A stretch of 64,000 nt of DNA, from positions 44,177-108,176 of the forward strand of contig NZ_AOIO01000031.1 of the NCBI RefSeq assembly GCF_000337555.1. The letters run 5' to 3'. Origin of the DNA: Natrialba asiatica DSM 12278 (GTDB lineage: Archaea; Halobacteriota; Halobacteria; Halobacteriales; Natrialbaceae). Below are positions 1-64,000 of this stretch, one piece after another (the stretch's first letter is position 1; each line of letters begins with the position of its first letter). The position numbers and the translations under genes were made by a program. The notes below the pieces were generated by a model. The model was not told the origin of the DNA. It saw only the letters and a program-made list of their open reading frames with translations, and made no database searches.

Positions 1-1
1 C

Positions 2-721
2 GGGTCCGGCGTGGTCGCCGTCGTCGGCGCCGGCGGCAAGAAAACGACGGTCTACACGCTGGCGGAACGCGCCGCTCGACTGCCGTCTTCGAGAACCGTC
101 CTCACCGCAACCGTTCGGATTCCCGTTTTCGATCGGCACGTCCAGCGGGTCGCCGTCTCGGACGATCCGGTCGCAACCGCGGCCGCCGCGGACCGCTGGC
201 CGCTCGGCGTCGTGCCCGACCGGGAGGGCGACCGCTACGTCGGCTACGATCCCGCTACTATCGATGAACTCGCAGCCGCTGACACCGCCGACCTCGTTCT
301 CGTTAAAGCCGACGGCGCGCGAACGCGCGAGTTCAAAGCGCCGGGGGATCACGAACCGCAACTGCCGCGGCGGACGGACACCGTCGTCCCGATCGCGAGC
401 GTGCAGGTCGTCGGCAAGCCCCTCTCGGCCGAGTTCGTCCACCGACCCGAGCGCGTCGCGGCGATCACCGATCGTGAACTCGGGGAGGAGATCCGGCCCG
501 ACGACGTTGCGCGGGTGCTCGCGAGCGAGCGCGGCGGGTTGAAGGACGTTCCGGACGGGGCGACTGTCGTGCCGGTGCTCAACAAGGTAGACGACCCGTC
601 GCTCCGGGCGACCGGCGAGGAGATCGCAGCGGCCCTGCTCGATCGCGCACCGCCAGTCTCTCGCGTCGTGCTCACGTGCTTGATCGACGACGAGCCGGTG
701 GTTGCGGTTCTCGAGTCCTGA
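2..721 (+). CDS. yqeC: YqeC-like selenium/molybdenum cofactor accessory protein (5' partial)
   Basis: The reading frame is open to the left edge, so the true start is probably outside the window; a GTG at 11 is only an internal candidate. The visible N-terminus has a glycine-rich P-loop (GAGGKKTT), and the protein ends after a V-L-T-C-L-I-D-D segment. Both fit the YqeC family, which comparative genomics links to selenium-dependent molybdenum hydroxylases. MobA and a molybdopterin formate dehydrogenase follow within 1.6 kb, which supports a molybdenum-enzyme role. The exact reaction of YqeC is not established. Family assignment is fairly secure; the selenium link is inherited from the family and is not seen here. 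Confidence 0.75.
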   Translation, partial: GSGVVAVVGAGGKKTTVYTLAERAARLPSSRTVLTATVRIPVFDRHVQRVAVSDDPVATAAAADRWPLGVVPDREGDRYVGYDPATIDELAAADTADLVLVKADGARTREFKAPGDHEPQLPRRTDTVVPIASVQVVGKPLSAEFVHRPERVAAITDRELGEEIRPDDVARVLASERGGLKDVPDGATVVPVLNKVDDPSLRATGEEIAAALLDRAPPVSRVVLTCLIDDEPVVAVLES

Positions 722-774
722 TCCGGGTAATCCGGTCTTGGCCCCGACGGAAGCGAGTTCCGGCGTCACCCCCG

Positions 775-1479
775 CTAGGACGAATCGGCGAGTCGCTCAC
801 ACGCCGCGTCGAACTCCTCGCGCGTGTTGACGTTCTCGAACGTCTCCAGATCGGTGTAGTCGCGTATCTCGTCCGTCTCGACGACGACGTAGTCGAGATC
901 GAACAGGGGTTCGACGACCCGTCGGTCGCCGCGGTCGACGGCGCGTTCGCAGGCCTCTCCCATCGGCTCGGTTCGGTAGACCGCCTGCGTCGTCTGGAAC
1001 CACTCGTCTTCGAGTCGCGGGACCGCAGCGTCCGCGTCCGCGCTTGCCGCCCGGTCGAAGAGAGACGAGACGAGTTCGGGATCGACGAACGGCATGTCGC
1101 AGGCGACGACGACGGCGAACTCGGTCCGCGCCGCGCGGAGTCCGGTCATGATGCCCGCCATCGGGCCGCGGTCGGGAACCGGATCGACGGCGAAGGAGAC
1201 CGGTGGCTCGCCAGCGTCGTCGGAGTCGCCCGCATCGGCTGTGAGTGCATCGTCGATAACGGGCACCTGGTCGTCCCGACAGTTGATGATGAACTCGTCG
1301 ACGACGGGGCGGAGTCGATCGACGACGCGGCGGATCATGGGCGTTCCCGCGAGTTCAGCGACGGCCTTGTCTTCGTCGCCGAAGCGGGTCGAGTGGCCGC
1401 CCGCGAGGACGACGGCCGTCCGCTCGTCCGGCACGGCGTCCGCGTGCCCAGCGTCACCCGGTCCGGTTGCAGGGGGCAT
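775..1479 (-). CDS. mobA: Molybdenum cofactor guanylyltransferase MobA
   Basis: This 234-residue protein has the nucleotidyltransferase motif of MobA near its N-terminus: LAGGHSTRFG followed by DEDKA, with the lysine expected to contact the nucleotide. A later V-V-A-C-D-M-P segment matches the metal-binding CDMP motif. The enzyme attaches GMP to molybdopterin to make the guanine dinucleotide form used by the DMSO-reductase family, which includes the formate dehydrogenase encoded just downstream. I chose the ATG at 1479 because the upstream in-frame candidate at 1506 is TTG and a T-rich promoter-like stretch lies about 30 bases before 1479. A related MocA-type cytidylyltransferase is the main alternative. 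Confidence 0.85.
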   Translation of the reverse strand: MPPATGPGDAGHADAVPDERTAVVLAGGHSTRFGDEDKAVAELAGTPMIRRVVDRLRPVVDEFIINCRDDQVPVIDDALTADAGDSDDAGEPPVSFAVDPVPDRGPMAGIMTGLRAARTEFAVVVACDMPFVDPELVSSLFDRAASADADAAVPRLEDEWFQTTQAVYRTEPMGEACERAVDRGDRRVVEPLFDLDYVVVETDEIRDYTDLETFENVNTREEFDAACERLADSS

Positions 1480-1536
1480 ACGTGCGTGTTGGGCAACCGG
1501 CGGCAAAAGTCCGCGGCCGACCGTCCGAATCGAGTA

Positions 1537-2121
1537 TTACTGGTCGGTAGTAGTGTCCGAGAGACGCCAGAGCGCCCGACGAACCGTCCGCAACTCGCAG
1601 TCGGTCGTCGTCGCAATCGATCGACAGCGGTCGAGATACGTCTCGTAGTCGCTCGCCGTTGGTGCGGTCGGGTACGGCTCCGCGAGTTCACCTGCGTCGT
1701 GAAGGACGGCCCACTCGCGAGGCCCGAGGACGGTGAAGTGCTGCGGGGCGAGAAACGTGAGAAAGGCGGTGGCGACCGGCACGTCGACGCCGTCTAGGGC
1801 AGTGAGGGCATCGATCGCAACGGCGGCGTCCCGCTCTGGGACGGTGATCGCATCGACGGCGTCCGCGATCGCCGCTCGGATAGCGTCGAGATCGTTCTCC
1901 TGAAAGCGCTCTTCTGCGGCCCGCCGCTCGGCGTCTAGAGAGGAGCCGAGAAACCGCCGGTAGTACCACCTGACGACCCAGGCGGCGTCGCGCCACCCGA
2001 ACGCGGCCGTCTCGAACGCTCGCGGGAGCGTTTCGAGTTGCTCCTGTTCGACGGGATAGAAAGGGTTCTCCGCCCGGTAGTCGGCCGCTTCGGAGCGTAC
2101 TAGCTCGCGCGTAAACTCCAT
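1537..2121 (-). CDS. Conserved hypothetical helical protein
   Basis: A 194-residue protein with no signal peptide or membrane segment. It is rich in Trp, Arg and Ala, with a WVVRWYYRRFLG stretch near residue 50 and a V-P-V-A-T-A-F-L-T-F-L segment near residue 115 that could be a helix-hairpin-helix-like turn. It is the gene upstream of mobA on the same strand, 57 bases apart, so the two may be co-transcribed. I do not recognise the family. Codon usage and GC content match its neighbours, so it is a real gene, but no function can be assigned. Confidence 0.7.
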   Translation of the reverse strand: MEFTRELVRSEAADYRAENPFYPVEQEQLETLPRAFETAAFGWRDAAWVVRWYYRRFLGSSLDAERRAAEERFQENDLDAIRAAIADAVDAITVPERDAAVAIDALTALDGVDVPVATAFLTFLAPQHFTVLGPREWAVLHDAGELAEPYPTAPTASDYETYLDRCRSIATTTDCELRTVRRALWRLSDTTTDQ

Positions 2122-2287
2122 CGTGCGATCGTCTGTCAGGGATCGCTATTAGCGTTCGCCCGAGCGGATCGCGTTTCCTCCTGTCCGGTTACTCGTCCCT
2201 GGTGTGGTAGTTGGTGTGGTAGAAAAACTCATGCACGCTCGCGTTGTGAATGCACGCACCGCGATCCACCACCGAACGGAGCAGCCA

Positions 2288-4396
2288 ATGTCCAGTGATC
2301 AACACCAGACCGACGAACCGGTCACGACGATTTGCCCGTACTGCGGTGTCGGCTGCGGGATTCAGGTTACACAGGGCGATGACCCGGGTGACGTGCAGTT
2401 CATGCCCTGGGGCGACGCGCCGGTCAACGAGGGCCGCATCTGTATCAAAGGCGGCGCGGCGACGGAGGTCGTCGACCACGAGGACCGACTGACCGACCCG
2501 CTCATCAAAGACGACAGCGGCGAGTTCCGCGAGGCGACCTGGGAGGAGTGCTACGAGTTCATCGTCGGTGAACTCGAGCGGATTCGTGCGGCGTACGGCC
2601 CGGACGCGGTGGGCTTTTTCGGCTCCTCGAAGACGATGAACGAGGAAAACTACCTCCTGCAGAAGATCGCCCGCCGCTACGGGACGAACAACGTCGACAA
2701 CTGCACGCGGATGTGCCACGCCTCGACGGTCTGGGCGTTGCGGACGAGTCTGGGTGCGGGCGCGATGACGAACAGCATGGCCGACTTGCGGGCCGAAACC
2801 GACGTGTTCTGGATTCAAGGGGCCAATCCGGGCGAGCAACATCCCATTGCGAACAGCCAGTACTTCCGGCAGGCCGTCCTCGACGGCGCGACCGTCGTCC
2901 AGGTCGATCCGCACGCGAACAAGACGACTCGTTCGTTCCAGATCGACGAGACGGATCGACACATGCACCTCCAGTTGAATCCGGGGACCGACGTTCCCCT
3001 GTTGAACATCGTCCTCAAAACGGTGCTCGAGAACGATTGGATCGACGACGAGTTCATCGCGGAGCGAACCGAGGGCTTCGAGCACCTGCGGGAGACGCTC
3101 GCCGAGTTCGACAAAGCAGCCGCCGCCGAGGAGTGTGGGGTCCCGCTCGAGCGGATCGAACTCGCCGCGAAGAAGTACGCCACGGCCGAGAACGCGGCCG
3201 TCTTCACCGGCATGGGGATGAGTCAGCACCGTTGCGGCGTCGACAACGTCCAGAACGAGATCAACCTGGCGCTGATCACGGGGAATCTCGGTCGCCCCGG
3301 GACCGGCGTCAATCCGCTGCGCGGCCAGAACAACGTTCAGGGGACCTGCGACGTGGGCGCGATGCCGAACGTCCTGCCGGGCTACCAGCTCGTCGACGAC
3401 GACGAGGCCCGCGAGCGCGTCGAGGAGGTCTGGGGCTTCGACATCCCCGACGAGCCCGGCCTCACGAACGTCGAAATCTCACACCAGTTCGGCGACGGGA
3501 TTCGCGGGCTGTACGTCATGGGCGAGAACCCGATCATGAGCGAACCCGACGCGAACCGGGTCGCAGAACGGATGGAAGAACTCGAGTTCATGGTAGTGCA
3601 GGACATCTTCCCGACGGAGACGGCCGAGTACGCCGACGTGATCCTTCCGGCGACGACCTGGGCGGAGCGCGGCGGGACGGTCACCAATACGGATCGTCGC
3701 GTCCAGCGGATGCGCGGCGTCGAGAAAGTTCACGAGAACACGAAACACGATCTCGAGATCCTTTCGGAAGTCGGCGCGCGACTCTTCGGCGCGGCCGGAT
3801 TCGACTTCGATACCCCCGAAGCCGTCTTCGAAGAACTCCGGCAGGTCTGCCCGAGCTACCACGGGATGACCTACGACCTGCTCGGCGAGGAAGGGCTCCA
3901 CTGGCCCTGCTACGAACTCGGCGACGAGGGCGACCCGTACCTCTACGAGGAGACGTTCGACACCGAGAGCGGCCTAGGACACATCGAGGGCGTCAGACAC
4001 ACCCCGCCGGCCGAGACGCCGGACGAGGAGTACCCGCTGATCCTCACGACGGCGCGGCTCGAGGAGCACTACAACACTGGGACGATGAGCCGCCGGTCGC
4101 CGACGCTCAACCGCCAGACACCGGAGAACTTCGTCGACGTCCATCCGGCTGACGCCGAGCGGTACGGCGTCGAGGACGGCCAGACGGTCACCCTCAGATC
4201 CAGACGCGGCGAGATCACGGTCGAGGCGCAGGTCACGGAAGACACCAAGGAGGGCGTCGTCTGGACGACGCCGCACTTCGCGGCCGCCTCGGCGAACAGG
4301 CTGACGAACGACGTGCTCGACGACCGGGCGAAGATCCCCGAGTACAAGGCCGCGGCGGCGGAGATCGAGGTAGGGCTCGAGCCCGCAGACGACTGA
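2288..4396 (+). CDS. fdhF: Formate dehydrogenase alpha subunit (molybdopterin, Cys-type)
   Basis: A 702-residue enzyme of the DMSO-reductase superfamily. The N-terminal [4Fe-4S] site is visible as Cys16, Cys19, Cys23 and Cys52 (CPYCGVGCG, then RICIKGG). Cys143 in TRMCHAS sits where selenocysteine or cysteine ligates Mo or W in formate dehydrogenases, so this is a cysteine form. The last third carries the molybdopterin-dinucleotide binding domain (NTGTMSRRSPTLNR near residue 600). An upstream ATG at 2204 was rejected because ATG 2288 begins the protein as in relatives and the upstream residues are not domain-like. There is no Tat signal, so it is probably cytoplasmic, oxidising formate to CO2. 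No beta or gamma subunit is adjacent. Confidence 0.88.
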   Translation: MSSDQHQTDEPVTTICPYCGVGCGIQVTQGDDPGDVQFMPWGDAPVNEGRICIKGGAATEVVDHEDRLTDPLIKDDSGEFREATWEECYEFIVGELERIRAAYGPDAVGFFGSSKTMNEENYLLQKIARRYGTNNVDNCTRMCHASTVWALRTSLGAGAMTNSMADLRAETDVFWIQGANPGEQHPIANSQYFRQAVLDGATVVQVDPHANKTTRSFQIDETDRHMHLQLNPGTDVPLLNIVLKTVLENDWIDDEFIAERTEGFEHLRETLAEFDKAAAAEECGVPLERIELAAKKYATAENAAVFTGMGMSQHRCGVDNVQNEINLALITGNLGRPGTGVNPLRGQNNVQGTCDVGAMPNVLPGYQLVDDDEARERVEEVWGFDIPDEPGLTNVEISHQFGDGIRGLYVMGENPIMSEPDANRVAERMEELEFMVVQDIFPTETAEYADVILPATTWAERGGTVTNTDRRVQRMRGVEKVHENTKHDLEILSEVGARLFGAAGFDFDTPEAVFEELRQVCPSYHGMTYDLLGEEGLHWPCYELGDEGDPYLYEETFDTESGLGHIEGVRHTPPAETPDEEYPLILTTARLEEHYNTGTMSRRSPTLNRQTPENFVDVHPADAERYGVEDGQTVTLRSRRGEITVEAQVTEDTKEGVVWTTPHFAAASANRLTNDVLDDRAKIPEYKAAAAEIEVGLEPADD

Positions 4397-4507
4397 CCGA
4401 ACGAGGGGTGACCGCGCAGGATCGAGGCAGGCGGCCGACGACCAGTTTCGGCGTGCGGACGGCACTTATGCTCACCGGGACCCAAGAGCGACCAACGAAG
4501 AGAGCCA

Positions 4508-4933
4508 ATGAAACTACAGATTCTGGACGGGGAAATCGGGATCGACGAGTCGATTATCGCCGAATCGGCAGCCGAAATCCGGGCGCAGGTGCGCGAGTAC
4601 GAGCGGGGCGACCGGCGGCGCTTCGACCTCGACGTAACCGTGCCCGACGGGCTAACCGGCGACGTAATGGCCGCGATGATGACAATCCCCTACGGCGAAA
4701 CGCGCACGTACGGCGACCTCGCCGCCGACCTCGGAACGAGTCCAGTCGCCGTGGGCCAGGCCTGCGGCCGCAATCCCGTGCCGGTAGTCGTCCCCTGCCA
4801 CCGCGTCGTCGGTAGCGACGGCGCGCTCACCGGCTACTCGGCGGCCGACGGCGTCGCGACGAAGCGCCGGCTGCTCGAACTCGAGGCGCGCGAGAGCGGC
4901 GGCCCGGTACAGATGCGATTGCCGACGAAGTGA
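4508..4933 (+). CDS. ogt: Methylated-DNA--protein-cysteine methyltransferase (Ogt/AGT family)
   Basis: A 141-residue suicide DNA-repair protein that takes alkyl groups from O6-alkylguanine onto its own cysteine. The acceptor Cys97 lies in the signature VVVPCHRVV. The preceding IPYGETRTYGDLA segment is the usual start of the C-terminal winged-helix domain, with the asparagine hinge in GRNPVPVVVP. The protein is shorter than E. coli Ogt because the N-terminal domain is reduced, which is common in haloarchaea. It follows fdhF by 111 bases on the same strand; there is no evident functional link. Confidence 0.92.
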   Translation: MKLQILDGEIGIDESIIAESAAEIRAQVREYERGDRRRFDLDVTVPDGLTGDVMAAMMTIPYGETRTYGDLAADLGTSPVAVGQACGRNPVPVVVPCHRVVGSDGALTGYSAADGVATKRRLLELEARESGGPVQMRLPTK

Positions 4934-4997
4934 CGCTATCGTAGAACTGTTCTCGCACCTCGATCTAATGATTACAACTACCTGTCAGTAACGACAT

Positions 4998-5540
4998 CTA
5001 CTTCTCGTTCGGGTAGTCGCGCTTCTCAGACCATTCAAACTCGTTGATGTCAGCGTCCCAGTCCGAGATAGTCCCGCTCTGAACGTCGTGAACATGGAAT
5101 TGATTATCTGTCACTTCGACAGCAGCTTGGTCCCCGAATTGAACAGTATTGAAATCCTCTCGGGAGATTTTTGTGTTCCGACATCCCCATTCATCGTCCG
5201 AATTGAAGTCGCTCCCGCAAAAACCGACGACGTATTTTACCGCCTCGAAATCGGACTTGGAGTCATCATGAAAGTCCGCTGAAGCAGTAACTTCGGAGGG
5301 AGAAGAAATAACACTCTTATATTCCGATGCCACTCTACCCCGTATCTCGCCTTCTCCATCGAACATTAACTGAAGAATTTGGTCACCGTACGAGCGCCCG
5401 TTATGACGCCATTTGACACTGATGGCTTTCAACTGAAGCAGCTCGGCAGAACGAGTATTCGGCCCCAAAAGGCAGCCTGCACTTCCAATTCCTATGAGAC
5501 CAGCACCCGAAGTAGCTAGTAGTTCCCGCCTGGAAGGCAT
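4998..5540 (-). CDS. Tat-exported putative lipoprotein, low GC
   Basis: A 180-residue protein starting with a twin-arginine signal (SRRELLATSG), a short hydrophobic stretch and a lipobox-like SAGC at residues 20-23, so it is probably exported by Tat and anchored by lipid. The rest has no family I recognise; it contains two further cysteines (GFCGSD, EWGCRN) that could pair. GC content is clearly lower than in the flanking genes and the codons include many A/T-ending ones, suggesting acquisition by transfer. A TATA-like box at 5561-5568 sits about 24 bases before the ATG. Confidence 0.7.
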   Translation of the reverse strand: MPSRRELLATSGAGLIGIGSAGCLLGPNTRSAELLQLKAISVKWRHNGRSYGDQILQLMFDGEGEIRGRVASEYKSVISSPSEVTASADFHDDSKSDFEAVKYVVGFCGSDFNSDDEWGCRNTKISREDFNTVQFGDQAAVEVTDNQFHVHDVQSGTISDWDADINEFEWSEKRDYPNEK

Positions 5541-5560
5541 TAGTTACAATCAGATAAGAA

Positions 5561-5568
5561 ATATAATA
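5561..5568 (-). promoter_or_regulatory. TATA-like promoter of the low-GC lipoprotein gene
   Basis: The minus-strand sequence reads TATTATAT, centred about 24 bases before the ATG at 5540. That is the normal archaeal TATA distance from a transcription start, so the mRNA would be nearly or fully leaderless. Confidence 0.5.
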
Positions 5569-5698
5569 TGCTTTCCGGTATGTCGGAATAGAAACCCGTC
5601 CGTTCACACCGGAGCTACCGGCGAGTTCGGCTCAGTTCTGCGTGGGTGGATTCCGTGCAACCGGTTCTATGACACTCTCGACGACGTGAGAGTTCGCC

Positions 5699-6127
5699 TT
5701 ACTCGACATCGTCGTGCGTCAGTAGCGGTCGCTCGCGCTCGCCCGCCGGCGACTCGTAGGTGATCACCTCGAGCAGGTTCCCGCTCGGATCGAGGAAGTA
5801 GAACCCCTCGAACTCGTCCCAGTCGTAGGGCCCCTGCTTCGGAAACTGGCCGCCGAGTTCAGCCGTCAGCCGCTCGTACTCCTCCCGGTCGGTCTCGAAG
5901 GCGACGTGGGCCTTGTCGAGCGGGTGATCGAGGCCGCGCTCGTCCCAGGCGTCGGCGCGACCGGTTTCGGCCAGCGTGACGACCGTCTCGCCGACCTGGA
6001 ACATGGCGTGCTCGCCCCGGAAGTCGGACGGCTCGCGGCGGACGCCGAGCCCGAGTTCGTCGCGGTAGAACTCGTAGCAGGCGGCGAGGTCGTCGACGTC
6101 GATGTTGATGTGGTCGACTGCGTGCAT
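5699..6127 (-). CDS. VOC family (glyoxalase/dioxygenase superfamily) protein
   Basis: A 142-residue single VOC domain with two beta-alpha-beta-beta-beta modules. Putative metal ligands are His5 (AVDHINID), a His in KAHVAFET and a Glu in LLEVITY near residue 120. These resemble glyoxalase I, fosfomycin-resistance proteins and ring-cleavage dioxygenases. It is the last gene of a minus-strand set that starts at 9067 and lies 8 bases after the third binding-protein-like gene, so it is probably part of that operon. Its substrate cannot be read from the sequence; the context suggests it acts on the same compound as the three upstream proteins. Confidence 0.85.
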   Translation of the reverse strand: MHAVDHINIDVDDLAACYEFYRDELGLGVRREPSDFRGEHAMFQVGETVVTLAETGRADAWDERGLDHPLDKAHVAFETDREEYERLTAELGGQFPKQGPYDWDEFEGFYFLDPSGNLLEVITYESPAGERERPLLTHDDVE

Positions 6128-6135
6128 GGGTATCG

Positions 6136-7137
6136 TCAGGTCCGCGGTTCCGTTTCCGACTCGGCGACGCGCTCCGCGTAGTTCCCGATCACCTCGTCGT
6201 CCGCGTCGATGAACTCGTTCGTCCAGACCGCGTCGGGATCGATCTCACCCTCGAGAAGATCCGTCTCGGCGAGCGTCCGGCCGAGCGTCCGCCAGCGCTC
6301 GCCCTCGTGCACGCCCCATCCCTCCGCCCGCGTCCGGTCGGTGAACTGGAGGTCGGTCGCCGCCGTCTCGAACTTGCGCCGCTCGACGGGTCGATTCCGT
6401 TCGAGCGTCGCGTTGCGTTCGACGAGCACGTCGATCGCCGCATCCGGGTCGGTCGTCGCGGCTGCCCAGCCGCGGGCGGTCGCCCGGAGAAAGGAGCGGA
6501 CCGTCTCCGGCTCTGTGCGGGCGAACTCCGGGCTTGTGACCAGCATCATCCCGTAGACGCCGAGGTGATCCCCGATCGGGAGTTCGTCCGCCGTGCGGTC
6601 GTGTTCGCGCTCGAGTTCGTAGCCGTTCGTGACGACGCCGACGGCGGCGTCGACCCGGCCGTCGAGGAGCTTGTGCTGCACGCGGTGGTGCGTGTGATCG
6701 TCGACGCCGAGGAGGTCGACCGCTTCTGCGATTCCGGCGTCCGCGAGCAACTGAGCCGTCAAGATGCGCGTCTTGGTCGCCGACGGCGCGACGGTCCGGT
6801 CCGCGAGTTGCGCGGGTTCGGTCAGCGCCTCGCCGAACTCGTCCCGGAGGGTGTAGATCGCGGCGGGCGTCTTGCCGGTGACGGCGGCGACGGCGAGCGG
6901 GTCGAGCCCGCGGCTCTGCACCGAGAGGACGGCGCTTGCGCCCGCCAGCGCGAACTCGGCTCGACCTTGGGCGGCTTGCTCGGCGGCGAAGGGCGAGCCG
7001 TGGCCCTCGACGAACCGCACGTCCAGTCCCTCGTCGTCGTAGAAGCCGCGATCGCGCGCGAGGAAGTAGGGTGCCTGAAAGCCGTTCGGCTCCCAGTTGA
7101 GTTGAAAGTCGACGGTCGGTGTCGCGTCCGGTGTCAT
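6136..7137 (-). CDS. NMT1/THI5-like PBP-fold protein without signal peptide (third of triad)
   Basis: A 333-residue type-II periplasmic-binding-protein fold. The start (FQLNWEPNGFQAPYFLARD, then GFYDDEGLDV) is typical of the NMT1/THI5 and SsuA-like family. The ATG at 7137 overlaps the previous stop as ATGA and the fold begins about ten residues later, so there is no room for a signal peptide or lipobox. The family contains ABC-transporter solute receptors and also soluble enzymes such as yeast THI5. The fungal CCCFC iron motif is absent, so HMP-phosphate synthase activity is not supported. No permease or ATPase gene lies nearby. Either a cytosolic enzyme or a receptor exported in an unusual way. 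Confidence 0.82.
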   Translation of the reverse strand: MTPDATPTVDFQLNWEPNGFQAPYFLARDRGFYDDEGLDVRFVEGHGSPFAAEQAAQGRAEFALAGASAVLSVQSRGLDPLAVAAVTGKTPAAIYTLRDEFGEALTEPAQLADRTVAPSATKTRILTAQLLADAGIAEAVDLLGVDDHTHHRVQHKLLDGRVDAAVGVVTNGYELEREHDRTADELPIGDHLGVYGMMLVTSPEFARTEPETVRSFLRATARGWAAATTDPDAAIDVLVERNATLERNRPVERRKFETAATDLQFTDRTRAEGWGVHEGERWRTLGRTLAETDLLEGEIDPDAVWTNEFIDADDEVIGNYAERVAESETEPRT

Positions 7138-8162
7138 TGCGACGGCACCTCCAGCCGGAACAGGTCGTCCGGGACGTGATCGACGCCGAGTGCCTCCGGG
7201 CCGGCGACTGCGAGCAGGTGATCGAACAACTGTTCCATCGCATCGACCGTCTCCGCGTTCCACTCGGTAACGACCATCTCCCGCCAGTGATCCCGAACGC
7301 CGCGAACGACGGCGGGGTCGTTCCCGTACATGAGTCGGTCGCCCAACTCGTCCCAGAGTTCGTCGTCGGTTTGCAGGCGCTCGACGGCGTCGGCGTACGC
7401 GCGCTTGAACCCCCGGATGGCTTCTGGCTGGTTTGCCAGGTAGTCCTCGCTCGTGAGGAACGTCGAGATGGGCAACGTCTGCTCGACGCCCGAAAGCCGC
7501 TGGACGAGTTCGGCCATCGGGATCGCTTCGCGGTAGGGGCCGGGCTCGACGAGTTCGGGGATGAGCTGCCAGAACTGGAGGGCGGCGTCGACCTCCCCGT
7601 CGCGAAGCAACCGGGTGAGTTCGACTTTCGAGCCCGCCTCGACCGACGCGGCTTCGGTTTCGGGATCGAACTCGTGGAACTCGCGGCAGGCGGCCCGCGT
7701 GAGAATCCAGTTCTTGTCGAGGCGGCGGACGACGCCGATGCGGTGGCCGGGGAGGTCGGCCAGGCCGTCGATCGGCGAGTTCTCGGGGACGACGAGGCCG
7801 CCGACGGTTCGGCCGTAGGGATGGACGGCGACGATGGGTGCGCCGCCGGCCCGCTCGCGCGCCGTCGAGATGTAGTCGATGTCGATCAGATCCGCGTCGC
7901 CCTGGTGCAGTTTGGCCTCGACCGTTTCGAGGCCGTCCTCGAGTTCGTCCGAGACGAGTTCGACGTCGAGGTGGAAGCCGTGGTCGTGGTCGAAGCCGAA
8001 CCGCTTGATGGTGTACAGCATGTAGCGGGGGCTGCCGTTGTGTTCGAAACGGGCGCGCAGTTCCGGAAGCTTAAGGCCGGTCGCGTCGTCGCTCTCTGTC
8101 CGAGCGGGTGCGTCGTGGAGTTCGTCCAGTGCCGCTTGCTGGGTTTCGATGTCGATGGTCAT
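7134..8162 (-). CDS. NMT1-like PBP-fold protein without signal peptide (second of triad)
   Basis: A 342-residue protein of the same superfamily as its two neighbours. It has a linker-like N-terminus of about 30 residues, then the fold: RYMLYTIKRFGFD, a GDADLIDIDYIS segment and VPENSPIDGLADLPGHRIGV, the usual hinge region of NMT1-like receptors. ATG 8162 overlaps the upstream stop by four bases, and the downstream gene overlaps this one the same way, so the three are translationally coupled. The upstream in-frame candidate at 8231 was rejected because it would lie deep inside the previous gene. There is no signal peptide, transmembrane segment or lipobox. Substrate unknown. Confidence 0.8.
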   Translation of the reverse strand: MTIDIETQQAALDELHDAPARTESDDATGLKLPELRARFEHNGSPRYMLYTIKRFGFDHDHGFHLDVELVSDELEDGLETVEAKLHQGDADLIDIDYISTARERAGGAPIVAVHPYGRTVGGLVVPENSPIDGLADLPGHRIGVVRRLDKNWILTRAACREFHEFDPETEAASVEAGSKVELTRLLRDGEVDAALQFWQLIPELVEPGPYREAIPMAELVQRLSGVEQTLPISTFLTSEDYLANQPEAIRGFKRAYADAVERLQTDDELWDELGDRLMYGNDPAVVRGVRDHWREMVVTEWNAETVDAMEQLFDHLLAVAGPEALGVDHVPDDLFRLEVPSQ

Positions 8163-9067
8163 TGGCTCGAGGGGGAGACGATCGTCCTGATGTCGGCCCG
8201 GTCGTCGATCAGCTCTCGATCCTTCATCCACTCGAGGTGACCGTCGAGTTCGTCCGGATCGGCGAGTTCTGGGACCTCGTACCGGGGAACGGTCACCGAC
8301 TCGCGAACGGTTTCGAGGTCGATATCGTCGAAGAGATCCGGTGCGATATCGGCGTCCGACTCGAGCATCGCGAGGTACCGTTCGCGGAAGGCTTGCGGGT
8401 CGTCGTTGATCGCCTCGACGGCGCGGCCGTAGGCTCGCATGAAGCCGTCGAGGTCGTCCCCGTCGAGCGCGTCGGTGCCGACGATACCGATGTGGTTTTC
8501 GAAGGCGAGAACCTGCTCGAAGCCGAGGTGGTCGGCGAGGGTGCTGTGTGGATCGAGGAGCGTGATGGCGTCGGTATCGCCGTCACGGAGCGCCTGCAGC
8601 CGCTCGGTCGGCATGCCGAAGTGTTCGAGTTCGATCTCGTCGGGGTCGACGTACTCCTCGAGCGCTTTGATGGCGGTGTACTCCTGGCCGGTCCGACGAT
8701 TGACGCCGACGGGGACGCCGGCGAGGTCGGCGGGCGAGTTGATCGGCGTTTCCGGCCGCGTGTAGAGCGTGTACGGAAGGTCGGCAAACGTTCCGTGGGC
8801 GACGATTTTGCCGTCACCGAGCGACCAGGTGCGCCGGAGGCTCTCCCACTTGCAGACCGGGTAGAGGTCGACGTTGTCGTCGCCGGTCAGCGTCCAGTCG
8901 GCCGGGACGTACTTCCAGTCGACCCGTTGGCGGTCTCGTTCGACCAGTTCGACGTCGAGTCCCTCGTCCTCGAAGTAGCCGCGCTCGGCTGCGACCCGTT
9001 GTGGCAGCATGAACGAGAACGGGAGGTGAAAGATGCGCAGTGCACTCTGTATGTCACTCGATGCCAT
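8159..9067 (-). CDS. NMT1-like PBP-fold protein without signal peptide (first of triad)
   Basis: A 302-residue protein that begins almost directly with the binding-protein fold (LRIFHLPFSFMLPQRVAAERGYF). It contains LYTRPETPINSPADLAGVPVGV, the conserved segment near the hinge, quoted here without its last residues being unusual. Overall it also resembles 4,5-dihydroxyphthalate decarboxylase-like proteins, which use this fold as a cytosolic enzyme. ATG 9067 was preferred over 9094 because a TATA-like box lies 28 bases upstream of it. It is the first gene of the operon that continues through two paralogous genes and a VOC gene. No transporter genes accompany it. Confidence 0.8.
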   Translation of the reverse strand: MASSDIQSALRIFHLPFSFMLPQRVAAERGYFEDEGLDVELVERDRQRVDWKYVPADWTLTGDDNVDLYPVCKWESLRRTWSLGDGKIVAHGTFADLPYTLYTRPETPINSPADLAGVPVGVNRRTGQEYTAIKALEEYVDPDEIELEHFGMPTERLQALRDGDTDAITLLDPHSTLADHLGFEQVLAFENHIGIVGTDALDGDDLDGFMRAYGRAVEAINDDPQAFRERYLAMLESDADIAPDLFDDIDLETVRESVTVPRYEVPELADPDELDGHLEWMKDRELIDDRADIRTIVSPSSQ

Positions 9068-9091
9068 ACAGTGTGTGACGGCAACGGGCGG

Positions 9092-9098
9092 CATAAAA
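9092..9098 (-). promoter_or_regulatory. TATA-like promoter of the PBP-fold/VOC operon
   Basis: The minus strand reads TTTTATG, centred 28 bases before the ATG at 9067. The position suits a leaderless operon mRNA. A second AT-rich element (GTATAAACG on the minus strand) lies near 9112-9120 and is an alternative. Confidence 0.5.
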
Positions 9099-9209
9099 CG
9101 TTTCTAGGGATCGTTTATACGCCTGTTAGCGGCGAATACAGTCATCGCTGGCTGAAGTAAGATTCACGTATCGCACTCGCTGAGCATACAGGTAACGGCA
9201 ACTGATATC

Positions 9210-9557
9210 ATGGACCACATACAGACGGCCGACGTCACCGCCGAGGAGGTTGCGGACGGCGTCTATCTCGGCGATCTCTTGGTGGGCGAACGGGCGAGCA
9301 TGAAATACTGGCGGATCGAACCGGGAGCGACGTTGCCCGCCCACGAGCACGACAACGAGCAGATCGGCTACGTACTATCCGGAACGCTGATAGCGATCGT
9401 CGAGGGGGACGAGATCGCTCTCGAAGAAGGTGACGCCTACCGGTTTCCGAGCAACGAGTATCACGGGGCTGAAAACCGACGCGACGAACCGGCGATCGGA
9501 CTCGGCGTCCTCGCACCGCCACGGCGGCGACCGGACTGGCGGACGAACGTTGACTGA
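9210..9557 (+). CDS. Small cupin-domain protein
   Basis: A 115-residue single cupin barrel. Motif 1 is present as PAHEHDNEQIGYVLSG (His, His, Glu ligands) and motif 2 as FPSNEYHGAEN with the second-motif His. Such proteins usually bind a divalent metal and act as dioxygenases, isomerases or small-molecule sensors. The gene is divergent from the binding-protein-fold operon, sharing a 142-base intergenic region, so it could belong to the same pathway. No substrate can be named. Confidence 0.82.
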   Translation: MDHIQTADVTAEEVADGVYLGDLLVGERASMKYWRIEPGATLPAHEHDNEQIGYVLSGTLIAIVEGDEIALEEGDAYRFPSNEYHGAENRRDEPAIGLGVLAPPRRRPDWRTNVD

Positions 9558-9654
9558 CGAACGGATAGCATGGAACGCCGATCACGCCTCAGTGGTCGGT
9601 CCATCCTGCTCACGACCGCGATCTGACGCCGCGAACGGATGAGACAGCGGGCGC

Positions 9655-9888
9655 TCACTCGACGATCGCCAGTAACACAACAATCCCACCCATGGCCGAG
9701 AGACACCCGCTGAGTAGTTTCGTCAATGTGACGTTCCACTCGGCCGGTTCGACGGTCCCGGCCGACCGCGTACTCCCGATGGCGTCGAGTTGCTCGTGAA
9801 ACCGAGTGATCCCGTAGGCGTGTCGTACGCCGAGGAAACCGAGTCCCACTAGAATAGTACCAACCACGATTCCGCCGATCGCAACCAT
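9655..9888 (-). CDS. Small two-helix membrane protein
   Basis: A 77-residue protein with a hydrophobic N-terminal segment (residues 2-20, Ile/Gly/Val rich) and a second at residues 57-76, separated by a polar loop of about 35 residues. Both should span the membrane. I do not recognise the family. It is followed by a 113-base gap from another membrane-anchored gene on the same strand. Confidence 0.55.
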   Translation of the reverse strand: MVAIGGIVVGTILVGLGFLGVRHAYGITRFHEQLDAIGSTRSAGTVEPAEWNVTLTKLLSGCLSAMGGIVVLLAIVE

Positions 9889-10001
9889 ACTCGTACGCTT
9901 ATGCTACTTGCGTAAAAACTCTCGTTCTCCAACTGCTTTCGCCGCAGTCCCGAATCGAAGCCCCAGCCGTCTCAGCGCCACGAGCGTCGCACCAAGGGGT
10001 A

Positions 10002-10868
10002 TCAACGGTGCCCGCTCTCCGGACCCGGAATCCACGCGAGAACTGAACTCGTCTCGGAAACCGCCGTAGAGACGAGCACCCGATCGCAGTCCCGGCAAAT
10101 CCGTTCGATACCGACTTGCGGCCGACGACAGCAGCGTTCGTCCCGCTCGACGCGCCGAGAGAGCGACCCGCCACAAACGGGACACCGGTCCCGAAGTATC
10201 CGCAGGCCGGTGAGAGTCGCTCGCCGATCCGCGGTGTCGACCGCGTCCCAGTCGTCGAGTCGCGATTCGAGTTCACGAGCGGCGGCGACGTCGGCGGCGA
10301 GGGCCGCGTCCGACGGCCACCGGACCAGTTTTTCGCCGTCGAGTTCGACGGTGCCGACGCCGCGCCGGGTTGCGGTCTCGGCGTCGAACGCCGTCGCCAC
10401 GGTCGCCGCGTCGACGGTGACGGACCCGTCGTGGTCCGCTCCGGAGCCGCCAGCGATGGTCGACAATCGGTCGTCCCACTGCGTCGCAAATCCCGTCGCG
10501 AGTCGCGGTCCGTCCGCCCGCTCCTCGATAACGCCGGCGGCCGAAAGCGCGCGAACCGCGCCTCCGAACTCGGCGGTGTCGATCGAGGGCCGCCGATGGG
10601 CCGCCGTTTCGAACGCCGCGTGAACTCGATCGGGGAGGTATCGCCGCGTAAGCGTCGGCGTACCGGGGAGTAGGTAGCCCCGAAACACGATGATCCCGAG
10701 GAACGCGACGAACGCGACCGCGCCGACCGCTCCGGAGACGGCGACACCGAGTCCGATCGCGCCGCCGAGTGCGATGGCGACGTTTCCGATCGTACACGGG
10801 AGACAGCGATTTGCGCCCGTATACTCGGGCCGTCTGAGTCGCGAAAACACGTCGGGTAGTCCGGCCAT
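10002..10868 (-). CDS. Haloarchaeal membrane-anchored protein with C-terminal zinc-ribbon
   Basis: A 288-residue protein. Residues 24-67 hold two hydrophobic segments that probably form a membrane hairpin. The middle is a soluble, helical region. The C-terminus has a Cys-rich site, CPVCGGSL near residue 233 and ICRDC near residue 265, with an adjacent Cys pair between them; this looks like a zinc ribbon. An N-terminal CLPC pair lies just before the first membrane segment. The family is not one I can name. Function unknown; a role at the inner membrane face is inferred. Confidence 0.65.
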   Translation of the reverse strand: MAGLPDVFSRLRRPEYTGANRCLPCTIGNVAIALGGAIGLGVAVSGAVGAVAFVAFLGIIVFRGYLLPGTPTLTRRYLPDRVHAAFETAAHRRPSIDTAEFGGAVRALSAAGVIEERADGPRLATGFATQWDDRLSTIAGGSGADHDGSVTVDAATVATAFDAETATRRGVGTVELDGEKLVRWPSDAALAADVAAARELESRLDDWDAVDTADRRATLTGLRILRDRCPVCGGSLSRRVERDERCCRRPQVGIERICRDCDRVLVSTAVSETSSVLAWIPGPESGHR

Positions 10869-11027
10869 TACCGATCACTCGGGTACCGCTTCGTGCCGAA
10901 CGGGGAATATACTTGTAGTACGCTCGACATACTGTCGGGATACGATGGAATTATTTCGAACCTATCCGACTGAGACTTAGATAGCGCGTCACCTGTTCGA
11001 AGTCTTCGATAATGATTATTCGTTGGC

Positions 11028-11960
11028 ATGTGGGAGCAAACTATGTGTGATGAGAACATGACACATGTAAATGCGAGGCGGGAGCTATCAGGCGCAGACC
11101 AAACGAAACTGGCGACGCAACTCGGTGCGACCGAGGTTCCCGATCAGCCGGTAACGTGGAGCGACCTGGCGGGACGGATCGAACCGGACCGATCGCCGAC
11201 GCTCGCGGCCGCCGGCGCGACGATCCGAGGTGAACTCGCGGAGCGACTCGACGGCGAGGTACTCGAACGCGAGCGCGACAGGCTTGCGGCCCGGATCGAG
11301 CGGCTTCCCGAGGTTCGGGAGACCGGCGTTCCGAACGAGCCCCACGGTTGTTACGAGGCGGTGGCCGACCCCGGCTGGCGGCTTTACGAGCACCTGGCGG
11401 AGGGCGAGTTCTTCGAGCACCTCGACGAGGCGCTGCCGCGGTTTACGCCCGCACACATCGAGCGCACCGCGCGGGAGCTGGTGCTGACGACGCCGCTTTC
11501 GGCGGCGCTCGACGATGTCGGGTTCGACGAGTCAGAGAAGACGGCGTTGCTGATCGCCGTCGCGAACGACGCCGACCGGCTCGCTCGGTGGGTGCCGTCG
11601 AACCAGATTCCGGACGGTGTCGAGTTCGATACGACGACCGTCCCGCCGCTTCACCGGCGCGCGATGGGCGGGGCGTTGCTGTGGATTCGGGGACTCGACC
11701 GGCACCTCTGGCAGAACGAGGTGCTCGTCACCGAGGAGGTCCTCGACGCCGCCATCGCGCACACGAAGACGATGCTGGGCGGCCTGTTCCTGTCGGCGAC
11801 GGCCGCCTGCGATCTCGCCACGACGGGGCGGCTCACGGACGAACAGGTGACCGCCGCGCTCGCGGCGGGGACGGCGGTACAGATCGTCGGGCAGGAGGAG
11901 CTGTTACACGAGGTGTTCTACGTTACCGACGAGACGCGCGCGCCGAGCAAACTGAGGTGA
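11028..11960 (+). CDS. Uncharacterised helical protein, first gene of quinoprotein operon
   Basis: A 310-residue soluble, mainly helical protein with no signal peptide. Three in-frame ATGs lie close together (11028, 11043, 11058), so the start is uncertain; 11058 is preceded by a GATGAGAAC stretch and is also plausible. The second half holds TPAHIERTARELVLTTPLS and a C-terminal helix bundle. I recognise no family. The next gene, a PQQ alcohol dehydrogenase, starts 6 bases after this stop with its GAGGTGAG ribosome binding site inside this gene's end, so the two are almost certainly co-translated. A chaperone, cofactor or electron-transfer partner role is only inferred. Confidence 0.75.
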   Translation: MWEQTMCDENMTHVNARRELSGADQTKLATQLGATEVPDQPVTWSDLAGRIEPDRSPTLAAAGATIRGELAERLDGEVLERERDRLAARIERLPEVRETGVPNEPHGCYEAVADPGWRLYEHLAEGEFFEHLDEALPRFTPAHIERTARELVLTTPLSAALDDVGFDESEKTALLIAVANDADRLARWVPSNQIPDGVEFDTTTVPPLHRRAMGGALLWIRGLDRHLWQNEVLVTEEVLDAAIAHTKTMLGGLFLSATAACDLATTGRLTDEQVTAALAAGTAVQIVGQEELLHEVFYVTDETRAPSKLR

Positions 11961-11966
11961 GTACGC

Positions 11967-13676
11967 ATGGCACTTCGCAACGACAGGGCCGTTCAGGCCG
12001 CACGCGACATCGAACTGACCGAGATCGAAGACGGCTACACGCTCGTCGGCGGCCCCGACGACTCCGTCACCGAACAACACGACACCGACCGGATCCCGGA
12101 GGTCGACGTCGACCAGGAGATGCTGAGCGGGACCGGGGAGGACCCCGAGTCGTGGCTCATGTACGGCGGGAACTACGAACAGCACCGAACGACGACCGCC
12201 GACGTCATTACGCCCGACAACGTCTCCGATCTCGAACTCGAGTACGAGCTGTCGGTCGGCACCGGCTCGAGCATGGAAGGGACGCCGATCGTCGTCCCGG
12301 GGGATCCGCCGATCATGTACCAGACCAACGGGCCGAACCACATGAAGGCGATCGATCCCCGCGAGGGGGAGGTCCTCTGGAGTTACACCTACGCGCCGCC
12401 GATCGGCGTCGAACTCTGCTGTGACGATAACAATCGCGGGGCAGCCGTCCTCGGCGACACGGTGTACATGACGACGCTCGACTCGGGGATCGTCGCGCTG
12501 AACCGGTACACCGGCGAGGAGGAGTGGCACACGCAGACGGCGGACCACGAGGTCGGCTACTCTGCGACGTGGGCCCCGGTGATCTACGACGGCACACTGT
12601 ATACGGGCAGCGCCGGCGGCGAGTACGGCGTCCTCGGATTCATCGCCGGCCTCGACGCCGAAAGCGGTGACGTGCAGTGGAAGTGCGACACGCTGCTCGA
12701 GGACGAGTGGGTCGGCGCGAGCCGCGAGCACGGCTGCGGGACGAGCTGGATGACGCCGACGATCGACGAAGACCGCGGCGTCCTCTACTCGCCCGTCGCG
12801 AACCCGGGACCGGACTTCGACGGGACGGTCCGTCCAGGGCCGAACTTCCCGACCTGCGGTACGCTCTCGCTCGACCTCGAGTCCGGCGAGTTCAACTGGG
12901 GATTCCAGAGCAGTCCGCACGACGTCTGGGACTACGACGCGGCGGCTCCGCGGGTGCTGGTTCCGGACGTGGAGGTCGAGGGCGAGTCGACGGACCTCGT
13001 CGTCGGCTCGGACAAGTCCGGGTGGGTGTACATGATGGACGCCGAGTCCGGTAAGCTCCACGAGCGCAGCGAGGAGATCTGCCAGCACATCAATATGTGG
13101 GAGATGATCCCGCACATCAGCGAGGACGAGCGGGTTCCGTTCGTTCCCGGCGCGCCGGGCGGCAACGACTGGCAGCCCCCGTCGTACAACCCGGAGACGG
13201 GGCTGGTGTACGTCATCCACCAGAACTATCCGCAAGACCTCTACTGGCGGTACGAGGAGTACGACGCCGGCCACCCTTACTGGGGCGGGAACCTCGACGA
13301 TCCGGCATCCGAGTTCCCCGACGAATGGAACGGTGCGATCACCGCCTTCGCCGCGGTCGATCCGGCGACGGGCGAGCGCGTCTGGCGCGACTGGATCGAA
13401 AGCGAGGACGACCACTACATGTGGGGCGGCTCGTTGTCGACCGCGACGGGACTCGTATTCAACGGCACTCAGAACGGTATTTTCGTCGCCTACGACGGCG
13501 AGAGCGGCGACCGGCTCTGGGAGTACGAGTTCGACGTGCCGATCAGTGCGTCGCCGATGAGCTGGTACGATCCCGGGGAGGAGAAACAGTACGTCGCCGT
13601 GCAAGTCGGCGGCAGCGGCTGGCTCCGGCAGGGGCCACGCGGCGACACGCTCGCCGTGTTCTCGATGGACGACTAA
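11967..13676 (+). CDS. PQQ-dependent alcohol dehydrogenase with lanthanide-type active-site pair
   Basis: A 569-residue eight-bladed quinoprotein of the methanol/ethanol dehydrogenase family. Visible landmarks are the vicinal disulfide Cys151-Cys152 followed by NRG, the metal ligand Glu219 (GSAGGE), Asn279 (VANPGPDFDG), and Asp322-Tyr-Asp324 in PHDVWDYD. The second Asp of this Asp-x-Asp pair is the extra ligand of lanthanide enzymes (XoxF, PedH); calcium enzymes such as MxaF have a small residue there. The enzyme would oxidise an alcohol with PQQ and pass electrons to an acceptor, plausibly the cupredoxin encoded next. Oddly, no signal peptide is seen, although bacterial homologues are periplasmic. 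Substrate unknown. Confidence 0.87.
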   Translation: MALRNDRAVQAARDIELTEIEDGYTLVGGPDDSVTEQHDTDRIPEVDVDQEMLSGTGEDPESWLMYGGNYEQHRTTTADVITPDNVSDLELEYELSVGTGSSMEGTPIVVPGDPPIMYQTNGPNHMKAIDPREGEVLWSYTYAPPIGVELCCDDNNRGAAVLGDTVYMTTLDSGIVALNRYTGEEEWHTQTADHEVGYSATWAPVIYDGTLYTGSAGGEYGVLGFIAGLDAESGDVQWKCDTLLEDEWVGASREHGCGTSWMTPTIDEDRGVLYSPVANPGPDFDGTVRPGPNFPTCGTLSLDLESGEFNWGFQSSPHDVWDYDAAAPRVLVPDVEVEGESTDLVVGSDKSGWVYMMDAESGKLHERSEEICQHINMWEMIPHISEDERVPFVPGAPGGNDWQPPSYNPETGLVYVIHQNYPQDLYWRYEEYDAGHPYWGGNLDDPASEFPDEWNGAITAFAAVDPATGERVWRDWIESEDDHYMWGGSLSTATGLVFNGTQNGIFVAYDGESGDRLWEYEFDVPISASPMSWYDPGEEKQYVAVQVGGSGWLRQGPRGDTLAVFSMDD

Positions 13677-13711
13677 CCGCGATTACGATTCCAACGATTC
13701 AACTACAACCC

Positions 13712-14833
13712 ATGACGAACGAACACCGCTCACGCGACGACGTGTCCCGTCGCGGCGTGCTGAAGGGAACGGCGGCGATCGCCGGAACGGCGGCGACGGC
13801 CGGGACCGCAGGCGCGTATCGCGACGAGATCGACTTCCGACTGCCGGCCACACAGAACGACGGCGAGGGGCGAACGCTCTCGCTGCTCGGCATCGTCGGC
13901 GGCTGGGTCGGCGTCGCCCCGGCCGAACTCGACGGGAAGTCGAACCCGACGCTGCGATTGATCGAGGGCGAAGAACACGAAATCGTCTGGACGAACGGCG
14001 ACGGTTCGAACCACAACTTCACCGTCGCCGACGAGGACGGTGAGGTGATCGAAGCGACGGACTTCGTGAACGAACAGGGCGAATCACTCTCGTTTACGAT
14101 CACCGCCGACGAGGAGATGGCCGAGTACTACTGCATGCCTCACCCGGTTCAGATGCGCGGTCCGATCGAACTGGTCGACGCGGATGAGGTCCACGAGTTA
14201 CGGGTGCGAGTCGAGGACGAGAACGGCGAGCCGCTCGGCGCGGAGGTATTCGTCGGCGATCACCACTCCTTCTCCGACGTCGCCGCGCGGCCGGGACAGG
14301 AAACGGAAGAGAGTCCGCCGTCGATCGCCCGCTTCGACATGCTCGAAGACGGCGAGTACGAACTCGAGGTCTGGACCTACGGTCACGAGCGGGTGACCGA
14401 CACGGTGGCGATCGACGGCGACGATCAGGAAGTCACCGTAACGCTGCCCGCTATCGAACCCGGCGATCCGACCGAAACCTACGCGCTCCGGCTCGAGGAG
14501 GGCCAGTGGGTCGGCGTCGGTCCCGACGAGATCGCTGACGAATCGAATCCGACACTCGAGTTCGAGGCGGGCGAGACCTACGCGATCGAGTGGGAGAACG
14601 CGATCGGTCGCCATCAGCCCGAGGCGGAGAACAGGTCGACAGAACCGCTGCCAGGGCACAACCTCGTGCTTGCATCCGGCGGCGAAACCAACGAGTGGGA
14701 TACCCTCGTCAGATCGGATTTCCTCGACGAGAGCGGGGAGACACAGACCGTCGAGTTCGTCGCCCAGGAGGAGATGGGGGTCTACCTCGACCAGTCACAA
14801 CTCGATGCGATCGGCGAGGTTACCGTCGAGTAG
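13712..14833 (+). CDS. Tat-exported two-domain cupredoxin with one copper site
   Basis: A 373-residue protein with a Tat signal (SRRGVLKG, Ala-rich stretch to about residue 35). Residues 52-155 form a plastocyanin/halocyanin-like domain with copper ligands His101, Cys141, His144 and Met148. Residues 160-245 look like a carboxypeptidase-regulatory-like beta domain. Residues 255-373 repeat the first domain's opening (WVGVGPDEIADESNPTL against WVGVAPAELDGKSNPTL) but the Cys, second His and Met are replaced (VYLDQSQL), so its copper site looks lost. The gene follows the PQQ dehydrogenase by 35 bases and probably supplies its electron acceptor outside the membrane. Confidence 0.85.
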   Translation: MTNEHRSRDDVSRRGVLKGTAAIAGTAATAGTAGAYRDEIDFRLPATQNDGEGRTLSLLGIVGGWVGVAPAELDGKSNPTLRLIEGEEHEIVWTNGDGSNHNFTVADEDGEVIEATDFVNEQGESLSFTITADEEMAEYYCMPHPVQMRGPIELVDADEVHELRVRVEDENGEPLGAEVFVGDHHSFSDVAARPGQETEESPPSIARFDMLEDGEYELEVWTYGHERVTDTVAIDGDDQEVTVTLPAIEPGDPTETYALRLEEGQWVGVGPDEIADESNPTLEFEAGETYAIEWENAIGRHQPEAENRSTEPLPGHNLVLASGGETNEWDTLVRSDFLDESGETQTVEFVAQEEMGVYLDQSQLDAIGEVTVE

Positions 14834-14889
14834 TTCGGAGCCTCGATCGCCGCACGGCGGGTTCCCGGACCCGCTTCCGCTTCGATGCG

Positions 14890-15777
14890 TCATCCCGTCG
14901 TCCGCTCGCGGCGTCGCTCGCGCTCGATCGTCGTCACGTAGATGCCGGCGAGAACGACGAGGCCGCCGGCTACCGTGATCGGGTCGGGGACCTCGGTCAG
15001 CAAGGCGAGCGCGAGCACCGTCGCACCGACGGGTTCGCCGAGCCAGGCTACGCTGACGACGACCGATTCGAGGTACTCTAACACCCAGTTAACCACCGTG
15101 TGTCCGAACACGCCGGGGCCGATCGCCATGCCGAGAAAGAGCAGCCACTCGCGGGCCGGGTACGCGACGAAGTCGTGGCCCTGCACGCCGACCAACGCGA
15201 ACAGCGTCACCGCACAGGCCGTGTAGACGACGGTCACGTAGGGAAACAGCGAGACGCGCTGGCGGATCGACCGCCCGGCGAGCACGTAGCCCGCGACGGT
15301 GACCGCTCCGAGGACCGCGAGCCCGTTCCCGTACATCGTCGCGTCCGAGAGCGGTGCCTCGCCGGCGTCGCCGAACGACATCGCTGCCGCGCCGACGATC
15401 GCAATCGCGAGACCGACTACCGTCTCCCGGGAGACGCGCTCGCCGAGGACCAGCCCCGCGCCGAGCGCCACGAACAGCGGTTGGGTCTGGACGAGCGTCA
15501 CGCTCGCGGCCACGCTCGTGTGATTCAAACTCTCGAACCAGGCCGCAAAATGCACCGCAAGCGCAATTCCAGCAATGACCGCGAATCCGATGTCGCGCCG
15601 AGCGAGACGACCGAACTCGTCGCGGTGCCGAGAGAGGGCGACCGGCGCGACCAGTGCCGTCGTGAACACCACCCGATAGAGAGCCGCGACTGAACTCGGG
15701 GCGTGACTCCAACGAACCAGGATTGCACTGGTGCTCGCGGCGAAAATTGCGAACGCGAGCGCGGCGTAGGGCGTCAC
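14890..15777 (-). CDS. EamA/DMT-family transporter
   Basis: A 295-residue protein with about ten hydrophobic segments arranged as two EamA repeats; the first begins at TPYAALAFAIFAAST and the second after GDAGEAPLSD near residue 140. Such carriers export or import small metabolites. Start choice: GTG at 15777 places the first helix right at the N-terminus; another GTG lies at 15798. The much longer open frame upstream to 16254 overlaps the opposite-side gene region and is not supported. It converges with the cupredoxin operon. Substrate unknown. Confidence 0.85.
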   Translation of the reverse strand: MTPYAALAFAIFAASTSAILVRWSHAPSSVAALYRVVFTTALVAPVALSRHRDEFGRLARRDIGFAVIAGIALAVHFAAWFESLNHTSVAASVTLVQTQPLFVALGAGLVLGERVSRETVVGLAIAIVGAAAMSFGDAGEAPLSDATMYGNGLAVLGAVTVAGYVLAGRSIRQRVSLFPYVTVVYTACAVTLFALVGVQGHDFVAYPAREWLLFLGMAIGPGVFGHTVVNWVLEYLESVVVSVAWLGEPVGATVLALALLTEVPDPITVAGGLVVLAGIYVTTIERERRRERTTG

Positions 15778-15884
15778 TTCGAGTTCGGACGGGTGCACGT
15801 CGTGTCGACGGTTTCGAACATCCAAACGTGTTCCGGATACGGCGCGGCAGGAGGCAGTATGGTTGATCTGGCGGGCCTGGTGGG

Positions 15885-16496
15885 TCAGGGTTCGTCGGGG
15901 ACGCGTCTGCCGCGATAGATACGTGCGATTTCGCGGTCGACGGCGGAGAGTTCGATGATGTCCTCCTCGGTTAGCGCTTCGGCGTCCCACTCGTCGAGAT
16001 AGGCGACGGCGTCTTCGCGGGCGGCGAACGGGCGGGGGTTGAGTCCCATCGGCTCGCTGTCGACGCCGTCCTCGTCGGTGACGAGCACGAAGTGGGCGTC
16101 GGTGGCGTCGATCAACTCGGTCGTTCCGAAGTTGGTCGTCCAGGCGTCGCTGACCGGCGATTCGACGGGCGGGGCGGCGTAGTAGGCGAACAGGCAACCC
16201 GGCGTATCGAAGACTGCGCCCTCGCCGTTCTCGTGGGCGAGTTGGCCCTGCCACCGCGCGTAGCTCGTCGGTCGCATGTTACACACGGCACAGTGCTGGT
16301 CCTCGGTGAACGGAATTGATTCCCCACCCGGATGGTCGATCACCCTGTCCGCGAACGGATGTTCATCGTCGTCTTCCCCCTCCGCCCCGTTATCGACGAG
16401 TTCACCGAGGCAACCGGCGATGCTGGTGGTAACGCCGATTCCCAGCGCGCCGAGCAATCGGCGTCTCGAGGAGTCTGTTGCCGAAGGCCCAGTCAT
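15885..16496 (-). CDS. NosL-like copper-binding lipoprotein
   Basis: A 203-residue protein with a Tat signal (SSRRRLLGALG) and lipobox (IAGC at residues 25-28), so an envelope lipoprotein. The mature part has CAVCNM, the Cys/Met motif of NosL-family Cu(I) chaperones, then GAVFDTPGCLFAYY typical of the family. In denitrifiers NosL delivers copper to nitrous-oxide reductase, but no nosZ, nosD, nosF or nosY gene is visible here. A copper-supply role for the nearby cupredoxin is possible but unproven. The start at 16496 puts the twin arginines in place; an upstream start at 16523 adds ten residues without benefit. Confidence 0.78.
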   Translation of the reverse strand: MTGPSATDSSRRRLLGALGIGVTTSIAGCLGELVDNGAEGEDDDEHPFADRVIDHPGGESIPFTEDQHCAVCNMRPTSYARWQGQLAHENGEGAVFDTPGCLFAYYAAPPVESPVSDAWTTNFGTTELIDATDAHFVLVTDEDGVDSEPMGLNPRPFAAREDAVAYLDEWDAEALTEEDIIELSAVDREIARIYRGRRVPDEP

Positions 16497-16884
16497 AGGA
16501 CCGCCTACTCGTCGCGCCCTCAAAACGGACGTGGTTCACCTCTCGGAACCCCTCCTGCGACGTGGCCGCCGCCGTTCGAAGCGGATCGTGCTCACTGGGC
16601 GACATCGAGTTACTGTGAGTGTATACTTCCAGACACTACTCCGTACCCTACTATACGGTCCACGCTGACGGTTTCGATTTCAGTAGTGAGTTGTTACTAT
16701 TCAATTTTCCGTAGAGTATCTAGGTCACGTGTATCGACGTATTCGAAAGCAGACGGCGATATTAGCGCGCTATAGTTTGTGAAGATGACGGTGGAAAGGG
16801 ACGCATATGCCGATATATGGGTAAATACGAATATATATTACTCATAGCACTGCTTTTTTTAGGATCTCTCGAATCGCTCACGAG
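16497..16884. other. Divergent intergenic region, AT-rich
   Basis: This 388-base region separates the NosL-like gene (minus) and pstS (plus). It becomes AT-rich towards pstS, with TATA-like runs at 16806-16818 and 16831-16840. I see no convincing small gene; the open frame starting at 16817 overlaps pstS in another frame and loses protein-like composition after about 20 residues. Confidence 0.5.
16831..16840 (+). promoter_or_regulatory. TATA-like promoter of pstS
   Basis: The run ATATATATTA ends 44 bases before the pstS ATG at 16885. This would give a transcript with a leader of roughly 20-25 bases. I could not see a clear phosphate operator. Confidence 0.45.
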
Positions 16885-17925
16885 ATGGTCGACAACCAGT
16901 GTGGACGCGCTGTCGACGGGGTATCGCGACGGACGTTCATCGCAGCGACCGGTTCTCTGGGAGCCGTTGCACTCGCCGGCTGTGCCGAATCGGAGACGAG
17001 CGAAGGCGTCTCGGGGACGATTCGTATCTCCGGTAGCAGCACCGTCTACCCGGTCTCCGAGGCCGTCGGCAAGGAGTTCAAGCGCCGGAACGAGGAGTTC
17101 GACTACGAACTTTCGAGCGACGGCAGTACGGACGGCTTTGAAAACTTCTTCCTGCCGGGCGACAGCGACATCAACGGTGCGAGCCGTCCGATTCTGGAAG
17201 GGGAACTCGAGAAAGCCGAAGACACGGGCTTCCAGCCGGTCGAGTTCCAGTGCGCCGGCGACGCGCTGACGGCCGTCGTCAACACCGAAAACGACTGGCT
17301 CGACTGCGCTGAACTCGACGTGCTAAGCGAGATCTGGCACCCCGACAGCGTCCCAGAGACGTGGGCCGATGTCGATTCCTCGTGGCCCGACGAGGAAATC
17401 GAACTGTTCGGCCCGGCGACGACATCCGGGACCTTCGACTACTGGACCGAGGAAGTCATCGGCGACTTCCGGAACATTCGCGAAGACTTCACCGGGACGG
17501 AGGAAGACGACGAAATCGCACAGGGCGTGCAGGGTAACGAGTTCGCCCACGGCTACCTCCCCTACGCGTACTACGACAATAACCCCGACGAGGTCAAAGC
17601 GCTCGCCATCGACGCCGGCGACGGCTGTACCCAACCGAGCCTGGAAGCGGCCTCCGAGGGCTCGTATCCCCTCGCGCGGCCGATCTACTGGTACGTCAAC
17701 CGGGAGAAACTCCGGGACGACGAGGCGCTCCAGGGATTCGTGGAGTACGCGATCGAGATGAGCGGCGACCGGAGCATCGTCTCGGACGACATCGGCTACG
17801 TCGCGATGAACGATCGGGAAGTAGCGGACAATCTGGATCGACTGCAGGCCGCCATCGACGGTGAACTCGGCGACGGCGAAGCGATCCCCTCGATGAATAA
17901 CGCGGACCCGCCGTTTTCACCATGA
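16885..17925 (+). CDS. pstS: Phosphate ABC transporter substrate-binding protein PstS
   Basis: A 346-residue protein with a Tat lipoprotein signal (SRRTFIAATG, then ALAGC at residues 28-32). The mature protein opens with IRISGSSTVYPVSEAV, the phosphate-loop signature of PstS, followed by SDGSTDGFENF and GASRPI, all part of the phosphate site. ATTSGTFDYWTE is the second domain's conserved TSGT motif. It captures phosphate outside the membrane for the PstCAB importer. Only a short pstC-like piece follows, and pstA, pstB and phoU are missing from this locus, so this receptor must work with components encoded elsewhere or be non-functional. Confidence 0.93.
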   Translation: MVDNQCGRAVDGVSRRTFIAATGSLGAVALAGCAESETSEGVSGTIRISGSSTVYPVSEAVGKEFKRRNEEFDYELSSDGSTDGFENFFLPGDSDINGASRPILEGELEKAEDTGFQPVEFQCAGDALTAVVNTENDWLDCAELDVLSEIWHPDSVPETWADVDSSWPDEEIELFGPATTSGTFDYWTEEVIGDFRNIREDFTGTEEDDEIAQGVQGNEFAHGYLPYAYYDNNPDEVKALAIDAGDGCTQPSLEAASEGSYPLARPIYWYVNREKLRDDEALQGFVEYAIEMSGDRSIVSDDIGYVAMNDREVADNLDRLQAAIDGELGDGEAIPSMNNADPPFSP

Positions 17926-17959
17926 GTGCACGGAGAACGCGGATACGGGGTAGTTTACT

Positions 17960-18196
17960 GTGAGCAGCGACGTCGCCGACCCCGAGTGGCAACGCTCGAG
18001 CGAGGCCGTGCGACGCGAACGACTCCACGAGTTCGTGCTGTTCGGCCGTATGGCGCTGACGGCGTTGATTACGGTTGGACCGGTTGTCCTGCTCGGGGGA
18101 ACGCAGCGGCGATCCTTCTGCGGGACCGGTTCGAACGCCGATAAGCGTATCTCAACCCTCAGCGGTAGGCGATACTTCACTACAATCGGACGATAA
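17960..18196 (+). pseudogene. Probable truncated pstC (phosphate permease) remnant
   Basis: A GTG-initiated frame 34 bases after pstS, exactly where pstC normally lies. Its first 50 residues (polar EWQRSSEAVRRERLHEF, then a hydrophobic segment starting VLFGRMALTALIT) look like the N-terminus and first helix of a haloarchaeal PstC. After about residue 45 the sequence turns polar and Arg-rich and stops at residue 78, so five or more expected helices are missing. I infer a deletion. A genuine small membrane protein is the alternative. Confidence 0.5.
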
Positions 18197-18361
18197 ATCG
18201 ATCGATACAACGACCGTTCAGCAGGAAGATACCGGATATACCCACCGTAATCGATTCCGGTCGTGTCAAACTCGCGACGCCACCCGGCCGCCCCACCGTC
18301 GAACGCAGGCTGCGTTCCCGAGGTCGAGATACGGCGATGCAATCAGTACAGTCCGGCGGTC

Positions 18362-18790
18362 CTACTTGAGTCGCTCCTGCAGAAACGAGGGATGGGCCGC
18401 GGTAACGCCCTCGATTTCGAGGAGCGTCGACGAGATGAACTCGCCGAGCGCGTCGCCGTCTTCGGCGCGGACCTCGGCCATCAGCATGTGGTCGCCGCTC
18501 GAACTGTACAGCGCCTCGATTTCGGAGAGGCTCTTGAGCTCTTTCGTCACCTCGACGTAGCGCTCGCTCGCAACGTCGAGTCCGACCAGTGCAATCGTCT
18601 TGCTCGAGAGCTTCTTCGGATCGATCTCGGCCGAGTAGCCGACGATCACGCCCTCGTCTTCGAGTTGGTTGATATACTTTCGAACCGTCGGCTTCGAGAC
18701 GTCCGCCCGTTTGGCGATTTCGGCGTACGACGCCTGGGCGTCCTCCTCGAGGGCCTCGAGAATACGGTCTTCCGTCGCCTGCGTGCTCAT
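18362..18790 (-). CDS. Lrp/AsnC family transcriptional regulator
   Basis: A 142-residue regulator. Residues 7-55 form the winged helix-turn-helix (RILEALEEDAQASYAEIAKR, then VSKPTVRKYINQLEDEGVI). Residues 65-140 form the RAM effector-binding domain with YSSSGDHMLMAEV at its centre, the usual ligand-gate region. The first twelve residues lack a further domain, so this is the standard short Lrp form. ATG 18790 is preferred over a GTG at 18799. It is a single gene between the pst remnant and a lipoprotein gene; its effector amino acid and targets are unknown. Confidence 0.9.
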   Translation of the reverse strand: MSTQATEDRILEALEEDAQASYAEIAKRADVSKPTVRKYINQLEDEGVIVGYSAEIDPKKLSSKTIALVGLDVASERYVEVTKELKSLSEIEALYSSSGDHMLMAEVRAEDGDALGEFISSTLLEIEGVTAAHPSFLQERLK

Positions 18791-18964
18791 AGTAGACACT
18801 TTTGCTCCGATGGGAAAATATCTTTTGTATACGAAAACGTCGGATTGCCTAGCGGAACGCCCCGACTCGCGGCCCGATGCGGCGTTTCATCGGCGCAGAC
18901 GCACTCGATCGATTTAGAGACGCCCCATCGGTGAAATAATAGGGGAGGCCGATTAATTCCCGCT

Positions 18965-20317
18965 ATGTCCCCTCGTGACGACGATCGTGCGCGCGCCGGC
19001 CCACGACTCGTACTCGCGCTCGGTTTCATCCCTCTTTTGCTCCTTACGGCGGGCTGTACCAGCCCCTTTACCGACGATCTCTCCGCCGACGACATCGAAA
19101 CTGAACTCGACGAGGCGACGCCCCCCGACGAGTTCAGTGCGACGGTCGAGGTTCGCGAGGTGATCGACGGTGAGACGAGTACGGAGACGGAGACCGTCTG
19201 GTTGCGCGCGGACGGAGCGAGTCGCGTCGAAACGGAAACGGAGACGGAGGCGGGGTCGGCGGCAAACGATACCGGTGTCCTTGCCGTTACCAACGGTGAA
19301 ACGCGCTGGCATTACGACCGCGAGACCGAGACGGTGACGCAACTGGAACGGGATCCCAATGCGTCATCCTGGCTCGAGGGCCTCTATGCCCAGCAACATC
19401 GCTACGTCGAGGCCTACGACGTCGTCAACGTGTCGGAGGCGAGCGTCGACGGCCGCGACAGCTACCGTGTCGCCTTTGAGCCGCCGGCGAACGAGACGGT
19501 CGAGCGCTCGCTCGACATCCTCGTCGGGCAGACGGAGTACGCCGTTCCGTTGTCGACCAGTGAACACCCGGCGGAACGCGGCGTTGACCGCGTCGAGGTC
19601 TGGCTCGATCAGGAGACGATGTTTCCCCTAAAGCACCTCGTCGAGGGCGAGGAAGGCGATCTCGTCCTCGAGACGACGTATCGCGATGTCTCCGTCGATC
19701 CAGAACCGCCGCTCGACGACGAGTTGTTCGAGTTCAACCCGCCGACGAATGCGAGTTCTGACACCGATACCGACGCCGAAAACCCGGATTCAGATTCGGG
19801 GCCGTCCGTTGAGACCGTCCCCAACGACACGACAGAAGACAGTCCGAACGGTGACACGGGAGAAGAAACCCCTAACGACAGTGACGACAATACCACGGGC
19901 GGAGCGATCGCTCTCCCGTCGATCGATCACTACGACTCCATCGCGGCTGCCGACGAAACGGTCTCGTTCCCCGTCGCTGAACCGCCGTCGGACTCCCTTC
20001 CAGCAGCAGTCGAACGCGGGCGCATTAGCAGGTACGAGTTCCCGGACGAGGACCGCCGGCAGGTGACACTGTCATACGCCGACGACGATACCGACGACAC
20101 GATTTCGGTAACGACCAGCGACGGGCCTCGGACGTTCGCAATGGACGGCTCCGAACTCCCGATCGGCGATGTGACGGGATCGATCGCCCACACCGACGAG
20201 GGAACCGAACTCCAGTGGGCCTGCGGCGAGCACTACCGCTCCGTGTTCGTCGGCCACGAGTTCGAGAACGGGACGGCGATTGAACTCGCGCGGGCGATTG
20301 GCTGTCAGTCGCAGTAG
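18965..20317 (+). CDS. LolA-like outer lipoprotein-sorting-fold lipoprotein
   Basis: A 450-residue lipoprotein: signal sequence with LLLLTAGC lipobox at about residues 24-31, then a LolA/LppX-like domain (residues 45-260) with a TETVWLRADGASRVE strand and SWLEGLYAQQHRY. An acidic Asp/Thr/Asn-rich linker follows (about residues 262-315), and then a second small domain (EYEF-type strands, ELQWACGEHYRSVF) to the end. The fold usually holds lipids in a half barrel. It has a paralogue with the same two-part layout at 32643-33884. The SD-like AGGGGAGG sits about 18 bases before the ATG. Ligand unknown. Confidence 0.75.
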   Translation: MSPRDDDRARAGPRLVLALGFIPLLLLTAGCTSPFTDDLSADDIETELDEATPPDEFSATVEVREVIDGETSTETETVWLRADGASRVETETETEAGSAANDTGVLAVTNGETRWHYDRETETVTQLERDPNASSWLEGLYAQQHRYVEAYDVVNVSEASVDGRDSYRVAFEPPANETVERSLDILVGQTEYAVPLSTSEHPAERGVDRVEVWLDQETMFPLKHLVEGEEGDLVLETTYRDVSVDPEPPLDDELFEFNPPTNASSDTDTDAENPDSDSGPSVETVPNDTTEDSPNGDTGEETPNDSDDNTTGGAIALPSIDHYDSIAAADETVSFPVAEPPSDSLPAAVERGRISRYEFPDEDRRQVTLSYADDDTDDTISVTTSDGPRTFAMDGSELPIGDVTGSIAHTDEGTELQWACGEHYRSVFVGHEFENGTAIELARAIGCQSQ

Positions 20318-20497
20318 AACGATCGGTTGTCAGTAGCAGTACAGCGATTGCACGCACTCGTCGGTTGCGATCGGCTGGACGAGCCCGCGGCTGCTCAGTC
20401 GTTGCGTCGGCGTCGATCCGGTCGTGAGTATAGGTGTAGGTGTGAGTGTAAGTCGCGCGTAAAAATCGGAATGCGGCGAATCGCGTCGGTCCTCGCG

Positions 20498-21433
20498 TTA
20501 CCTGTGACGGTCGAGGAGGTCGTAGCTGCGCTCCCACTCGGCGTCGTCGTCGAAGTAGCGCTCCGCGAGCGGCTGGTCGGGCATCTCGCCGACCGCCTTT
20601 TTCTCCTGGGAGTACGACTGTCGGTCCTCGTCGACGTAGTATCGGCCCGTCAGGACCGTTCCTTCGTTGAGGACGTCCTCCGTCTCGCGCATCATCTCGG
20701 CGGCTTCCGACCGGTCGGTGGTGTCGAAGTCGTAATCCTCGGACTCCTGGACGTCGATGTAGGGGACGTACTGGCGCGCGTCCTTGTTCCAGGTCGGACA
20801 CTGCGTGAGGAAGTCGATGTGGGCGAATCCGTCGTGCTCGATCGCTTCCTTGATGATCTCTTTGGCCTGGTTCGGGTTGACCGCGGCCGTGCGGGCGACG
20901 TAGCTCGCACCGGCGTTCAGCGACATCGACAGCGGGCGAAGCGGCGTCTTTGCGCTCCCGGATGGCTGGGTCTTCGACTTGTGGCCCTTGGGGCTGGTCG
21001 GGGAGGTCTGGCCCTTCGTCAGCCCGAAGATCTCGTTGTTGAACACGATATAGGTCATGTCGTGGTTCTCTCGGGCCGAGTGGATGAAGTGGTTGCCGCC
21101 GATCCCGTAGCCGTCGCCGTCGCCGCCGGCGGCGATGACTTCGAGTTCGGGATTGGCGAGTTTGGCGGCCCGCGCGACGGGCAGCGCACGGCCGTGGATC
21201 GTGTGGAAACCGTACGTATCGAGGTAGCTGTTCAGTTTGCCGGAACAGCCGATCCCGGTGACGGTTAGCACTTCCTCGGGTGTCTTACCGGCTTCCGGGA
21301 GGGCTTGCTTCAGCGCTTTGAGGACGCCGAAGTCGCCACAGCCCGGACACCAGGTCGGCTGCGGTTCGATACCGGGCGTGTACTCGTCCCGGTCGATCTC
21401 TCGTTCGTCTCCGATTGCGTTGAAAGCACTCAT
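20498..21433 (-). CDS. korB: 2-oxoacid:ferredoxin oxidoreductase subunit beta
   Basis: A 311-residue thiamine-diphosphate subunit. The N-terminus shows WCPGCGDFGVLKAL with the cluster cysteines, TVTGIGCSGKLNSYL, and the ThDP motif GDGDGYGIGGNHFIHSAREN followed by the NNEIFGLTKGQ turn. It works with the alpha subunit encoded 3 bases upstream to convert a 2-oxoacid to acyl-CoA with ferredoxin reduction. Haloarchaea use such enzymes for both pyruvate and 2-oxoglutarate; the sequence alone does not decide which, though the short beta plus fused gamma-alpha layout is shared by KorAB. Confidence 0.9.
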   Translation of the reverse strand: MSAFNAIGDEREIDRDEYTPGIEPQPTWCPGCGDFGVLKALKQALPEAGKTPEEVLTVTGIGCSGKLNSYLDTYGFHTIHGRALPVARAAKLANPELEVIAAGGDGDGYGIGGNHFIHSARENHDMTYIVFNNEIFGLTKGQTSPTSPKGHKSKTQPSGSAKTPLRPLSMSLNAGASYVARTAAVNPNQAKEIIKEAIEHDGFAHIDFLTQCPTWNKDARQYVPYIDVQESEDYDFDTTDRSEAAEMMRETEDVLNEGTVLTGRYYVDEDRQSYSQEKKAVGEMPDQPLAERYFDDDAEWERSYDLLDRHR

Positions 21434-21436
21434 TGG

Positions 21437-23341
21437 TTAGTCACCTGCAGCGGGTTCGATTCGTACCTGTGCAGTCGGTTCGCGGTCCTCGTCGGCGAGG
21501 TTAACCTCGTATCCCTCGACGATCTCCGCTGGTTCGAACGGGTTGCCGTTGTACTTGAGCAGGCTCGTGAGTTTCTCGCCGAAGCGGCCGAGTTCCTTCT
21601 GGAGCAGGCCGCGGAACTGGGCGGTGGCGTTCATCTCGACGACCATCGCCTCGTCGACGCTCTCGACGAACTCGGTTACTTCCCGCTCCGGGAACGGCAC
21701 CATGTCGGAGACGCTGAGGCCCTTGACGGAGTGGCCGTTCGCGTTCAGCCGCTCGATGGCTTCCTCGACGGCTCCCTGGCTCGACCCCCACGTGATGATC
21801 CCGTACTCGGCGTCGTCCTCGCCGAAGTAGGTCTGGGTGGACTCGCGTTCCTCGTCGAGTTCGGTACGGATGGACTCGAGTTTCTCGAGGCGGCGGTCCA
21901 TCTGGTGGACGCGGTTATCGGGGTCCTCGCTGATGTGCCCGACCGGGTTGTGCTCGTTCCCGGTCGCGAGGTAGCGCCCGTCCTTCTGGCCGGGCAGCGA
22001 GCGCGGTGCGACGCCGTTCTCGGCGTCCTCGTGGTTGAACCGCTTGAACTTCCCGGAGTTGTCGTGTGCGGCCTCCCGAAGTTCCTCCTCGGTCAGCGTC
22101 GACCCCAGGTCCGGCGACGGCTCGCGGTCGAAGAACTCGACGTCGACGTTGGTGTTCTCGCCGGAGAGCTTCTGGTCGTAGACGATGATCGTCGGGATCT
22201 GGTAGTCCCAGGCGATGTCGAAGGCCAGTCGCGTCTGCTCGTAGGCCTCCTCGATGCTCCCGGGTGCGAAGACGACGCGCTGGGAGTCGCCCTGACTGGT
22301 GTAGAGGACGTGCTCTAAGTCGCCCTGTTCGGGCTTGGTCGGCATCCCGGTCGACGGACCGGCGCGCATGGCCTCGATCAGGACGAGCGGCGTCTCGGTC
22401 ATCTCGGCGAGACCGAGCGGTTCGCTCATCAGCGCGAAGCCGCCGCCGGAGGAGCCGGACATGGCCTTCACGCCGGCGTGGCTCGCGCCGACCGCGAGGG
22501 CCGCGGCGGCGATTTCGTCTTCGACCTGCTCGGAGATTCCGCCCATGTCGGGGAAGTTCTGGCTGAGGATGGTGAACACGTCCGTCCACGGCGTCATCGG
22601 GTAGCCGCTGATGAACCGACAGCCGGCGTCGATGGCACCGTAGGCGATCGCGTTCGAGCCCGAGAGCAGCGCCTGCTCGGCGTCGTGTTCGCCCGTGGGT
22701 GCTCGAAGGTCGTGGTTGAACTCGTACTCCTCGTTGACGCTGTCGTAGGCCTCGTGGAGGATCTCGATGTTCGCTTCGAGCACGTCGCCGCCCATGGCGT
22801 CTTCCATGAGGTCCTCGATGTGCTCGAGTTCCATGTCGAGCAGTGCGGCGGTCGCGCCGACGCCGGCGGTGTTGCGCATGACCTCGCGGCCGTGTTCCTT
22901 GGCGAGCCCGCGCAGGTCGAGCGGGTAGACGTGCCAGTCGTTCTCCTCGGCGCGTTCCTCGAGGTCGAGGGCCTCGACATCGTCCTCGCTGACGAGGCCT
23001 TCGTCGTAGATGATGACCCCGCCCTCGCGGAGGTCGTCAAGGTTCTCCGAGAGCGGCTTGATCTCCTCGTTGCCGTAGTAGGCTTCTTCCTGCGGGTTAC
23101 GGGCGAACGAGTCCCCCAGTGCGAGCAGGAAGTTGTAGCCGTCCCCGCGTGACTGTACCTCGTGTGCTGCGGCCCGGATCTCGACGTAGGTGTGGCCGCC
23201 ACGGATTCGCGATGGGTAGTGGCGGTGTGTGAATACGTTGAGCCCCGAACGCATCAGCGCTTTCGCGAAGTTCTGGCTCGTCGAGTCGATTCCGTCGCCG
23301 GAACCCCCTGCGATTCGCCAGATAAGTTCGTCGTCGCTCAT
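21437..23341 (-). CDS. korA: 2-oxoacid:ferredoxin oxidoreductase subunit alpha (gamma-alpha fusion)
   Basis: A 634-residue fusion. Residues 1-190 are the gamma domain (IWRIAGGSGDGIDSTSQNFA, FTHRHYPSRIRGGHTYVEIR). From about residue 205 comes the pyrimidine-binding alpha domain, with SGSNAIAYGAIDAGCRFISG, the YPMTPWTDV motif, then MKAMSGSSGGGFALMSE and later EAYEQTRLAFDIA. It pairs with KorB to decarboxylate 2-oxoacids reversibly. ATG 23341 is used because the protein starts MSDDELIWRIAGG; the 16 upstream residues from 23389 are not conserved-looking. korA and korB are 3 bases apart and form one operon. Confidence 0.92.
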   Translation of the reverse strand: MSDDELIWRIAGGSGDGIDSTSQNFAKALMRSGLNVFTHRHYPSRIRGGHTYVEIRAAAHEVQSRGDGYNFLLALGDSFARNPQEEAYYGNEEIKPLSENLDDLREGGVIIYDEGLVSEDDVEALDLEERAEENDWHVYPLDLRGLAKEHGREVMRNTAGVGATAALLDMELEHIEDLMEDAMGGDVLEANIEILHEAYDSVNEEYEFNHDLRAPTGEHDAEQALLSGSNAIAYGAIDAGCRFISGYPMTPWTDVFTILSQNFPDMGGISEQVEDEIAAAALAVGASHAGVKAMSGSSGGGFALMSEPLGLAEMTETPLVLIEAMRAGPSTGMPTKPEQGDLEHVLYTSQGDSQRVVFAPGSIEEAYEQTRLAFDIAWDYQIPTIIVYDQKLSGENTNVDVEFFDREPSPDLGSTLTEEELREAAHDNSGKFKRFNHEDAENGVAPRSLPGQKDGRYLATGNEHNPVGHISEDPDNRVHQMDRRLEKLESIRTELDEERESTQTYFGEDDAEYGIITWGSSQGAVEEAIERLNANGHSVKGLSVSDMVPFPEREVTEFVESVDEAMVVEMNATAQFRGLLQKELGRFGEKLTSLLKYNGNPFEPAEIVEGYEVNLADEDREPTAQVRIEPAAGD

Positions 23342-23722
23342 AGCTAAATCAGTGGCCGGTGGGCCAACCGTAGCGGAGATTTGCCCCACTTACCCTAAAG
23401 CCTTTGCTATAGATTAACAAGGATCTATCGTTAAGAATGCGTGCTCGACGGACGATCTCTTACTAACAATAATTACTGTAGTGGCAAAAACGTACAGAAA
23501 TGTCCATCTTTTCGACTACACCAACCACTCGAATGTGCGTGAAAACCGATAGTCACCAGCACCGAAACGAACGCGTTCGACTCCATCCGCTCGGGTGTTT
23601 TTTGCGTCTCAAGTACCGAATATCGAGTTCTTTTGTCGGCGTTTTCACTCCAGTCGCGCTGACTCATCTCGACCGACCTAGTCTTTCAGATAGTTCGACG
23701 CGAGCGTCGGCCTCCCGTTCCA
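23342..23722. other. Intergenic region upstream of korAB
   Basis: A 381-base gap between the PHP gene and korA, both on the minus strand. It is AT-richer than the genes. CTTTAGGG and CTATAG-like elements on the minus strand near 23391-23412 are candidate korAB promoter parts, and a minus-strand T-run near 23483-23488 may end the PHP transcript. A possible 64-residue frame at 23473-23667 has no protein-like features. Confidence 0.4.
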
Positions 23723-24502
23723 TCACTCTCGAAGGGCGGCCGGTTCGACGAGTTCGAGTTCAGACTCCGCGATGAACTCCTCGAGGAACGCGGCCCGATC
23801 GCCGATCTCGGCCGGCTGGTGCGAATCCGTCCCGACCGTGATCGGAACGTCGAACTCGCGCAGCGTTCGGCTGAACTCGGGCGCGGGATGGACGATTTCA
23901 GCGTCGGTCAGCGCGCGGCCCGCGTTCAGTTCCGGAATCGTTCGCGAGTTCGCAAACGCCCGTGCGACCTGCCGGTAGTGGTCCGTCGTCGCCCGGCCGC
24001 GCAGCGGCGGCGTGCGTTCGACCAGGTCGACGTGGGCGGCGATGTCGAACAGTTCCGACTCGATCAGCGAAACGAGGGTCTCGAAGTACTCGTCGACGAC
24101 GGCGTTCAGTTCGTCGGCGGGCAGGTCGTCGAACAGCGACGGCACCTGGACGTTCTTGCCGGCGACCGCGTGCACGCTCCCGAGGCTGTAGTCGAAGTCG
24201 GCCTCGGCGAGAAACGCCTCGATAGCGGCCTCGTCGCGCGGGTCGTAGTCCATCTCGACCGCGTCGTAGACCGGGATCGACGCCGTTTCGCGAACGCGCT
24301 CGATCGCCTGCCGCCGCCGCTCGTAGGTCAGATCGAGGTTGAACCCGTGGAGGTTTCGCATCGCCGCCGCGGATTCTCGCTCGGCGACGTTGCAGTGATC
24401 GGCGATGCCGATGCCCTCGAGCGGGGTCTCGTCGGCGGCGCGGACCATTCGCCTGAGAAAGCTTCCGTCCGAGTAATTCGAGTGGACGTGAAGGTCCTTC
24501 AT
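23723..24502 (-). CDS. PHP-domain phosphoesterase (HisK-like)
   Basis: A 259-residue PHP-domain enzyme. Metal ligands visible in order: DLHVHSNYSDG at the N-terminus, GIADHCN, EMDYDPRD, a His in LGSVHAV, HVDLV and GTDSHQPAEIG near the C-terminus. This full set indicates a metal-dependent phosphoesterase like histidinol-phosphate phosphatase or related PHP proteins. Substrate cannot be settled from sequence. It lies upstream of korAB with a 381-base gap and is probably a separate transcription unit. Confidence 0.85.
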   Translation of the reverse strand: MKDLHVHSNYSDGSFLRRMVRAADETPLEGIGIADHCNVAERESAAAMRNLHGFNLDLTYERRRQAIERVRETASIPVYDAVEMDYDPRDEAAIEAFLAEADFDYSLGSVHAVAGKNVQVPSLFDDLPADELNAVVDEYFETLVSLIESELFDIAAHVDLVERTPPLRGRATTDHYRQVARAFANSRTIPELNAGRALTDAEIVHPAPEFSRTLREFDVPITVGTDSHQPAEIGDRAAFLEEFIAESELELVEPAALRE

Positions 24503-24678
24503 ACGTGGTCCACGCAGGACGTCGGGTTAGGTGTTGTGCCCGGTATCAGCGAACGGTTCACATACCACGTCTGTGACTGCCCGATAAACGGTAAGTACGG
24601 GCGACTCACGGGACGGCCAATATGACAATCATTGATATTATCCCAAAGGTATTCATTACCAAATTTGAAGAGACTAAT

Positions 24679-25095
24679 ATGAAACGACGACAGGTTCTTC
24701 GTTTTGCTGGAGGCTGGGGAATCGGTCTAACAGCGGGTTGTTCATCCGATGACCGTGAGGAATATGCGACGATGCAGGAGTTCAGTTTCGTAAATCCGCA
24801 CTCTACTCCTGTATCAGTAGAGTCACGGATAGAACGAACAGATACCAATGAAGTCGTTCACACTGTGACTCGTGAACTGACAGTAGACCCTGATTGGATT
24901 ATCCTCGATTGCGTCTGGCCAGATGCGCCCTTGACAGTAATGGCCCGTCCTGAAGATGGAGAATGGAAGAGTTTCGATACGAAAGACAAGGACGGCTGTG
25001 TAAGTGTCATAGCCGAAGTGCGTGAACAGAGAGCGTCATTTTTCGTGCATAACGCTGAGTGCCCAATTGATGACCCGAGTTGCCATACTGATTAA
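24679..25095 (+). CDS. Small Tat-type putative lipoprotein, low GC
   Basis: A 138-residue protein beginning MKRRQVLRFAGG with a lipobox-like LTAGC at residues 16-20, so probably exported and lipid-anchored. The mature part has four cysteines (LDCVW, DGCVS, NAECP, PSCHT) that may form two disulfides and an immunoglobulin-like run of beta strands (FVNPHSTPVSVESRIERT). GC content is clearly below the window average, as with the gene at 4998-5540. Family not recognised. ATG 24679 was chosen over 24622 because it places the twin arginines at residues 3-4. Confidence 0.65.
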   Translation: MKRRQVLRFAGGWGIGLTAGCSSDDREEYATMQEFSFVNPHSTPVSVESRIERTDTNEVVHTVTRELTVDPDWIILDCVWPDAPLTVMARPEDGEWKSFDTKDKDGCVSVIAEVREQRASFFVHNAECPIDDPSCHTD

Positions 25096-25299
25096 GCGCA
25101 CCTACTTATCGGACGATTCACTGTTGGTGTGGATATAATTAACGCTGTAGGAAGAGTTCTATAACACCGTCGATGTGCCCGGTATCTTATCCCGATCGGT
25201 GGCCGACGCGCGGGCATCTCGCCTGCTGCGCTCCGCTTGCGTCGCTCGTCGCCGTGTCGGACGGGACATTTACGTTCCTCTCGTACGAACGATCGACGG

Positions 25300-25863
25300 A
25301 TGGTGTCCCGTCACTGGCTGTACTTCGGCGGTTTCGCGATCACCGGGCTGCTACTGGTTGGTACCGGTTTGCTGGGCCTTCTGGACGCCCTGTCGGTGAT
25401 GGCCGGCGGCGCGTCCTACAGCGAGGAGTTCGCGGTGCTTGCGATGCTCGCCGAAGCCCGCGAGTGGGTCGTCCTAACGCTCGTCCTCGGCCTGCTCGCG
25501 ACGGCGTTTCTCGCGGCGACCGTCGTCTCCGTCCTCCGACACGCGTCGCTCCCTCGCAGCGATCGACTGGTCGCCCTCGTCGAGCGACTCGAGTACCGGT
25601 ATCCGGTACTGCGGCAGTTCGACGCCTCGCAGCGAGTCGAACCGACGACCGAAGACCGCAAACAACGGCTCAAAGAGCGGTACGTGGCGGGCGAAATCAG
25701 CGACGACGCGTTCGAACGCGAGATGGCGCAACTGATGGACGACGATTCTTCGGATGCGAACGCAAACACGACCACGAACGCGAACGCAAATTCGAACGTG
25801 AATGCCGATGCCAAGACGAACTCGGGGTCGAAATCCGCGACGTCAATCGATCTCGAGGATTGA
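25300..25863 (+). CDS. Membrane protein with C-terminal SHOCT domain
   Basis: A 187-residue protein. Two transmembrane segments (about residues 7-30 and 50-75) are followed by a cytoplasmic part containing a SHOCT motif, RKQRLKERYVAGEISDDAFE, a short C-terminal helix pair that often mediates oligomerisation. The tail is a low-complexity Asn/Thr/Ala/Asp stretch encoded by an imperfect short repeat (about 25755-25825). SHOCT membrane proteins are common in haloarchaea; none has a clear function. ATG 25300 sits about 30 bases after an AT-rich CATTTACG element. Confidence 0.75.
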   Translation: MVSRHWLYFGGFAITGLLLVGTGLLGLLDALSVMAGGASYSEEFAVLAMLAEAREWVVLTLVLGLLATAFLAATVVSVLRHASLPRSDRLVALVERLEYRYPVLRQFDASQRVEPTTEDRKQRLKERYVAGEISDDAFEREMAQLMDDDSSDANANTTTNANANSNVNADAKTNSGSKSATSIDLED

Positions 25864-25903
25864 GCGTGAGAGACGAAACACCGCCGGCGCGTGCGAGTGA
25901 CGA

Positions 25904-27055
25904 CTATTCGTTTCGCGGATTGCTCGGGTGGTAGTCCGTGTCGTACGCTCCGGGCTGGTCGTCGACGCGGTCGGGGTTCATCCGGCCCGACAGGAACATG
26001 AAGTCGACGAGCGTCAGCGCGAGCATCGCCTCGACGACCGGCACGCCCCGCGGCGGGAGGACGGGGTCGTGTCGGCCGATCACCTTCTCTTCTTTCAGTT
26101 CGCCCGTCTCCCAGTCCGCGGTCTGCTGGGACTTCGGAATCGAGGTCGGCGCGTGCAGCGTCACCTCGCCGTAGATCGGCTCTCCCGAACTGATGCCGCC
26201 TTGGATACCGCCGTGGTCGTTCTCCGCGGGCGTCGGATTCCCGTCCCCGTCGAACTCCCAATCGTCGTTTCGCTCCTTGCCGGTCCACTCCCGGGCCTCG
26301 CGGCCGAGCCCGAACTCGAACGCCGTCGTCGCCGGGACCGCCATCATCGCCTGACCGAGCCGCGCCGAAAGCGAGTCAAAGCGCGGCGCACCGAGCCCGA
26401 CGGGGACGCCCTGGGCCTCGAAGTAGATGCTCCCGCCGATAGAGTCGCCTTCCTCCTGGTAGTCCGCGATCAACTCCTGCATCTCGTCGGCGGTCTCTGG
26501 GTGGGCACAGCGCACGTCGTTCTCCTCGCTATGCGCTTTGATCTCCTCGAAGCTCACCGCGGGTGCCTCGATGTCTCCGATCTGGTTGACGTGGGCCTTG
26601 AGTTCGATGCCCTCGCGCGCGAGCAGTTTCTTCGCGATGGCTCCCGCGGCGACCCAGTTGACGGTTTCGCGGGCCGAGGAGCGGCCGCCGCCGCCCCAGT
26701 TTCGCGTGCCGAACTTCGCCGAGTAGGTGAAATCGCCGTGACTCGGCCGCGGTGCGGTGATGAAGGGTTCGTACTTCCCCGAGCGGGCGTCCTTGTTCTG
26801 GATGACCAGGCCGATCGGCGTGCCGGTCGTGTAGCCGTCCTGGATGCCGGACTTGATCGAGACGTCGTCGGGTTCGCCGCGGCTGGTCGTGATCATCGAC
26901 TGGCCGGGTTTTCGGCGATCCAAGTCCGCCTGGATGTCCTCCTCAGAGAGTTCGAGGCCGGCGGGGCAGCCGGAGATGGTACACCCCATCGCCTCGCCGT
27001 GGCTCTCGCCGAACGTGGTCACCTGAAAGAGCCGACCGAAACGGTTACCGTTCAT
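25904..27055 (-). CDS. aroC: Chorismate synthase
   Basis: A 383-residue enzyme making chorismate from 5-enolpyruvylshikimate-3-phosphate with reduced FMN. The three family signatures are present: GESHGEAMGCTISGCPAGL near residue 17, the GGGGRSSARET region with its arginines near residue 125, and RFDSLSARLG near residue 250. The C-terminal HDPVLPPRGVPVVEAM is also conserved. The start at 27055 gives MNGNRFGRLFQVTTFGESHG, as in relatives; the longer frame to 27247 is rejected. The EPSP synthase gene lies 4.2 kb away on the same strand, separated by two signalling genes on the other strand. Confidence 0.96.
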   Translation of the reverse strand: MNGNRFGRLFQVTTFGESHGEAMGCTISGCPAGLELSEEDIQADLDRRKPGQSMITTSRGEPDDVSIKSGIQDGYTTGTPIGLVIQNKDARSGKYEPFITAPRPSHGDFTYSAKFGTRNWGGGGRSSARETVNWVAAGAIAKKLLAREGIELKAHVNQIGDIEAPAVSFEEIKAHSEENDVRCAHPETADEMQELIADYQEEGDSIGGSIYFEAQGVPVGLGAPRFDSLSARLGQAMMAVPATTAFEFGLGREAREWTGKERNDDWEFDGDGNPTPAENDHGGIQGGISSGEPIYGEVTLHAPTSIPKSQQTADWETGELKEEKVIGRHDPVLPPRGVPVVEAMLALTLVDFMFLSGRMNPDRVDDQPGAYDTDYHPSNPRNE

Positions 27056-27273
27056 TGTCGGCCCCTCGGAGACGCGGACACTTAGCCCTGCAGGATCCCT
27101 ACGAATTTTCGCCGGCGACCGACTCGCCGCCGCTCCCCTGCCCCCGATGCAGAGTGAATACGATACGGTCTCGGCTCTCGAGAGCACCCGCAACGGGACG
27201 GCCGTTGGCCGCGGAGAGGAACGTTGCCCGCGAAGATAGAAAAACACAACAATGACGGGACCATTCAGGAGCT

Positions 27274-28779
27274 ATGGAGAATACGGAGAGTCGTCTGTCG
27301 GAGGATGTACCCGGAGGCGATCGTCTCTCGACGGGAGTTAGGGGACTTGACAGTATTCTACACGGGGGACTTATCCCGGGACGAACGTATATGGTCCGCG
27401 GCCGGCCCGGGACCGGCAAGAGCGTTCTCGGGTTGCATTTTCTCACGGATGCCGCCACCGCCGGTGAGACCGAGACGCTGTATATCAATCTCGAGGAATC
27501 GGAGGCCGATATCCGTGAAAACGCCGACTCGCTCGGATTCGATCTGAGCAGTATCGAGTTCCTCGATCTGAGCCCCGATTCGGAGTTCTTCGTCAACGAC
27601 CTCTCCTACGATATCTTCACCTCGGACGAGGTCGCGGAAGAATCGGTCACCGAAGAGATCACGGAACGGATCAGGGAAGCCGATCCCGACCGCGTCTTCG
27701 TCGATCCGCTCACGCAACTGCGCTATCTGTCGTCCGATAACTATCAGTTCCGGAAGCAGGTGCTCTCGTTCATGCAGTTTCTCAGCGAGCAAGGGACGAC
27801 CGTATTATTCACCTCTCAGGACACGGAGGCGGAACCCGACGACGACCTGCAGTTCGTGAGCGATGGCATCTTCCACCTCAAGCAGTCGTCGGACGGTCGG
27901 ACGATCGAGATTCCCAAGTTCCGCGGAACGGATTTCGAGAGCGGCGAGCACTCCTTTACGATCGAGCACGGTGGACTGACGGTCTATCCCAGCCTCGTCC
28001 CCCGCCAGCACGAAAAGGAGTTCCACGCGGAAACGATCTCTTCCGGCGTCCCGGAGTTAGACCAGCTACTGGACGGCGGCATAGAGCGCGGAACGGTCTC
28101 TATCGTGACGGGACCGACCGGCGTCGGAAAGACGACGACTGGGATTCAATTCATGAAGGAGGCCGCAGGAAGGGGCGAACGATCCGTGATCTATTCCTTC
28201 GAAGAAGGGAAGGGAACGCTCTTGCACCGGTGTGAGGCGATTAATATTCCGATTCACGAGATGCTCGACCAAGAGGCGCTCCAGATCGAAGAGATAGAGG
28301 GACTCCAACTCTCCGCCGACGAATTCGCTCATCGAGTGCGCGAACAGGTCGAACAGCAGCAGACGGAAATCGTGATGATCGACGGGGTCACGGGCTACCA
28401 GCTCGCCTTGCAGGGCGACGATCAGAGTCTCACCACCGAACTCCATTCGCTGTGTCGATACCTGAAAAACATGGGCGTGACCGTCATTCTCGTGAGCGAG
28501 ACGAGAGATATTACCGGACCGTTCCAGATCACCGCGGAGGGTCTCAGTTATCTCGGAGATACGATTCTGTTCCTTCAACACCTCGAAGTTGACGGTCAGA
28601 TGCACAAAGCGATCGGCGTGCTGAAAAAACGGACGAGCGACTTCGAGCGAGCGATGCGCGAGTTCCAGATCACCGATTACGGGGTACAGATCGGCGATCA
28701 GCTCACGGACCTGCGCGGCATACTGAGCGGGACCCCGGAATGGGACGAGTCCAAACAGGGGGACATCGGTGATACGTGA
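27274..28779 (+). CDS. KaiC-like dual-domain RecA-superfamily ATPase
   Basis: A 501-residue tandem of two KaiC domains. Walker A motifs are GRPGTGKS (residues 43-50) and GPTGVGKT (280-287); each domain begins with the LSTGVRGLDSILHGG / SSGVPELDQLLDGG signature. Catalytic glutamates (NLEESEAD, SFEEGKG) follow each P-loop, and Walker B-like strands are RVFVDPL and IVMIDGV. Archaeal KaiC-like ATPases are thought to act in signalling rather than in a true clock. The histidine kinase encoded 110 bases downstream on the same strand is the likely partner. The gene diverges from aroC. Confidence 0.9.
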   Translation: MENTESRLSEDVPGGDRLSTGVRGLDSILHGGLIPGRTYMVRGRPGTGKSVLGLHFLTDAATAGETETLYINLEESEADIRENADSLGFDLSSIEFLDLSPDSEFFVNDLSYDIFTSDEVAEESVTEEITERIREADPDRVFVDPLTQLRYLSSDNYQFRKQVLSFMQFLSEQGTTVLFTSQDTEAEPDDDLQFVSDGIFHLKQSSDGRTIEIPKFRGTDFESGEHSFTIEHGGLTVYPSLVPRQHEKEFHAETISSGVPELDQLLDGGIERGTVSIVTGPTGVGKTTTGIQFMKEAAGRGERSVIYSFEEGKGTLLHRCEAINIPIHEMLDQEALQIEEIEGLQLSADEFAHRVREQVEQQQTEIVMIDGVTGYQLALQGDDQSLTTELHSLCRYLKNMGVTVILVSETRDITGPFQITAEGLSYLGDTILFLQHLEVDGQMHKAIGVLKKRTSDFERAMREFQITDYGVQIGDQLTDLRGILSGTPEWDESKQGDIGDT

Positions 28780-28889
28780 TGCCCTCCGTCGCCATTTCTT
28801 CCCGCTGGCAACCGCGGCTCGATCGGCACCCGTCGATAACGGCTTGAGCGTACTCCCGCCGTGGAGAGCTACCCGCCAACCAACGAGAC

Positions 28890-30989
28890 ATGACAACTCA
28901 GGAAACTGACGATCGAGCGGCCGCCGGACCGTCAGCGACGCGCGATAGCGACGGGGTGAGTCGCATCCTCCTCCTCCTCGATCACGAGGAGAACCGTCGA
29001 CTGCTCGCGAAGTGGCTGTCGTCCGAGTACCAGGTCGTGGAGACGGATCCCACGGAGGTGCTCGACGAACCGATCGATCTGTGCATCGTCGATTGGGCGT
29101 CGTTGCAGCGCTACGACGATGTGCTAGTGGATACCAAAGACGCCGTTCGACCGGTCTTTCTTCCCGCTCTCCTCGTCGTGTCGCAACGCGATTCGAGACA
29201 GCTCGGTTCGGACATCTGGAATCGGATCGACGCCGCATCCGGTGACATCGTCGACGAACTCATCACAACGCCGATACGGAAGGCCGAGTTCCGAGGGCGG
29301 ATCGAGAACCTGTTACGGATGCGCCAGCAATCTCTGCGATTGAACGAACAAAAGGCGGAACTGGAAGCGATAGACCACATCAATACGGTCATCCGAAACA
29401 TCACGCGGGCGCTCGTTCAAGCGTCGACGCGCGAGGAGATCGAGCAAACCGTCTGTAATCGCCTCGTCGAGGCCGAACCGTACCGGTTCGCCTGGATCGG
29501 CGAGCCCGATTCGGACGCGAAAAAGATCGAGCCGCTGGCGTGGGCTGGAGCCGCCGACGGGGAACTGGAGGACGGTATCGTCACGTCCGATAAGCGCGAG
29601 ATCGGGCGGGGCCCGTGCGGAACGGCGGTACGCACGCGGGAGCTGCAGGTCGGTCGGAATCTCTCCGAGCAGTTGGACTCGGGACCGTGGAAAGCGCGCC
29701 TCACGGAAGCCGGACTCCGATCCGTCGCGAGTATTCCGCTCGTGTACGACGAGACGTTGTACGGTATCTTGAACGTCTACGCCGACCACGCGGACGCGTT
29801 CGATCCGGACGAGCGGGACCTCCTCGAGGAACTCGGCAGCACGATTCCGTATGCGATGCAGACGGTGATCGCGAAGGAGCGGTACCGCTCGTTCGTCGAG
29901 GATATTTTCGGAACCTCGGAGATAGGCGTCCGAATTCTCGATTCCTCGGGTACCGTCGCGTGGCTGAACGAGGCGTTCGAACAGTACTTCGGGGTCGACC
30001 GGGCAGACACGATCGGGCGGGATAACGCCCGGTTCGTTCGAAGCGATCTCAAGCAGCTCGTCGCGAACCCGGAACCGTTCGCCGAGATGGTTACGGCACC
30101 CTACGACGAGACCGCCGACGTCGAAACGTTCGAGTGCCGCGTCCCTCCCGACGACGATCGCGACGAACGCTATCTTCATCACCGCAGCCAGCCGATCGAA
30201 TCGGGGCGCTATGCCGGCGGGCGCATCGAACTCTACTACGACATTACAGAGCGCAAGCGTGTCGAAGCCGAACTCGAGACCACGATCGAGAAACTGGAGC
30301 GGTCGAACGCCAACCTGGAGCAGTTCGCGTACGCCGCCTCCCACGATCTACAGGAACCGTTACGGATGGTATCGAGCTACGTCCAACTCCTCGAACGACG
30401 GTACGAAGACGAGCTGGACGAGGACGCACAGGAATTCATCGATTTCGCCGTCGACGGTGCGGAACGGATGAAAGAGATGATCGAGGATTTACTGGAATAC
30501 TCGCGCGTCAACACGCGTAACAAGAAGTTCGAACCGACTGACTGCAACGTCGTCTTCGAGCAAGCGCTGACGAACCTCCAGATCCGGATCGAGGAGACCG
30601 ACGCCGAGATCGCTGCCGGTTCGCTGCCGACCGTCAACGGCGATAAAACGCAACTACTCCAACTCTTTCAGAACCTGATTAGCAACGCGATCGAATACGC
30701 CGGCGACGAGCCGCCTCGTGTACACATCTCCGCCGAGAAGCGAGATACCGAGTGGCTGTTTTCGGTTCGGGATGAGGGGATCGGGATCGACCCGGACGAC
30801 GCCGAAGAGATTTTCGGGATTTTCAATCAAGTCGGCGAGGGCGGAGGAGACACCGGAACCGGAATCGGACTGTCCGTCTGCCAGAAAATCGTCGACCGTC
30901 ACAACGGCGATATCTGGGTCGAGTCAGAACCCGGGGCAGGCTCGACGTTCTTCTTTACAATCTCGGACAGTAACGAAAATAGCCTGTGA
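28890..30989 (+). CDS. Histidine kinase: receiver-like, GAF, PAS, HisKA, HATPase
   Basis: A 699-residue soluble sensor kinase. Residues 24-145 are receiver-like with Asp68 (LCIVDW) in the phospho-acceptor place. Residues 175-325 are a GAF domain (FAWIGEPD, IPLVYDETLYGILNVYA). Residues 335-455 are a PAS domain ending YYDITERKR. The phosphorylated His485 lies in YAASHDLQEPLRMV; the ATPase domain shows NLISNAIEYA, DEGIGIDPDD and GTGIGLSVC. No transmembrane helix is seen, so it senses inside the cell. It forms a likely pair with the upstream KaiC-like ATPase. No response regulator with an output domain is adjacent. Confidence 0.93.
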   Translation: MTTQETDDRAAAGPSATRDSDGVSRILLLLDHEENRRLLAKWLSSEYQVVETDPTEVLDEPIDLCIVDWASLQRYDDVLVDTKDAVRPVFLPALLVVSQRDSRQLGSDIWNRIDAASGDIVDELITTPIRKAEFRGRIENLLRMRQQSLRLNEQKAELEAIDHINTVIRNITRALVQASTREEIEQTVCNRLVEAEPYRFAWIGEPDSDAKKIEPLAWAGAADGELEDGIVTSDKREIGRGPCGTAVRTRELQVGRNLSEQLDSGPWKARLTEAGLRSVASIPLVYDETLYGILNVYADHADAFDPDERDLLEELGSTIPYAMQTVIAKERYRSFVEDIFGTSEIGVRILDSSGTVAWLNEAFEQYFGVDRADTIGRDNARFVRSDLKQLVANPEPFAEMVTAPYDETADVETFECRVPPDDDRDERYLHHRSQPIESGRYAGGRIELYYDITERKRVEAELETTIEKLERSNANLEQFAYAASHDLQEPLRMVSSYVQLLERRYEDELDEDAQEFIDFAVDGAERMKEMIEDLLEYSRVNTRNKKFEPTDCNVVFEQALTNLQIRIEETDAEIAAGSLPTVNGDKTQLLQLFQNLISNAIEYAGDEPPRVHISAEKRDTEWLFSVRDEGIGIDPDDAEEIFGIFNQVGEGGGDTGTGIGLSVCQKIVDRHNGDIWVESEPGAGSTFFFTISDSNENSL

Positions 30990-31264
30990 GCGGCCAGACG
31001 GTGCTAGTTTGGTTCGAAAAGCCATCGTCCGTCAGTATCGTCGGTAGACGTTTGTGTAGTCCCGAGCGGAGTCGGCGCGCCGAACTGAACCAAGCCAGAC
31101 CGTCACAAGAGACTCGTCCTCTCTATCCGACCCGCCGGTTTTGACAGCTGCCGGAAAGATCGGCACTCACGTTGGTAACGGTTTCTCCAAACTCGTCGTT
31201 TGCTCACAACCGGACCGGAACGCGAGCACGAGGCCCACCCGGAGGGTTCTAGCCTACGGAGGTA

Positions 31265-32554
31265 TTACCGCTCTCGTTCGATCGAAGCGCCCAGATCCGA
31301 CAGCATCTCGAAGAAGCCGGGGAAGGAGACGTCGACGTGGTCAGCGCCGACGACGGTCGTCCCGCCCTCGGCGACGAGTCCCGCCAGCGCGAGCGCCATG
31401 ATCACGCGGTGGTCGTTCCGGCCGTTGACGGTCCCACCGGTGAGTTCGGAGTCGCCGCCGTGGATCGTCAGCGAATCCTGCGTTTCGGTCGTTTCGACGC
31501 CGAGCGTACCGAGTTCGTCGGCCATCGCGCTGACGCGGTCGGTTTCTTTGTATCGGACGTGTTCGGCGTTCGTAAGCCGCGTTTCACCGTCGGCGACGGC
31601 CCCGAGCGTGGCGATCGTTGGGAGGAGGTCCGGCGTGTCCTCGACGGAGACCTCGATGCCCTCGAGTTCGCCGGCGGTTACGTCGATGGTGCCCGCGTCG
31701 CGGTCCCAGTCGACGGACGCGCCCATGCGGTCGACGATGTCGACGATGGCGGTGTCGCCCTGCGCGCTCGGCTGTGCACCGTCGATGCGGACGCCGTCTT
31801 CGCTCGCGATCGCGCCCGCAGCGAGCGGGTACGAGATCGACGAGAAGTCGCCGGGGACGGCGTACTCGCCGCCGGTCGCACTGTAGGTTTGGCCGCCGTC
31901 GACCGCGAACCCGAGCTCCGTCTTGCGGGCGTCGACGCCGAACGCTGCGAGTACCTCGAGCGTGATGTCGACGTAAGGGGCGGATTTGAGTTCGGTTTCG
32001 AGTTCGATTTCGAGTCCGTCCTCGGTGACCGCACCGGCGAGCAGCAGGGCCGTGATGTACTGGGAGGACACGTCGCCGGGGATCGACACGCGGCCGCCGG
32101 AGATGGGGCCGGTGACGACGAGCGGTGCCTGGCCGTTGCCGCGGGTGCTCGTCGCCTCGCCGCCGAGATCGGTGATAGCTTCGAGTAGCGGCCCCTGCGG
32201 TCGTGAGCGAAGCGATTCATCGCCGGTGAGCACCGACGCGCCATCGGCGAGGGCGGCCGTTGCGGTGACGAGGCGCATCGTGGTCCCGCTGTTGCCGCAG
32301 TCGATAACATCGGCGGGAACATCGGGGCGACCATCGAACCCCTCGATTTCGAGCGCCTCTCCGCGCCGGTTGACCGTCCCGCCGAAGCGTTCGACGGCAC
32401 GCGCCGTCGCCTGGGTGTCAGCACTCCAGAGGGCATCCCGAACGGTCGTCTGATCGGCGTAGCCCGCAACGAGGATCGCCCGGTGCGTGTAGCTCTTCGA
32501 GGGCGGTGCCCGCGCGAGGCCCCGAACGCGCGAGGGCGTGATCGTGACGTTCAT
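31265..32554 (-). CDS. aroA: 3-phosphoshikimate 1-carboxyvinyltransferase (EPSP synthase)
   Basis: A 429-residue enzyme that transfers enolpyruvyl from PEP to shikimate-3-phosphate, the step before chorismate synthase. Signatures: [13 protein letters not shown] near the N-terminus (Lys and Arg of the substrate site), [11 protein letters not shown] near residue 88, [15 protein letters not shown], and the later [17 protein letters not shown] and [13 protein letters not shown]. Length and motif order are normal. It is on the same strand as aroC but separated from it by the KaiC-like and kinase genes. Confidence 0.95.
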
Positions 32555-32642
32555 GCTCGGGGTGTCGGCCGGGCACCCTATACCGGTATCGGTCGCGCCA
32601 GTATCTGTCTCGCTGTCGACTCGAACCCTCGTTGTCTTCCGG

Positions 32643-33884
32643 TCACGAACAGCCGATGGACGCGGCGACGTCGACGAGCGGCTCCTCGACGGTCACGCTC
32701 GAGACCTCGTAGCTCAGGTCCGAACACGTCCAGAAGTAGCTATCGATCCGCCCACGCCGACGATAGGCTGTGTGGCCGTCGATTTCCGTCTCTTCGAGCA
32801 AATTCGGCTTGAACTGCTGATCCGTCCGCACGGCGACGGAAATTTCCTGATCGGGCCGATCCGAATCGACGTACCACAGCGTCGTCACCGGACCGGACTG
32901 GCGCACGTTGTCGACGACGGTCACGCGATCGAGTTCGTACGCGTCCGGCACGTCGGGATCGGGAATCTCGTACGGGACGGTCGTCGCGGCCGCCTCTCGC
33001 GACTCGTAGATCCCTTCCGGTTCGTCGCCGAGCGTGCCGACCTCCGCGTCTTCGGGCGGCTCGTAGACGAACGTATCCGGATCGAGTCCGTCGTTGATCG
33101 CGAGATCCTCGTAGGTCACCGTCAATCGGTGAAGGAGCGTCCCGTCCCCGTCGCGAACGACGTCCCGTTCTTTGATCGGATAGCTGAACTCGTCGTCGAT
33201 CCAGACGGTTCGCGAGACGGCCAATTCCTCGCCGTCGAGTTCATCGTCGGTCGCCTCGGTTTCGTTTTCGCTTCCGTTCTCGCTTCCGTTTTTGCTTTCG
33301 GCAGGAGCATCGGTATCTGACGATCCCCCCAGTGGGATTCGATAGACCGTCTCGCCGACGAGGAGTTCGATCGCGCGACCGTCGGCGTCGTCGGATAGCC
33401 CGGTCCCCGTTGGTACCGCGTCGATGCGATGTGTTTCGCGGCCGTCGACGGTGTCGGTCCCGTCGTACGTGAGTTCGTAGTCCTCGAGCAGGTCCTTGAG
33501 AACGAGTCGCGGGCCGTCGGCGACGACTTTGTTCGGATGGTAGCGTTTCCAGACGAAGTTCTCCTCGGGGTAGTAGTCCCAGGAGATTTCGCGATTCGTG
33601 ACCGAAACCGTCCCCGCCGGCGGGTCGCCGTCGTCGGAGCGCAGGACGGTTCGGCGTTTTTCGGCCGGGGGCCGTCGGGAGATGGATTCGGTCTGCGTCG
33701 TCGTTTCCGCCGGTGTTTCGGCCGTCAGGTGCCGCCGAGCCTGGAGGTCGGTCAGCTCGAGACGGGTCTCGATCGCGGCTTCGACGAGTTCCGAACCCGT
33801 TCGGTCCTCGTTCGGCTCCGCTGGCGTAAGACAGCCAGCAAGCGCGGTGAGCGTCCCCGTGGCGAGGAGTCGGCGGCGGCGCAT
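32643..33884 (-). CDS. LolA-like lipoprotein, paralogue of the 18965-20317 gene
   Basis: A 413-residue protein with N-terminal RRRRLLATG and ALAGC lipobox at residues 14-18. Residues 30-260 follow the same LolA-like plan as the other lipoprotein: a [18 protein letters not shown] strand, [27 protein letters not shown], then an Asn/Ser/Glu-rich low-complexity insert near residue 205. The C-terminal domain ends with [14 protein letters not shown] and a terminal Cys. Ligand unknown. Signal and lipobox are clear; family assignment is by resemblance of strand order and of shared phrases with the paralogue. Confidence 0.72.
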
Positions 33885-34083
33885 ACACGTGGCTTGGAAT
33901 CGTCAGTGATAAGTCTATGGTTTCAACTGGTCGCGTAATGAATAGATCGCAACAATTGCCGCACCGAGCCGCGATGACGTCGCCCGCTGCGGGCGATTTC
34001 GATCCGGCCGGTTCGGCCGTCGAGCACCGGACGCCGACGCCGCGACCCTCGCCATTATGTGACCGCCGATCACACGTCGGGGC

Positions 34084-35271
34084 ATGGACGACCCCGTCGA
34101 TCTCACACCGCTTCGTGCGATGCTCGAACAACGCGACCTGGACGGCTATCTCATCGATGCCGACGGATCGAACTCGGACCAGCGGTACGTCTCCGGGTTC
34201 ACCGCGCCGGACCCCTATCAGACGCTCGTTGCGCGCGATGGTGTCCATCTGCTCGTCTCCGGACTCGAGTTCGGTCGCGCGCAGTCGGATTCGGCGGCGG
34301 ATTCGGTTTCCCGGCTATCCGCGTACGATTACCACGAGCGTCGAGCCGAACACGGCCGGAACGAGGGGATGATCCGCACCCTCGCGGCCTTCCTGTCAGA
34401 CCACAACGTCGACACCGTCGCCGTTCCACAGGAGTTCCCGACTGGAACTGCCGACGGGCTCCGCGAGCAGGGCGTGACCGTGACCGCCGAAACCGAAGGC
34501 GTTGTGCAGAAGATTCGGGCGACGAAGACGCCGTGGGAGGTGAACCAGATTCGAGCCACCCAGCGAGCGAACGAGGCGGCCATGGCGGCCGCCGAGACCC
34601 TCGTCGCGAGCGCGGACGTGGAGGACGGGGTTCTCGTCCGCGACGGCACGCCCCTCACCAGCGAGCGCGTCAAAGAGGAAATCGAGATCACGCTGCTTCG
34701 CCACGGCTGCGGGCTCGACGAGACGATCGTCGCCTGCGGGGCGGACGCGGCGGACCCGCACAACCGCGGCAGCGGTCACCTCGCGGCCGGCGAGTTCATC
34801 GTGATCGACATCTTCCCGCAGGACAAGGAGACGGGCTACGCCGGCGATATGACGCGCACCTTCGCGCGCGGCGACCCGGGCGAAGAGGCGAGACGGCGAT
34901 ACGCCGTCACCGAGGCGGCCTACGAGGCCGGTCTCGAGGCCGTCGAGGCAGGCGTCACCGGTGCCGCCGTCCACGACGCCGTCTGTGACGTGATCGAAGA
35001 CGCCGGCTACGAAACCCTCCGCAGCGATCCCGACGCCGACACCGGATTCATCCACAGCACCGGCCACGGCGTCGGCCTCGACGTCCACGAGGAACCCCGC
35101 GTCTCGCCCAGCGGCGGTGAACTCGAACCCGGCCACGTCATCTCGATCGAACCGGGCATCTACGACCCCGCTGTCGGCGGCGTCCGCATCGAAGACCTCA
35201 TCGTCGTCACCGAGGACGGCTACGAGAACCTCACCGACTACCGCGTCGCGCTCGACCCGACTACCGAGTAG
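34084..35271 (+). CDS. M24-family metallopeptidase (Xaa-Pro peptidase-like)
   Basis: A 395-residue creatinase/prolidase-like peptidase. Residues 1-150 form the N-terminal domain; the rest is the pita-bread fold. Five metal ligands are visible: Asp in FIVIDIFPQ, Asp in GYAGDMTRTF, His in STGHGVGLDVHEE, Glu in ISIEPGIY and Glu in VRIEDLIVV. These indicate a two-metal Xaa-Pro aminopeptidase or dipeptidase in the cytoplasm. Length is normal. It stands alone between a lipoprotein gene (divergent) and the tyrA-like gene 104 bases downstream. Confidence 0.9.
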   Translation: MDDPVDLTPLRAMLEQRDLDGYLIDADGSNSDQRYVSGFTAPDPYQTLVARDGVHLLVSGLEFGRAQSDSAADSVSRLSAYDYHERRAEHGRNEGMIRTLAAFLSDHNVDTVAVPQEFPTGTADGLREQGVTVTAETEGVVQKIRATKTPWEVNQIRATQRANEAAMAAAETLVASADVEDGVLVRDGTPLTSERVKEEIEITLLRHGCGLDETIVACGADAADPHNRGSGHLAAGEFIVIDIFPQDKETGYAGDMTRTFARGDPGEEARRRYAVTEAAYEAGLEAVEAGVTGAAVHDAVCDVIEDAGYETLRSDPDADTGFIHSTGHGVGLDVHEEPRVSPSGGELEPGHVISIEPGIYDPAVGGVRIEDLIVVTEDGYENLTDYRVALDPTTE

Positions 35272-35375
35272 CGCTACCGCGACGCGTTCAGCGGCGGCCG
35301 ATCGGTTCGAAACGGCGGCGGCGGCGCGCTAATCGATCGAACGTCTTTTGCAACGGCGGCAGGTAGACCCCACCG

Positions 35376-36257
35376 ATGGACGTACTGATCGTCGGCGCGG
35401 GTGCGATGGGGACCTGGTTCGGCAGCGCCATCGACGCCGACGTGACCTTCGCCGACCTCGATCACGACGCCGCAACTGCGGCAGCGGCGGCGACCGGCGG
35501 CAGCGCGACCGTCCTCGAAGACGGCACGGGCGCTGGTGTTGATGGCACCCCCGATGCAGACGAGGCCACCGATACCACCGATACCACCAACGCCGCCGGC
35601 GCTACCGACGCCTACGACGCCGTCTGCCTCGCCGTCCCGATGACACACATCACCGAGGCGATCGCCGCCCACGCCTCGCGGGCCGAGCGAGCCGTCGTCG
35701 ACGTCTCGGGTGTGATGGCCGCCCCGATCGAGGCCATGCAGCGCCACGCACCCGACTGCGAGCGCGTCAGCCTCCACCCGCTGTTTGCGCCGGCCCGAGC
35801 CCCCGGCTCGATCGCCGTCGTTCGCGACGCCGACGGCCCGGCGACGACCGCGCTCCTCGACGCGCTCGCGGCCCGCGGCAACGAACTCGTCGAGACGACC
35901 GCGAGAGAGCACGACGACGCGATGGAAACGGTGCAAGCGATGACCCACGCGACCGTCCTCTCTTTCGCCCTCGCGGCCGAATCCGTCCCGGACGGCTTCG
36001 AGACGCCGATATACGAGCAGTTACGAACGCTCGCCGAGCACGTGACCGCCGGCACGCCCCGCGTCTACGCCGATATTCAGGCCACGTTCGAGGGAGCCGA
36101 GCAGGTCGCGGCGGCCGCCGGGGCAATCGCCGACGCGGACGCAACCGAACTCGAATCGCTCTACCGGGACGCCACGGCGCAGTGGCACGAGGACGCGACC
36201 GGACCGAGCGACGGGCAACCCGTCGCCGACAGCAAAGCGGAGGAGACCGACCGATGA
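35376..36257 (+). CDS. tyrA: Prephenate dehydrogenase-like protein
   Basis: A 293-residue protein with an N-terminal NAD(P)-binding Rossmann fold (VLIVGAGAMGTWFG). VDVSGVMAAPIEAM and SLHPLFAPARAPGS match the TyrA family, where the His after SL(H)P lies near prephenate. A linker rich in Thr, Asp and Ala after residue 48 is unusual and looks like local expansion of a short repeat. With aroC and aroA nearby it would complete a chorismate-to-tyrosine branch. Its stop overlaps the next start (ATGA), so the two are translationally coupled. Confidence 0.85.
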   Translation: MDVLIVGAGAMGTWFGSAIDADVTFADLDHDAATAAAAATGGSATVLEDGTGAGVDGTPDADEATDTTDTTNAAGATDAYDAVCLAVPMTHITEAIAAHASRAERAVVDVSGVMAAPIEAMQRHAPDCERVSLHPLFAPARAPGSIAVVRDADGPATTALLDALAARGNELVETTAREHDDAMETVQAMTHATVLSFALAAESVPDGFETPIYEQLRTLAEHVTAGTPRVYADIQATFEGAEQVAAAAGAIADADATELESLYRDATAQWHEDATGPSDGQPVADSKAEETDR

Positions 36258-37813
36258 CCGACCAACGCGAGGCGATTCGCTCGAACGCGAAGTACCTGCG
36301 AAACGTCCGGCCGATCGATCCCGACGAGATCTGCGAGTACGTCGAGGGGAACCCACATCCGGCGGTCGTTCGCCAACATCTCCGCGAGGACGCACCCGCC
36401 CTCGGCCTGATCGAACGCGAAAACGGAACCTTCGTCCCCGTCTCGGACGATCCGGTCCGGCCGAACCGAGGGCCGGTTCGCGAGTTCCCCGAGCGCTACG
36501 CGCAGGCGCTTGAAAACTTCCTCGTCGATCGCTACGGCGTGAACTGGCACGCGGACGCCGCGGGCGACCTGCTGCGCTCGACGATCCGGCGATTCAAATC
36601 CCGGTATCTCGAGCGCCGGTCCGTCACCTACGACGACGACGTGGCGGCGGGCTACGCGATCTATCACCTGCCGGGGTACTACGCCGCGATCCAGTACGCG
36701 CTGGACGACCTGGCCGAACGCGGCCTCCTCGGCCGGAAGCTCCGCGTACTCGACGTCGGAGCCGGCGTCGGCGGCCCCGCGCTCGGCCTCTGTGAGTACC
36801 TCCCCGAGGACGCGCTCGTCGAGTACCACGCCGTCGAACCCAGCGCCGCCGCGGACGTCCTCGAGGCGCTACTCGCGGAGACGGGGCAAAACGTTCACGC
36901 GACCGTTCACCGGTCGCCGATCGAGGACGTCGATCCCGCAACACTCGGGTCGACCGACGGTACAACCGAGTTCGATCTCGTCCTCGCCTGCAACGTTCTC
37001 AACGAACTCACAGCGCCGACGGCCGTCGCTCGCTCGCTCCTCGACGCCCTCGCACCCGACGGCACGCTCCTCGCGCTGGCCCCCGCCGACAAGAACACGA
37101 GCACCTCCCTTCGAGAGACCGAACGTGAACTCGAGGACGAGCGGATTCGAGACCCGAGCGAGTTCAGCGCGCTCGAATCCGACGGGGACGACGCGGACGA
37201 CGCGAACGGCGACGGCGGGACCGCCGACCGCCGCGGCCTCGGTCGCGTCACCGTCTACGGACCGACCGTCCGCCTCTGGCCGGGCGAGCGCCCGTCCGAT
37301 CGCGGCTGGTCGTTCGACGTGCGCCCCGATCTCGCCGTGCCCGCGTTCCAGCGCCGACTGGACGAGGCGACGCCCGCGGACGACGCCGAGCACGCCCCCG
37401 GCGAGTTCGTCAACGTCGACGTGCAGTTTTCGCACTCGCTGTTGCGCTTGGACGGCACGCGCCGCATCGATATCGAACTCGAGACGGACGACTGGGCGAA
37501 GATGGCCGAGATGGAGCGCCACGTCACGAACCGGATCGACCTCGTCGCGGCGAAGTTGAGCCGCTCGCTGAGCGGGGCCGCCGAGTCCGAGTACGGCGAG
37601 AAACCGAATCCGCTGTTCAAGATCAGCGACGGCAGCGAGGCCGTCGACCACTACGCCGTCGTCACGTCCGAAACCTCGCTCAACCGGCCGTTGCTCGAGG
37701 CCGAGTACGGCGAGGTGTGCTCGTTCGAGCAGATTCTCGCGCTCTGGAACGACGACGAGGAGGCGTACAATCTGGTCGTCGACGAGGAGACGATCGTCGA
37801 TCGGATCGGCTAA
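36254..37813 (+). CDS. Rsm22-family methyltransferase-like protein
   Basis: A 519-residue protein. The N-terminal 90 residues are a helical domain; residues 155-330 are a class I SAM-dependent methyltransferase fold with motif I LRVLDVGAGVGGPAL and motif IV-like VLACNVLNEL. The C-terminal third is a separate domain (SGAAESEYGEKPNPLF, VTSETSLNRPLLE). The overall plan matches the Rsm22 family, a ribosome-small-subunit-associated methyltransferase-like protein in mitochondria, but I do not see the usual cysteine cluster. It overlaps the tyrA-like gene by four bases. An acidic insert (Asp/Gly) near residue 318 is low complexity. Confidence 0.75.
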   Translation: MTDQREAIRSNAKYLRNVRPIDPDEICEYVEGNPHPAVVRQHLREDAPALGLIERENGTFVPVSDDPVRPNRGPVREFPERYAQALENFLVDRYGVNWHADAAGDLLRSTIRRFKSRYLERRSVTYDDDVAAGYAIYHLPGYYAAIQYALDDLAERGLLGRKLRVLDVGAGVGGPALGLCEYLPEDALVEYHAVEPSAAADVLEALLAETGQNVHATVHRSPIEDVDPATLGSTDGTTEFDLVLACNVLNELTAPTAVARSLLDALAPDGTLLALAPADKNTSTSLRETERELEDERIRDPSEFSALESDGDDADDANGDGGTADRRGLGRVTVYGPTVRLWPGERPSDRGWSFDVRPDLAVPAFQRRLDEATPADDAEHAPGEFVNVDVQFSHSLLRLDGTRRIDIELETDDWAKMAEMERHVTNRIDLVAAKLSRSLSGAAESEYGEKPNPLFKISDGSEAVDHYAVVTSETSLNRPLLEAEYGEVCSFEQILALWNDDEEAYNLVVDEETIVDRIG

Positions 37814-37900
37814 CGTCGCGCTAGCAACGCCACTGGTGATCGAGACGAGGGAACTACCGAAACCAGAGTCCTTTTCGCTCCAGCCTCCAACAAAACCGCT

Positions 37901-38719
37901 ATGAGCGACACCCTCGAGATCCTGCTCACCAACGACGACGGGATCGACAGCGTCGGCATTCGCGCGATCCACGACGCCCTCGTCGAGCACGCCAACGCGA
38001 ACGTCACCGTCGTCGCGCCCGCAAGCGACCAGAGCGCCTGCGGCCGGTCGATCTCTCACGGCGGCGAAATCGGCCTCGTCGACCACGAGCTCGGCTACGC
38101 CGTCGAGGGAACTCCCGCCGACTGCGTCGTCGCCGGCCTCGCCGAACTCGGTCCCGACCCGGATCTCGTCGTTGCAGGCTGTAACAGAGGTGCCAACCTC
38201 GGCGAGTACGTCCTCGGCCGCTCGGGCACCATCAGTGCCGCCGTCGAAGCCGCCTTCTTCGACGTTCCCGCAATTGCCACGTCGATGTACGTCCCCGTCG
38301 ACGAGACGCCGCTTCGCGAGATCGACCTCTCGACCGACGACTTCCGCGAGGCGCGCCGCGTCACGACCTACCTCGCCGAGTACGCCCTCGACGCCGGCGT
38401 CTTCGACCACGCGGCCTACCTCAACGTCAACGTCCCAACTCCCGGGAAGCGGCCGGCACCCATCGAAATCACGCGCCCCTCGAAACGCTACGAAATGGAC
38501 GCCGAAGCCACCGATGGATCCGTCACGCTCCACGACCGCGTCTGGGAATCGATGGACCCCGAAACGATCCCCGACCCCGACGGAACCGACCGCCGCGCCG
38601 TCGCCGAGGGCCGCATCAGCATCTCCCCACTCACCGCCCCCCACTCGACCAACCACCACGAAACGCTCACTGAACTCGCGGAGACGTATCACGACCGCGT
38701 CGCGACTGCGGACGACTGA
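37901..38719 (+). CDS. surE: 5'/3'-nucleotidase SurE
   Basis: A 272-residue phosphatase of the SurE family. The N-terminal LLTNDDGIDSVGI carries the two metal-binding aspartates; PASDQSACGRSIS has the Ser/phosphate loop, GTPADCV and GCNRGANLGEYVLGRSGTISAA contain the conserved Asn. It removes phosphate from nucleoside monophosphates in the cytoplasm. Length is normal. It follows the Rsm22-like gene by 87 bases on the same strand and may share its transcript. Confidence 0.95.
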   Translation: MSDTLEILLTNDDGIDSVGIRAIHDALVEHANANVTVVAPASDQSACGRSISHGGEIGLVDHELGYAVEGTPADCVVAGLAELGPDPDLVVAGCNRGANLGEYVLGRSGTISAAVEAAFFDVPAIATSMYVPVDETPLREIDLSTDDFREARRVTTYLAEYALDAGVFDHAAYLNVNVPTPGKRPAPIEITRPSKRYEMDAEATDGSVTLHDRVWESMDPETIPDPDGTDRRAVAEGRISISPLTAPHSTNHHETLTELAETYHDRVATADD

Positions 38720-38896
38720 GAACAGTGTTGTTCGTGCACTCGCCAAGCGCTGTTCTGTCTTCTCGACCGGCTATCACAGTCGACTCGCTATCCTGTCTGG
38801 TACTCGAAGTGAACAGCGGACGACGACGACCCGGCGGCGGGGAACCGATCACGCCAGTCGTGAACGACACACATTCCTCCGGCTCGGGCAGAGCAC

Positions 38897-38905
38897 AGAT
38901 ATATA
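38897..38905 (+). promoter_or_regulatory. TATA box before the 38925 mini-ORF and HTH gene
   Basis: AGATATATA, centred about 24 bases before an ATG at 38925 and about 72 before the HTH gene's ATG at 38973. The closer ATG opens an 11-codon frame, suggesting the transcript starts there. Confidence 0.55.
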
Positions 38906-38924
38906 ACCGATAGGACAGAAGAGT

Positions 38925-38960
38925 ATGCTACTGACGGATTTCCGCGACACACTGCCGTGA
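38925..38960 (+). other. Candidate leaderless 11-codon upstream ORF
   Basis: This frame encodes MLLTDFRDTLP and ends in TGA 12 bases before the HTH gene's ATG. It starts at the expected transcription start site. The next gene then has its own Shine-Dalgarno-like GGGTGATC about 5 bases before ATG 38973. Translation of the mini-ORF is inferred only from this spacing. Confidence 0.35.
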
Positions 38961-38972
38961 GGGTGATCGACA

Positions 38973-39371
38973 ATGGTATTCAGCACACTCTGGGCTCGCC
39001 TCTCGTCGCTCTGGCAGGGGGACTCGGACGACGAGCGCTCGGCGAGTGAGTCCACGACGGGAACAACTGACGCATCGACAGACGAACGCGAGGACGAGAC
39101 GTTGAGTTATGCCGAGGAGATCGAGTACGGCGTCGACGAACGCGACCTCCCCGACGAAGACAAGGTTCTCAGATTGCTGGTCAAGCGCGGTGGCCGGGTT
39201 GACGAATCGACCGTTCGCGAGGAAACCGGCTGGTCAGAGGACCGGCTCGAAGCGGTGATCGACAGTATGGAAGACGACAATCAGATCAGCGCGATCACGG
39301 TCGGCCGGAAACGCGTCATTTGTCGTCGCGGGTTCGAGCCGAAAGGATACCGGTCGCACCTCGGGGAATAA
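38973..39371 (+). CDS. Small winged-helix (HTH) DNA-binding protein
   Basis: A 132-residue protein. Residues 1-60 are acidic and low complexity (Ser, Thr, Glu, Asp). Residues 60-115 form a winged helix: DEDKVLRLLVKRGGRVDEST, EETGWSEDRLEAVIDSMED, then the wing ISAITVGRKRVI. Archaeal proteins of this type are usually transcription regulators; targets are unknown. ATG 38973 is preceded by a GGGTGATC ribosome-binding-like stretch. A T-run near 39396-39400 may be a terminator. Confidence 0.75.
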   Translation: MVFSTLWARLSSLWQGDSDDERSASESTTGTTDASTDEREDETLSYAEEIEYGVDERDLPDEDKVLRLLVKRGGRVDESTVREETGWSEDRLEAVIDSMEDDNQISAITVGRKRVICRRGFEPKGYRSHLGE

Positions 39372-39616
39372 CTCGAACCCGGGTTTGTCTGTAGTCGTTT
39401 TTGCGTTCTAGTTTCACCACCAGTCGAGTTCAAGCTGCGGAGTGATCGCGCTGCTGTACCAACGCTTGCGTCGATCGATCAGCCCACGAGAAAATACACA
39501 ACGGAGACCACCCAGAACCGCGGAGCGAATCAACGAACGCGGTATCGGTTGGGCGGGCCCACACGTCGGCGTATGCATGCCAAATTCATATTCGCTGAAC
39601 GGTCATCTATCCGACC

Positions 39617-39763
39617 ATGCTAGAACTTGCACTCATGTTTTTCGTGATTGCAGTCATCGCGGGTGCGCTCGGCGCGACCGGTGTCGCCGGGCTCACGATG
39701 ACGATCGCGAAGTGGCTCGTGATCGCGTTTCTCGTCCTCGCGGTTGTGTCGCTGCTGCTGTAA
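39617..39763 (+). CDS. DUF1328-like small membrane protein
   Basis: A 48-residue protein made of two hydrophobic helices (about residues 2-20 and 30-48) with a glycine-rich turn ([10 protein letters not shown]). It starts [11 protein letters not shown] and ends SLLL. This pattern matches small DUF1328/YtjA-type membrane proteins found widely in bacteria and haloarchaea. It is too short for most gene callers. Function unknown; a membrane-stress role has been suggested for some relatives. Confidence 0.75.
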
Positions 39764-39996
39764 CGAGCACAATAACCACCGCGTAATTTCAGTTTTTGAC
39801 GGAATCCGTTCGTACCGCCGCCGCTGAACTGGCCAGGGAAGCGTCTCGTGGCCGATCCCAGCGGTAACAGGGAGTCCGACACAGTGTTCGTCGGCGCGGG
39901 CTTTCCGGTCGGCAACAGACCGTTTCCCACGACAGTCTTCCGAATCGATAAGTATTCGACAGCCGATATTCAGGACGAACGTACGTTCGTCCGGAT

Positions 39997-42342
39997 ATGT
40001 CACGCACACCTGCCCTCGACGGCACACTCCACGTCCTTCCGTTCGATAGCGGCTCGCTCGCGACCCGCGTCGCCGATATCTACACGACCGCACTCGAGTC
40101 CGCGGACGGCGACCCGCGAAACGTCCTGGTCCTCAAACGTCTGCCGACCGGCATCGACGAGTTCACCGCGGCGCTTCGCGACGCCGCCGAACTCGAGGGG
40201 AGACCGAACGTCAAGTCGCTCCCGCGACACGCCGGGATGGTACTCGAGGAGGCCGAACCGGGGATAACGCGGCTCGGCTACGAGGAGCGAATCGAGTTCC
40301 TCGCGCGGGTGCTCGACGGCTTCGATTGGTCGCCGTACTTCGAGCGGGCGAGCGAGCACGACTCGTTCGGCCGCGACGTGGGACAGGTGTTGCTCGATGC
40401 GACGTGGAACGGGGGGTTCGACGTCACCCCGGCCGCGGAAACGGCTGTGGCCGGCACGGACGGCGAGCGGGAGCAGTACGACGCGTCTCTCCGGGAACTC
40501 GCCGCCGTCAACGACGCGTTCCACGAGCGCCTCGCCGAGCGCGACCTGCTCGAACAGGCCCAGACGATCGAGCGGGCCATCGACGCGCTCGACCGCACGG
40601 CGATTCGAGCGCGGATCGAACGCGAGTTCGACGTCGTCCTCGCCGTCGAGTTCGAGGAGTGCGGTGAACTCGACAGAGAGTACCTGGCGACGCTGACGCG
40701 TAACGTCGACCTCCGCTGCGTCGGCGAGGAGCACGCGAGTATCGAGCGCACGAAGACGGAAGCCGGCTCCGTGCGTCAACTCGCACCCGCGTTGACCGTC
40801 GTCGACCATCCCACCGAACCGAACGCGGAGACGACGCCCTCGGTTCCCGAGACGGATACCGGGACGGGGACCGAGATGGCCGGTCGGGCGTTCGGATCGT
40901 TTCTCGCAACCGGCGGCGATGGCGACCGGGATGGCGCGATTGCTGGTAACGGTGTCGATAACGGCGACGGTACCGATGCGAAAGCGGACGCCGCTGCGGG
41001 ATCGAACGAGACCGAGGCGCACGCACGCCTGATCAGCGAACCCACGCTCGACCAGCAGGTCGAGGCGGTCGCCAACGAAATCGAGTTCTTGCGAGCGGAA
41101 CACGGCTGGGAATACGACGAATTCGCCGTCCTGTTGCGCCACGTCGGCAATCCGATGCCCCGCGTTCGGCGCGTGCTCCAACACGCCGGCGTTCCGACCG
41201 CCTCGGCCGGCGTCAACGGCCTCGAACAGGACCTCGCCGTTCGAGAACTCCACGCGCTCGCTCAGTACCACATCGACGACAGCGAGCAGGCTTACGACCT
41301 GCTCGATGCGCGAGTGCCGGAACTCGACGAGAATCTCATCCAGGAGTGCGTCGTCCGGAACTCGGTCGCCGAGAGCCTGAAACGCTGGATCGTCACAACC
41401 GACCTCAAACGACGTATCGCGGCGGATACAGAGCCCATCGACGCCAGAGAACAGTTCCAGAACGTCTCCAGGCTCCTCTCGATCGCCGAGTTCGTCGACG
41501 GACAGGACATCCTCGCCGGCGACTGGATCCAGTTCGTCACGATGCTCGAGCGCGCGATCACCTACGACGCGCCCTACGCCCACACCGCCGCGGTCTCCGT
41601 TCCCGAGGGCGGCGTCACCGTCGGCGACGTGGGACTGCTCAAGAACGACAGCCGAACGGCCGTCTTCCTGCTCAACGTCGTCGACGGCGAGTACCCGGGT
41701 GAGGAAACCCTCTCACCGCTGTTTCCGACCGCCTGGATCAAACAGATGGACGGCTATCCGGCGGTCACGAACCCCACTGCGGCCGACGTGGCGGCGACGT
41801 ACGCGACGGTCGAGGCCGCCGACATCGCCGGCAACGCGTTCGAACGCTACCACGACGAACGCGCACGCCGACAGCTCGCCATCGGCGCACGAGCCGCCGA
41901 GGAGCAACTGTACTTCTGTACGTACCGCCAGACGGACGGCTCGATCGGCCGGTTACAACACCGCTCGCGGTACCTGCACGCGATCGAGGACTGCCCGCAA
42001 CTCCGCGTCGAGGAAGTCGCCGGCGTCGGCACCGATCGAGATATCCACACCCTCGGCAGCGCGTCGACCGAAATCCTGGCCCAGCCCTGGTCCGAACTCG
42101 AGCGCATTCAGGCCGAGGCCAGCACGGGCGGCGACGTCGAACTCGAGTCGACAGAAGAAACGCTGGCTGCCATCCAGCGAGTTCTCGAAGCGCGCGAGAC
42201 GGTCGACTCCCGGTTCGAGCGCGCCGTCGAGACGCAGTTCGATCTCGCACGCGGCGCGGTTCGCCCGGCTGCGGAGCAACGAGAGCCGCAAACTGAGACT
42301 GAGACTGAGACTGAGACTGAAACGGTGACGAACGATGACTGA
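39997..42342 (+). CDS. AddB/RecC-like inactive helicase-fold protein
   Basis: A 781-residue protein with the layout of an SF1 helicase whose ATPase site is lost. There is no Walker A near the N-terminus (PFDSGSLATR stands there). Motif II survives as VVLAVEFEECGELD, motif III as CVGEEHASIER, a motif V-like VFLLNVVDGEYPG and a motif VI-like RRQLAIGARAAEEQLYFC; these are the marks of AddB/RecC-type subunits. No terminal Fe-S nuclease is seen. Two active-looking genes follow, overlapping by 8 and 1 bases. I infer a scaffold that guides single-stranded DNA. An Asp/Gly-rich insert (about residues 300-335) looks disordered. Confidence 0.75.
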   Translation: MSRTPALDGTLHVLPFDSGSLATRVADIYTTALESADGDPRNVLVLKRLPTGIDEFTAALRDAAELEGRPNVKSLPRHAGMVLEEAEPGITRLGYEERIEFLARVLDGFDWSPYFERASEHDSFGRDVGQVLLDATWNGGFDVTPAAETAVAGTDGEREQYDASLRELAAVNDAFHERLAERDLLEQAQTIERAIDALDRTAIRARIEREFDVVLAVEFEECGELDREYLATLTRNVDLRCVGEEHASIERTKTEAGSVRQLAPALTVVDHPTEPNAETTPSVPETDTGTGTEMAGRAFGSFLATGGDGDRDGAIAGNGVDNGDGTDAKADAAAGSNETEAHARLISEPTLDQQVEAVANEIEFLRAEHGWEYDEFAVLLRHVGNPMPRVRRVLQHAGVPTASAGVNGLEQDLAVRELHALAQYHIDDSEQAYDLLDARVPELDENLIQECVVRNSVAESLKRWIVTTDLKRRIAADTEPIDAREQFQNVSRLLSIAEFVDGQDILAGDWIQFVTMLERAITYDAPYAHTAAVSVPEGGVTVGDVGLLKNDSRTAVFLLNVVDGEYPGEETLSPLFPTAWIKQMDGYPAVTNPTAADVAATYATVEAADIAGNAFERYHDERARRQLAIGARAAEEQLYFCTYRQTDGSIGRLQHRSRYLHAIEDCPQLRVEEVAGVGTDRDIHTLGSASTEILAQPWSELERIQAEASTGGDVELESTEETLAAIQRVLEARETVDSRFERAVETQFDLARGAVRPAAEQREPQTETETETETETVTNDD
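42292..42321 (+). repeat. Five copies of the hexamer ACTGAG (last imperfect)
   Basis: A short tandem repeat near the 3' end of the AddB-like gene, encoding alternating Thr and Glu. Because the unit is six bases, copy changes keep the frame. It lies 13 bases before the next gene's start. Confidence 0.85.
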
Positions 42343-43402
42343 CCCCAACTCCGACGCGCCGACGAACGCCGAAACCGCCACCGAGACGACCGTCATCACC
42401 GCAACTGAACTCGCGACGCACCTCGTCTGCCCGCGCCAGTACGAGTTCACGTTCGAGCGGCCGCTCTCGCCGCGCGAGGGGAGTCGCGATCGGGTGAGAG
42501 CGCGCCGTCGAGACCTCCTCCGGCGGCCGATCATTGCTGGGTTGCGTGCGGATGCGCGTTCCGAAACCGAGCGCATTGACACCGCACTCGAGCAGTTCGA
42601 CCAGCGGTGGCGGCTGTCACGGGAGTCGTACCTGGCCGGCGAGCAAGAGCGGTACGACGAAGAGGCGGTCGGGGCTGCGATCGAGGCCTATTTTTCGAAC
42701 GGTGGGCACGGCCACGCCGAGCGACTGGTCGATGCGGATGCCACGCTCGGCTACGAACGCGACGGCATTCGATACGAGGCTGCCGTCGACGCCGTCGTCG
42801 AGCGTGACCAGGGGTATCTCGCGATCAGGTACGTGCCGGATCTGACGGGCATCTTGCACGTGAGTTGGTCCGACAGCCACGTTCGGGACTTTCTCGACGG
42901 CCGGAAGTACTACCCGCGCCAGATCGGTAGCTTCGTCAGGGCTGGCGTCGCGATTCGCGGGCTCAAAGCCGAGTTCGGAATCGATCTGCCCTGTGACTTC
43001 GCTTACGTCGCCCCGCTTGCGGAGAGTCGACCGGCCTACGAGTTCGAACCCGGACCCGAATCGCCGTCCGGATCGGGCGTCCACGTCGATATCGCACGCC
43101 GTCACTTCGAGGGTGCGTACGAGGAAGAGCGGTGGGATCTCGTCGAACTGATCGCAGACCGGGCCGCGGCGATCCGCGCCGGTGAGACCGACCCGCGGGA
43201 GCGGCGGTTCGACGAGATAACGGCCACCGCCTGTGAGTACTGCGCCTATCGCGACGCCTGTCCCGACTACCTGGCAGCCGAGCTTTCGTTCGGCGACCGG
43301 CCGCGTTCGCGTCCCCAGTCGCGGGTTTCGGGGAACGCTGACGACACGACGGAACACGGACGGAAACAGGATACCACGGACGCACCGACGGGTGACGACT
43401 AA
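42335..43402 (+). CDS. Cas4-like PD-(D/E)XK-fold protein with degenerate active site
   Basis: A 355-residue protein with four cysteines in the Cas4/AddB iron-sulphur pattern: Cys32 (LVCPRQYEF) and Cys300, Cys303 and Cys309 (CEYCAYRDAC). Asp152 (AAVDAVVE) matches the first nuclease acid, but the expected Glu-x-Lys strand reads A163-I-R165-Y, so the catalytic acid appears lost. The Q-x-x-x-Y helix is partly kept (YYPRQIGSFVRAG). It overlaps the upstream gene by 8 bases and the next by 1 (TAATG), so the three products are probably made together as subunits. The role may be structural DNA binding through the cluster. Confidence 0.75.
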   Translation: MTDPNSDAPTNAETATETTVITATELATHLVCPRQYEFTFERPLSPREGSRDRVRARRRDLLRRPIIAGLRADARSETERIDTALEQFDQRWRLSRESYLAGEQERYDEEAVGAAIEAYFSNGGHGHAERLVDADATLGYERDGIRYEAAVDAVVERDQGYLAIRYVPDLTGILHVSWSDSHVRDFLDGRKYYPRQIGSFVRAGVAIRGLKAEFGIDLPCDFAYVAPLAESRPAYEFEPGPESPSGSGVHVDIARRHFEGAYEEERWDLVELIADRAAAIRAGETDPRERRFDEITATACEYCAYRDACPDYLAAELSFGDRPRSRPQSRVSGNADDTTEHGRKQDTTDAPTGDD

Positions 43403-46400
43403 TGTCGGACAACAACGCAACCGACGGTGACGCCGCCGCCGAAACCGAGTTCGAATCCCGATCGCGATCCGCGGAGCCGAACACCGTCGAACCCAAGGGT
43501 AACCAATCGGCCGTCATCGCCGCCACCGGCGGCGCGCACACGGTCGAGGCCGTCGCCGGCTCCGGCAAGACGACGACGATGGTCAAGCGGCTCCGGGCCG
43601 AAATGGAAGATCGCGACGTCGCACCCAACCGCCTACTGGTGCTCACTTTCGCGAACGAGGCCGCACACACGATTCAAGCGAAGCTCCGCGACGAACTCGG
43701 ACCACAGGACGCCTTCGACATCGACGTCTATACCTACCACTCGTTCAGCTCGCAGCTCCTGACGGAGTACGCCTACCACGTCGGCGTCTCGCCCGAGTTC
43801 GAACTCGTCACCGAGGCAGATCGTCCGCAACTGATCGAATCCGTTTACGACGAGATCGACTTTTCGTTCGTCGCACCGGGCGCGCCCTCGGCGGGCGGCA
43901 CGAACGAGGGGACGCTCTCCGAACTCACGTCGTTCATCGAATCGATGCGCCGCGAAGCGATCGACCCGGGCGAGATTCGAGCCTATCTCCCCGACGACGA
44001 GGCGCTACGAGACCTGCTCGGCCTCGTCGACGACCTGACGCAAATGGCACACGATGTTTGTAACGTCGACGCGAACGATATCATGTGGGACGACGACGAA
44101 CTCGCCGAGCGGTGTGACCGGCTGTCGGTCGTCTACCGTGCCAAGGCTCGCGAACTCGACGACCCAGGTCCGCACCATGTCCAGACCGCCGTCGGAACCC
44201 ACCTTGAGGCGATGGCCGAAACGGCAACCCACGTCGCCGACCACCTCCGGACGACGACTGAACTCGAGTGGCAGGACTACCGGCTCCCCGAGGCGATATT
44301 CGAGGGGGAGACCGGCCCGCTCACGTCGATCGCGCAGACGCCGATGGGACGGCTCGAACACTTCGTCCACATGCTGCGGCGGGTGCGAGCGTTCGTCGGT
44401 GCCTACGAGGCATACCTCGACGCGCTCGAGGAGCGCACTGCGTTCGACTACGACGAGCTGATCCATCGGACCGTCTCGCTCCTGCAGGACGAGACCGTTC
44501 GCGGGGACATCCTCGCGGAATGGGATGCCGTCTACTGCGACGAGTTCCAGGACACGGACGAGTCACAGCTCGAACTGGTCGAGCAGTTGCGCGACGGCCT
44601 CGACATCATGGTCGTCGGCGACAGCGATCAGGCCATCCACGAGTGGCGCGGCCAGGACCCCGAGAACATGTCGAACCTCCCGGCGAGCTTCGAGGAGATC
44701 GGACTCGAACTCAACTTCCGATCGCGGCAGCCGATCCTCGACCTGGCGACGAATCTCGATCCCGACAAGGACGCTATCGAGGCGTACAAGGAGTCGAATC
44801 CGCCGAACGTTTTCAAAGTCGACAGCGAGGGCGAGCGCACGCCCGCCCAGGTGAGCACGACGATTTCCCACCTTCTCACGGGGCGGTTCGAGGACGTTCC
44901 CGCCCGCGACCTCTCGGATATCGCCGTCCTCGTCCGGCGCAACCAGAACGCCCGAGACGTCGCCGCGCAACTCGACCGAGACAGCATCCCCTACACGCTC
45001 TCGAGCGACGCCTCCGGTGATCTCGGGCACGGCGTTCGGACCGTCCTCTCGTACTTCCGGGTTCTCGTCTCGCCGGACGACGACGTGAGTTGGCAGCGCA
45101 TCCTCCTGCACCTTTATCGAATTCCGGAGGCGGACATCGATACGCTGTTGACCGCGGGCGAAACGGTTCCGGAGGGATACGAGGCGCTCGCGAATGCGGA
45201 CACCGCGCTCGCTCGCCCCGACCGCGTTCGCGAAGCGCTCGCGGATTACGAGCGACTGCGGTCGGTTTCGACGACGCACTCCATCTCCGAACTCTACCGT
45301 CACTTCAAGCGCGAGACGCGGATCGACTGGTTCCTCCGCGAGAGCGACCGGGACGCGCTCTCGAACGTCGAGCGCCTGATCGGCGCGTTCAACGACAGTC
45401 CGGTTCAATCCGGGCTCACACCGGCGTTCGTCGACTACCTGGAACGCCAAGCACACCTGCTCTCGGCCGACGACGAGACGGCGACGAACCCCGGCTCGCA
45501 GTCCGACGACGCCGTCGACATCATGACCGTCCACCAGGCCAAGGGCCTCGACTTCGATACCGTCTTGTTGCCCTTCCTCACCGAATCCGAGTTCGGCCAC
45601 ATCGCACTCGAGAACTACCAGCGAGACCTCTACCGCTACGACGTACTCGTCGACGACATTCAGGACGAGTTGGACGACCCCCTTCGAGCCGACTGCAGCG
45701 ACGACCAGATCGCGGAGGAGTGGCGCGTCCTCCACGTCGCGCTCACACGGGCGAAAGAGCGTCTCTTCCTGTTCGGGAACGATGTCGAAGACGCCGGTCC
45801 AAGCGCCGATCTGTTGGATTCCCACCTTCCCGACGAGACGAGTGAGAGTGACACCCCGGTTCACTGGTCGGCCGAGGGGCCGCGACTGCCCGTCTGGGAT
45901 GCACTGATGGACAGCTACGACGACCTCGCAGATCAGACCCCTGCCGCCGTCCGGGACTACACCGACGCCGTGAACCGCGGCGTGGACGAGGACCCCGGGA
46001 CGATCACGTACTACCAGTCCGAAGTAACGACCGAACGGGCGCTCGAAACCGTCCTCGAGTTCGCCGACGCGGTCGTCGCCGGAACGCTTGCGGACGACGA
46101 CTCCGAGACGGACGCCGCGAGCTCGCGTTTCGCCGACGCGCCACTCGGCGGAACCGTCGACGCCGAACTGGCGCGCCAGCACAGCCACACCGCACTCGAG
46201 GCCGTTCGAAACTGCGAGCGGAAACACGTCCTCGACCACGTGGTCGACGCATTTCCCGATCCAATCGCCGGCACAGCAACGGAATCCACCCACACCCAGG
46301 CCGACGTCGGATCGCTCTTTCACGCCGTCGCCGAACTCGCCTACTGGCGCGACTACGACGACCGCGCCGACTGGCGAACGGCGTGTAACCGCCTCGCCCA

Positions 46401-46926
46401 GAGCCGTGATCTACGGCCCGCACTCGAGCCAGCGCTCGACTGTATCGACCGGTACTTCGAAACCGACGGTTCCCGCTGGCCCGCCGTCGGCTCCGAAGTC
46501 CCCATCACCGTCACAGACATCCCGGACGTGGCGGGCGATGTCACCGGATACGTCGACACCGTTCGCCGACACCCAGACGGCGGCCTCGCCGTCCTCGACT
46601 ACAAGACGAGCCGAACGCGAAACGAACTCGAAGAAAGCCACCAACTGCAACTCTACGTCCAAGCCTGTCGAAACCGCTTCGACGACCCCATCACCCACGC
46701 CGGCTACGTGTACGTCGGCGAGGCCGGTCCGGCGACAGAACTCTTTGCGGTTTCGGAGTTGGAGCCATTGTGGCCGGACGTGCTCGACGATCTGCAGGCT
46801 GCGGACGACTCTACGTTCGAGAATGCGAGCCCCGGTTCGCACTGCCGGTTCTGCGAGCACCGCTCGCTCGGATGTCCACAAGCCGAGTTCAGCTACGAGG
46901 ACGAGTTCCGCGTCGATCGCCGGTGA
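43402..46926 (+). CDS. AddA-like UvrD helicase fused to PD-(D/E)XK nuclease
   Basis: A 1174-residue helicase-nuclease. SF1A motifs are intact: Q motif near residue 34, Walker A VAGSGKT (51-57), DEFQD (380-384), GDSDQAIHEWRG, ELNFRSRQP, VHQAKGLDFD (His711) and VALTRAKERL (about 779-788). The C-terminal nuclease has GSLFHAVAELA, TGYVDTV and Asp1066-Tyr-Lys1068, plus four cysteines (938, 1148, 1151, 1158) in the Fe-S pattern of AddB/Cas4. This would unwind and resect double-strand ends for recombination, comparable to AddA with an AddB-type cluster. It is the last gene of the three-gene operon and the only member with a full helicase and nuclease site. Confidence 0.88.
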   Translation: MSDNNATDGDAAAETEFESRSRSAEPNTVEPKGNQSAVIAATGGAHTVEAVAGSGKTTTMVKRLRAEMEDRDVAPNRLLVLTFANEAAHTIQAKLRDELGPQDAFDIDVYTYHSFSSQLLTEYAYHVGVSPEFELVTEADRPQLIESVYDEIDFSFVAPGAPSAGGTNEGTLSELTSFIESMRREAIDPGEIRAYLPDDEALRDLLGLVDDLTQMAHDVCNVDANDIMWDDDELAERCDRLSVVYRAKARELDDPGPHHVQTAVGTHLEAMAETATHVADHLRTTTELEWQDYRLPEAIFEGETGPLTSIAQTPMGRLEHFVHMLRRVRAFVGAYEAYLDALEERTAFDYDELIHRTVSLLQDETVRGDILAEWDAVYCDEFQDTDESQLELVEQLRDGLDIMVVGDSDQAIHEWRGQDPENMSNLPASFEEIGLELNFRSRQPILDLATNLDPDKDAIEAYKESNPPNVFKVDSEGERTPAQVSTTISHLLTGRFEDVPARDLSDIAVLVRRNQNARDVAAQLDRDSIPYTLSSDASGDLGHGVRTVLSYFRVLVSPDDDVSWQRILLHLYRIPEADIDTLLTAGETVPEGYEALANADTALARPDRVREALADYERLRSVSTTHSISELYRHFKRETRIDWFLRESDRDALSNVERLIGAFNDSPVQSGLTPAFVDYLERQAHLLSADDETATNPGSQSDDAVDIMTVHQAKGLDFDTVLLPFLTESEFGHIALENYQRDLYRYDVLVDDIQDELDDPLRADCSDDQIAEEWRVLHVALTRAKERLFLFGNDVEDAGPSADLLDSHLPDETSESDTPVHWSAEGPRLPVWDALMDSYDDLADQTPAAVRDYTDAVNRGVDEDPGTITYYQSEVTTERALETVLEFADAVVAGTLADDDSETDAASSRFADAPLGGTVDAELARQHSHTALEAVRNCERKHVLDHVVDAFPDPIAGTATESTHTQADVGSLFHAVAELAYWRDYDDRADWRTACNRLAQSRDLRPALEPALDCIDRYFETDGSRWPAVGSEVPITVTDIPDVAGDVTGYVDTVRRHPDGGLAVLDYKTSRTRNELEESHQLQLYVQACRNRFDDPITHAGYVYVGEAGPATELFAVSELEPLWPDVLDDLQAADDSTFENASPGSHCRFCEHRSLGCPQAEFSYEDEFRVDRR

Positions 46927-47277
46927 GCCGTTCGTGTCGGTACCGAGTTCGTCGTCGAGCACAAGGCGTGTGAGCCGACGCCCGTCCGATATCGAGTATC
47001 GGACCGCGTCACCGTCGGCTTCAGGGGACTCGTGATCCGTCTCGACAGTTGCAGCGTTCCCCGCACCGGTACAACGTCCACCCGGCCGGTTTCTCGACCG
47101 CCGGCAGTGAACTCGATTCGCCGATCCGCGGCCCGTCGGCGGCGCTTCCAGCATCGGTGGCGAATCCACCGACGCTGAACTCGGCCAGCGCCCGACTGAA
47201 CCGTGCCGCCGGTCAGCTACGGGAGACGATATCCTCTCTATAGTACACTTTTTAGCCGCCGAACGCGTAGTTCCAGT
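46927..47277. other. Intergenic region without clear gene
   Basis: A 351-base GC-rich gap after the helicase-nuclease gene. A minus-strand frame reads through it into the end of the helicase gene, and a short stretch near 46930-47040 looks faintly protein-like, but it has no convincing start, stop or family. A TATAG element near 47240 may belong to the small gene that follows. Confidence 0.4.
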
Positions 47278-47409
47278 ATGGCCGCGTTTTTATCACTCGG
47301 TTCGAAGTACGTTCTCACGCACATCGACGATGCGACGTTTGGAATCGCATTGGCCGAGGCCGGATACATCCTGCTCTGGATCTTCCACGCGATATACCGC
47401 GGCAAGTAA
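47278..47409 (+). CDS. Small hydrophobic peptide gene
   Basis: A 43-residue product starting MAAFLSLGSKYVLTHIDD and with a hydrophobic Trp/Ile/Leu segment from about residue 22 to 40, ending in YRGK. It could be a single-pass membrane peptide. A TATAGTACAC element lies about 35 bases upstream. The family is not recognised, and the small size keeps confidence modest. Confidence 0.5.
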   Translation: MAAFLSLGSKYVLTHIDDATFGIALAEAGYILLWIFHAIYRGK

Positions 47410-47577
47410 CCCTCGTCTCTTTCGAACCGTTGCACTACCGCGCCGAACTCGTCGGGAGTGAGCAACTCAACGCGCTTGCGCAGTCGACGAGTTCGAGATC
47501 GCAAACTCACGCCTTCCCGTCTTCGTTGTTACGTTTGCCGTCGGAGGCCGTACTGCGAGTACCGAGGCCGACGCCTA

Positions 47578-47904
47578 TCAGAAGGAGAGTTGTTGATCTT
47601 CCCGTCTTTCCCCAATTGCAGGTGGCGTCCGATCGGAGTAGTACTTCCGACCGATAGCTCGGCTGTCAACCATGTTGAACACCGCTTGCCGCGCCTCTCT
47701 CGGGGATTCGTACGTCTCGTTTGCGAACGAACCGAGGATCTCGCGGACCGATTCCGTTCCGTTCGGGAATTCGATGACGTGCTCACCGTACTCCTCGACG
47801 AGTTCCTCGTTCGTAATCGGATACGAATGCCCCTCAATCTGGCCGGCTAACTCACCGAATTCAACACCGAGCTCTCGGTGTGGGACGCTGTTGTAGTCTG
47901 TCAT
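47578..47904 (-). CDS. DUF5789-like haloarchaeal protein
   Basis: A 108-residue soluble protein. The phrases ITNEELVEEYGEHVIEFPNG and YESPREARQAVFNMV match the small DUF5789 family that is frequent in haloarchaea, often in many copies per genome. No catalytic site is evident. Function unknown. It is a single gene near a tRNA. Confidence 0.7.
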   Translation of the reverse strand: MTDYNSVPHRELGVEFGELAGQIEGHSYPITNEELVEEYGEHVIEFPNGTESVREILGSFANETYESPREARQAVFNMVDSRAIGRKYYSDRTPPAIGERREDQQLSF

Positions 47905-48206
47905 CGTCGATCCGGGATTCGTACATCACTGATTCATAAACGTCTATGGGTACGTCAATTGGAGTGACTACCTCGCTACTCGTACGTACCGCGCGTTTTA
48001 CTAGTGATCTGCGGAACTGAATTACGGATCGCTACTGATCAGTCTCGCCGATGATCGCGGTCTCGGCATCAACACTCACTGCCCTCGGTAATAGCGTCTC
48101 GACGAGACGCGCCAGCTCTACCTGAGTGAACTCGTCGGGATTAAACAACCGAAGCGGTTGCGGTATAGGGTGTCTGCAACTGAACGAGTAACGGGACGTA
48201 ACGGAG
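47905..48206. other. Intergenic region with a gene-fragment-like frame next to tRNA-Ala
   Basis: This 302-base gap is AT-richer than its surroundings. On the minus strand from about 48160 to a TGA-equivalent stop near 48029 there is a frame encoding NPDEFTQVELARLVETLLP and then PRAVSVDAETAIIGETDQ, which is protein-like but has no start codon. It sits immediately past the 3' end of tRNA-Ala, a common integration point. I read it as a possible remnant. Confidence 0.4.
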
Positions 48207-48278
48207 TGGACTCGCCGGGATTTGAACCCGGGGCCTCTTCCTTGCGAAGGAAGCGATCTGCCACTGATCTACGAGCCC
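48207..48278 (-). tRNA. tRNA-Ala (anticodon CGC)
   Basis: A complete 72-nt cloverleaf on the minus strand: 7-bp acceptor GGGCUCG with CGAGUCC, D-arm, anticodon stem CUUCC/GGAAG with loop UUCGCAA (anticodon CGC), and T-arm CCGGG/CCCGG with loop UUCAAAU. The G3:U70 pair, the main alanine identity element, is present. CCA is not encoded. No intron. Confidence 0.95.
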
Positions 48279-48372
48279 TCGCTCGTTTCTAACCTTGGTT
48301 TGTATTTGTAGCTTGTGTTTTGTCGAGAGGACCTGCCCGTTAGTGTGGGTGCGATCCTAACACACAATGTGA

Positions 48373-49101
48373 TCAGACAACCGATCGGCTGGCACTCGAC
48401 TCAGAGTTCACGTGCAGAACGCGGGTGCGGCCGGCGAGCAGGCCGAGCAAGAAGCCGGTGAAGTGAGCGATCAGGGCGACACCCGGCGCGGCGGTTACGA
48501 GTGTGACGGTAAGTGCGAGACCGACGAAGACGAATATCGTCACCCACTGTGGCACGTCGATGATCGAGGCGAAGCCGGCCGAAAGTCTGTTTGACGTGAG
48601 CAGATAGCCTAACAGCGCAAAGACGGCTCCACTCGCGCCGAGGACGGCCACCGGCGTGCCAGCGAGAAACGGAGCCGTCGCGGCGAAATCGGTGAGCAGC
48701 ACCTGTGAGATGCCGGCAATCGAGCCGGTAACGAGAACGAACGCGTGAAACCGACCTCGTGTCGTTGCGCGGGCAACGGGCCAGCCGAAGACGAGCAGCG
48801 CGAGGCTGTTCGAGAGGAGATGCCAGATGCCATCGTGCGCGTAAACGCTCGTCACGATCGTCCACGGGTTCTCTGCAAGCGGCGGCGCGAGGATAAACAG
48901 CCCGGCCATCGCTCCGACAACGGCCGTGAGTCCCTGAACGATGAAGACAAGCCCGAAGACAACGAGCACTTCGAAAATCGGACTGCTCGAGCCGACGGTC
49001 GAATCCGACGGCGGGCTAGAACCAGTGTCGATACCCGTCGATTGTGAACTCGACCGTTCGCTGGACCGTGATCCGGGTCGCGATCGCGATCGGTTCGCCA
49101 T
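48373..49101 (-). CDS. Rhomboid-family intramembrane serine protease
   Basis: A 242-residue membrane protease. A polar Ser/Arg-rich N-terminus of about 40 residues precedes six hydrophobic segments. HLLSNSLALLVFG carries the conserved His/Asn of the second core helix; the nucleophile Ser lies in GASGAVFALLG, and the catalytic His in ALIAHFTGFLLGL. These are the signature residues of active rhomboids, which cut transmembrane substrates. ATG 49101 is used because a TATA-like TTTTATCG is centred about 26 bases upstream; an in-frame start at 49176 adds only Ser/Arg-rich residues. Confidence 0.92.
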   Translation of the reverse strand: MANRSRSRPGSRSSERSSSQSTGIDTGSSPPSDSTVGSSSPIFEVLVVFGLVFIVQGLTAVVGAMAGLFILAPPLAENPWTIVTSVYAHDGIWHLLSNSLALLVFGWPVARATTRGRFHAFVLVTGSIAGISQVLLTDFAATAPFLAGTPVAVLGASGAVFALLGYLLTSNRLSAGFASIIDVPQWVTIFVFVGLALTVTLVTAAPGVALIAHFTGFLLGLLAGRTRVLHVNSESSASRSVV

Positions 49102-49122
49102 ACTGGTTCTAGGACGGAGAGC

Positions 49123-49130
49123 GATAAAAG
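49123..49130 (-). promoter_or_regulatory. TATA-like promoter of the rhomboid gene
   Basis: The minus strand reads CTTTTATC, centred about 26 bases before ATG 49101, consistent with a leaderless mRNA. Confidence 0.5.
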
Positions 49131-49385
49131 TCTGCACGCTGAGTGAACGCGACTGTCCGCACGAATCGACGGACACCGTGTGGAATCATAGTACAACTGG
49201 TGATTTTTACACACTGATCGTACCGCCGTCGTACGACCAGGTGTGCACTACCGTTCAGTGGCTACTAAGAGAGGCGGTATCGTGTCTACGGTCTTGCCTC
49301 GATATGAGTCCAGCAGCTATCGGATGAGAGGACGGTAAGATGGTGAAAACGCAGCGCGGCGACTGTCGTTGTACGTCGACCGAGT

Positions 49386-49694
49386 TCAGTCTTCGAGGAC
49401 GATCTCGATCGAGACGTCGTTTGGCACCTGAATGCGCATGAGCTGTCGGAGTGCGCGTTCGTCGGCGTCCAGATCGATCAGGCGCTTGTGGACGCGCATC
49501 TCCCAGTGCTCCCACGTGGCGGTACCCTCGCCGTCAGGCGATTTCCGGGTCGGCACCTCGAGGGTCTTGGTCGGCAGCGGAATCGGACCGCTCAGGTTGA
49601 CGCCGGTGTTGTTCGCAATCTCGCGGACGTCGTCGCAGATGTCGTCTAAGTCGTCTGGACTCGTGCCCGCGAGTCGAACGCGTGCCTGCTGCAT
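49386..49694 (-). CDS. rpsJ: 30S ribosomal protein uS10
   Basis: A 102-residue ribosomal protein of the small-subunit head. It contains [23 protein letters not shown] (here cut short: [11 protein letters not shown]) and the C-terminal [12 protein letters not shown]-like end, both conserved in uS10. Length is normal. The gene starts one base after the aEF1A stop codon, so the two are co-transcribed; this tef1-rps10 order is standard in archaea. Confidence 0.97.
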
Positions 49695-50957
49695 TTATTT
49701 CTCGTTGACGTCGAGGACCTTGCCGGCCGCGATGGTCTGACCCATGTCGCGGATGGCGAAGCTCCCGAGTTCAGGAATTTCGCTGGACGGTTCGATGCTG
49801 AGGGGCTTCTGGGGTCGGATGGTGACCACAGCAGCGTCACCCGACTGGATGAAGTCGGGGTCTTCCTCGGCGACCTCGCCGCTCGAGGGGTCCATCTTCT
49901 TGTCGATGGATTCGATCGTACAGGCGACCTGTGCCGTGTGAGCGTGGAAGACCGGCGTGTAGCCGGCCGTGATCACGGACGGGTGCTGCATGACGACGAC
50001 CTGGGCCTGGAAGGTCTCGGCGACCTTTGGCGGGTTGTCGGCTGGGCCGCAGACGTCACCGCGGCGGATGTCGTCCTTGCCGATGCCGCGGACGTTGAAT
50101 CCGACGTTGTCACCGGGTTCGGCCTTCGGCACTTCCTCGTGGTGCATCTCGATCGTCTTGACCTCGCCACCGACGTCCGATGGCTGGAAGACGACGTCGT
50201 CGCCGGTGTTCATGATACCGGTTTCGATGCGGCCGACCGGGACGGTCCCGATACCCGAAATCGTGTAGACGTCCTGGATCGGCAGACGGAGCGAGGCGTC
50301 CGTTGGCGGCTCCGGCTCCGGCAGGTCGTTCAGGGACTCGAGCAGAATTTCGCCGTCGTACCAGTCCGTGTTCTCGGAGGATTCGGCGATGTTGTCGCCC
50401 TCGAACGCCGAGATCGGGATGAACGAGGCGTCTGCGGTGTTGAACTGCACCTGCTTGAGGAGCTGCGTAACTTCCTCGACGACGTCGTCGTAGGTGGATT
50501 CCTTGTAGTCGACGACGTCCATCTTGTTGACGCCGATGATGAGTTCGTCGATACCGAGGGTGCGGGCCAGGAAGACGTGCTCCTGGGTCTGGGGCGCGAC
50601 ACCGTCGTCAGCGGCGACGACGAGGACGGCGTTGTCCGCCTGGGATGCGCCCGTGATCATGTTCTTGACGAAGTCGCGGTGGCCAGGACAGTCGACGATT
50701 GTAAAGTCGTACTCGTCCGTCGAGAACTCCTGGTGGGCGATGTCGATGGTGACACCGCGTTCGCGCTCCTCGGCGAGGTTGTCCATGACGTAGGCGAACT
50801 CGAAGCCGCCCTTGCCCTTCTCTTCGGCTTCTTCGCGGTGCTGTTCGATGACGTGCTCTGGTACGCTCCCCGTCTCGTAGAGGAGTCGTCCCACGAGCGT
50901 ACTCTTCCCGTGGTCAACGTGGCCGATGATGGCCAGGTTCTGGTGTTGGTCGCTCAT
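49695..50957 (-). CDS. tef1: Translation elongation factor aEF1A
   Basis: A 420-residue GTPase that brings aminoacyl-tRNA to the ribosome. G-motifs: [14 protein letters not shown] (G1, residues 11-24), [12 protein letters not shown] (G3), NKMDVVD (G4). Domains II and III follow with [11 protein letters not shown] and [10 protein letters not shown]. The N-terminal and switch regions are of archaeal type. Length is normal. Its promoter-like CGATATAAGC lies about 28 bases before the ATG. Confidence 0.98.
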
Positions 50958-50980
50958 TGTTGTAGCTCACGCGCAGAGGC

Positions 50981-50990
50981 GCTTATATCG
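50981..50990 (-). promoter_or_regulatory. TATA box of the tef1-rpsJ operon
   Basis: The minus strand reads CGATATAAGC, centred 28 bases before the aEF1A ATG at 50957, typical for a strong leaderless or near-leaderless promoter. Confidence 0.6.
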
Positions 50991-51128
50991 GTCTCTTTTG
51001 CTCGTTGCGGTTAAAACCATTTCGAAAGCGTATTCGTCCGAACCCGACGCCCGCTTGCGGTTTGTGTCATGTCCACACGGATCGGTCCGAAACGAACACT
51101 GACAGCTGAACTCGAATGTCGTGGTCGG

Positions 51129-52082
51129 TTACAGTGGCGGAAGACGACCAACGTCGGAGAGCACTGCCGTCGCCGTTTCGGGACCGCCAGCGCCGCGGCC
51201 GCTCGAATGAAGCGAGCCGGCGTTTCGGGTTTCGATCTGGACGATATTTCGCGTCCCGGTCACGGCGAGCGCACCGTTTTCGGGAACGAGCCGGGGACTC
51301 ACACGGACCCCGTCACGAGTCGCCTCGCCGATGAGTCGAATCGTGCGCCCGTCTTCGGCGGCGAGTTCAAGTGCGCTGCCGGGGACGTTCTGAATGCCCT
51401 CGACGGTTGCATCGTCGAGCGAGAAGCCACCGTCTGCCAGGACGTTCGCCAGGATGACGAACTTCAGGGCGGCATCGGTACCGTCGACGTCGAACGTGGG
51501 GTCGGCTTCGGCGACGCCGAGGTCCTGGGCTTCCGCGAGGACGTGTTCGTAGTCGAGTCCCTCGGCGGCCATGCGGGTGAGGATGAAGTTCGCGGTGCCG
51601 TTGAGGACGCCGCGGACGGCGGTGACCGCCTGTGGCGTCGAGTCTTCGATCGTCGAAAGGACGGGAATCGCGCCGCCGACGGTGGCCTCGAATCGGATCG
51701 CGCCTGCACTATCGGCTTCCAGTTCGCGGAGTTCGTCGTAGCGTTCGGCGACGGGGCCTTTGTTCGCGAGCACGACGTGGTGGTCGGTCTGTAGTGCGCG
51801 TTTCGCGTGCGTAAAGCCGGGGTCGGCGTCGTCGAGTGTCGTCGGGGTGGCCTCGACGAGGACATCGTAGTCGGTTTCGAAGACGGCTTCGGGCGCGGTT
51901 TCGCCCAGGTCTTCGCCGCTTCGTTTGCACTCGACCGCGTCGGTCACGTCGATTCCTCCGAGGTCGATAGCGGCGCTCGTCGAGTCGGCGAGGGCGACGA
52001 CCTCGTGCTCGTACTCGCCGGCGAGTTCAGCGACGGAGCGGCCGACGTTTCCGGCGCCGAGGATCGCGAGGCGCTGTCCCAT
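51129..52082 (-). CDS. hom: Homoserine dehydrogenase
   Basis: A 317-residue enzyme reducing aspartate semialdehyde to homoserine on the way to threonine and methionine. The N-terminal Rossmann motif is LAILGAGNVGRSVAEL; VVLANKGPVAERYDEL and the catalytic-domain GGAIPVLSTIED and GTANFILTRMAAEGLDY are family signatures, with the Lys/Asp of the hydride-transfer site in the AQDLGVAEADPTFDVDG region. It is the short monofunctional form without its own C-terminal ACT domain. Its start overlaps the stop of the upstream ACT-domain gene by one base, so an ACT regulator is supplied separately. Confidence 0.93.
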   Translation of the reverse strand: MGQRLAILGAGNVGRSVAELAGEYEHEVVALADSTSAAIDLGGIDVTDAVECKRSGEDLGETAPEAVFETDYDVLVEATPTTLDDADPGFTHAKRALQTDHHVVLANKGPVAERYDELRELEADSAGAIRFEATVGGAIPVLSTIEDSTPQAVTAVRGVLNGTANFILTRMAAEGLDYEHVLAEAQDLGVAEADPTFDVDGTDAALKFVILANVLADGGFSLDDATVEGIQNVPGSALELAAEDGRTIRLIGEATRDGVRVSPRLVPENGALAVTGTRNIVQIETRNAGSLHSSGRGAGGPETATAVLSDVGRLPPL

Positions 52083-52780
52083 CAGGCGTCACCTCCGAGG
52101 AGCGGCTCGACGACGGTGAGGTCCTTGGCCGAGCCGATCGAGCGGATGGCTTCGAGTGCGGCGTCCGTTCGGCCGGAGTCGACGGCGAGTCGCAGTCGGG
52201 CGCTGGAGGTGGCCTCGGTGCCGTCGGGGGCGGCGAGCGAGAGGTCGATGACGGCGGCGTCCGCCTCGGTTTCGATTCGCGAGAGCGTCTCCGAGAGGTC
52301 GTTTTCGACGAGGTGACCGACGAGGACGACGCTGATCTCCTCGCCGTAGCGTTCGGCACCGGCCTGGATGACGTTGACGCCGGCACCGCGGAGTCCCTCG
52401 ACGACGTCGTCGAACCGATCGGGTGGGCATTCGAGATCGACCTCGACGGGGATGTGACCACGAGGGGTGATATTGCCCCGCTCGTGGTGTATGCTCAGGA
52501 GATTGCCGCCGTTGTCCGCGATCGGGGAGAGCGCACGAAGGAGTTCGCCGGGCTCGTCGACGAGTTCGAGGCGGACGGTGTAGGCGTGGACGCCGCCGTC
52601 GGTTTCCGTTTCCGCTTCCGTTTCTGTTGTGGTTTCGGCGTCCTCGCTGTCCGTATTGTGGTCGCCGTCGGCGTCGTTGGATGTGGCCGTGGGATCGACA
52701 GCGGTTGTGTCTTGGTCCGCATCTCCAGCTGCGTCCGCGTCATCGGCCGCCTGGCCGTCCACGGCGGGTTCGTTACCCAT
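52082..52780 (-). CDS. ACT-domain regulatory protein
   Basis: A 232-residue protein. Residues 1-62 are a very acidic, low-complexity tail (Asp, Ala, Thr, Glu). Residues 65-145 form one ACT domain (YTVRLELVDEPGELLRALSPI, NGGNLLSIHHERG) and residues 150-230 a second ACT-like domain (SVVLVGHLVENDLSETL). ACT pairs usually bind amino acids. Its stop overlaps the start of homoserine dehydrogenase, so it probably regulates that enzyme in trans. ATG 52780 is chosen because a full SD, GGAGGTGA at 52786-52793, lies 5 bases upstream; ATG 52783 is only 2 bases away. Confidence 0.85.
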   Translation of the reverse strand: MGNEPAVDGQAADDADAAGDADQDTTAVDPTATSNDADGDHNTDSEDAETTTETEAETETDGGVHAYTVRLELVDEPGELLRALSPIADNGGNLLSIHHERGNITPRGHIPVEVDLECPPDRFDDVVEGLRGAGVNVIQAGAERYGEEISVVLVGHLVENDLSETLSRIETEADAAVIDLSLAAPDGTEATSSARLRLAVDSGRTDAALEAIRSIGSAKDLTVVEPLLGGDA

Positions 52781-52820
52781 CATCCTCACCTCCTACGGTC
52801 GGACATCCACACGTCGTCAT
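52773..52820 (-). other. Candidate leaderless 15-residue leader peptide before ACT-hom
   Basis: A minus-strand mini-ORF encoding MTTCGCPTVGGEDDG with TAA stop. Its ATG at 52820 lies 28 bases after a TTTTACG element (centre near 52848), the normal spacing for leaderless transcripts. The frame contains the ACT gene's SD sequence and ends inside the ACT coding start, so ribosome passage through it would affect ACT-hom initiation. The Thr- and Cys-rich first half is notable because the operon feeds threonine and homocysteine synthesis. Confidence 0.5.
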
Positions 52821-52844
52821 GGTGACTTACTCCGTAACTCGCGC

Positions 52845-52851
52845 GTAAAAG
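52845..52851 (-). promoter_or_regulatory. TATA-like promoter of the leader-ACT-hom operon
   Basis: The minus strand reads CTTTTAC here, centred 28 bases before the mini-ORF ATG at 52820 and 68 bases before the ACT gene's start. A CTATATCC element further upstream is an alternative. Confidence 0.5.
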
Positions 52852-52937
52852 GATATAGGAACTCTCAAAACTGACCGATCCTGCCAACGACAAGCACACG
52901 GCGGATGGGATAGCCACTATCGATCGAGACCGGCAGT

Positions 52938-53303
52938 TCAGAGGTGGTCCTTTCCGGGATTCGACGATCCCCAGTCGCCGCGGCCGCCTTCGGTCCGGTC
53001 GACCCCCATGATCGACTCGGCCTGGTCCGGCCCGCCGAGGCTTTCGCGGGCGTCCGGCACGCGAACCGTCACCTCGTCGATTTCGGGCCACTTGAGGAGT
53101 TCAGCCTCGATATTTCCCGTCGTCACGTTGCTGACCGAACAGCCCTTGCACCCACCGCCGAGTTCGATGATGACTTCGCCGGTCTCCGGATCGGCCTCGC
53201 GGACCGCGCTGGTTCCGCCGTGCATCTGGATGATCGGCATCTCGCGGGCGAGCCACGTCTCGACGCGTTCCCGAAGCGGCCCGTCGGCGTCGGAATCACT
53301 CAT
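52938..53303 (-). CDS. NifU C-terminal-domain protein (Fe-S scaffold-like)
   Basis: A 121-residue protein with one NifU-like domain. The Cys pair lies in LGGGCKGCSVSNVTTGNIE, the motif that holds a transferable [4Fe-4S] cluster. The IQMHGGTSAVREADPETG segment precedes it as in the family. The C-terminal 35 residues are Gly/Arg/Asp-rich and probably disordered. It likely helps deliver iron-sulphur clusters. Monocistronic between the ACT-hom operon and a beta-propeller gene. Confidence 0.88.
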   Translation of the reverse strand: MSDSDADGPLRERVETWLAREMPIIQMHGGTSAVREADPETGEVIIELGGGCKGCSVSNVTTGNIEAELLKWPEIDEVTVRVPDARESLGGPDQAESIMGVDRTEGGRGDWGSSNPGKDHL

Positions 53304-53378
53304 TGCCCGCCCTACGAACTCGAGGAGTGAATAGGTTTGGTCCTCGAGCGACCGGACCGTGCACTGCGAACGAACTCG

Positions 53379-54806
53379 TCAGGAACGCAGTCGGCGACGC
53401 AGCCACGCCGCGCCGACCATACCGCCTGCAAGTCCCGTTGCGCCGGTCGCGGCGGTGAACCCGGGAATCGACTCGCCGATGGCGCCGCCGTCGTCACTGC
53501 CGGACTCGGTATCGCCGCTGTCCGGGTCCGTCGGGAACGTAACGAGTTCACCCGTCCCCACGTCGGAGATCATTTCGGTGCTGCTCGCGACGAACGCCGT
53601 CTCCGGGTCGAGGATGCGGGCGGTCCAGAAGCCGGTCGTTTCGGCGTCGCGCCAGGCGGCGAGTTCGGTTGGATCGGCGGGGTCGGAGACGTCGTGGATC
53701 TTGACGCCGCCCTGGTACCAGGCGGAGTAGAGGCGGTCTCCCCGGAGTTCGAAGTTGTGGGCGGTCGTCCACGTGCCGCCGAGGGACTCGTCGTCGGCGG
53801 TGGGGGCGTCGATGCTGGCTTGGTGGGTTGGCGTCGTGGGGTCGCTGATGTCGTAAAGGTCGATGCCGCCGGCCCCGTCGGGGTCGTCGCTGCCGGTGGC
53901 CCAGGCCTCGCGACCGACGGCCATGAGGTCGCCGGCGTCGTCGACGGCGGCGTAGTGGTCGTTGCCGGGAAGGCTGTACTGGGCCGTCTCGTCGTCGAGC
54001 GTGCGCTGTTCGTCGCGGTCCAGTTCGGGGTCGACGACGTGTGACACGTACGTCGGCTCGTCCGGGTCGCTCACGTCGAGCAGGTAGGTGCCGGCGTTCC
54101 AGAACGGGAGATACGCGATGTCGTCCTGGACGTAGACGTCGTGGACGTAGCGGGCGAGCCAGTAGAGGTCTTCCCACGAAGAATCGTAATCGAGCAGCGC
54201 CCAGCGCCCGCGTTCGGTGACGGTGTCATCACCGAGATCGAAGATGACGAGTTCGTTTGCCGCGGGCGGCGGGCCGTTGGAGACGACGAACAGGCGGTCG
54301 CCCTCGAGATAGCAGTTGTGGATGTGAAAGCCGGTTTCGTAGGGTTCGATAGCAGGAGTCGGGTCGGCGGGATCGCTCACGTCGTAGCAGCAAAAGCCGT
54401 GAAAGACCGGCTCGGTGGTCGGATTGGCGGGGCCGGGAACGACGAGTCGGTCGCCGTCTACTTCCACGTCGAGGATTTCGATGAGCGGGGTCCCGTCGAC
54501 CGTGATCCCGCCCTCGCGAGCGAGCACCGTGGGATCCGCGGGATCGGAGACGTCGACGGTGGCAAAGCCCGTCGTGGTCGCGACGTACGCGATTTCGCCG
54601 TCGTCACCGACGACGGTTTCGGCCGCGCGGTCGATCTCCACGCGGCCGAGCGGTTCGTACGACGACGGCGTCGCATCCTGGGGCGTCGAACTGACGTTCG
54701 ACGCGCTATCCTGCGTGGCGGTGGGAGAGCCGGTGGCGGCGGTCGCGGACACCGAAAGAGCGACCCCCGCTGTCAGCCCGGTTCGGAGGAACGATCGGCG
54801 GCGCAT
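53379..54806 (-). CDS. Tat-exported LVIVD-type beta-propeller with PGF-CTERM anchor
   Basis: A 475-residue surface protein. The N-terminus has a Tat-like signal (RRRSFLRTGLTAG). From residue 50 to 410 there are repeated DVSDPADPT-type segments (at least five), each ending a blade; these are LVIVD repeats that form a seven-bladed-type propeller. The C-terminus has a PGF motif, a short hydrophobic helix and an Arg cluster (WLRRRLRS), which is the PGF-CTERM signal processed by archaeosortase A, after a Ser/Asp/Gly linker. It would be anchored to the outer membrane face. Ligand unknown. Confidence 0.83.
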   Translation of the reverse strand: MRRRSFLRTGLTAGVALSVSATAATGSPTATQDSASNVSSTPQDATPSSYEPLGRVEIDRAAETVVGDDGEIAYVATTTGFATVDVSDPADPTVLAREGGITVDGTPLIEILDVEVDGDRLVVPGPANPTTEPVFHGFCCYDVSDPADPTPAIEPYETGFHIHNCYLEGDRLFVVSNGPPPAANELVIFDLGDDTVTERGRWALLDYDSSWEDLYWLARYVHDVYVQDDIAYLPFWNAGTYLLDVSDPDEPTYVSHVVDPELDRDEQRTLDDETAQYSLPGNDHYAAVDDAGDLMAVGREAWATGSDDPDGAGGIDLYDISDPTTPTHQASIDAPTADDESLGGTWTTAHNFELRGDRLYSAWYQGGVKIHDVSDPADPTELAAWRDAETTGFWTARILDPETAFVASSTEMISDVGTGELVTFPTDPDSGDTESGSDDGGAIGESIPGFTAATGATGLAGGMVGAAWLRRRLRS

Positions 54807-54864
54807 ACAGTCATCTCGACCTGTTGGTCCAAATACTATTGGTTCTCGCGCGAGTTCGTCGGTG

Positions 54865-55842
54865 TCAGTCTTGGAGGCGGGTCCGATCGCCGGTCCCCTG
54901 CGTCAGTGCGCTTGCGATCGCGCCTTCGAGAACGACGTCGTCACCGTGATCGGTCACTCGAATTTCGGGGACGTTCGTCATCACCATATCGGAGACGCGG
55001 TCGCGAATCGGATCGACGACTAACGCTTCGTTGTGGAGGGCGACGGCCCCGCCGAAGGAGATCATGATCGGCGCGAACGAGTGGATCACGTTCGTTATCC
55101 CCATGGCGTTCCAGTGGGCCAGTTGGTCGATGACGTAATCGGCGAGTTCGTCTTCGCCGGCGAACTCGAAGACGTCTCTGGCGGTGAAGTCGGGGCTCTC
55201 GAGGGGGAGATCGGTCGTGATCGTGGGGTCGTCCTCGGCGAGCAAGCGCGCGTAGTCGGGGATGCCGTTGCCCGAGCAGTAGGCTTCCCAGTGGCCGTCA
55301 CGGCCGCAGCCGCAGGTCAGGCGACCGTGCGGGTCGACGACGCAGTGGCCGACCTCGCCGGCGTTCCCGTCCCAGCCACCGAGTATTTCGCCGTCACAGC
55401 AGATGCCGGCTCCGACGCCCGAGGAGATGGTGATGTAGACCATGTCGTCGGGGTTGCGGTCGGCGTGAAAGCGTTCGCCGATGACGCCGGCGGTCGTGTC
55501 GTTGTGGAGGTGGACTTCGTCGGTATCGAGCAACTTTTCGATCGGTCCCGTGAGCGGAATGCGGTCGATCGAGTCCGGGAGATTCGCCGGATCGATCACG
55601 GCACCTTCCGCGAGGTCGAACGGGCCGATCGAGCCGATACCCGCGGCGGCGACCTCGCCCGGCGTGACGCCGGCGTCGCCGCAGGCTTCTCGGAGCGTTC
55701 GAAGAACGCCTTCCGTAATGTCGATTCCCGTCGGTCCACGTGGTGTGGCGTTCCGACTGACGCCGATCGTCGTCCCGTCGTCCGTAGCGACGGCTGCCCG
55801 GACGTTCGTCGCGCCGAGATCGACGCCCGCATAGTAGACCAT
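54865..55842 (-). CDS. ROK-family glucokinase
   Basis: A 325-residue sugar kinase. The ATP motif is YAGVDLGATNVRAAV at the N-terminus; the sugar-site GEVGHCVVDPHG is followed by CGCGRDGHWEAYCSG, the ROK zinc motif, with catalytic Asp in the HNDTTAG segment near residue 112. It would phosphorylate glucose at C6; other hexoses or N-acetyl sugars are possible. A TTAAGT-type TATA element lies about 29 bases upstream of ATG 55842. Length normal. Confidence 0.9.
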   Translation of the reverse strand: MVYYAGVDLGATNVRAAVATDDGTTIGVSRNATPRGPTGIDITEGVLRTLREACGDAGVTPGEVAAAGIGSIGPFDLAEGAVIDPANLPDSIDRIPLTGPIEKLLDTDEVHLHNDTTAGVIGERFHADRNPDDMVYITISSGVGAGICCDGEILGGWDGNAGEVGHCVVDPHGRLTCGCGRDGHWEAYCSGNGIPDYARLLAEDDPTITTDLPLESPDFTARDVFEFAGEDELADYVIDQLAHWNAMGITNVIHSFAPIMISFGGAVALHNEALVVDPIRDRVSDMVMTNVPEIRVTDHGDDVVLEGAIASALTQGTGDRTRLQD

Positions 55843-55866
55843 CCTATTCGAATGAGCGCCGCGGCG

Positions 55867-55876
55867 TTACTTAACT
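55867..55876 (-). promoter_or_regulatory. TATA-like promoter of the ROK kinase gene
   Basis: The minus strand reads AGTTAAGTAA, centred about 29 bases before ATG 55842. Confidence 0.45.
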
Positions 55877-55959
55877 ACACATATTGTACTCGGCGACGAG
55901 TAGTGACTGCGACAGATTTCGTTCCGTGTTATCGACCGGCTACCGACGATCGGCGATAC

Positions 55960-56418
55960 TCACTCGCCCTCGTTCCGGACGAACGTCACCGGACAGGGGG
56001 CCGAGAGGAGTACTTCCTGTGCGGTCGAGCCGAAGACTGCCTTCCCCGTCGGCGACCGCCGCCGCCCACCGACGACGACCCGATCGGCGTCGACTGCCGT
56101 TGCCATATCGACGATCGCTGGCCCGTGGTCGCCGACGGCCCCTCGCGTCTCGTAGTCGATTTCGTACTCGTCGAGCGTCTCCTGTAATTCCCTGATCGTC
56201 GAGTGGCGCATCGCGACTTCGTCCGGATCGTCCTCCGCCGCCTCAGTATCGAAATCCAGGCGGGTCAATACCTCGTCGTACTCGGAACTGGTAAAGACGT
56301 GGCCGAGAACGACCGTCGCATCCGCTGGCGCTGCGATTTCGACGACAGTTTCTGCCAGTTTCTCGCTTCGATCAGCATCACCCGGTCCAACCGCGAGAAG
56401 GACGGTTTGTAGCGTCAT
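55960..56418 (-). CDS. Universal stress protein (UspA family)
   Basis: A 152-residue single Usp domain. The start [19 protein letters not shown] is strand 1 and helix 1; the C-terminal half has [20 protein letters not shown], the G-x2-G-x9-G(S/T) ATP-binding motif, then APCPVTFVR. So it is an ATP-binding type. Role: a general stress response factor of unknown detail. A CTTAAGTA element centred near 56445, 27 bases before the ATG, suggests a leaderless mRNA. Confidence 0.93.
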
Positions 56419-56440
56419 GTCTCGACTATATCCGCCATCC

Positions 56441-56449
56441 TACTTAAGT
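56441..56449 (-). promoter_or_regulatory. TATA-like promoter of the Usp gene
   Basis: The minus strand reads ACTTAAGTA, centred about 27 bases before ATG 56418. It closely resembles the box before the ROK kinase gene. Confidence 0.5.
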
Positions 56450-56557
56450 GTCAGACCTGGTGTCCAAACTGGCGTTGCGGAGCCAGGGACAGCACCGATA
56501 GCGCTTCCCGAAGCCCACTGGCGAGCCATTTTTCCACCCACCCGATGAGAACTCCGT

Positions 56558-57310
56558 ATGAACGATCCAGCACTCGATGGCCGTACGGTCCTCGTGACGG
56601 GAAGCGCCCGCGGCATCGGACGTGAACTCTTGCTTTCGATGGCCGACCGCGGCGCACGAACCGCCGTTCACTATCACACGAGCGCCGAGGTCGCCCGCGA
56701 AGTCGCCGCGGAAGCGCGCAGTCGCGGTGCCGAAGACACGATGACCGTCCAGGGCGACGTTACCGATCCCGACAGTGTCGACGGCCTCTTCACCGCGGTC
56801 GAATCCGAACTCGGCTCCGTCGATATCCTCGTCAACAACGTCGGCGACTTCGCACCACGCCGCTGGGACGAACTCGAGTTCGAAACGTGGAACCGCGTTC
56901 TCGAGACCAATCTCAACGGGACCTATCTCTGCTCGAAGCGGGCGCTCCCGGCGATGCACGAGAGCGACAGCGACGGCGAGTACGGTCGTATCGTCAATAT
57001 CGGCTACGCCTCGAGCGAGAAAGGGCTCGTCAGCCCGGTGAACTTCCCGTATTTCGTCGCAAAAGCGGGCGTAGTAATGTTCACCCGGATGCTCGCTGCG
57101 GAGACGCAAGACGACGGTATCACCGTCAACGCGATTTCGCCGTACGTCGTCGAGAACTCCGAGGAGTTCCCCGAGGAACTGCCGCGCGATCGTCCCGCGA
57201 GTTTCGACGATCTGATCCAGCCGCTGCTGTTTTTCCTCGATCCGGATTCGGCATACGTTAGCGGCGAGAACGTCGAAGTGGACGGCGGCTGGCTACCGGA
57301 ACGCGTCTGA
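56558..57310 (+). CDS. SDR-family oxidoreductase
   Basis: A 250-residue classical short-chain dehydrogenase/reductase. The cofactor motif is TGSARGIG (residues 15-22); DILVNNVGDF is the NNAG equivalent; catalytic Ser lies in YASSEKG and the Tyr-x-x-x-Lys pair is YFVAK. The C-terminus (YVSGENVEVDGGW) is typical of FabG-like members. It reduces a carbonyl or oxidises an alcohol with NAD(P); the substrate is not identifiable. Confidence 0.92.
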   Translation: MNDPALDGRTVLVTGSARGIGRELLLSMADRGARTAVHYHTSAEVAREVAAEARSRGAEDTMTVQGDVTDPDSVDGLFTAVESELGSVDILVNNVGDFAPRRWDELEFETWNRVLETNLNGTYLCSKRALPAMHESDSDGEYGRIVNIGYASSEKGLVSPVNFPYFVAKAGVVMFTRMLAAETQDDGITVNAISPYVVENSEEFPEELPRDRPASFDDLIQPLLFFLDPDSAYVSGENVEVDGGWLPERV

Positions 57311-57353
57311 GCTTCCGGAACACGTCTCGAGACGACCGCTGAGTTCGTCCGCC

Positions 57354-58586
57354 TCAGAAACCGAACTCCTGTTTCGCAAACTGGGCGAGCAGTGGCACGT
57401 CCTCGAGACCGACGAGTTGTGAGATAGCACGGACGTTTCCCCGGTTTGCCTTCGCCAGCGTGTCGTCGTCGAGTCGGTTTAGATCCTGCATCAGTCGGTC
57501 GTAGCGGTCGTTATCCGCGAGATACAGGAGTTTCGTCATCCACAGTCGATTTTGCATGTTCGGGGCGACCTCGCGGTGCCAGAGCGTCTCGTAGACCTCG
57601 AGATTCTCCGCAGTTGGCTCGATATTACCGTGTTTGAGGCAGCTATCGGCCGCTGCTGCAGCCATCCGACCGGACTGCATACACTTGTTGATCCCCTCCC
57701 CCCAGAGCGGATCGACCGTCGGTACGGTGTCGCCGATCGCCATGAAGCGGTCAGTGTGGAGTTTGCTCGGCATCTGGATGTGCGCCGAGCCACGGTGTTG
57801 CTTCTCTTCGAGACGGGTCGCGCTCTGAAAACGCGGATCGGTATCGACCCAGTGGTCGAGATAGTCGTCGATACTGAACCCGTCGCGGGCATACTGCGCG
57901 TGGCTCTCGTTTTGAATGTAACAGAGGCCAACCTTGGCCGTGTCCTCACCGGTATGGAAGATCCACGAGTAGCCACCAGGTGCGATTTCGTGATCCAATC
58001 GGAGCATCATCGCGTCGCGTAGGTCCGCGAACCCGGGTCGATCGACGTCGATCCCCTCGAACTCGTATTCGATCCCGATCGCGTGGTTCTCCCGCTTGAG
58101 GTCCGTCACGCCCAGTTTCTTCGCAAGCGGCGCTGCCGGTCCCGTCGCATCGATGATGATCTCGCCGTAGACCTCCTCGTCGCCGTTGTACGTCACGCCG
58201 ACGATCTCATCACCCTCCGTAATCGGGGCCGTGACCCGCGAATCGAAGCGATACTCCGCCCCCGCGGCCTGGCCTTCCTCGGCGAGAAACCGCTTGAAGT
58301 CAGCGAACTCGAGAACTGCCCCGGACTGTTCTTTCACGTAGTGGTCCGTCGGCGACTCGAGGACGACGCTGTCGGTGTACTGCATCACCACCTCGTCCGG
58401 AATGCCAAACGCAGACATCATCGACGGAAACGTTCCCGCCGTCGACTTGTTGCTCTGGCGCGGGAATTCCTCCTCGACCTCGGTTTCGAGGACGACGACA
58501 TCGTACCCTCTCGTCGCGAGGTCACGGGCGCACTGGGCACCGGCGGGTCCGGCACCGGCGATCACCACGTCGTGGCGGTCGTTCAT
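57354..58586 (-). CDS. Geranylgeranyl-reductase-family flavoprotein
   Basis: A 410-residue FAD enzyme. The N-terminal dinucleotide motif is VVIAGAGPAGAQCARDLA; the central FAD motif is DRFMAIGDTVPTVDPLWGEGINKCMQSGRMAA, whose start (RFMAIGDTVP) and end (GINKCMQSGR) are conserved in geranylgeranyl reductases. In archaea this family hydrogenates the isoprenoid chains of membrane lipids, but related haloarchaeal copies exist, so the substrate may be another prenyl compound. ATG 58586 gives MNDRHDVVIAGAG. It converges with the SDR gene. Confidence 0.85.
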   Translation of the reverse strand: MNDRHDVVIAGAGPAGAQCARDLATRGYDVVVLETEVEEEFPRQSNKSTAGTFPSMMSAFGIPDEVVMQYTDSVVLESPTDHYVKEQSGAVLEFADFKRFLAEEGQAAGAEYRFDSRVTAPITEGDEIVGVTYNGDEEVYGEIIIDATGPAAPLAKKLGVTDLKRENHAIGIEYEFEGIDVDRPGFADLRDAMMLRLDHEIAPGGYSWIFHTGEDTAKVGLCYIQNESHAQYARDGFSIDDYLDHWVDTDPRFQSATRLEEKQHRGSAHIQMPSKLHTDRFMAIGDTVPTVDPLWGEGINKCMQSGRMAAAAADSCLKHGNIEPTAENLEVYETLWHREVAPNMQNRLWMTKLLYLADNDRYDRLMQDLNRLDDDTLAKANRGNVRAISQLVGLEDVPLLAQFAKQEFGF

Positions 58587-58812
58587 ACTCTTGTGACTCT
58601 GTCGAACCCTAATGAGTTTGTTCAGTCGTCGCTGCGAGCTGGCCGCACTCAGGAAACGGTGCGCGGACCGGTCTCTCGAGTGCAACTGCGGCGAGTTACT
58701 ACTGGATCGAGGCGCTTGTAGCTTTCACCGCCCGGGCAACGAGCGCAGCGTCTGTGGTCGATTCGACGTGTCGACCGCGTACCTTTTTGCCACCCCTCGA
58801 AAAATGCACCGT

Positions 58813-59592
58813 ATGGTCGACGTCCTCGACAACAAACGGGCCGCGACGCGATTCCGGATCCTCGTCCAGATCGCCGAGCGCCAGCCCGCCGTCAGCCAGG
58901 GGGAGATCGCCGAGGAAGTCGGCGTCACGAGCCAGGCCGTCAGCGAGTACATTCGCGAACTCGTCGACGACGGGCTCGTCGAGAAGGAAGGCCGCTCGCG
59001 CTATCGCGTCACTCGTGAAGGTGTCGACTGGCTCTTCCACGCCGCCGACAACGTTCGTCGCTTCGCAGACCACGTCACCGGCGACGTGCTCGCCGCGATG
59101 AGCGAAGACGCCTACATCGCCACCGACGACATCGAAGAGGGCGACACCGTCTCGCTCTCGCTCGAAAACGGCCTCCTTCACGCCACACCCGGCGGCGACG
59201 GACCTGCAACCGGCATCGCCACCACCGACGCCGAAGCCGGCACCGACGTCGGCGTGACGAGCTTCGAGGGCGTAATGGAACTCGAACCCGGCTCCGTGAC
59301 GGTGCTCCAGGTCCCCTCCGTGCGAACCGGCGGCAGCCGAGCGATCGATGCGGCCACCGTGACCGACGCCTGCGACGACGCCGAACTCGTCGTCGCAACC
59401 GGCGTCGAAGCCGTCGTCGCCTGCCGGCGGGCCACCGTCGAACCCGCGGTTACGTTCGCCGTCGGCACGGTCGCCGCCGACGCCGCCGAACACGGACTCG
59501 ACGTTACCGCAATCGCGACTACCGATGCCGTCGGCCGTGTTACTGATGCGCTTCGTGACGCCGATGTCGCCTACGAAGTACTCGAAGGCTAG
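58813..59592 (+). CDS. Winged-helix regulator with C-terminal effector-like domain
   Basis: A 259-residue protein. Residues 1-65 form a winged helix (RFRILVQIAERQPAVSQGEI, EEVGVTSQAVSEYIRELVDDG, wing KEGRSRYRVT). Residues 70-100 are a linker helix (LFHAADNVRRFADHVTG), and the rest is an alpha/beta domain rich in Val, Ala, Asp and Thr (SVTVLQVPSV, ELVVATGVEAVVACRRA) that may bind a small effector. A second ATG at 58804 adds three residues. This type occurs across haloarchaea; regulated genes are unknown. It diverges from the geranylgeranyl-reductase-like gene. Confidence 0.8.
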   Translation: MVDVLDNKRAATRFRILVQIAERQPAVSQGEIAEEVGVTSQAVSEYIRELVDDGLVEKEGRSRYRVTREGVDWLFHAADNVRRFADHVTGDVLAAMSEDAYIATDDIEEGDTVSLSLENGLLHATPGGDGPATGIATTDAEAGTDVGVTSFEGVMELEPGSVTVLQVPSVRTGGSRAIDAATVTDACDDAELVVATGVEAVVACRRATVEPAVTFAVGTVAADAAEHGLDVTAIATTDAVGRVTDALRDADVAYEVLEG

Positions 59593-60088
59593 GGGCCGGC
59601 GAGACGCCGCGGCTCGTTTCGTCACTGGGCCGGCAGTTGGTCGGCGATTCCCTCGAAAACCGTTTTTGGAATGTGATAGAGCTGTTCGCCGCCCATCGAG
59701 TGAGTTTCTTTGACGAGAACGATTTCGTTTTCGATATATTGCTTCTCGACGTTCGCAACGAATTTCGCCTCGTACTTGGAAATCGAGTTCGCCGACTCGT
59801 CGTTTCCGAAATCACGGATCGTAGTCCATTCGTCGCTATTAAGCAATGTTTGGGCTCTCCTTTGCATTACAGGCACATGATTATGGATTTGGATGGATAA
59901 CTCTTCCCATAATAGGAACTAAGATCTATAGAGGCCCTAGAATAGCCTCTCCTATGGAAAGAATCTGCCACTCCCTATACCTCTCCGACATATTATTCAC
60001 AAAATACCAATAGAAAGTACACGGACACACAGGTCCGCGCTGTTACCTGCGGCCCGAGACTCCCACCTCCTCACTCTCGCAACCGAGT
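59593..60088. other. Low-GC stretch with one weak gene
   Basis: Between the winged-helix gene and the PAC2 gene. Its right half (59870-60060) is the most AT-rich part of the window and has no frame worth calling. The left half holds the small minus-strand frame listed separately. The composition suggests foreign or decayed DNA. Confidence 0.45.
59622..59867 (-). CDS. Small hypothetical protein, possibly a gene fragment
   Basis: An 81-residue frame starting MQRRAQTLLNSDEW and ending GIADQLPAQ. It has plausible amphipathic composition (KYEAKFVANVEKQYIEN) and low GC. There is no recognised family. The preceding low-GC DNA lacks a clear promoter. It could be a real small gene or the 3' remnant of a larger one. 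A GTG nine bases upstream is an alternative start. Confidence 0.4.
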   Translation of the reverse strand: MQRRAQTLLNSDEWTTIRDFGNDESANSISKYEAKFVANVEKQYIENEIVLVKETHSMGGEQLYHIPKTVFEGIADQLPAQ

Positions 60089-60856
60089 TCAGCCGATGTA
60101 CCGCAAGTCGTCGTCCGTCGGTACGTCCATCTGCTGTTGCTGTTCCATCTCCTGTATCTTGCCGATCACGCCCTCCATCTCGTCGGCCCGCTCGTCGAGC
60201 GTCTCGTAGTCCAGTTCGATGTCGAGTACGTCCTCGAGCACTTCGAGGACGGCGCGCGCGCTCTTCGGGTCGACGAGATATCCACTCGTCTCACCCATCA
60301 GACACGCGGCCTCGAATCCGCGGCGCTCGCCGAGTCCGAGGAGGAGCCCCGAGACACCGACGATGCCACCCGCCGGCTCGTCTTCCCTGAACTCGACACC
60401 GGCTTCCTCGAGTTCACCGAGCATCGACTCGTCGCTGACCGCGCCGACGACGGCGTACTCGTCGATGAGTTCACCCGTCGGCACGCCGCCGAGCGCGAAC
60501 ACTTCGCTCGCGCCGAACTCCTCGGCGATGTCGAGGAAGGCACTCGTCAGCACGTAGTGTCCTTCGTTGGTCTGGGCCTGGTGGTCGCCGGTCAGTAAGA
60601 GTAAATCTCGGCCCTCGGTCGGAGAAACCGCGTAAATCTCGACGCAGGTGAGTTCCGAGACGCCACCCTCGATGCTCACCTGCGGCGGGAACTCGTGTGA
60701 GTACACCCGTCTGACGAGCGTACTTTCACCGTCGAGTTCTTCGAGCAGGTGGTCGACGGCGAGTTTGCCGACGTGCCCGACGCCCGGCAGCCCCTCGACG
60801 AGTACGGGGTCGTCCAGTGCAGCCTCGGCGACCGCGTCGATGTCGAGTTCGTCCAT
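60089..60856 (-). CDS. PAC2-family proteasome assembly chaperone-like protein
   Basis: A 255-residue PAC2-domain protein. It opens with DPVLVEGLPGVGHVGKLAVDHL and has the YSHEFPPQV segment, LLLTGDHQAQTNEGHY and the GGVPTGEL and GVSGLLLGLGERRG glycine turns of the family. The last 40 residues form a coiled coil (EMEGVIGKIQEMEQQQQM). Homologues assist 20S proteasome assembly in archaea and eukaryotes. It is followed upstream in the operon order by nop10, 6 bases away. Confidence 0.9.
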   Translation of the reverse strand: MDELDIDAVAEAALDDPVLVEGLPGVGHVGKLAVDHLLEELDGESTLVRRVYSHEFPPQVSIEGGVSELTCVEIYAVSPTEGRDLLLLTGDHQAQTNEGHYVLTSAFLDIAEEFGASEVFALGGVPTGELIDEYAVVGAVSDESMLGELEEAGVEFREDEPAGGIVGVSGLLLGLGERRGFEAACLMGETSGYLVDPKSARAVLEVLEDVLDIELDYETLDERADEMEGVIGKIQEMEQQQQMDVPTDDDLRYIG

Positions 60857-60862
60857 ACCCTA

Positions 60863-61042
60863 TCAGCGGTTGCGACGTTTAAGAGCGCGTCGGTACTCGC
60901 CGTAGGGGTCTTCCGGATCGAAGGGAGCGGGGGCGCTGTTCTCGGTGGGTGCGCCACAGTCGGGACACGTTTCAGACAGGCTGTACCGTGGCCGGTCGTG
61001 TTGGTCGCGCCACGCCGAACAGACACGGATGTCGGATTTCAT
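60863..61042 (-). CDS. nop10: Nop10, H/ACA ribonucleoprotein subunit
   Basis: A 59-residue zinc-binding protein of the box H/ACA pseudouridylation complex. It starts MKSDIRVCSAW and has a second pair CPDC (residues 26-29), a reduced zinc ribbon, then the conserved basic/aromatic tail DPYGEYRRALKRRNR. It binds Cbf5 and guide RNA. It was not covered by longer frames because of its size but the reading is clear. It lies between the aIF2-alpha and PAC2 genes on the minus strand, a conserved archaeal order. Confidence 0.95.
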   Translation of the reverse strand: MKSDIRVCSAWRDQHDRPRYSLSETCPDCGAPTENSAPAPFDPEDPYGEYRRALKRRNR

Positions 61043-61154
61043 TGGATCTGTGGTGTGAGTCTGGATACGACGGATCGATTCGATGCTGCCGATCCGAACG
61101 CTCGGGGTGCAAGACCGCGTCTCGCCCCGTCATCGTTGTCTGGGCCGCGTTCTA

Positions 61155-61955
61155 CTACTCCTCGTCCGTTCGGGGATCGCGGTGATACTCGCCGTCGCCG
61201 CCGTGACCCTCGATGGCGGCGATTGCACGCTGGGCGCTCTCCTCAAGTTGGGATTCGGCTGTCTTGTAGTTGGGTGCCTGCACGCGGATGCGGTACTCGG
61301 GCGCGCCGACGTAGGTGACGTCGAGGTCGACCTCTTCGGGCACCTCGCCGTTTCCTTCGGCTGCGGTCAGCGCCTCGCGGATCCCGTCGACGCCGCTTGC
61401 GGACGGGTTCTCGAGGTCGACGTAGCCGGTGACGTTGACGTACGGCACCGAGACGTTTTCGCGGGCGGTTTCGACGAGCGCGTCGATCTCCTCGTCCGTG
61501 AGTTCGGTGTCTTCGAGCGCCTCGTGACCGTGGATCGCGGCCTGCTTGAAGCCCTCGTAGAGGCTGCCGTGAGCACCGATCAGTTCGTTTGCGATCGCGG
61601 TGTATTCCTCGTCTTCGATCTCTTCGCCCGTCGCCAGATCCATCCAGTTGTCGGCCTTCTGCTCGTTTTTCCACTGCTGGATCTTCTCGGAGCGCTGGTG
61701 ATCGTTGACGTCCTTGAGCGAGAGATCGATCTGCTGGGACCCCTCGTCAACGTCTAGGACCTTACAGACGACGATCTGGCCCTCGCGGACGTGGTCGCGG
61801 ACGTTCTTGATCCATCCGCTTGCGACCTCGGAGATGTGAATCAGGCCGCGCTTGTCCTTGTACTCCTCGAGATCGACGAAGACACCGAAGTCTTCGATCT
61901 CGTCGATCTTGCCGACGACGAGTTCGCCGGGGTCGGGCCAGCCGCTATACTTCAT
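61155..61955 (-). CDS. Translation initiation factor aIF2 subunit alpha
   Basis: A 266-residue factor. Residues 8-85 form the S1/OB domain ([40 protein letters not shown]), followed by a helical domain and the C-terminal alpha/beta domain ([31 protein letters not shown]). It is part of the heterotrimer that brings initiator tRNA to the ribosome. Its ATG overlaps the eS27 stop (ATGA), so the genes are coupled. The initiator tRNA itself is encoded 1.5 kb away. Confidence 0.96.
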
Positions 61956-62125
61956 CGTGACTCGACTGTGTCCGTGATCTCGTGTTCGATCTCGGCCTTG
62001 CCACCGGTCGGTCGCGCGAGAGTGGTGCCACAGACGGCACAGGCGACCTCCGTCGCGGCCTTGCCGAAGACGGTCTGTTCGTTCTCGCAGTCACTGCAGC
62101 GAACGGTGTAGAAATTTCCTGCCAT
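61952..62125 (-). CDS. rps27e: 30S ribosomal protein eS27
   Basis: A 57-residue zinc ribbon ribosomal protein. It begins [17 protein letters not shown] and has the second pair CAVCG at about residues 29-33, then the [10 protein letters not shown] tail conserved in eS27. It lies in the operon eL42-eS27-aIF2a, 5 bases after eL42 and overlapping the aIF2-alpha start. Confidence 0.96.
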
Positions 62126-62130
62126 TGAAA

Positions 62131-62412
62131 TCACTCCTGGAACTCGAGTCGGCCGGCGCGCCATCCTTCGCGGAGGTGGGCCTTGCCACACTCGCTGCAA
62201 CGGTACTTGAGGTCGGTCTTCTTGGTGGGCTTTTCGCCGCCGGGAACCTTCGAGAAGCGACCCGAGTTCCCGATCGTTGCGCTGTTACGCCGGGTTCGGC
62301 GAGCGTCCCATTTCATGCCGGAGGAACGACCCGATCGGGACTTCTCGACTTCGTGTTCGTGATGTTCGTTACAGTGCGGACAATACGTATTGAATCGGCG
62401 TGGCATCTGCAT
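62131..62412 (-). CDS. rpl44e: 50S ribosomal protein eL42 (L44e)
   Basis: A 93-residue ribosomal protein with two Cys pairs: [15 protein letters not shown] near the N-terminus and [10 protein letters not shown] near residue 70, plus the basic [13 protein letters not shown] stretch. This is typical of eL42, located near the E site. It is the first gene of the operon; a TTTTAAA element on the minus strand near 62447-62453 may be its promoter. Confidence 0.97.
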
Positions 62413-62536
62413 GGTTATCTCACTTGACGTGGGCTAAGATAGCGCCGTTTAAAACCCGTTTGGTTCGTCGTCGGATCCGCTCCGGGAACGCTACCGCAAG
62501 ACCCCTTCCGCTCTCTCGTGTGCGCACGCGTTCGAA

Positions 62537-62542
62537 GCGTTT
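62537..62542 (+). promoter_or_regulatory. TATA-like promoter of the HAH_0734-like gene
   Basis: TTTAAT, centred about 30 bases before ATG 62570, suiting a leaderless mRNA. Confidence 0.45.
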
Positions 62543-62569
62543 AATCTCCTCTCGTGAGAACTCGCCCGT

Positions 62570-62836
62570 ATGAAACAGCTCATCATCCGCGGCGATCCCG
62601 GGATCAGAAAGGGTGCGATCATCGAAATCGACGGTGAGCGAGTGGTCTGTTTCGGGATCAACCGCAACGGCGAGTGGCACGGCCCCGAGGAGGTCCAATT
62701 GTGGTGTACCGTCGGCGCTGAATCCGAATACGGGGACTTCGAACGCCGAAACTTCATCCCTCACTTCCTCGATGTCGAACGCGTCGATGCCGACGCCGTC
62801 GAAGTCGTCCGGCCGCAGGGTGAACTCGCGGTCTAA
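62570..62836 (+). CDS. HAH_0734-family small protein
   Basis: An 88-residue conserved haloarchaeal protein. It opens MKQLIIRGDPGIRKGAIIEI and contains GEWHGPEEVQLWCTVG and FERRNFIPHFLDVE, which match the small family named after the Haloarcula gene. It is soluble, mostly beta, with a single Cys. Divergent from the eL42 operon. Function unknown. Confidence 0.85.
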   Translation: MKQLIIRGDPGIRKGAIIEIDGERVVCFGINRNGEWHGPEEVQLWCTVGAESEYGDFERRNFIPHFLDVERVDADAVEVVRPQGELAV

Positions 62837-62946
62837 GTCGGCGCGCCCGGCTGTCGTGCAATCGTAAGACGGACCCCGACAGATCCGTCAGTGGGCGATC
62901 GCGTCGAGAATCGAGTGCTGAGCGAAACCGGGCCTGGTATTCGACG

Positions 62947-63399
62947 ATGACCGACTCTTTCGGTGAGACGATTCGGACGCGACTCCGTGCGCTTCACTCG
63001 GCGAGCCGGTTCCGCCAGTTCGCAGGCGTCGGACTCGTCGGTGCAACGGTGGATATCGGCACGTTAATCCTCCTGGTCGAGGCGATGGAGGTCTCGGCCG
63101 TCCCGGGAAAAGCCCTCTCTTGGGAGCTCTCGATCGTGGTTATCTTCGTCCTCAATGAGTGGTGGACGTTCGCCAGCCACGGCGAGATGCACTTGCGAGC
63201 CCTGGGCGCACGATTTCTGCGGTCGAACGCGGTACGATTCCTGGGATTTCTGGTGACACTCGGCGTCTTTACGCTGTTGGTCAACAGCGCCGGGCTCTGG
63301 TATGGTGTGGCGAACGTCCTCGGGATCGGCGTGGGATTCTTCGTCAACTACACCTGTGAGAGTCTCTACACGTGGCGGGTCCACCGCGATGAACGGTAG
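62947..63399 (+). CDS. GtrA-family membrane protein
   Basis: A 150-residue protein with four hydrophobic segments. The start FRQFAGVGLVGATVDIGTLILL is the GtrA N-terminus; FVLNEWWTF contains the conserved Asn/Trp of the second helix, and GFFVNYTCESLYTWR the last. GtrA-like proteins are thought to flip polyprenol-linked sugars for surface glycosylation. No glycosyltransferase is adjacent. Confidence 0.9.
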   Translation: MTDSFGETIRTRLRALHSASRFRQFAGVGLVGATVDIGTLILLVEAMEVSAVPGKALSWELSIVVIFVLNEWWTFASHGEMHLRALGARFLRSNAVRFLGFLVTLGVFTLLVNSAGLWYGVANVLGIGVGFFVNYTCESLYTWRVHRDER

Positions 63400-63459
63400 A
63401 AACCCCCATGCGGCGGTCGAATCACAACCCTTAACTAGCACACCGGGTTACGATATGGT

Positions 63460-63534
63460 AGCGGGATGGGATAGCCAGGAGATTCCGGCGGGCTCATAAC
63501 CCGCAGACCGGTAGTTCAAATCTACCTCCCGCTA
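63460..63534 (+). tRNA. Initiator tRNA-Met (anticodon CAU)
   Basis: A 75-nt cloverleaf without encoded CCA: acceptor AGCGGGA with UCCCGCU, anticodon stem GCGGG/CCCGC with loop CUCAUAA, T-arm GGUAG/CUACC. The A1:U72 pair and the run of G:C pairs in the lower anticodon stem mark an archaeal initiator. A CCTTAACTAG element lies about 25-30 bases upstream and may be its promoter. Confidence 0.95.
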
Positions 63535-63819
63535 TACTTCTGCCGGAGCAAACTTCTGACCGACAAGTTCGTTTCGTCACTCGGATCAGTCACGTCGTTC
63601 AGACACCGGTACCGGACGAAAGCGTTTCTCTCTCGTCGTCCCAGGCTGTTCCCAGCCGATGGGCTAGTACTATCAGTGACATTTGAGACGGAGGTCGGGC
63701 CGTTCCACGTCCCGAGTACGGTGCTTCTTCCGTGACGTCTGGCTGTCGCTGCTCCAGATCTCTAAGAGAAAGATCACTGAGTAACGTACCGGGATCTGTA
63801 GACACCACCGAAGTGATGG

Positions 63820-64000
63820 TCAATCCGACCGCACCGTCTGCTCGAGTTCAGTCGGCGGCAGTTCGTTTTCGAGGCGAAGACAGGAGGCGGTCTGTCCGGC
63901 CGTCGCGTCCTCGAGCGTCGGAGACTGTGACTCGCAGGGCGTCGCGAATTCGGTTGCGAGTCGCTCGCGGGCGGCCGCCGGATTGCCGCTGACGAGGTCG
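63820..64000 (-). CDS. C-terminus of a probable peptide ABC transporter ATPase (5' partial)
   Basis: The minus-strand frame is open to the right edge and ends with a TGA at 63820-63822. The visible 60 residues include NPAAARERLATEF, PCESQSPTLED and ASCLRLENELPP. This resembles the cysteine-containing C-terminal region of oligopeptide/dipeptide transporter ATPases (P-x-C and x-x-C pattern). The ATPase core is outside the window, so the assignment is tentative. Confidence 0.5.
   Translation of the reverse strand, partial: DLVSGNPAAARERLATEFATPCESQSPTLEDATAGQTASCLRLENELPPTELEQTVRSD

Follow-up and report, generated by a model that had tools for sequence, protein, structure and literature searches.

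This locus raises the question of whether a quinoprotein dehydrogenase of the haloarchaeon Natrialba asiatica DSM 12278 could use a rare-earth metal. The gene lies in a 64,000-nucleotide stretch of DNA, here called the window, and is an intact open reading frame running from ATG to stop with 569 codons and no internal stops. It is conserved in related genomes, where open frames at matching positions encode proteins of 82-99% identity; the closest named relative is that of Natrialba aegyptia (99%). The protein matches the Pfam PQQ profile PF01011 at 178.1 bits against a cut-off of 26.7, which places it in the propeller superfamily. The match to TIGR03075 (methanol/ethanol family) is full-length but scores 357.9 bits, below the curated cut-off of 480, indicating a divergent member. 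The second NCBIfam match, TIGR04528 (acido-empty-quinoprotein group A), is also below cut-off (271.6 bits against 650). The AF2 model (pLDDT 89) adopts an eight-bladed quinoprotein fold like that of PedH, XoxF and ExaA. In a Foldseek search of the PDB, the best match is PedH (6zcv, E 1e-45, TM 0.82), XoxF structures (6fkw, 6dam and 4mae) are further top matches, and the best five are all lanthanide enzymes.

Residue positions were judged from phmmer alignments and from an alignment of 38 proteins that includes PedH, two XoxF proteins, ExaA and E. coli Gcd; the metal site at D324 was assessed solely through alignment and the fold match. The 38-protein alignment places E104 (E55 in MxaF numbering), C151-C152, R157, E219, W261, N279, D322 and D324 of the window protein at PQQ, metal and catalytic positions (Table 1). 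The preliminary description had listed the Cys pair, E219, N279 and D322-Y-D324 as being in place, and both phmmer and the 38-protein alignment bear this out, since all of them match the PQQ/metal site of PedH and XoxF. The alignment check it had proposed puts Asp324 on the lanthanide-ligand position, not elsewhere: the motif reads WDYDA in the window protein, WDFDG in PedH and WDYDG in XoxF. Its statement that calcium enzymes have Ala or Ser at this position holds for MxaF (WDFAG) and ExaA (WDFSG) but is too narrow, as Thr is found in the quinohaemoprotein alcohol dehydrogenases (WDYTS/WDFTA) and Asp in E. coli Gcd, an Mg/Ca enzyme (WDMD).

Conservation of this residue set is high. D322, D324, N279, R157, W261 and K350 are invariant in 58 of 58 distinct haloarchaeal sequences, and D322, D324, N279, K350 and R157 are also invariant in a 36-row alignment that includes actinobacterial proteins; the set is thus not a product of chance. 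The Cys pair is more variable: 45 of the 58 haloarchaeal proteins keep it, whereas several deep clades lack it, as does the second copy in this genome (C22, L039). The window gene encodes an eight-bladed quinoprotein dehydrogenase with a full set of PQQ, metal and catalytic residues, including D-x-D, a haloarchaeal form of an enzyme class that is already known.

Table 1. Features of the dehydrogenase locus, in window coordinates
Feature	Coordinates	Strand	Remark
Partner gene up310, all-helical predicted protein, no Pfam/NCBIfam/PDB relative	11028..11960 (likely start 11058)	+	
PQQ-type (quinoprotein) dehydrogenase, 569 aa, methanol/ethanol-dehydrogenase superfamily	11967..13676	+	N-terminal signal peptide absent
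E104, aligns with PQQ-contact Glu of XoxF	12276..12278	+	alignment
C151-C152, vicinal Cys pair	12417..12422 (codons 12417, 12420)	+	alignment
E219, predicted metal ligand	12621..12623	+	alignment
N279, predicted metal ligand, invariant	12801..12803	+	alignment
D322-Y323-D324, catalytic Asp and lanthanide-type second Asp	12930..12938 (codons 12930, 12936)	+	alignment
K350, position of the PQQ-contact Arg of XoxF/PedH/MxaF	13014..13016	+	alignment
Blue-copper (plastocyanin/azurin-like) protein, Tat-like signal SRRGVLKG..., likely electron acceptor	13712..14833	+	conserved in window clade

The rare-earth reading of this site, as first proposed, is sound in part: the enzyme belongs among the PQQ-type dehydrogenases, and the position of Asp324 in the alignment is that of the lanthanide ligand. 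Lanthanide use itself is not established, given that D-x-D is widespread, that the haloarchaeal proteins form their own clade, that Lys350 replaces Arg, and that Na/Ca exchangers are encoded near the haloarchaeal dehydrogenase genes. In a lanthanide-dependent enzyme, the second Asp would bind La, Ce, Pr or Nd and a rare earth would be needed in vivo; this reading is held tentatively, at close to an even chance. It is favored by the invariance of D-x-D across all haloarchaeal homologues, whether or not their clade has the Cys pair, by the retention of E219 and N279 as in XoxF and PedH, and by the identity of the five best fold matches. In addition, the motif is treated in the literature as an indicator of lanthanide binding (PMC11996626; PMC5487730). 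Against this, D-x-D prevails across the whole family, occurring in 61% of 6,328 marine PQQ-dehydrogenase sequences, and it is present in the Mg/Ca enzyme Gcd (PMC11996626), so the motif alone predicts at most a possible lanthanide.

Residue 350 also counts against a lanthanide. Every lanthanide structure compared has Arg at this position, which is occupied by Arg in XoxF (4mae, 6dam, 6oc5, 7o6z), PedH, ExaA and MxaF, whereas Lys is common to the haloarchaeal enzymes, E. coli Gcd and the calcium-dependent quinohaemoprotein alcohol dehydrogenases. An IQ-TREE phylogeny of 38 proteins recovered the 20 haloarchaeal sequences as one clade (100/100) that falls outside the XoxF, PedH/ExaA and actinobacterial groups and is therefore not grouped with characterised lanthanide enzymes. 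The features that define XoxF/MxaF membership, grouping with XoxF and Arg at the PQQ contact, are both lacking in the window dehydrogenase. Its nearest relatives outside the haloarchaea are proteobacterial and actinobacterial proteins of 33-35% identity.

Genomic context provides another clue to the metal. A Na+/Ca2+-exchanger gene (PF01699) lies within 10 kb of at least 16 of 42 dehydrogenase genes, compared with about 1.0 expected if kinship is ignored. This count covers 20 genomes, and the positives among the matches listed come from at least 14 of them, in several genera. One or two such genes are seen near the dehydrogenase at L082, L078, L109, L127, L135, L137 and other loci, across many genera. 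The clustering hints at a link to a cation, without naming which one, and counts against a lanthanide, the genes seen to cluster with the dehydrogenase being Na/Ca exchangers and not lanthanide genes.

The competing reading, a calcium (or magnesium) enzyme in which D-x-D is merely an ancestral trait, as in membrane glucose dehydrogenase, is a real possibility and ranks next after the lanthanide. Gcd is the precedent, membrane glucose dehydrogenase (m-GDH) being able to complex Ca, Mg, Zn and Sr (PMC11996626), and both the shared Lys350 and the exchanger genes fit. The precedent is imperfect: with Asn/Asp at positions 219/279, Gcd is missing the Glu and Asn ligands, and its site therefore differs. 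Calcium is abundant in brine, so an exchanger need not serve the dehydrogenase. The enzyme may thus take Ln3+, Ca2+ or either of the two.

The source of the cofactor is a separate problem. A search for pqq biosynthesis genes, proposed as a check in the preliminary description, found neither PqqC nor PqqE above cut-off in the genome. The absence extends further: PqqC is above cut-off in none of 391 Halobacteria, and PqqE in none of the 15 dehydrogenase-bearing haloarchaea tested. As a positive control, the same searches match both proteins in 7 of 7 actinobacteria with a 33%-identical dehydrogenase homologue; in one of these (L144), pqqC and a radical-SAM gene lie directly downstream of the dehydrogenase. 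Haloarchaeal PQQ must then be scavenged, made differently or replaced. By analogy with E. coli, which uses PQQ without synthesising it (PMC12124388), scavenging from outside would be the likeliest of these, although another route or a different quinone may take its place.

The gene immediately upstream, designated up310, ends 6 bases short of the dehydrogenase start codon. This previously undescribed gene accompanies the dehydrogenase in almost every haloarchaeal locus. The family is present in 70 of 391 Halobacteria, namely all 69 genomes that bear the dehydrogenase and one with fragments only. The fragments (G192:C1:1281353-1281617) lie in a genome without the dehydrogenase and are probably relics of a lost locus. 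In the first set of loci, up310 adjoins the dehydrogenase in every case, even where dehydrogenase identity falls to 33%; the paralogous locus of this genome is among them. Among the named loci it is adjacent in 62 of 63, with divergent orientation at L136 and L138; one MAG scaffold (L093) has the dehydrogenase without up310. A phylum-wide draw of 393 genomes gave only 7 up310 matches, all from the window's own order, and up310 was not found beside the actinobacterial dehydrogenase homologues. AF2 gives up310 a high-confidence, all-helical model (pLDDT 94, pTM 0.92), for which a fold search against the PDB returned no matching chain (best E 0.35, TM <0.25). Identification as PqqC, a cytochrome or a known small subunit was rejected on the lack of any Pfam, NCBIfam or PDB sequence match and of any fold match; the lone weak Pfam match, to FAD-SLDH (E 0.08), is not evidence. 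The up310 proteins are likely to be a new family confined to Halobacteria.

The N-termini of the two proteins point to a function for up310 in export. An N-terminal signal is lacking in every haloarchaeal dehydrogenase examined, and for the window protein an overlooked signal peptide can be ruled out, since the frame opens directly after the up310 stop. The up310 homologues of deep clades start with Tat-like sequences (e.g., DRREFLKALGVGGAVAAGGATL); RRxFLK N-termini are found on these and on up310 of this genome's paralogue, and the Pfam TAT_signal profile matches 12 of 33 up310 partners. Four dehydrogenases (L067, L125, L126 and L157) combine the absence of an N-terminal signal with a C-terminal STE/G-rich linker and a PGF-CTERM-like surface anchor, so a cell-surface location is expected for them even though only the partner carries a signal. 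The simplest reading is that the folded pair is exported, with up310 as a putative Tat escort subunit. In bacteria, Tat-escort export is used by a few two-subunit enzymes (hydrogenases and the small subunits of flavin dehydrogenases); we know of no description of it for PQQ dehydrogenases.

The window clade departs from this pattern. The same stretch of its up310 proteins reads AEQRDLATTLGVDTPGDG or ADQTKLATQLGATEVPDQ, in which the Tat motif has decayed, and the window up310 is without a Tat signal although the adjacent cupredoxin has one. A cytoplasmic form is conceivable, as the actinobacterial homologues are signal-less too. One actinobacterial operon (L144:5389-10470) encodes a signal-less cupredoxin-like protein, the PQQ dehydrogenase, PqqC and a radical-SAM PqqE, an arrangement that suggests a cytoplasmic PQQ dehydrogenase in Actinobacteria.

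Two other explanations of these data are weaker. In one, which is unlikely, up310 is not an export escort but a cofactor enzyme that inserts the cofactor or catalyses a step of another route to PQQ. That up310 is tied to the dehydrogenase in just those organisms that lack PqqC would suit such a role, as would its all-helical structure and the well-modelled N-terminal helix of the window copy; in sequence and fold, however, it is related neither to PqqC nor to any other enzyme, candidates for the remaining pqq steps are absent, and the Tat-like partner N-termini together with the anchored dehydrogenases favor export. More improbable still is a propeller that has lost PQQ and now has a structural or binding role, as is supposed for the acidobacterial empty-quinoprotein group of NCBIfam: the missing PqqC and PqqE and the second-place match to TIGR04528 would fit, but E104, R157, W261, N279, D322, D324 and K350 are conserved or invariant and would be needless in an empty propeller, PQQ use does not require PQQ synthesis in E. 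coli (PMC12124388), and a second PQQ-type fold (GSDH) adjoins the genome's paralogue.

The gene directly downstream of the dehydrogenase encodes the blue-copper protein of Table 1 and is kept throughout the window clade. More broadly, cupredoxin-like genes occur within 4 kb at 30 of 63 named loci, and blue-copper proteins have been proposed as quinoprotein acceptors in Thaumarchaeota (PMC7300363). The second dehydrogenase copy of the window's genome has as its neighbour (L047:11114-13477, on C22) a Tat-type protein that joins a plastocyanin-like domain to a glucose/sorbosone dehydrogenase (PF07995), the other PQQ-type fold; this fusion is seen at 21 related loci. Upstream in the window, the interval 2204-9557 encodes a formate dehydrogenase alpha subunit, an O6-methylguanine methyltransferase-like protein, a VOC protein, a cupin and three NMT1/THI5-like substrate-binding proteins, with no transporter subunits visible nearby. 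In several genera, the dehydrogenase again has cupin and substrate-binding genes in its vicinity, in Halomarina (L172) together with an aldehyde ferredoxin oxidoreductase. As substrate clues, the NitT/TauT-like substrate-binding genes, the cupin and the formate dehydrogenase were set aside because they fix no substrate.

Taken together, the window protein is probably the catalytic subunit of a haloarchaea-specific quinoprotein dehydrogenase for alcohols or related hydroxyl substrates that works with the up310 protein encoded upstream. In the proposed mechanism, the dehydrogenase would bind PQQ or a PQQ-like quinone, imported or made by another route. A metal held by E219, N279, D322 and D324 would polarise the quinone, D322 would act as the base in alcohol oxidation, and a blue-copper protein, for example the product of the downstream gene, would accept the electrons one at a time. 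The up310 protein would serve as an assembly or escort subunit whose ancestral form bears a Tat signal for export of the pair in the folded state; in the window clade this signal has decayed. The full combination, a lanthanide-dependent, PQQ-scavenging alcohol dehydrogenase brought to the surface by Tat on a helical partner of new fold, with blue-copper acceptors and with the window clade as a derived branch that may have shifted the enzyme into the cytoplasm, is doubtful as a whole.

The lanthanide reading is plausible and unproven, and it is not the most unusual part of this system; up310 and the absent PQQ pathway are more notable. If confirmed, it would add the Halobacteria to the organisms with rare-earth-type quinoproteins and provide cultivable, partly genetically tractable archaeal hosts for such proteins. 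As a suggestion at the sequence level, an extension of lanthanide biochemistry to archaea would not be wholly new, since DYD quinoproteins in marine Thaumarchaeota were noted in 2020 (PMC7300363). How a whole archaeal class without pqqC or pqqE loads a PQQ enzyme is a question that these data raise. For its part, up310 is a ready target, as a family without known fold that occurs only alongside the dehydrogenase and resembles a Tat escort. A search of the open-licence literature for work on PQQ or lanthanide dehydrogenases of haloarchaea yielded nothing, and PQQ is unmentioned in an article on open annotation issues in haloarchaea (PMC8305020).

Among known systems, PedH of Pseudomonas putida, a lanthanide quinoprotein ethanol dehydrogenase (6zcv/6zcw), is the best match in both sequence and fold and shares the Cys pair, Glu, Asn and D-x-D. 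It differs in its low identity (27-28%), its Arg in place of Lys350, its separate clade, and its production in a bacterium with its own periplasm; to our knowledge, PedH has no helical partner. The XoxF lanthanide methanol dehydrogenases (4mae/6fkw/6dam/6oc5/7o6z) likewise have D-x-D, Glu, Asn and the Cys pair, but are at most 28% identical, belong to a different clade and have Arg where the window enzyme has Lys350. E. coli Gcd shares D-x-D and the Lys, whereas it lacks Glu/Asn at 219/279 and the Cys pair, has a membrane domain and sits on a very long branch. The actinobacterial PQQ dehydrogenases (Amycolatopsis, Pseudonocardia, Saccharopolyspora and Flexivirga) are similar in identity (33-34%), D-x-D, Cys pair, Lys and the absence of a signal peptide; they differ in having pqqC/pqqE in the same genomes and no up310 partner. 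The quinoproteins of heterotrophic marine Thaumarchaeota, compared by description, are also archaeal PQQ-type dehydrogenases, some with DYD, but they lack the Cys pair, mostly carry signal peptides and membrane segments, and come from organisms for which, unlike the window genome, a PQQ synthase is reported (PMC7300363).
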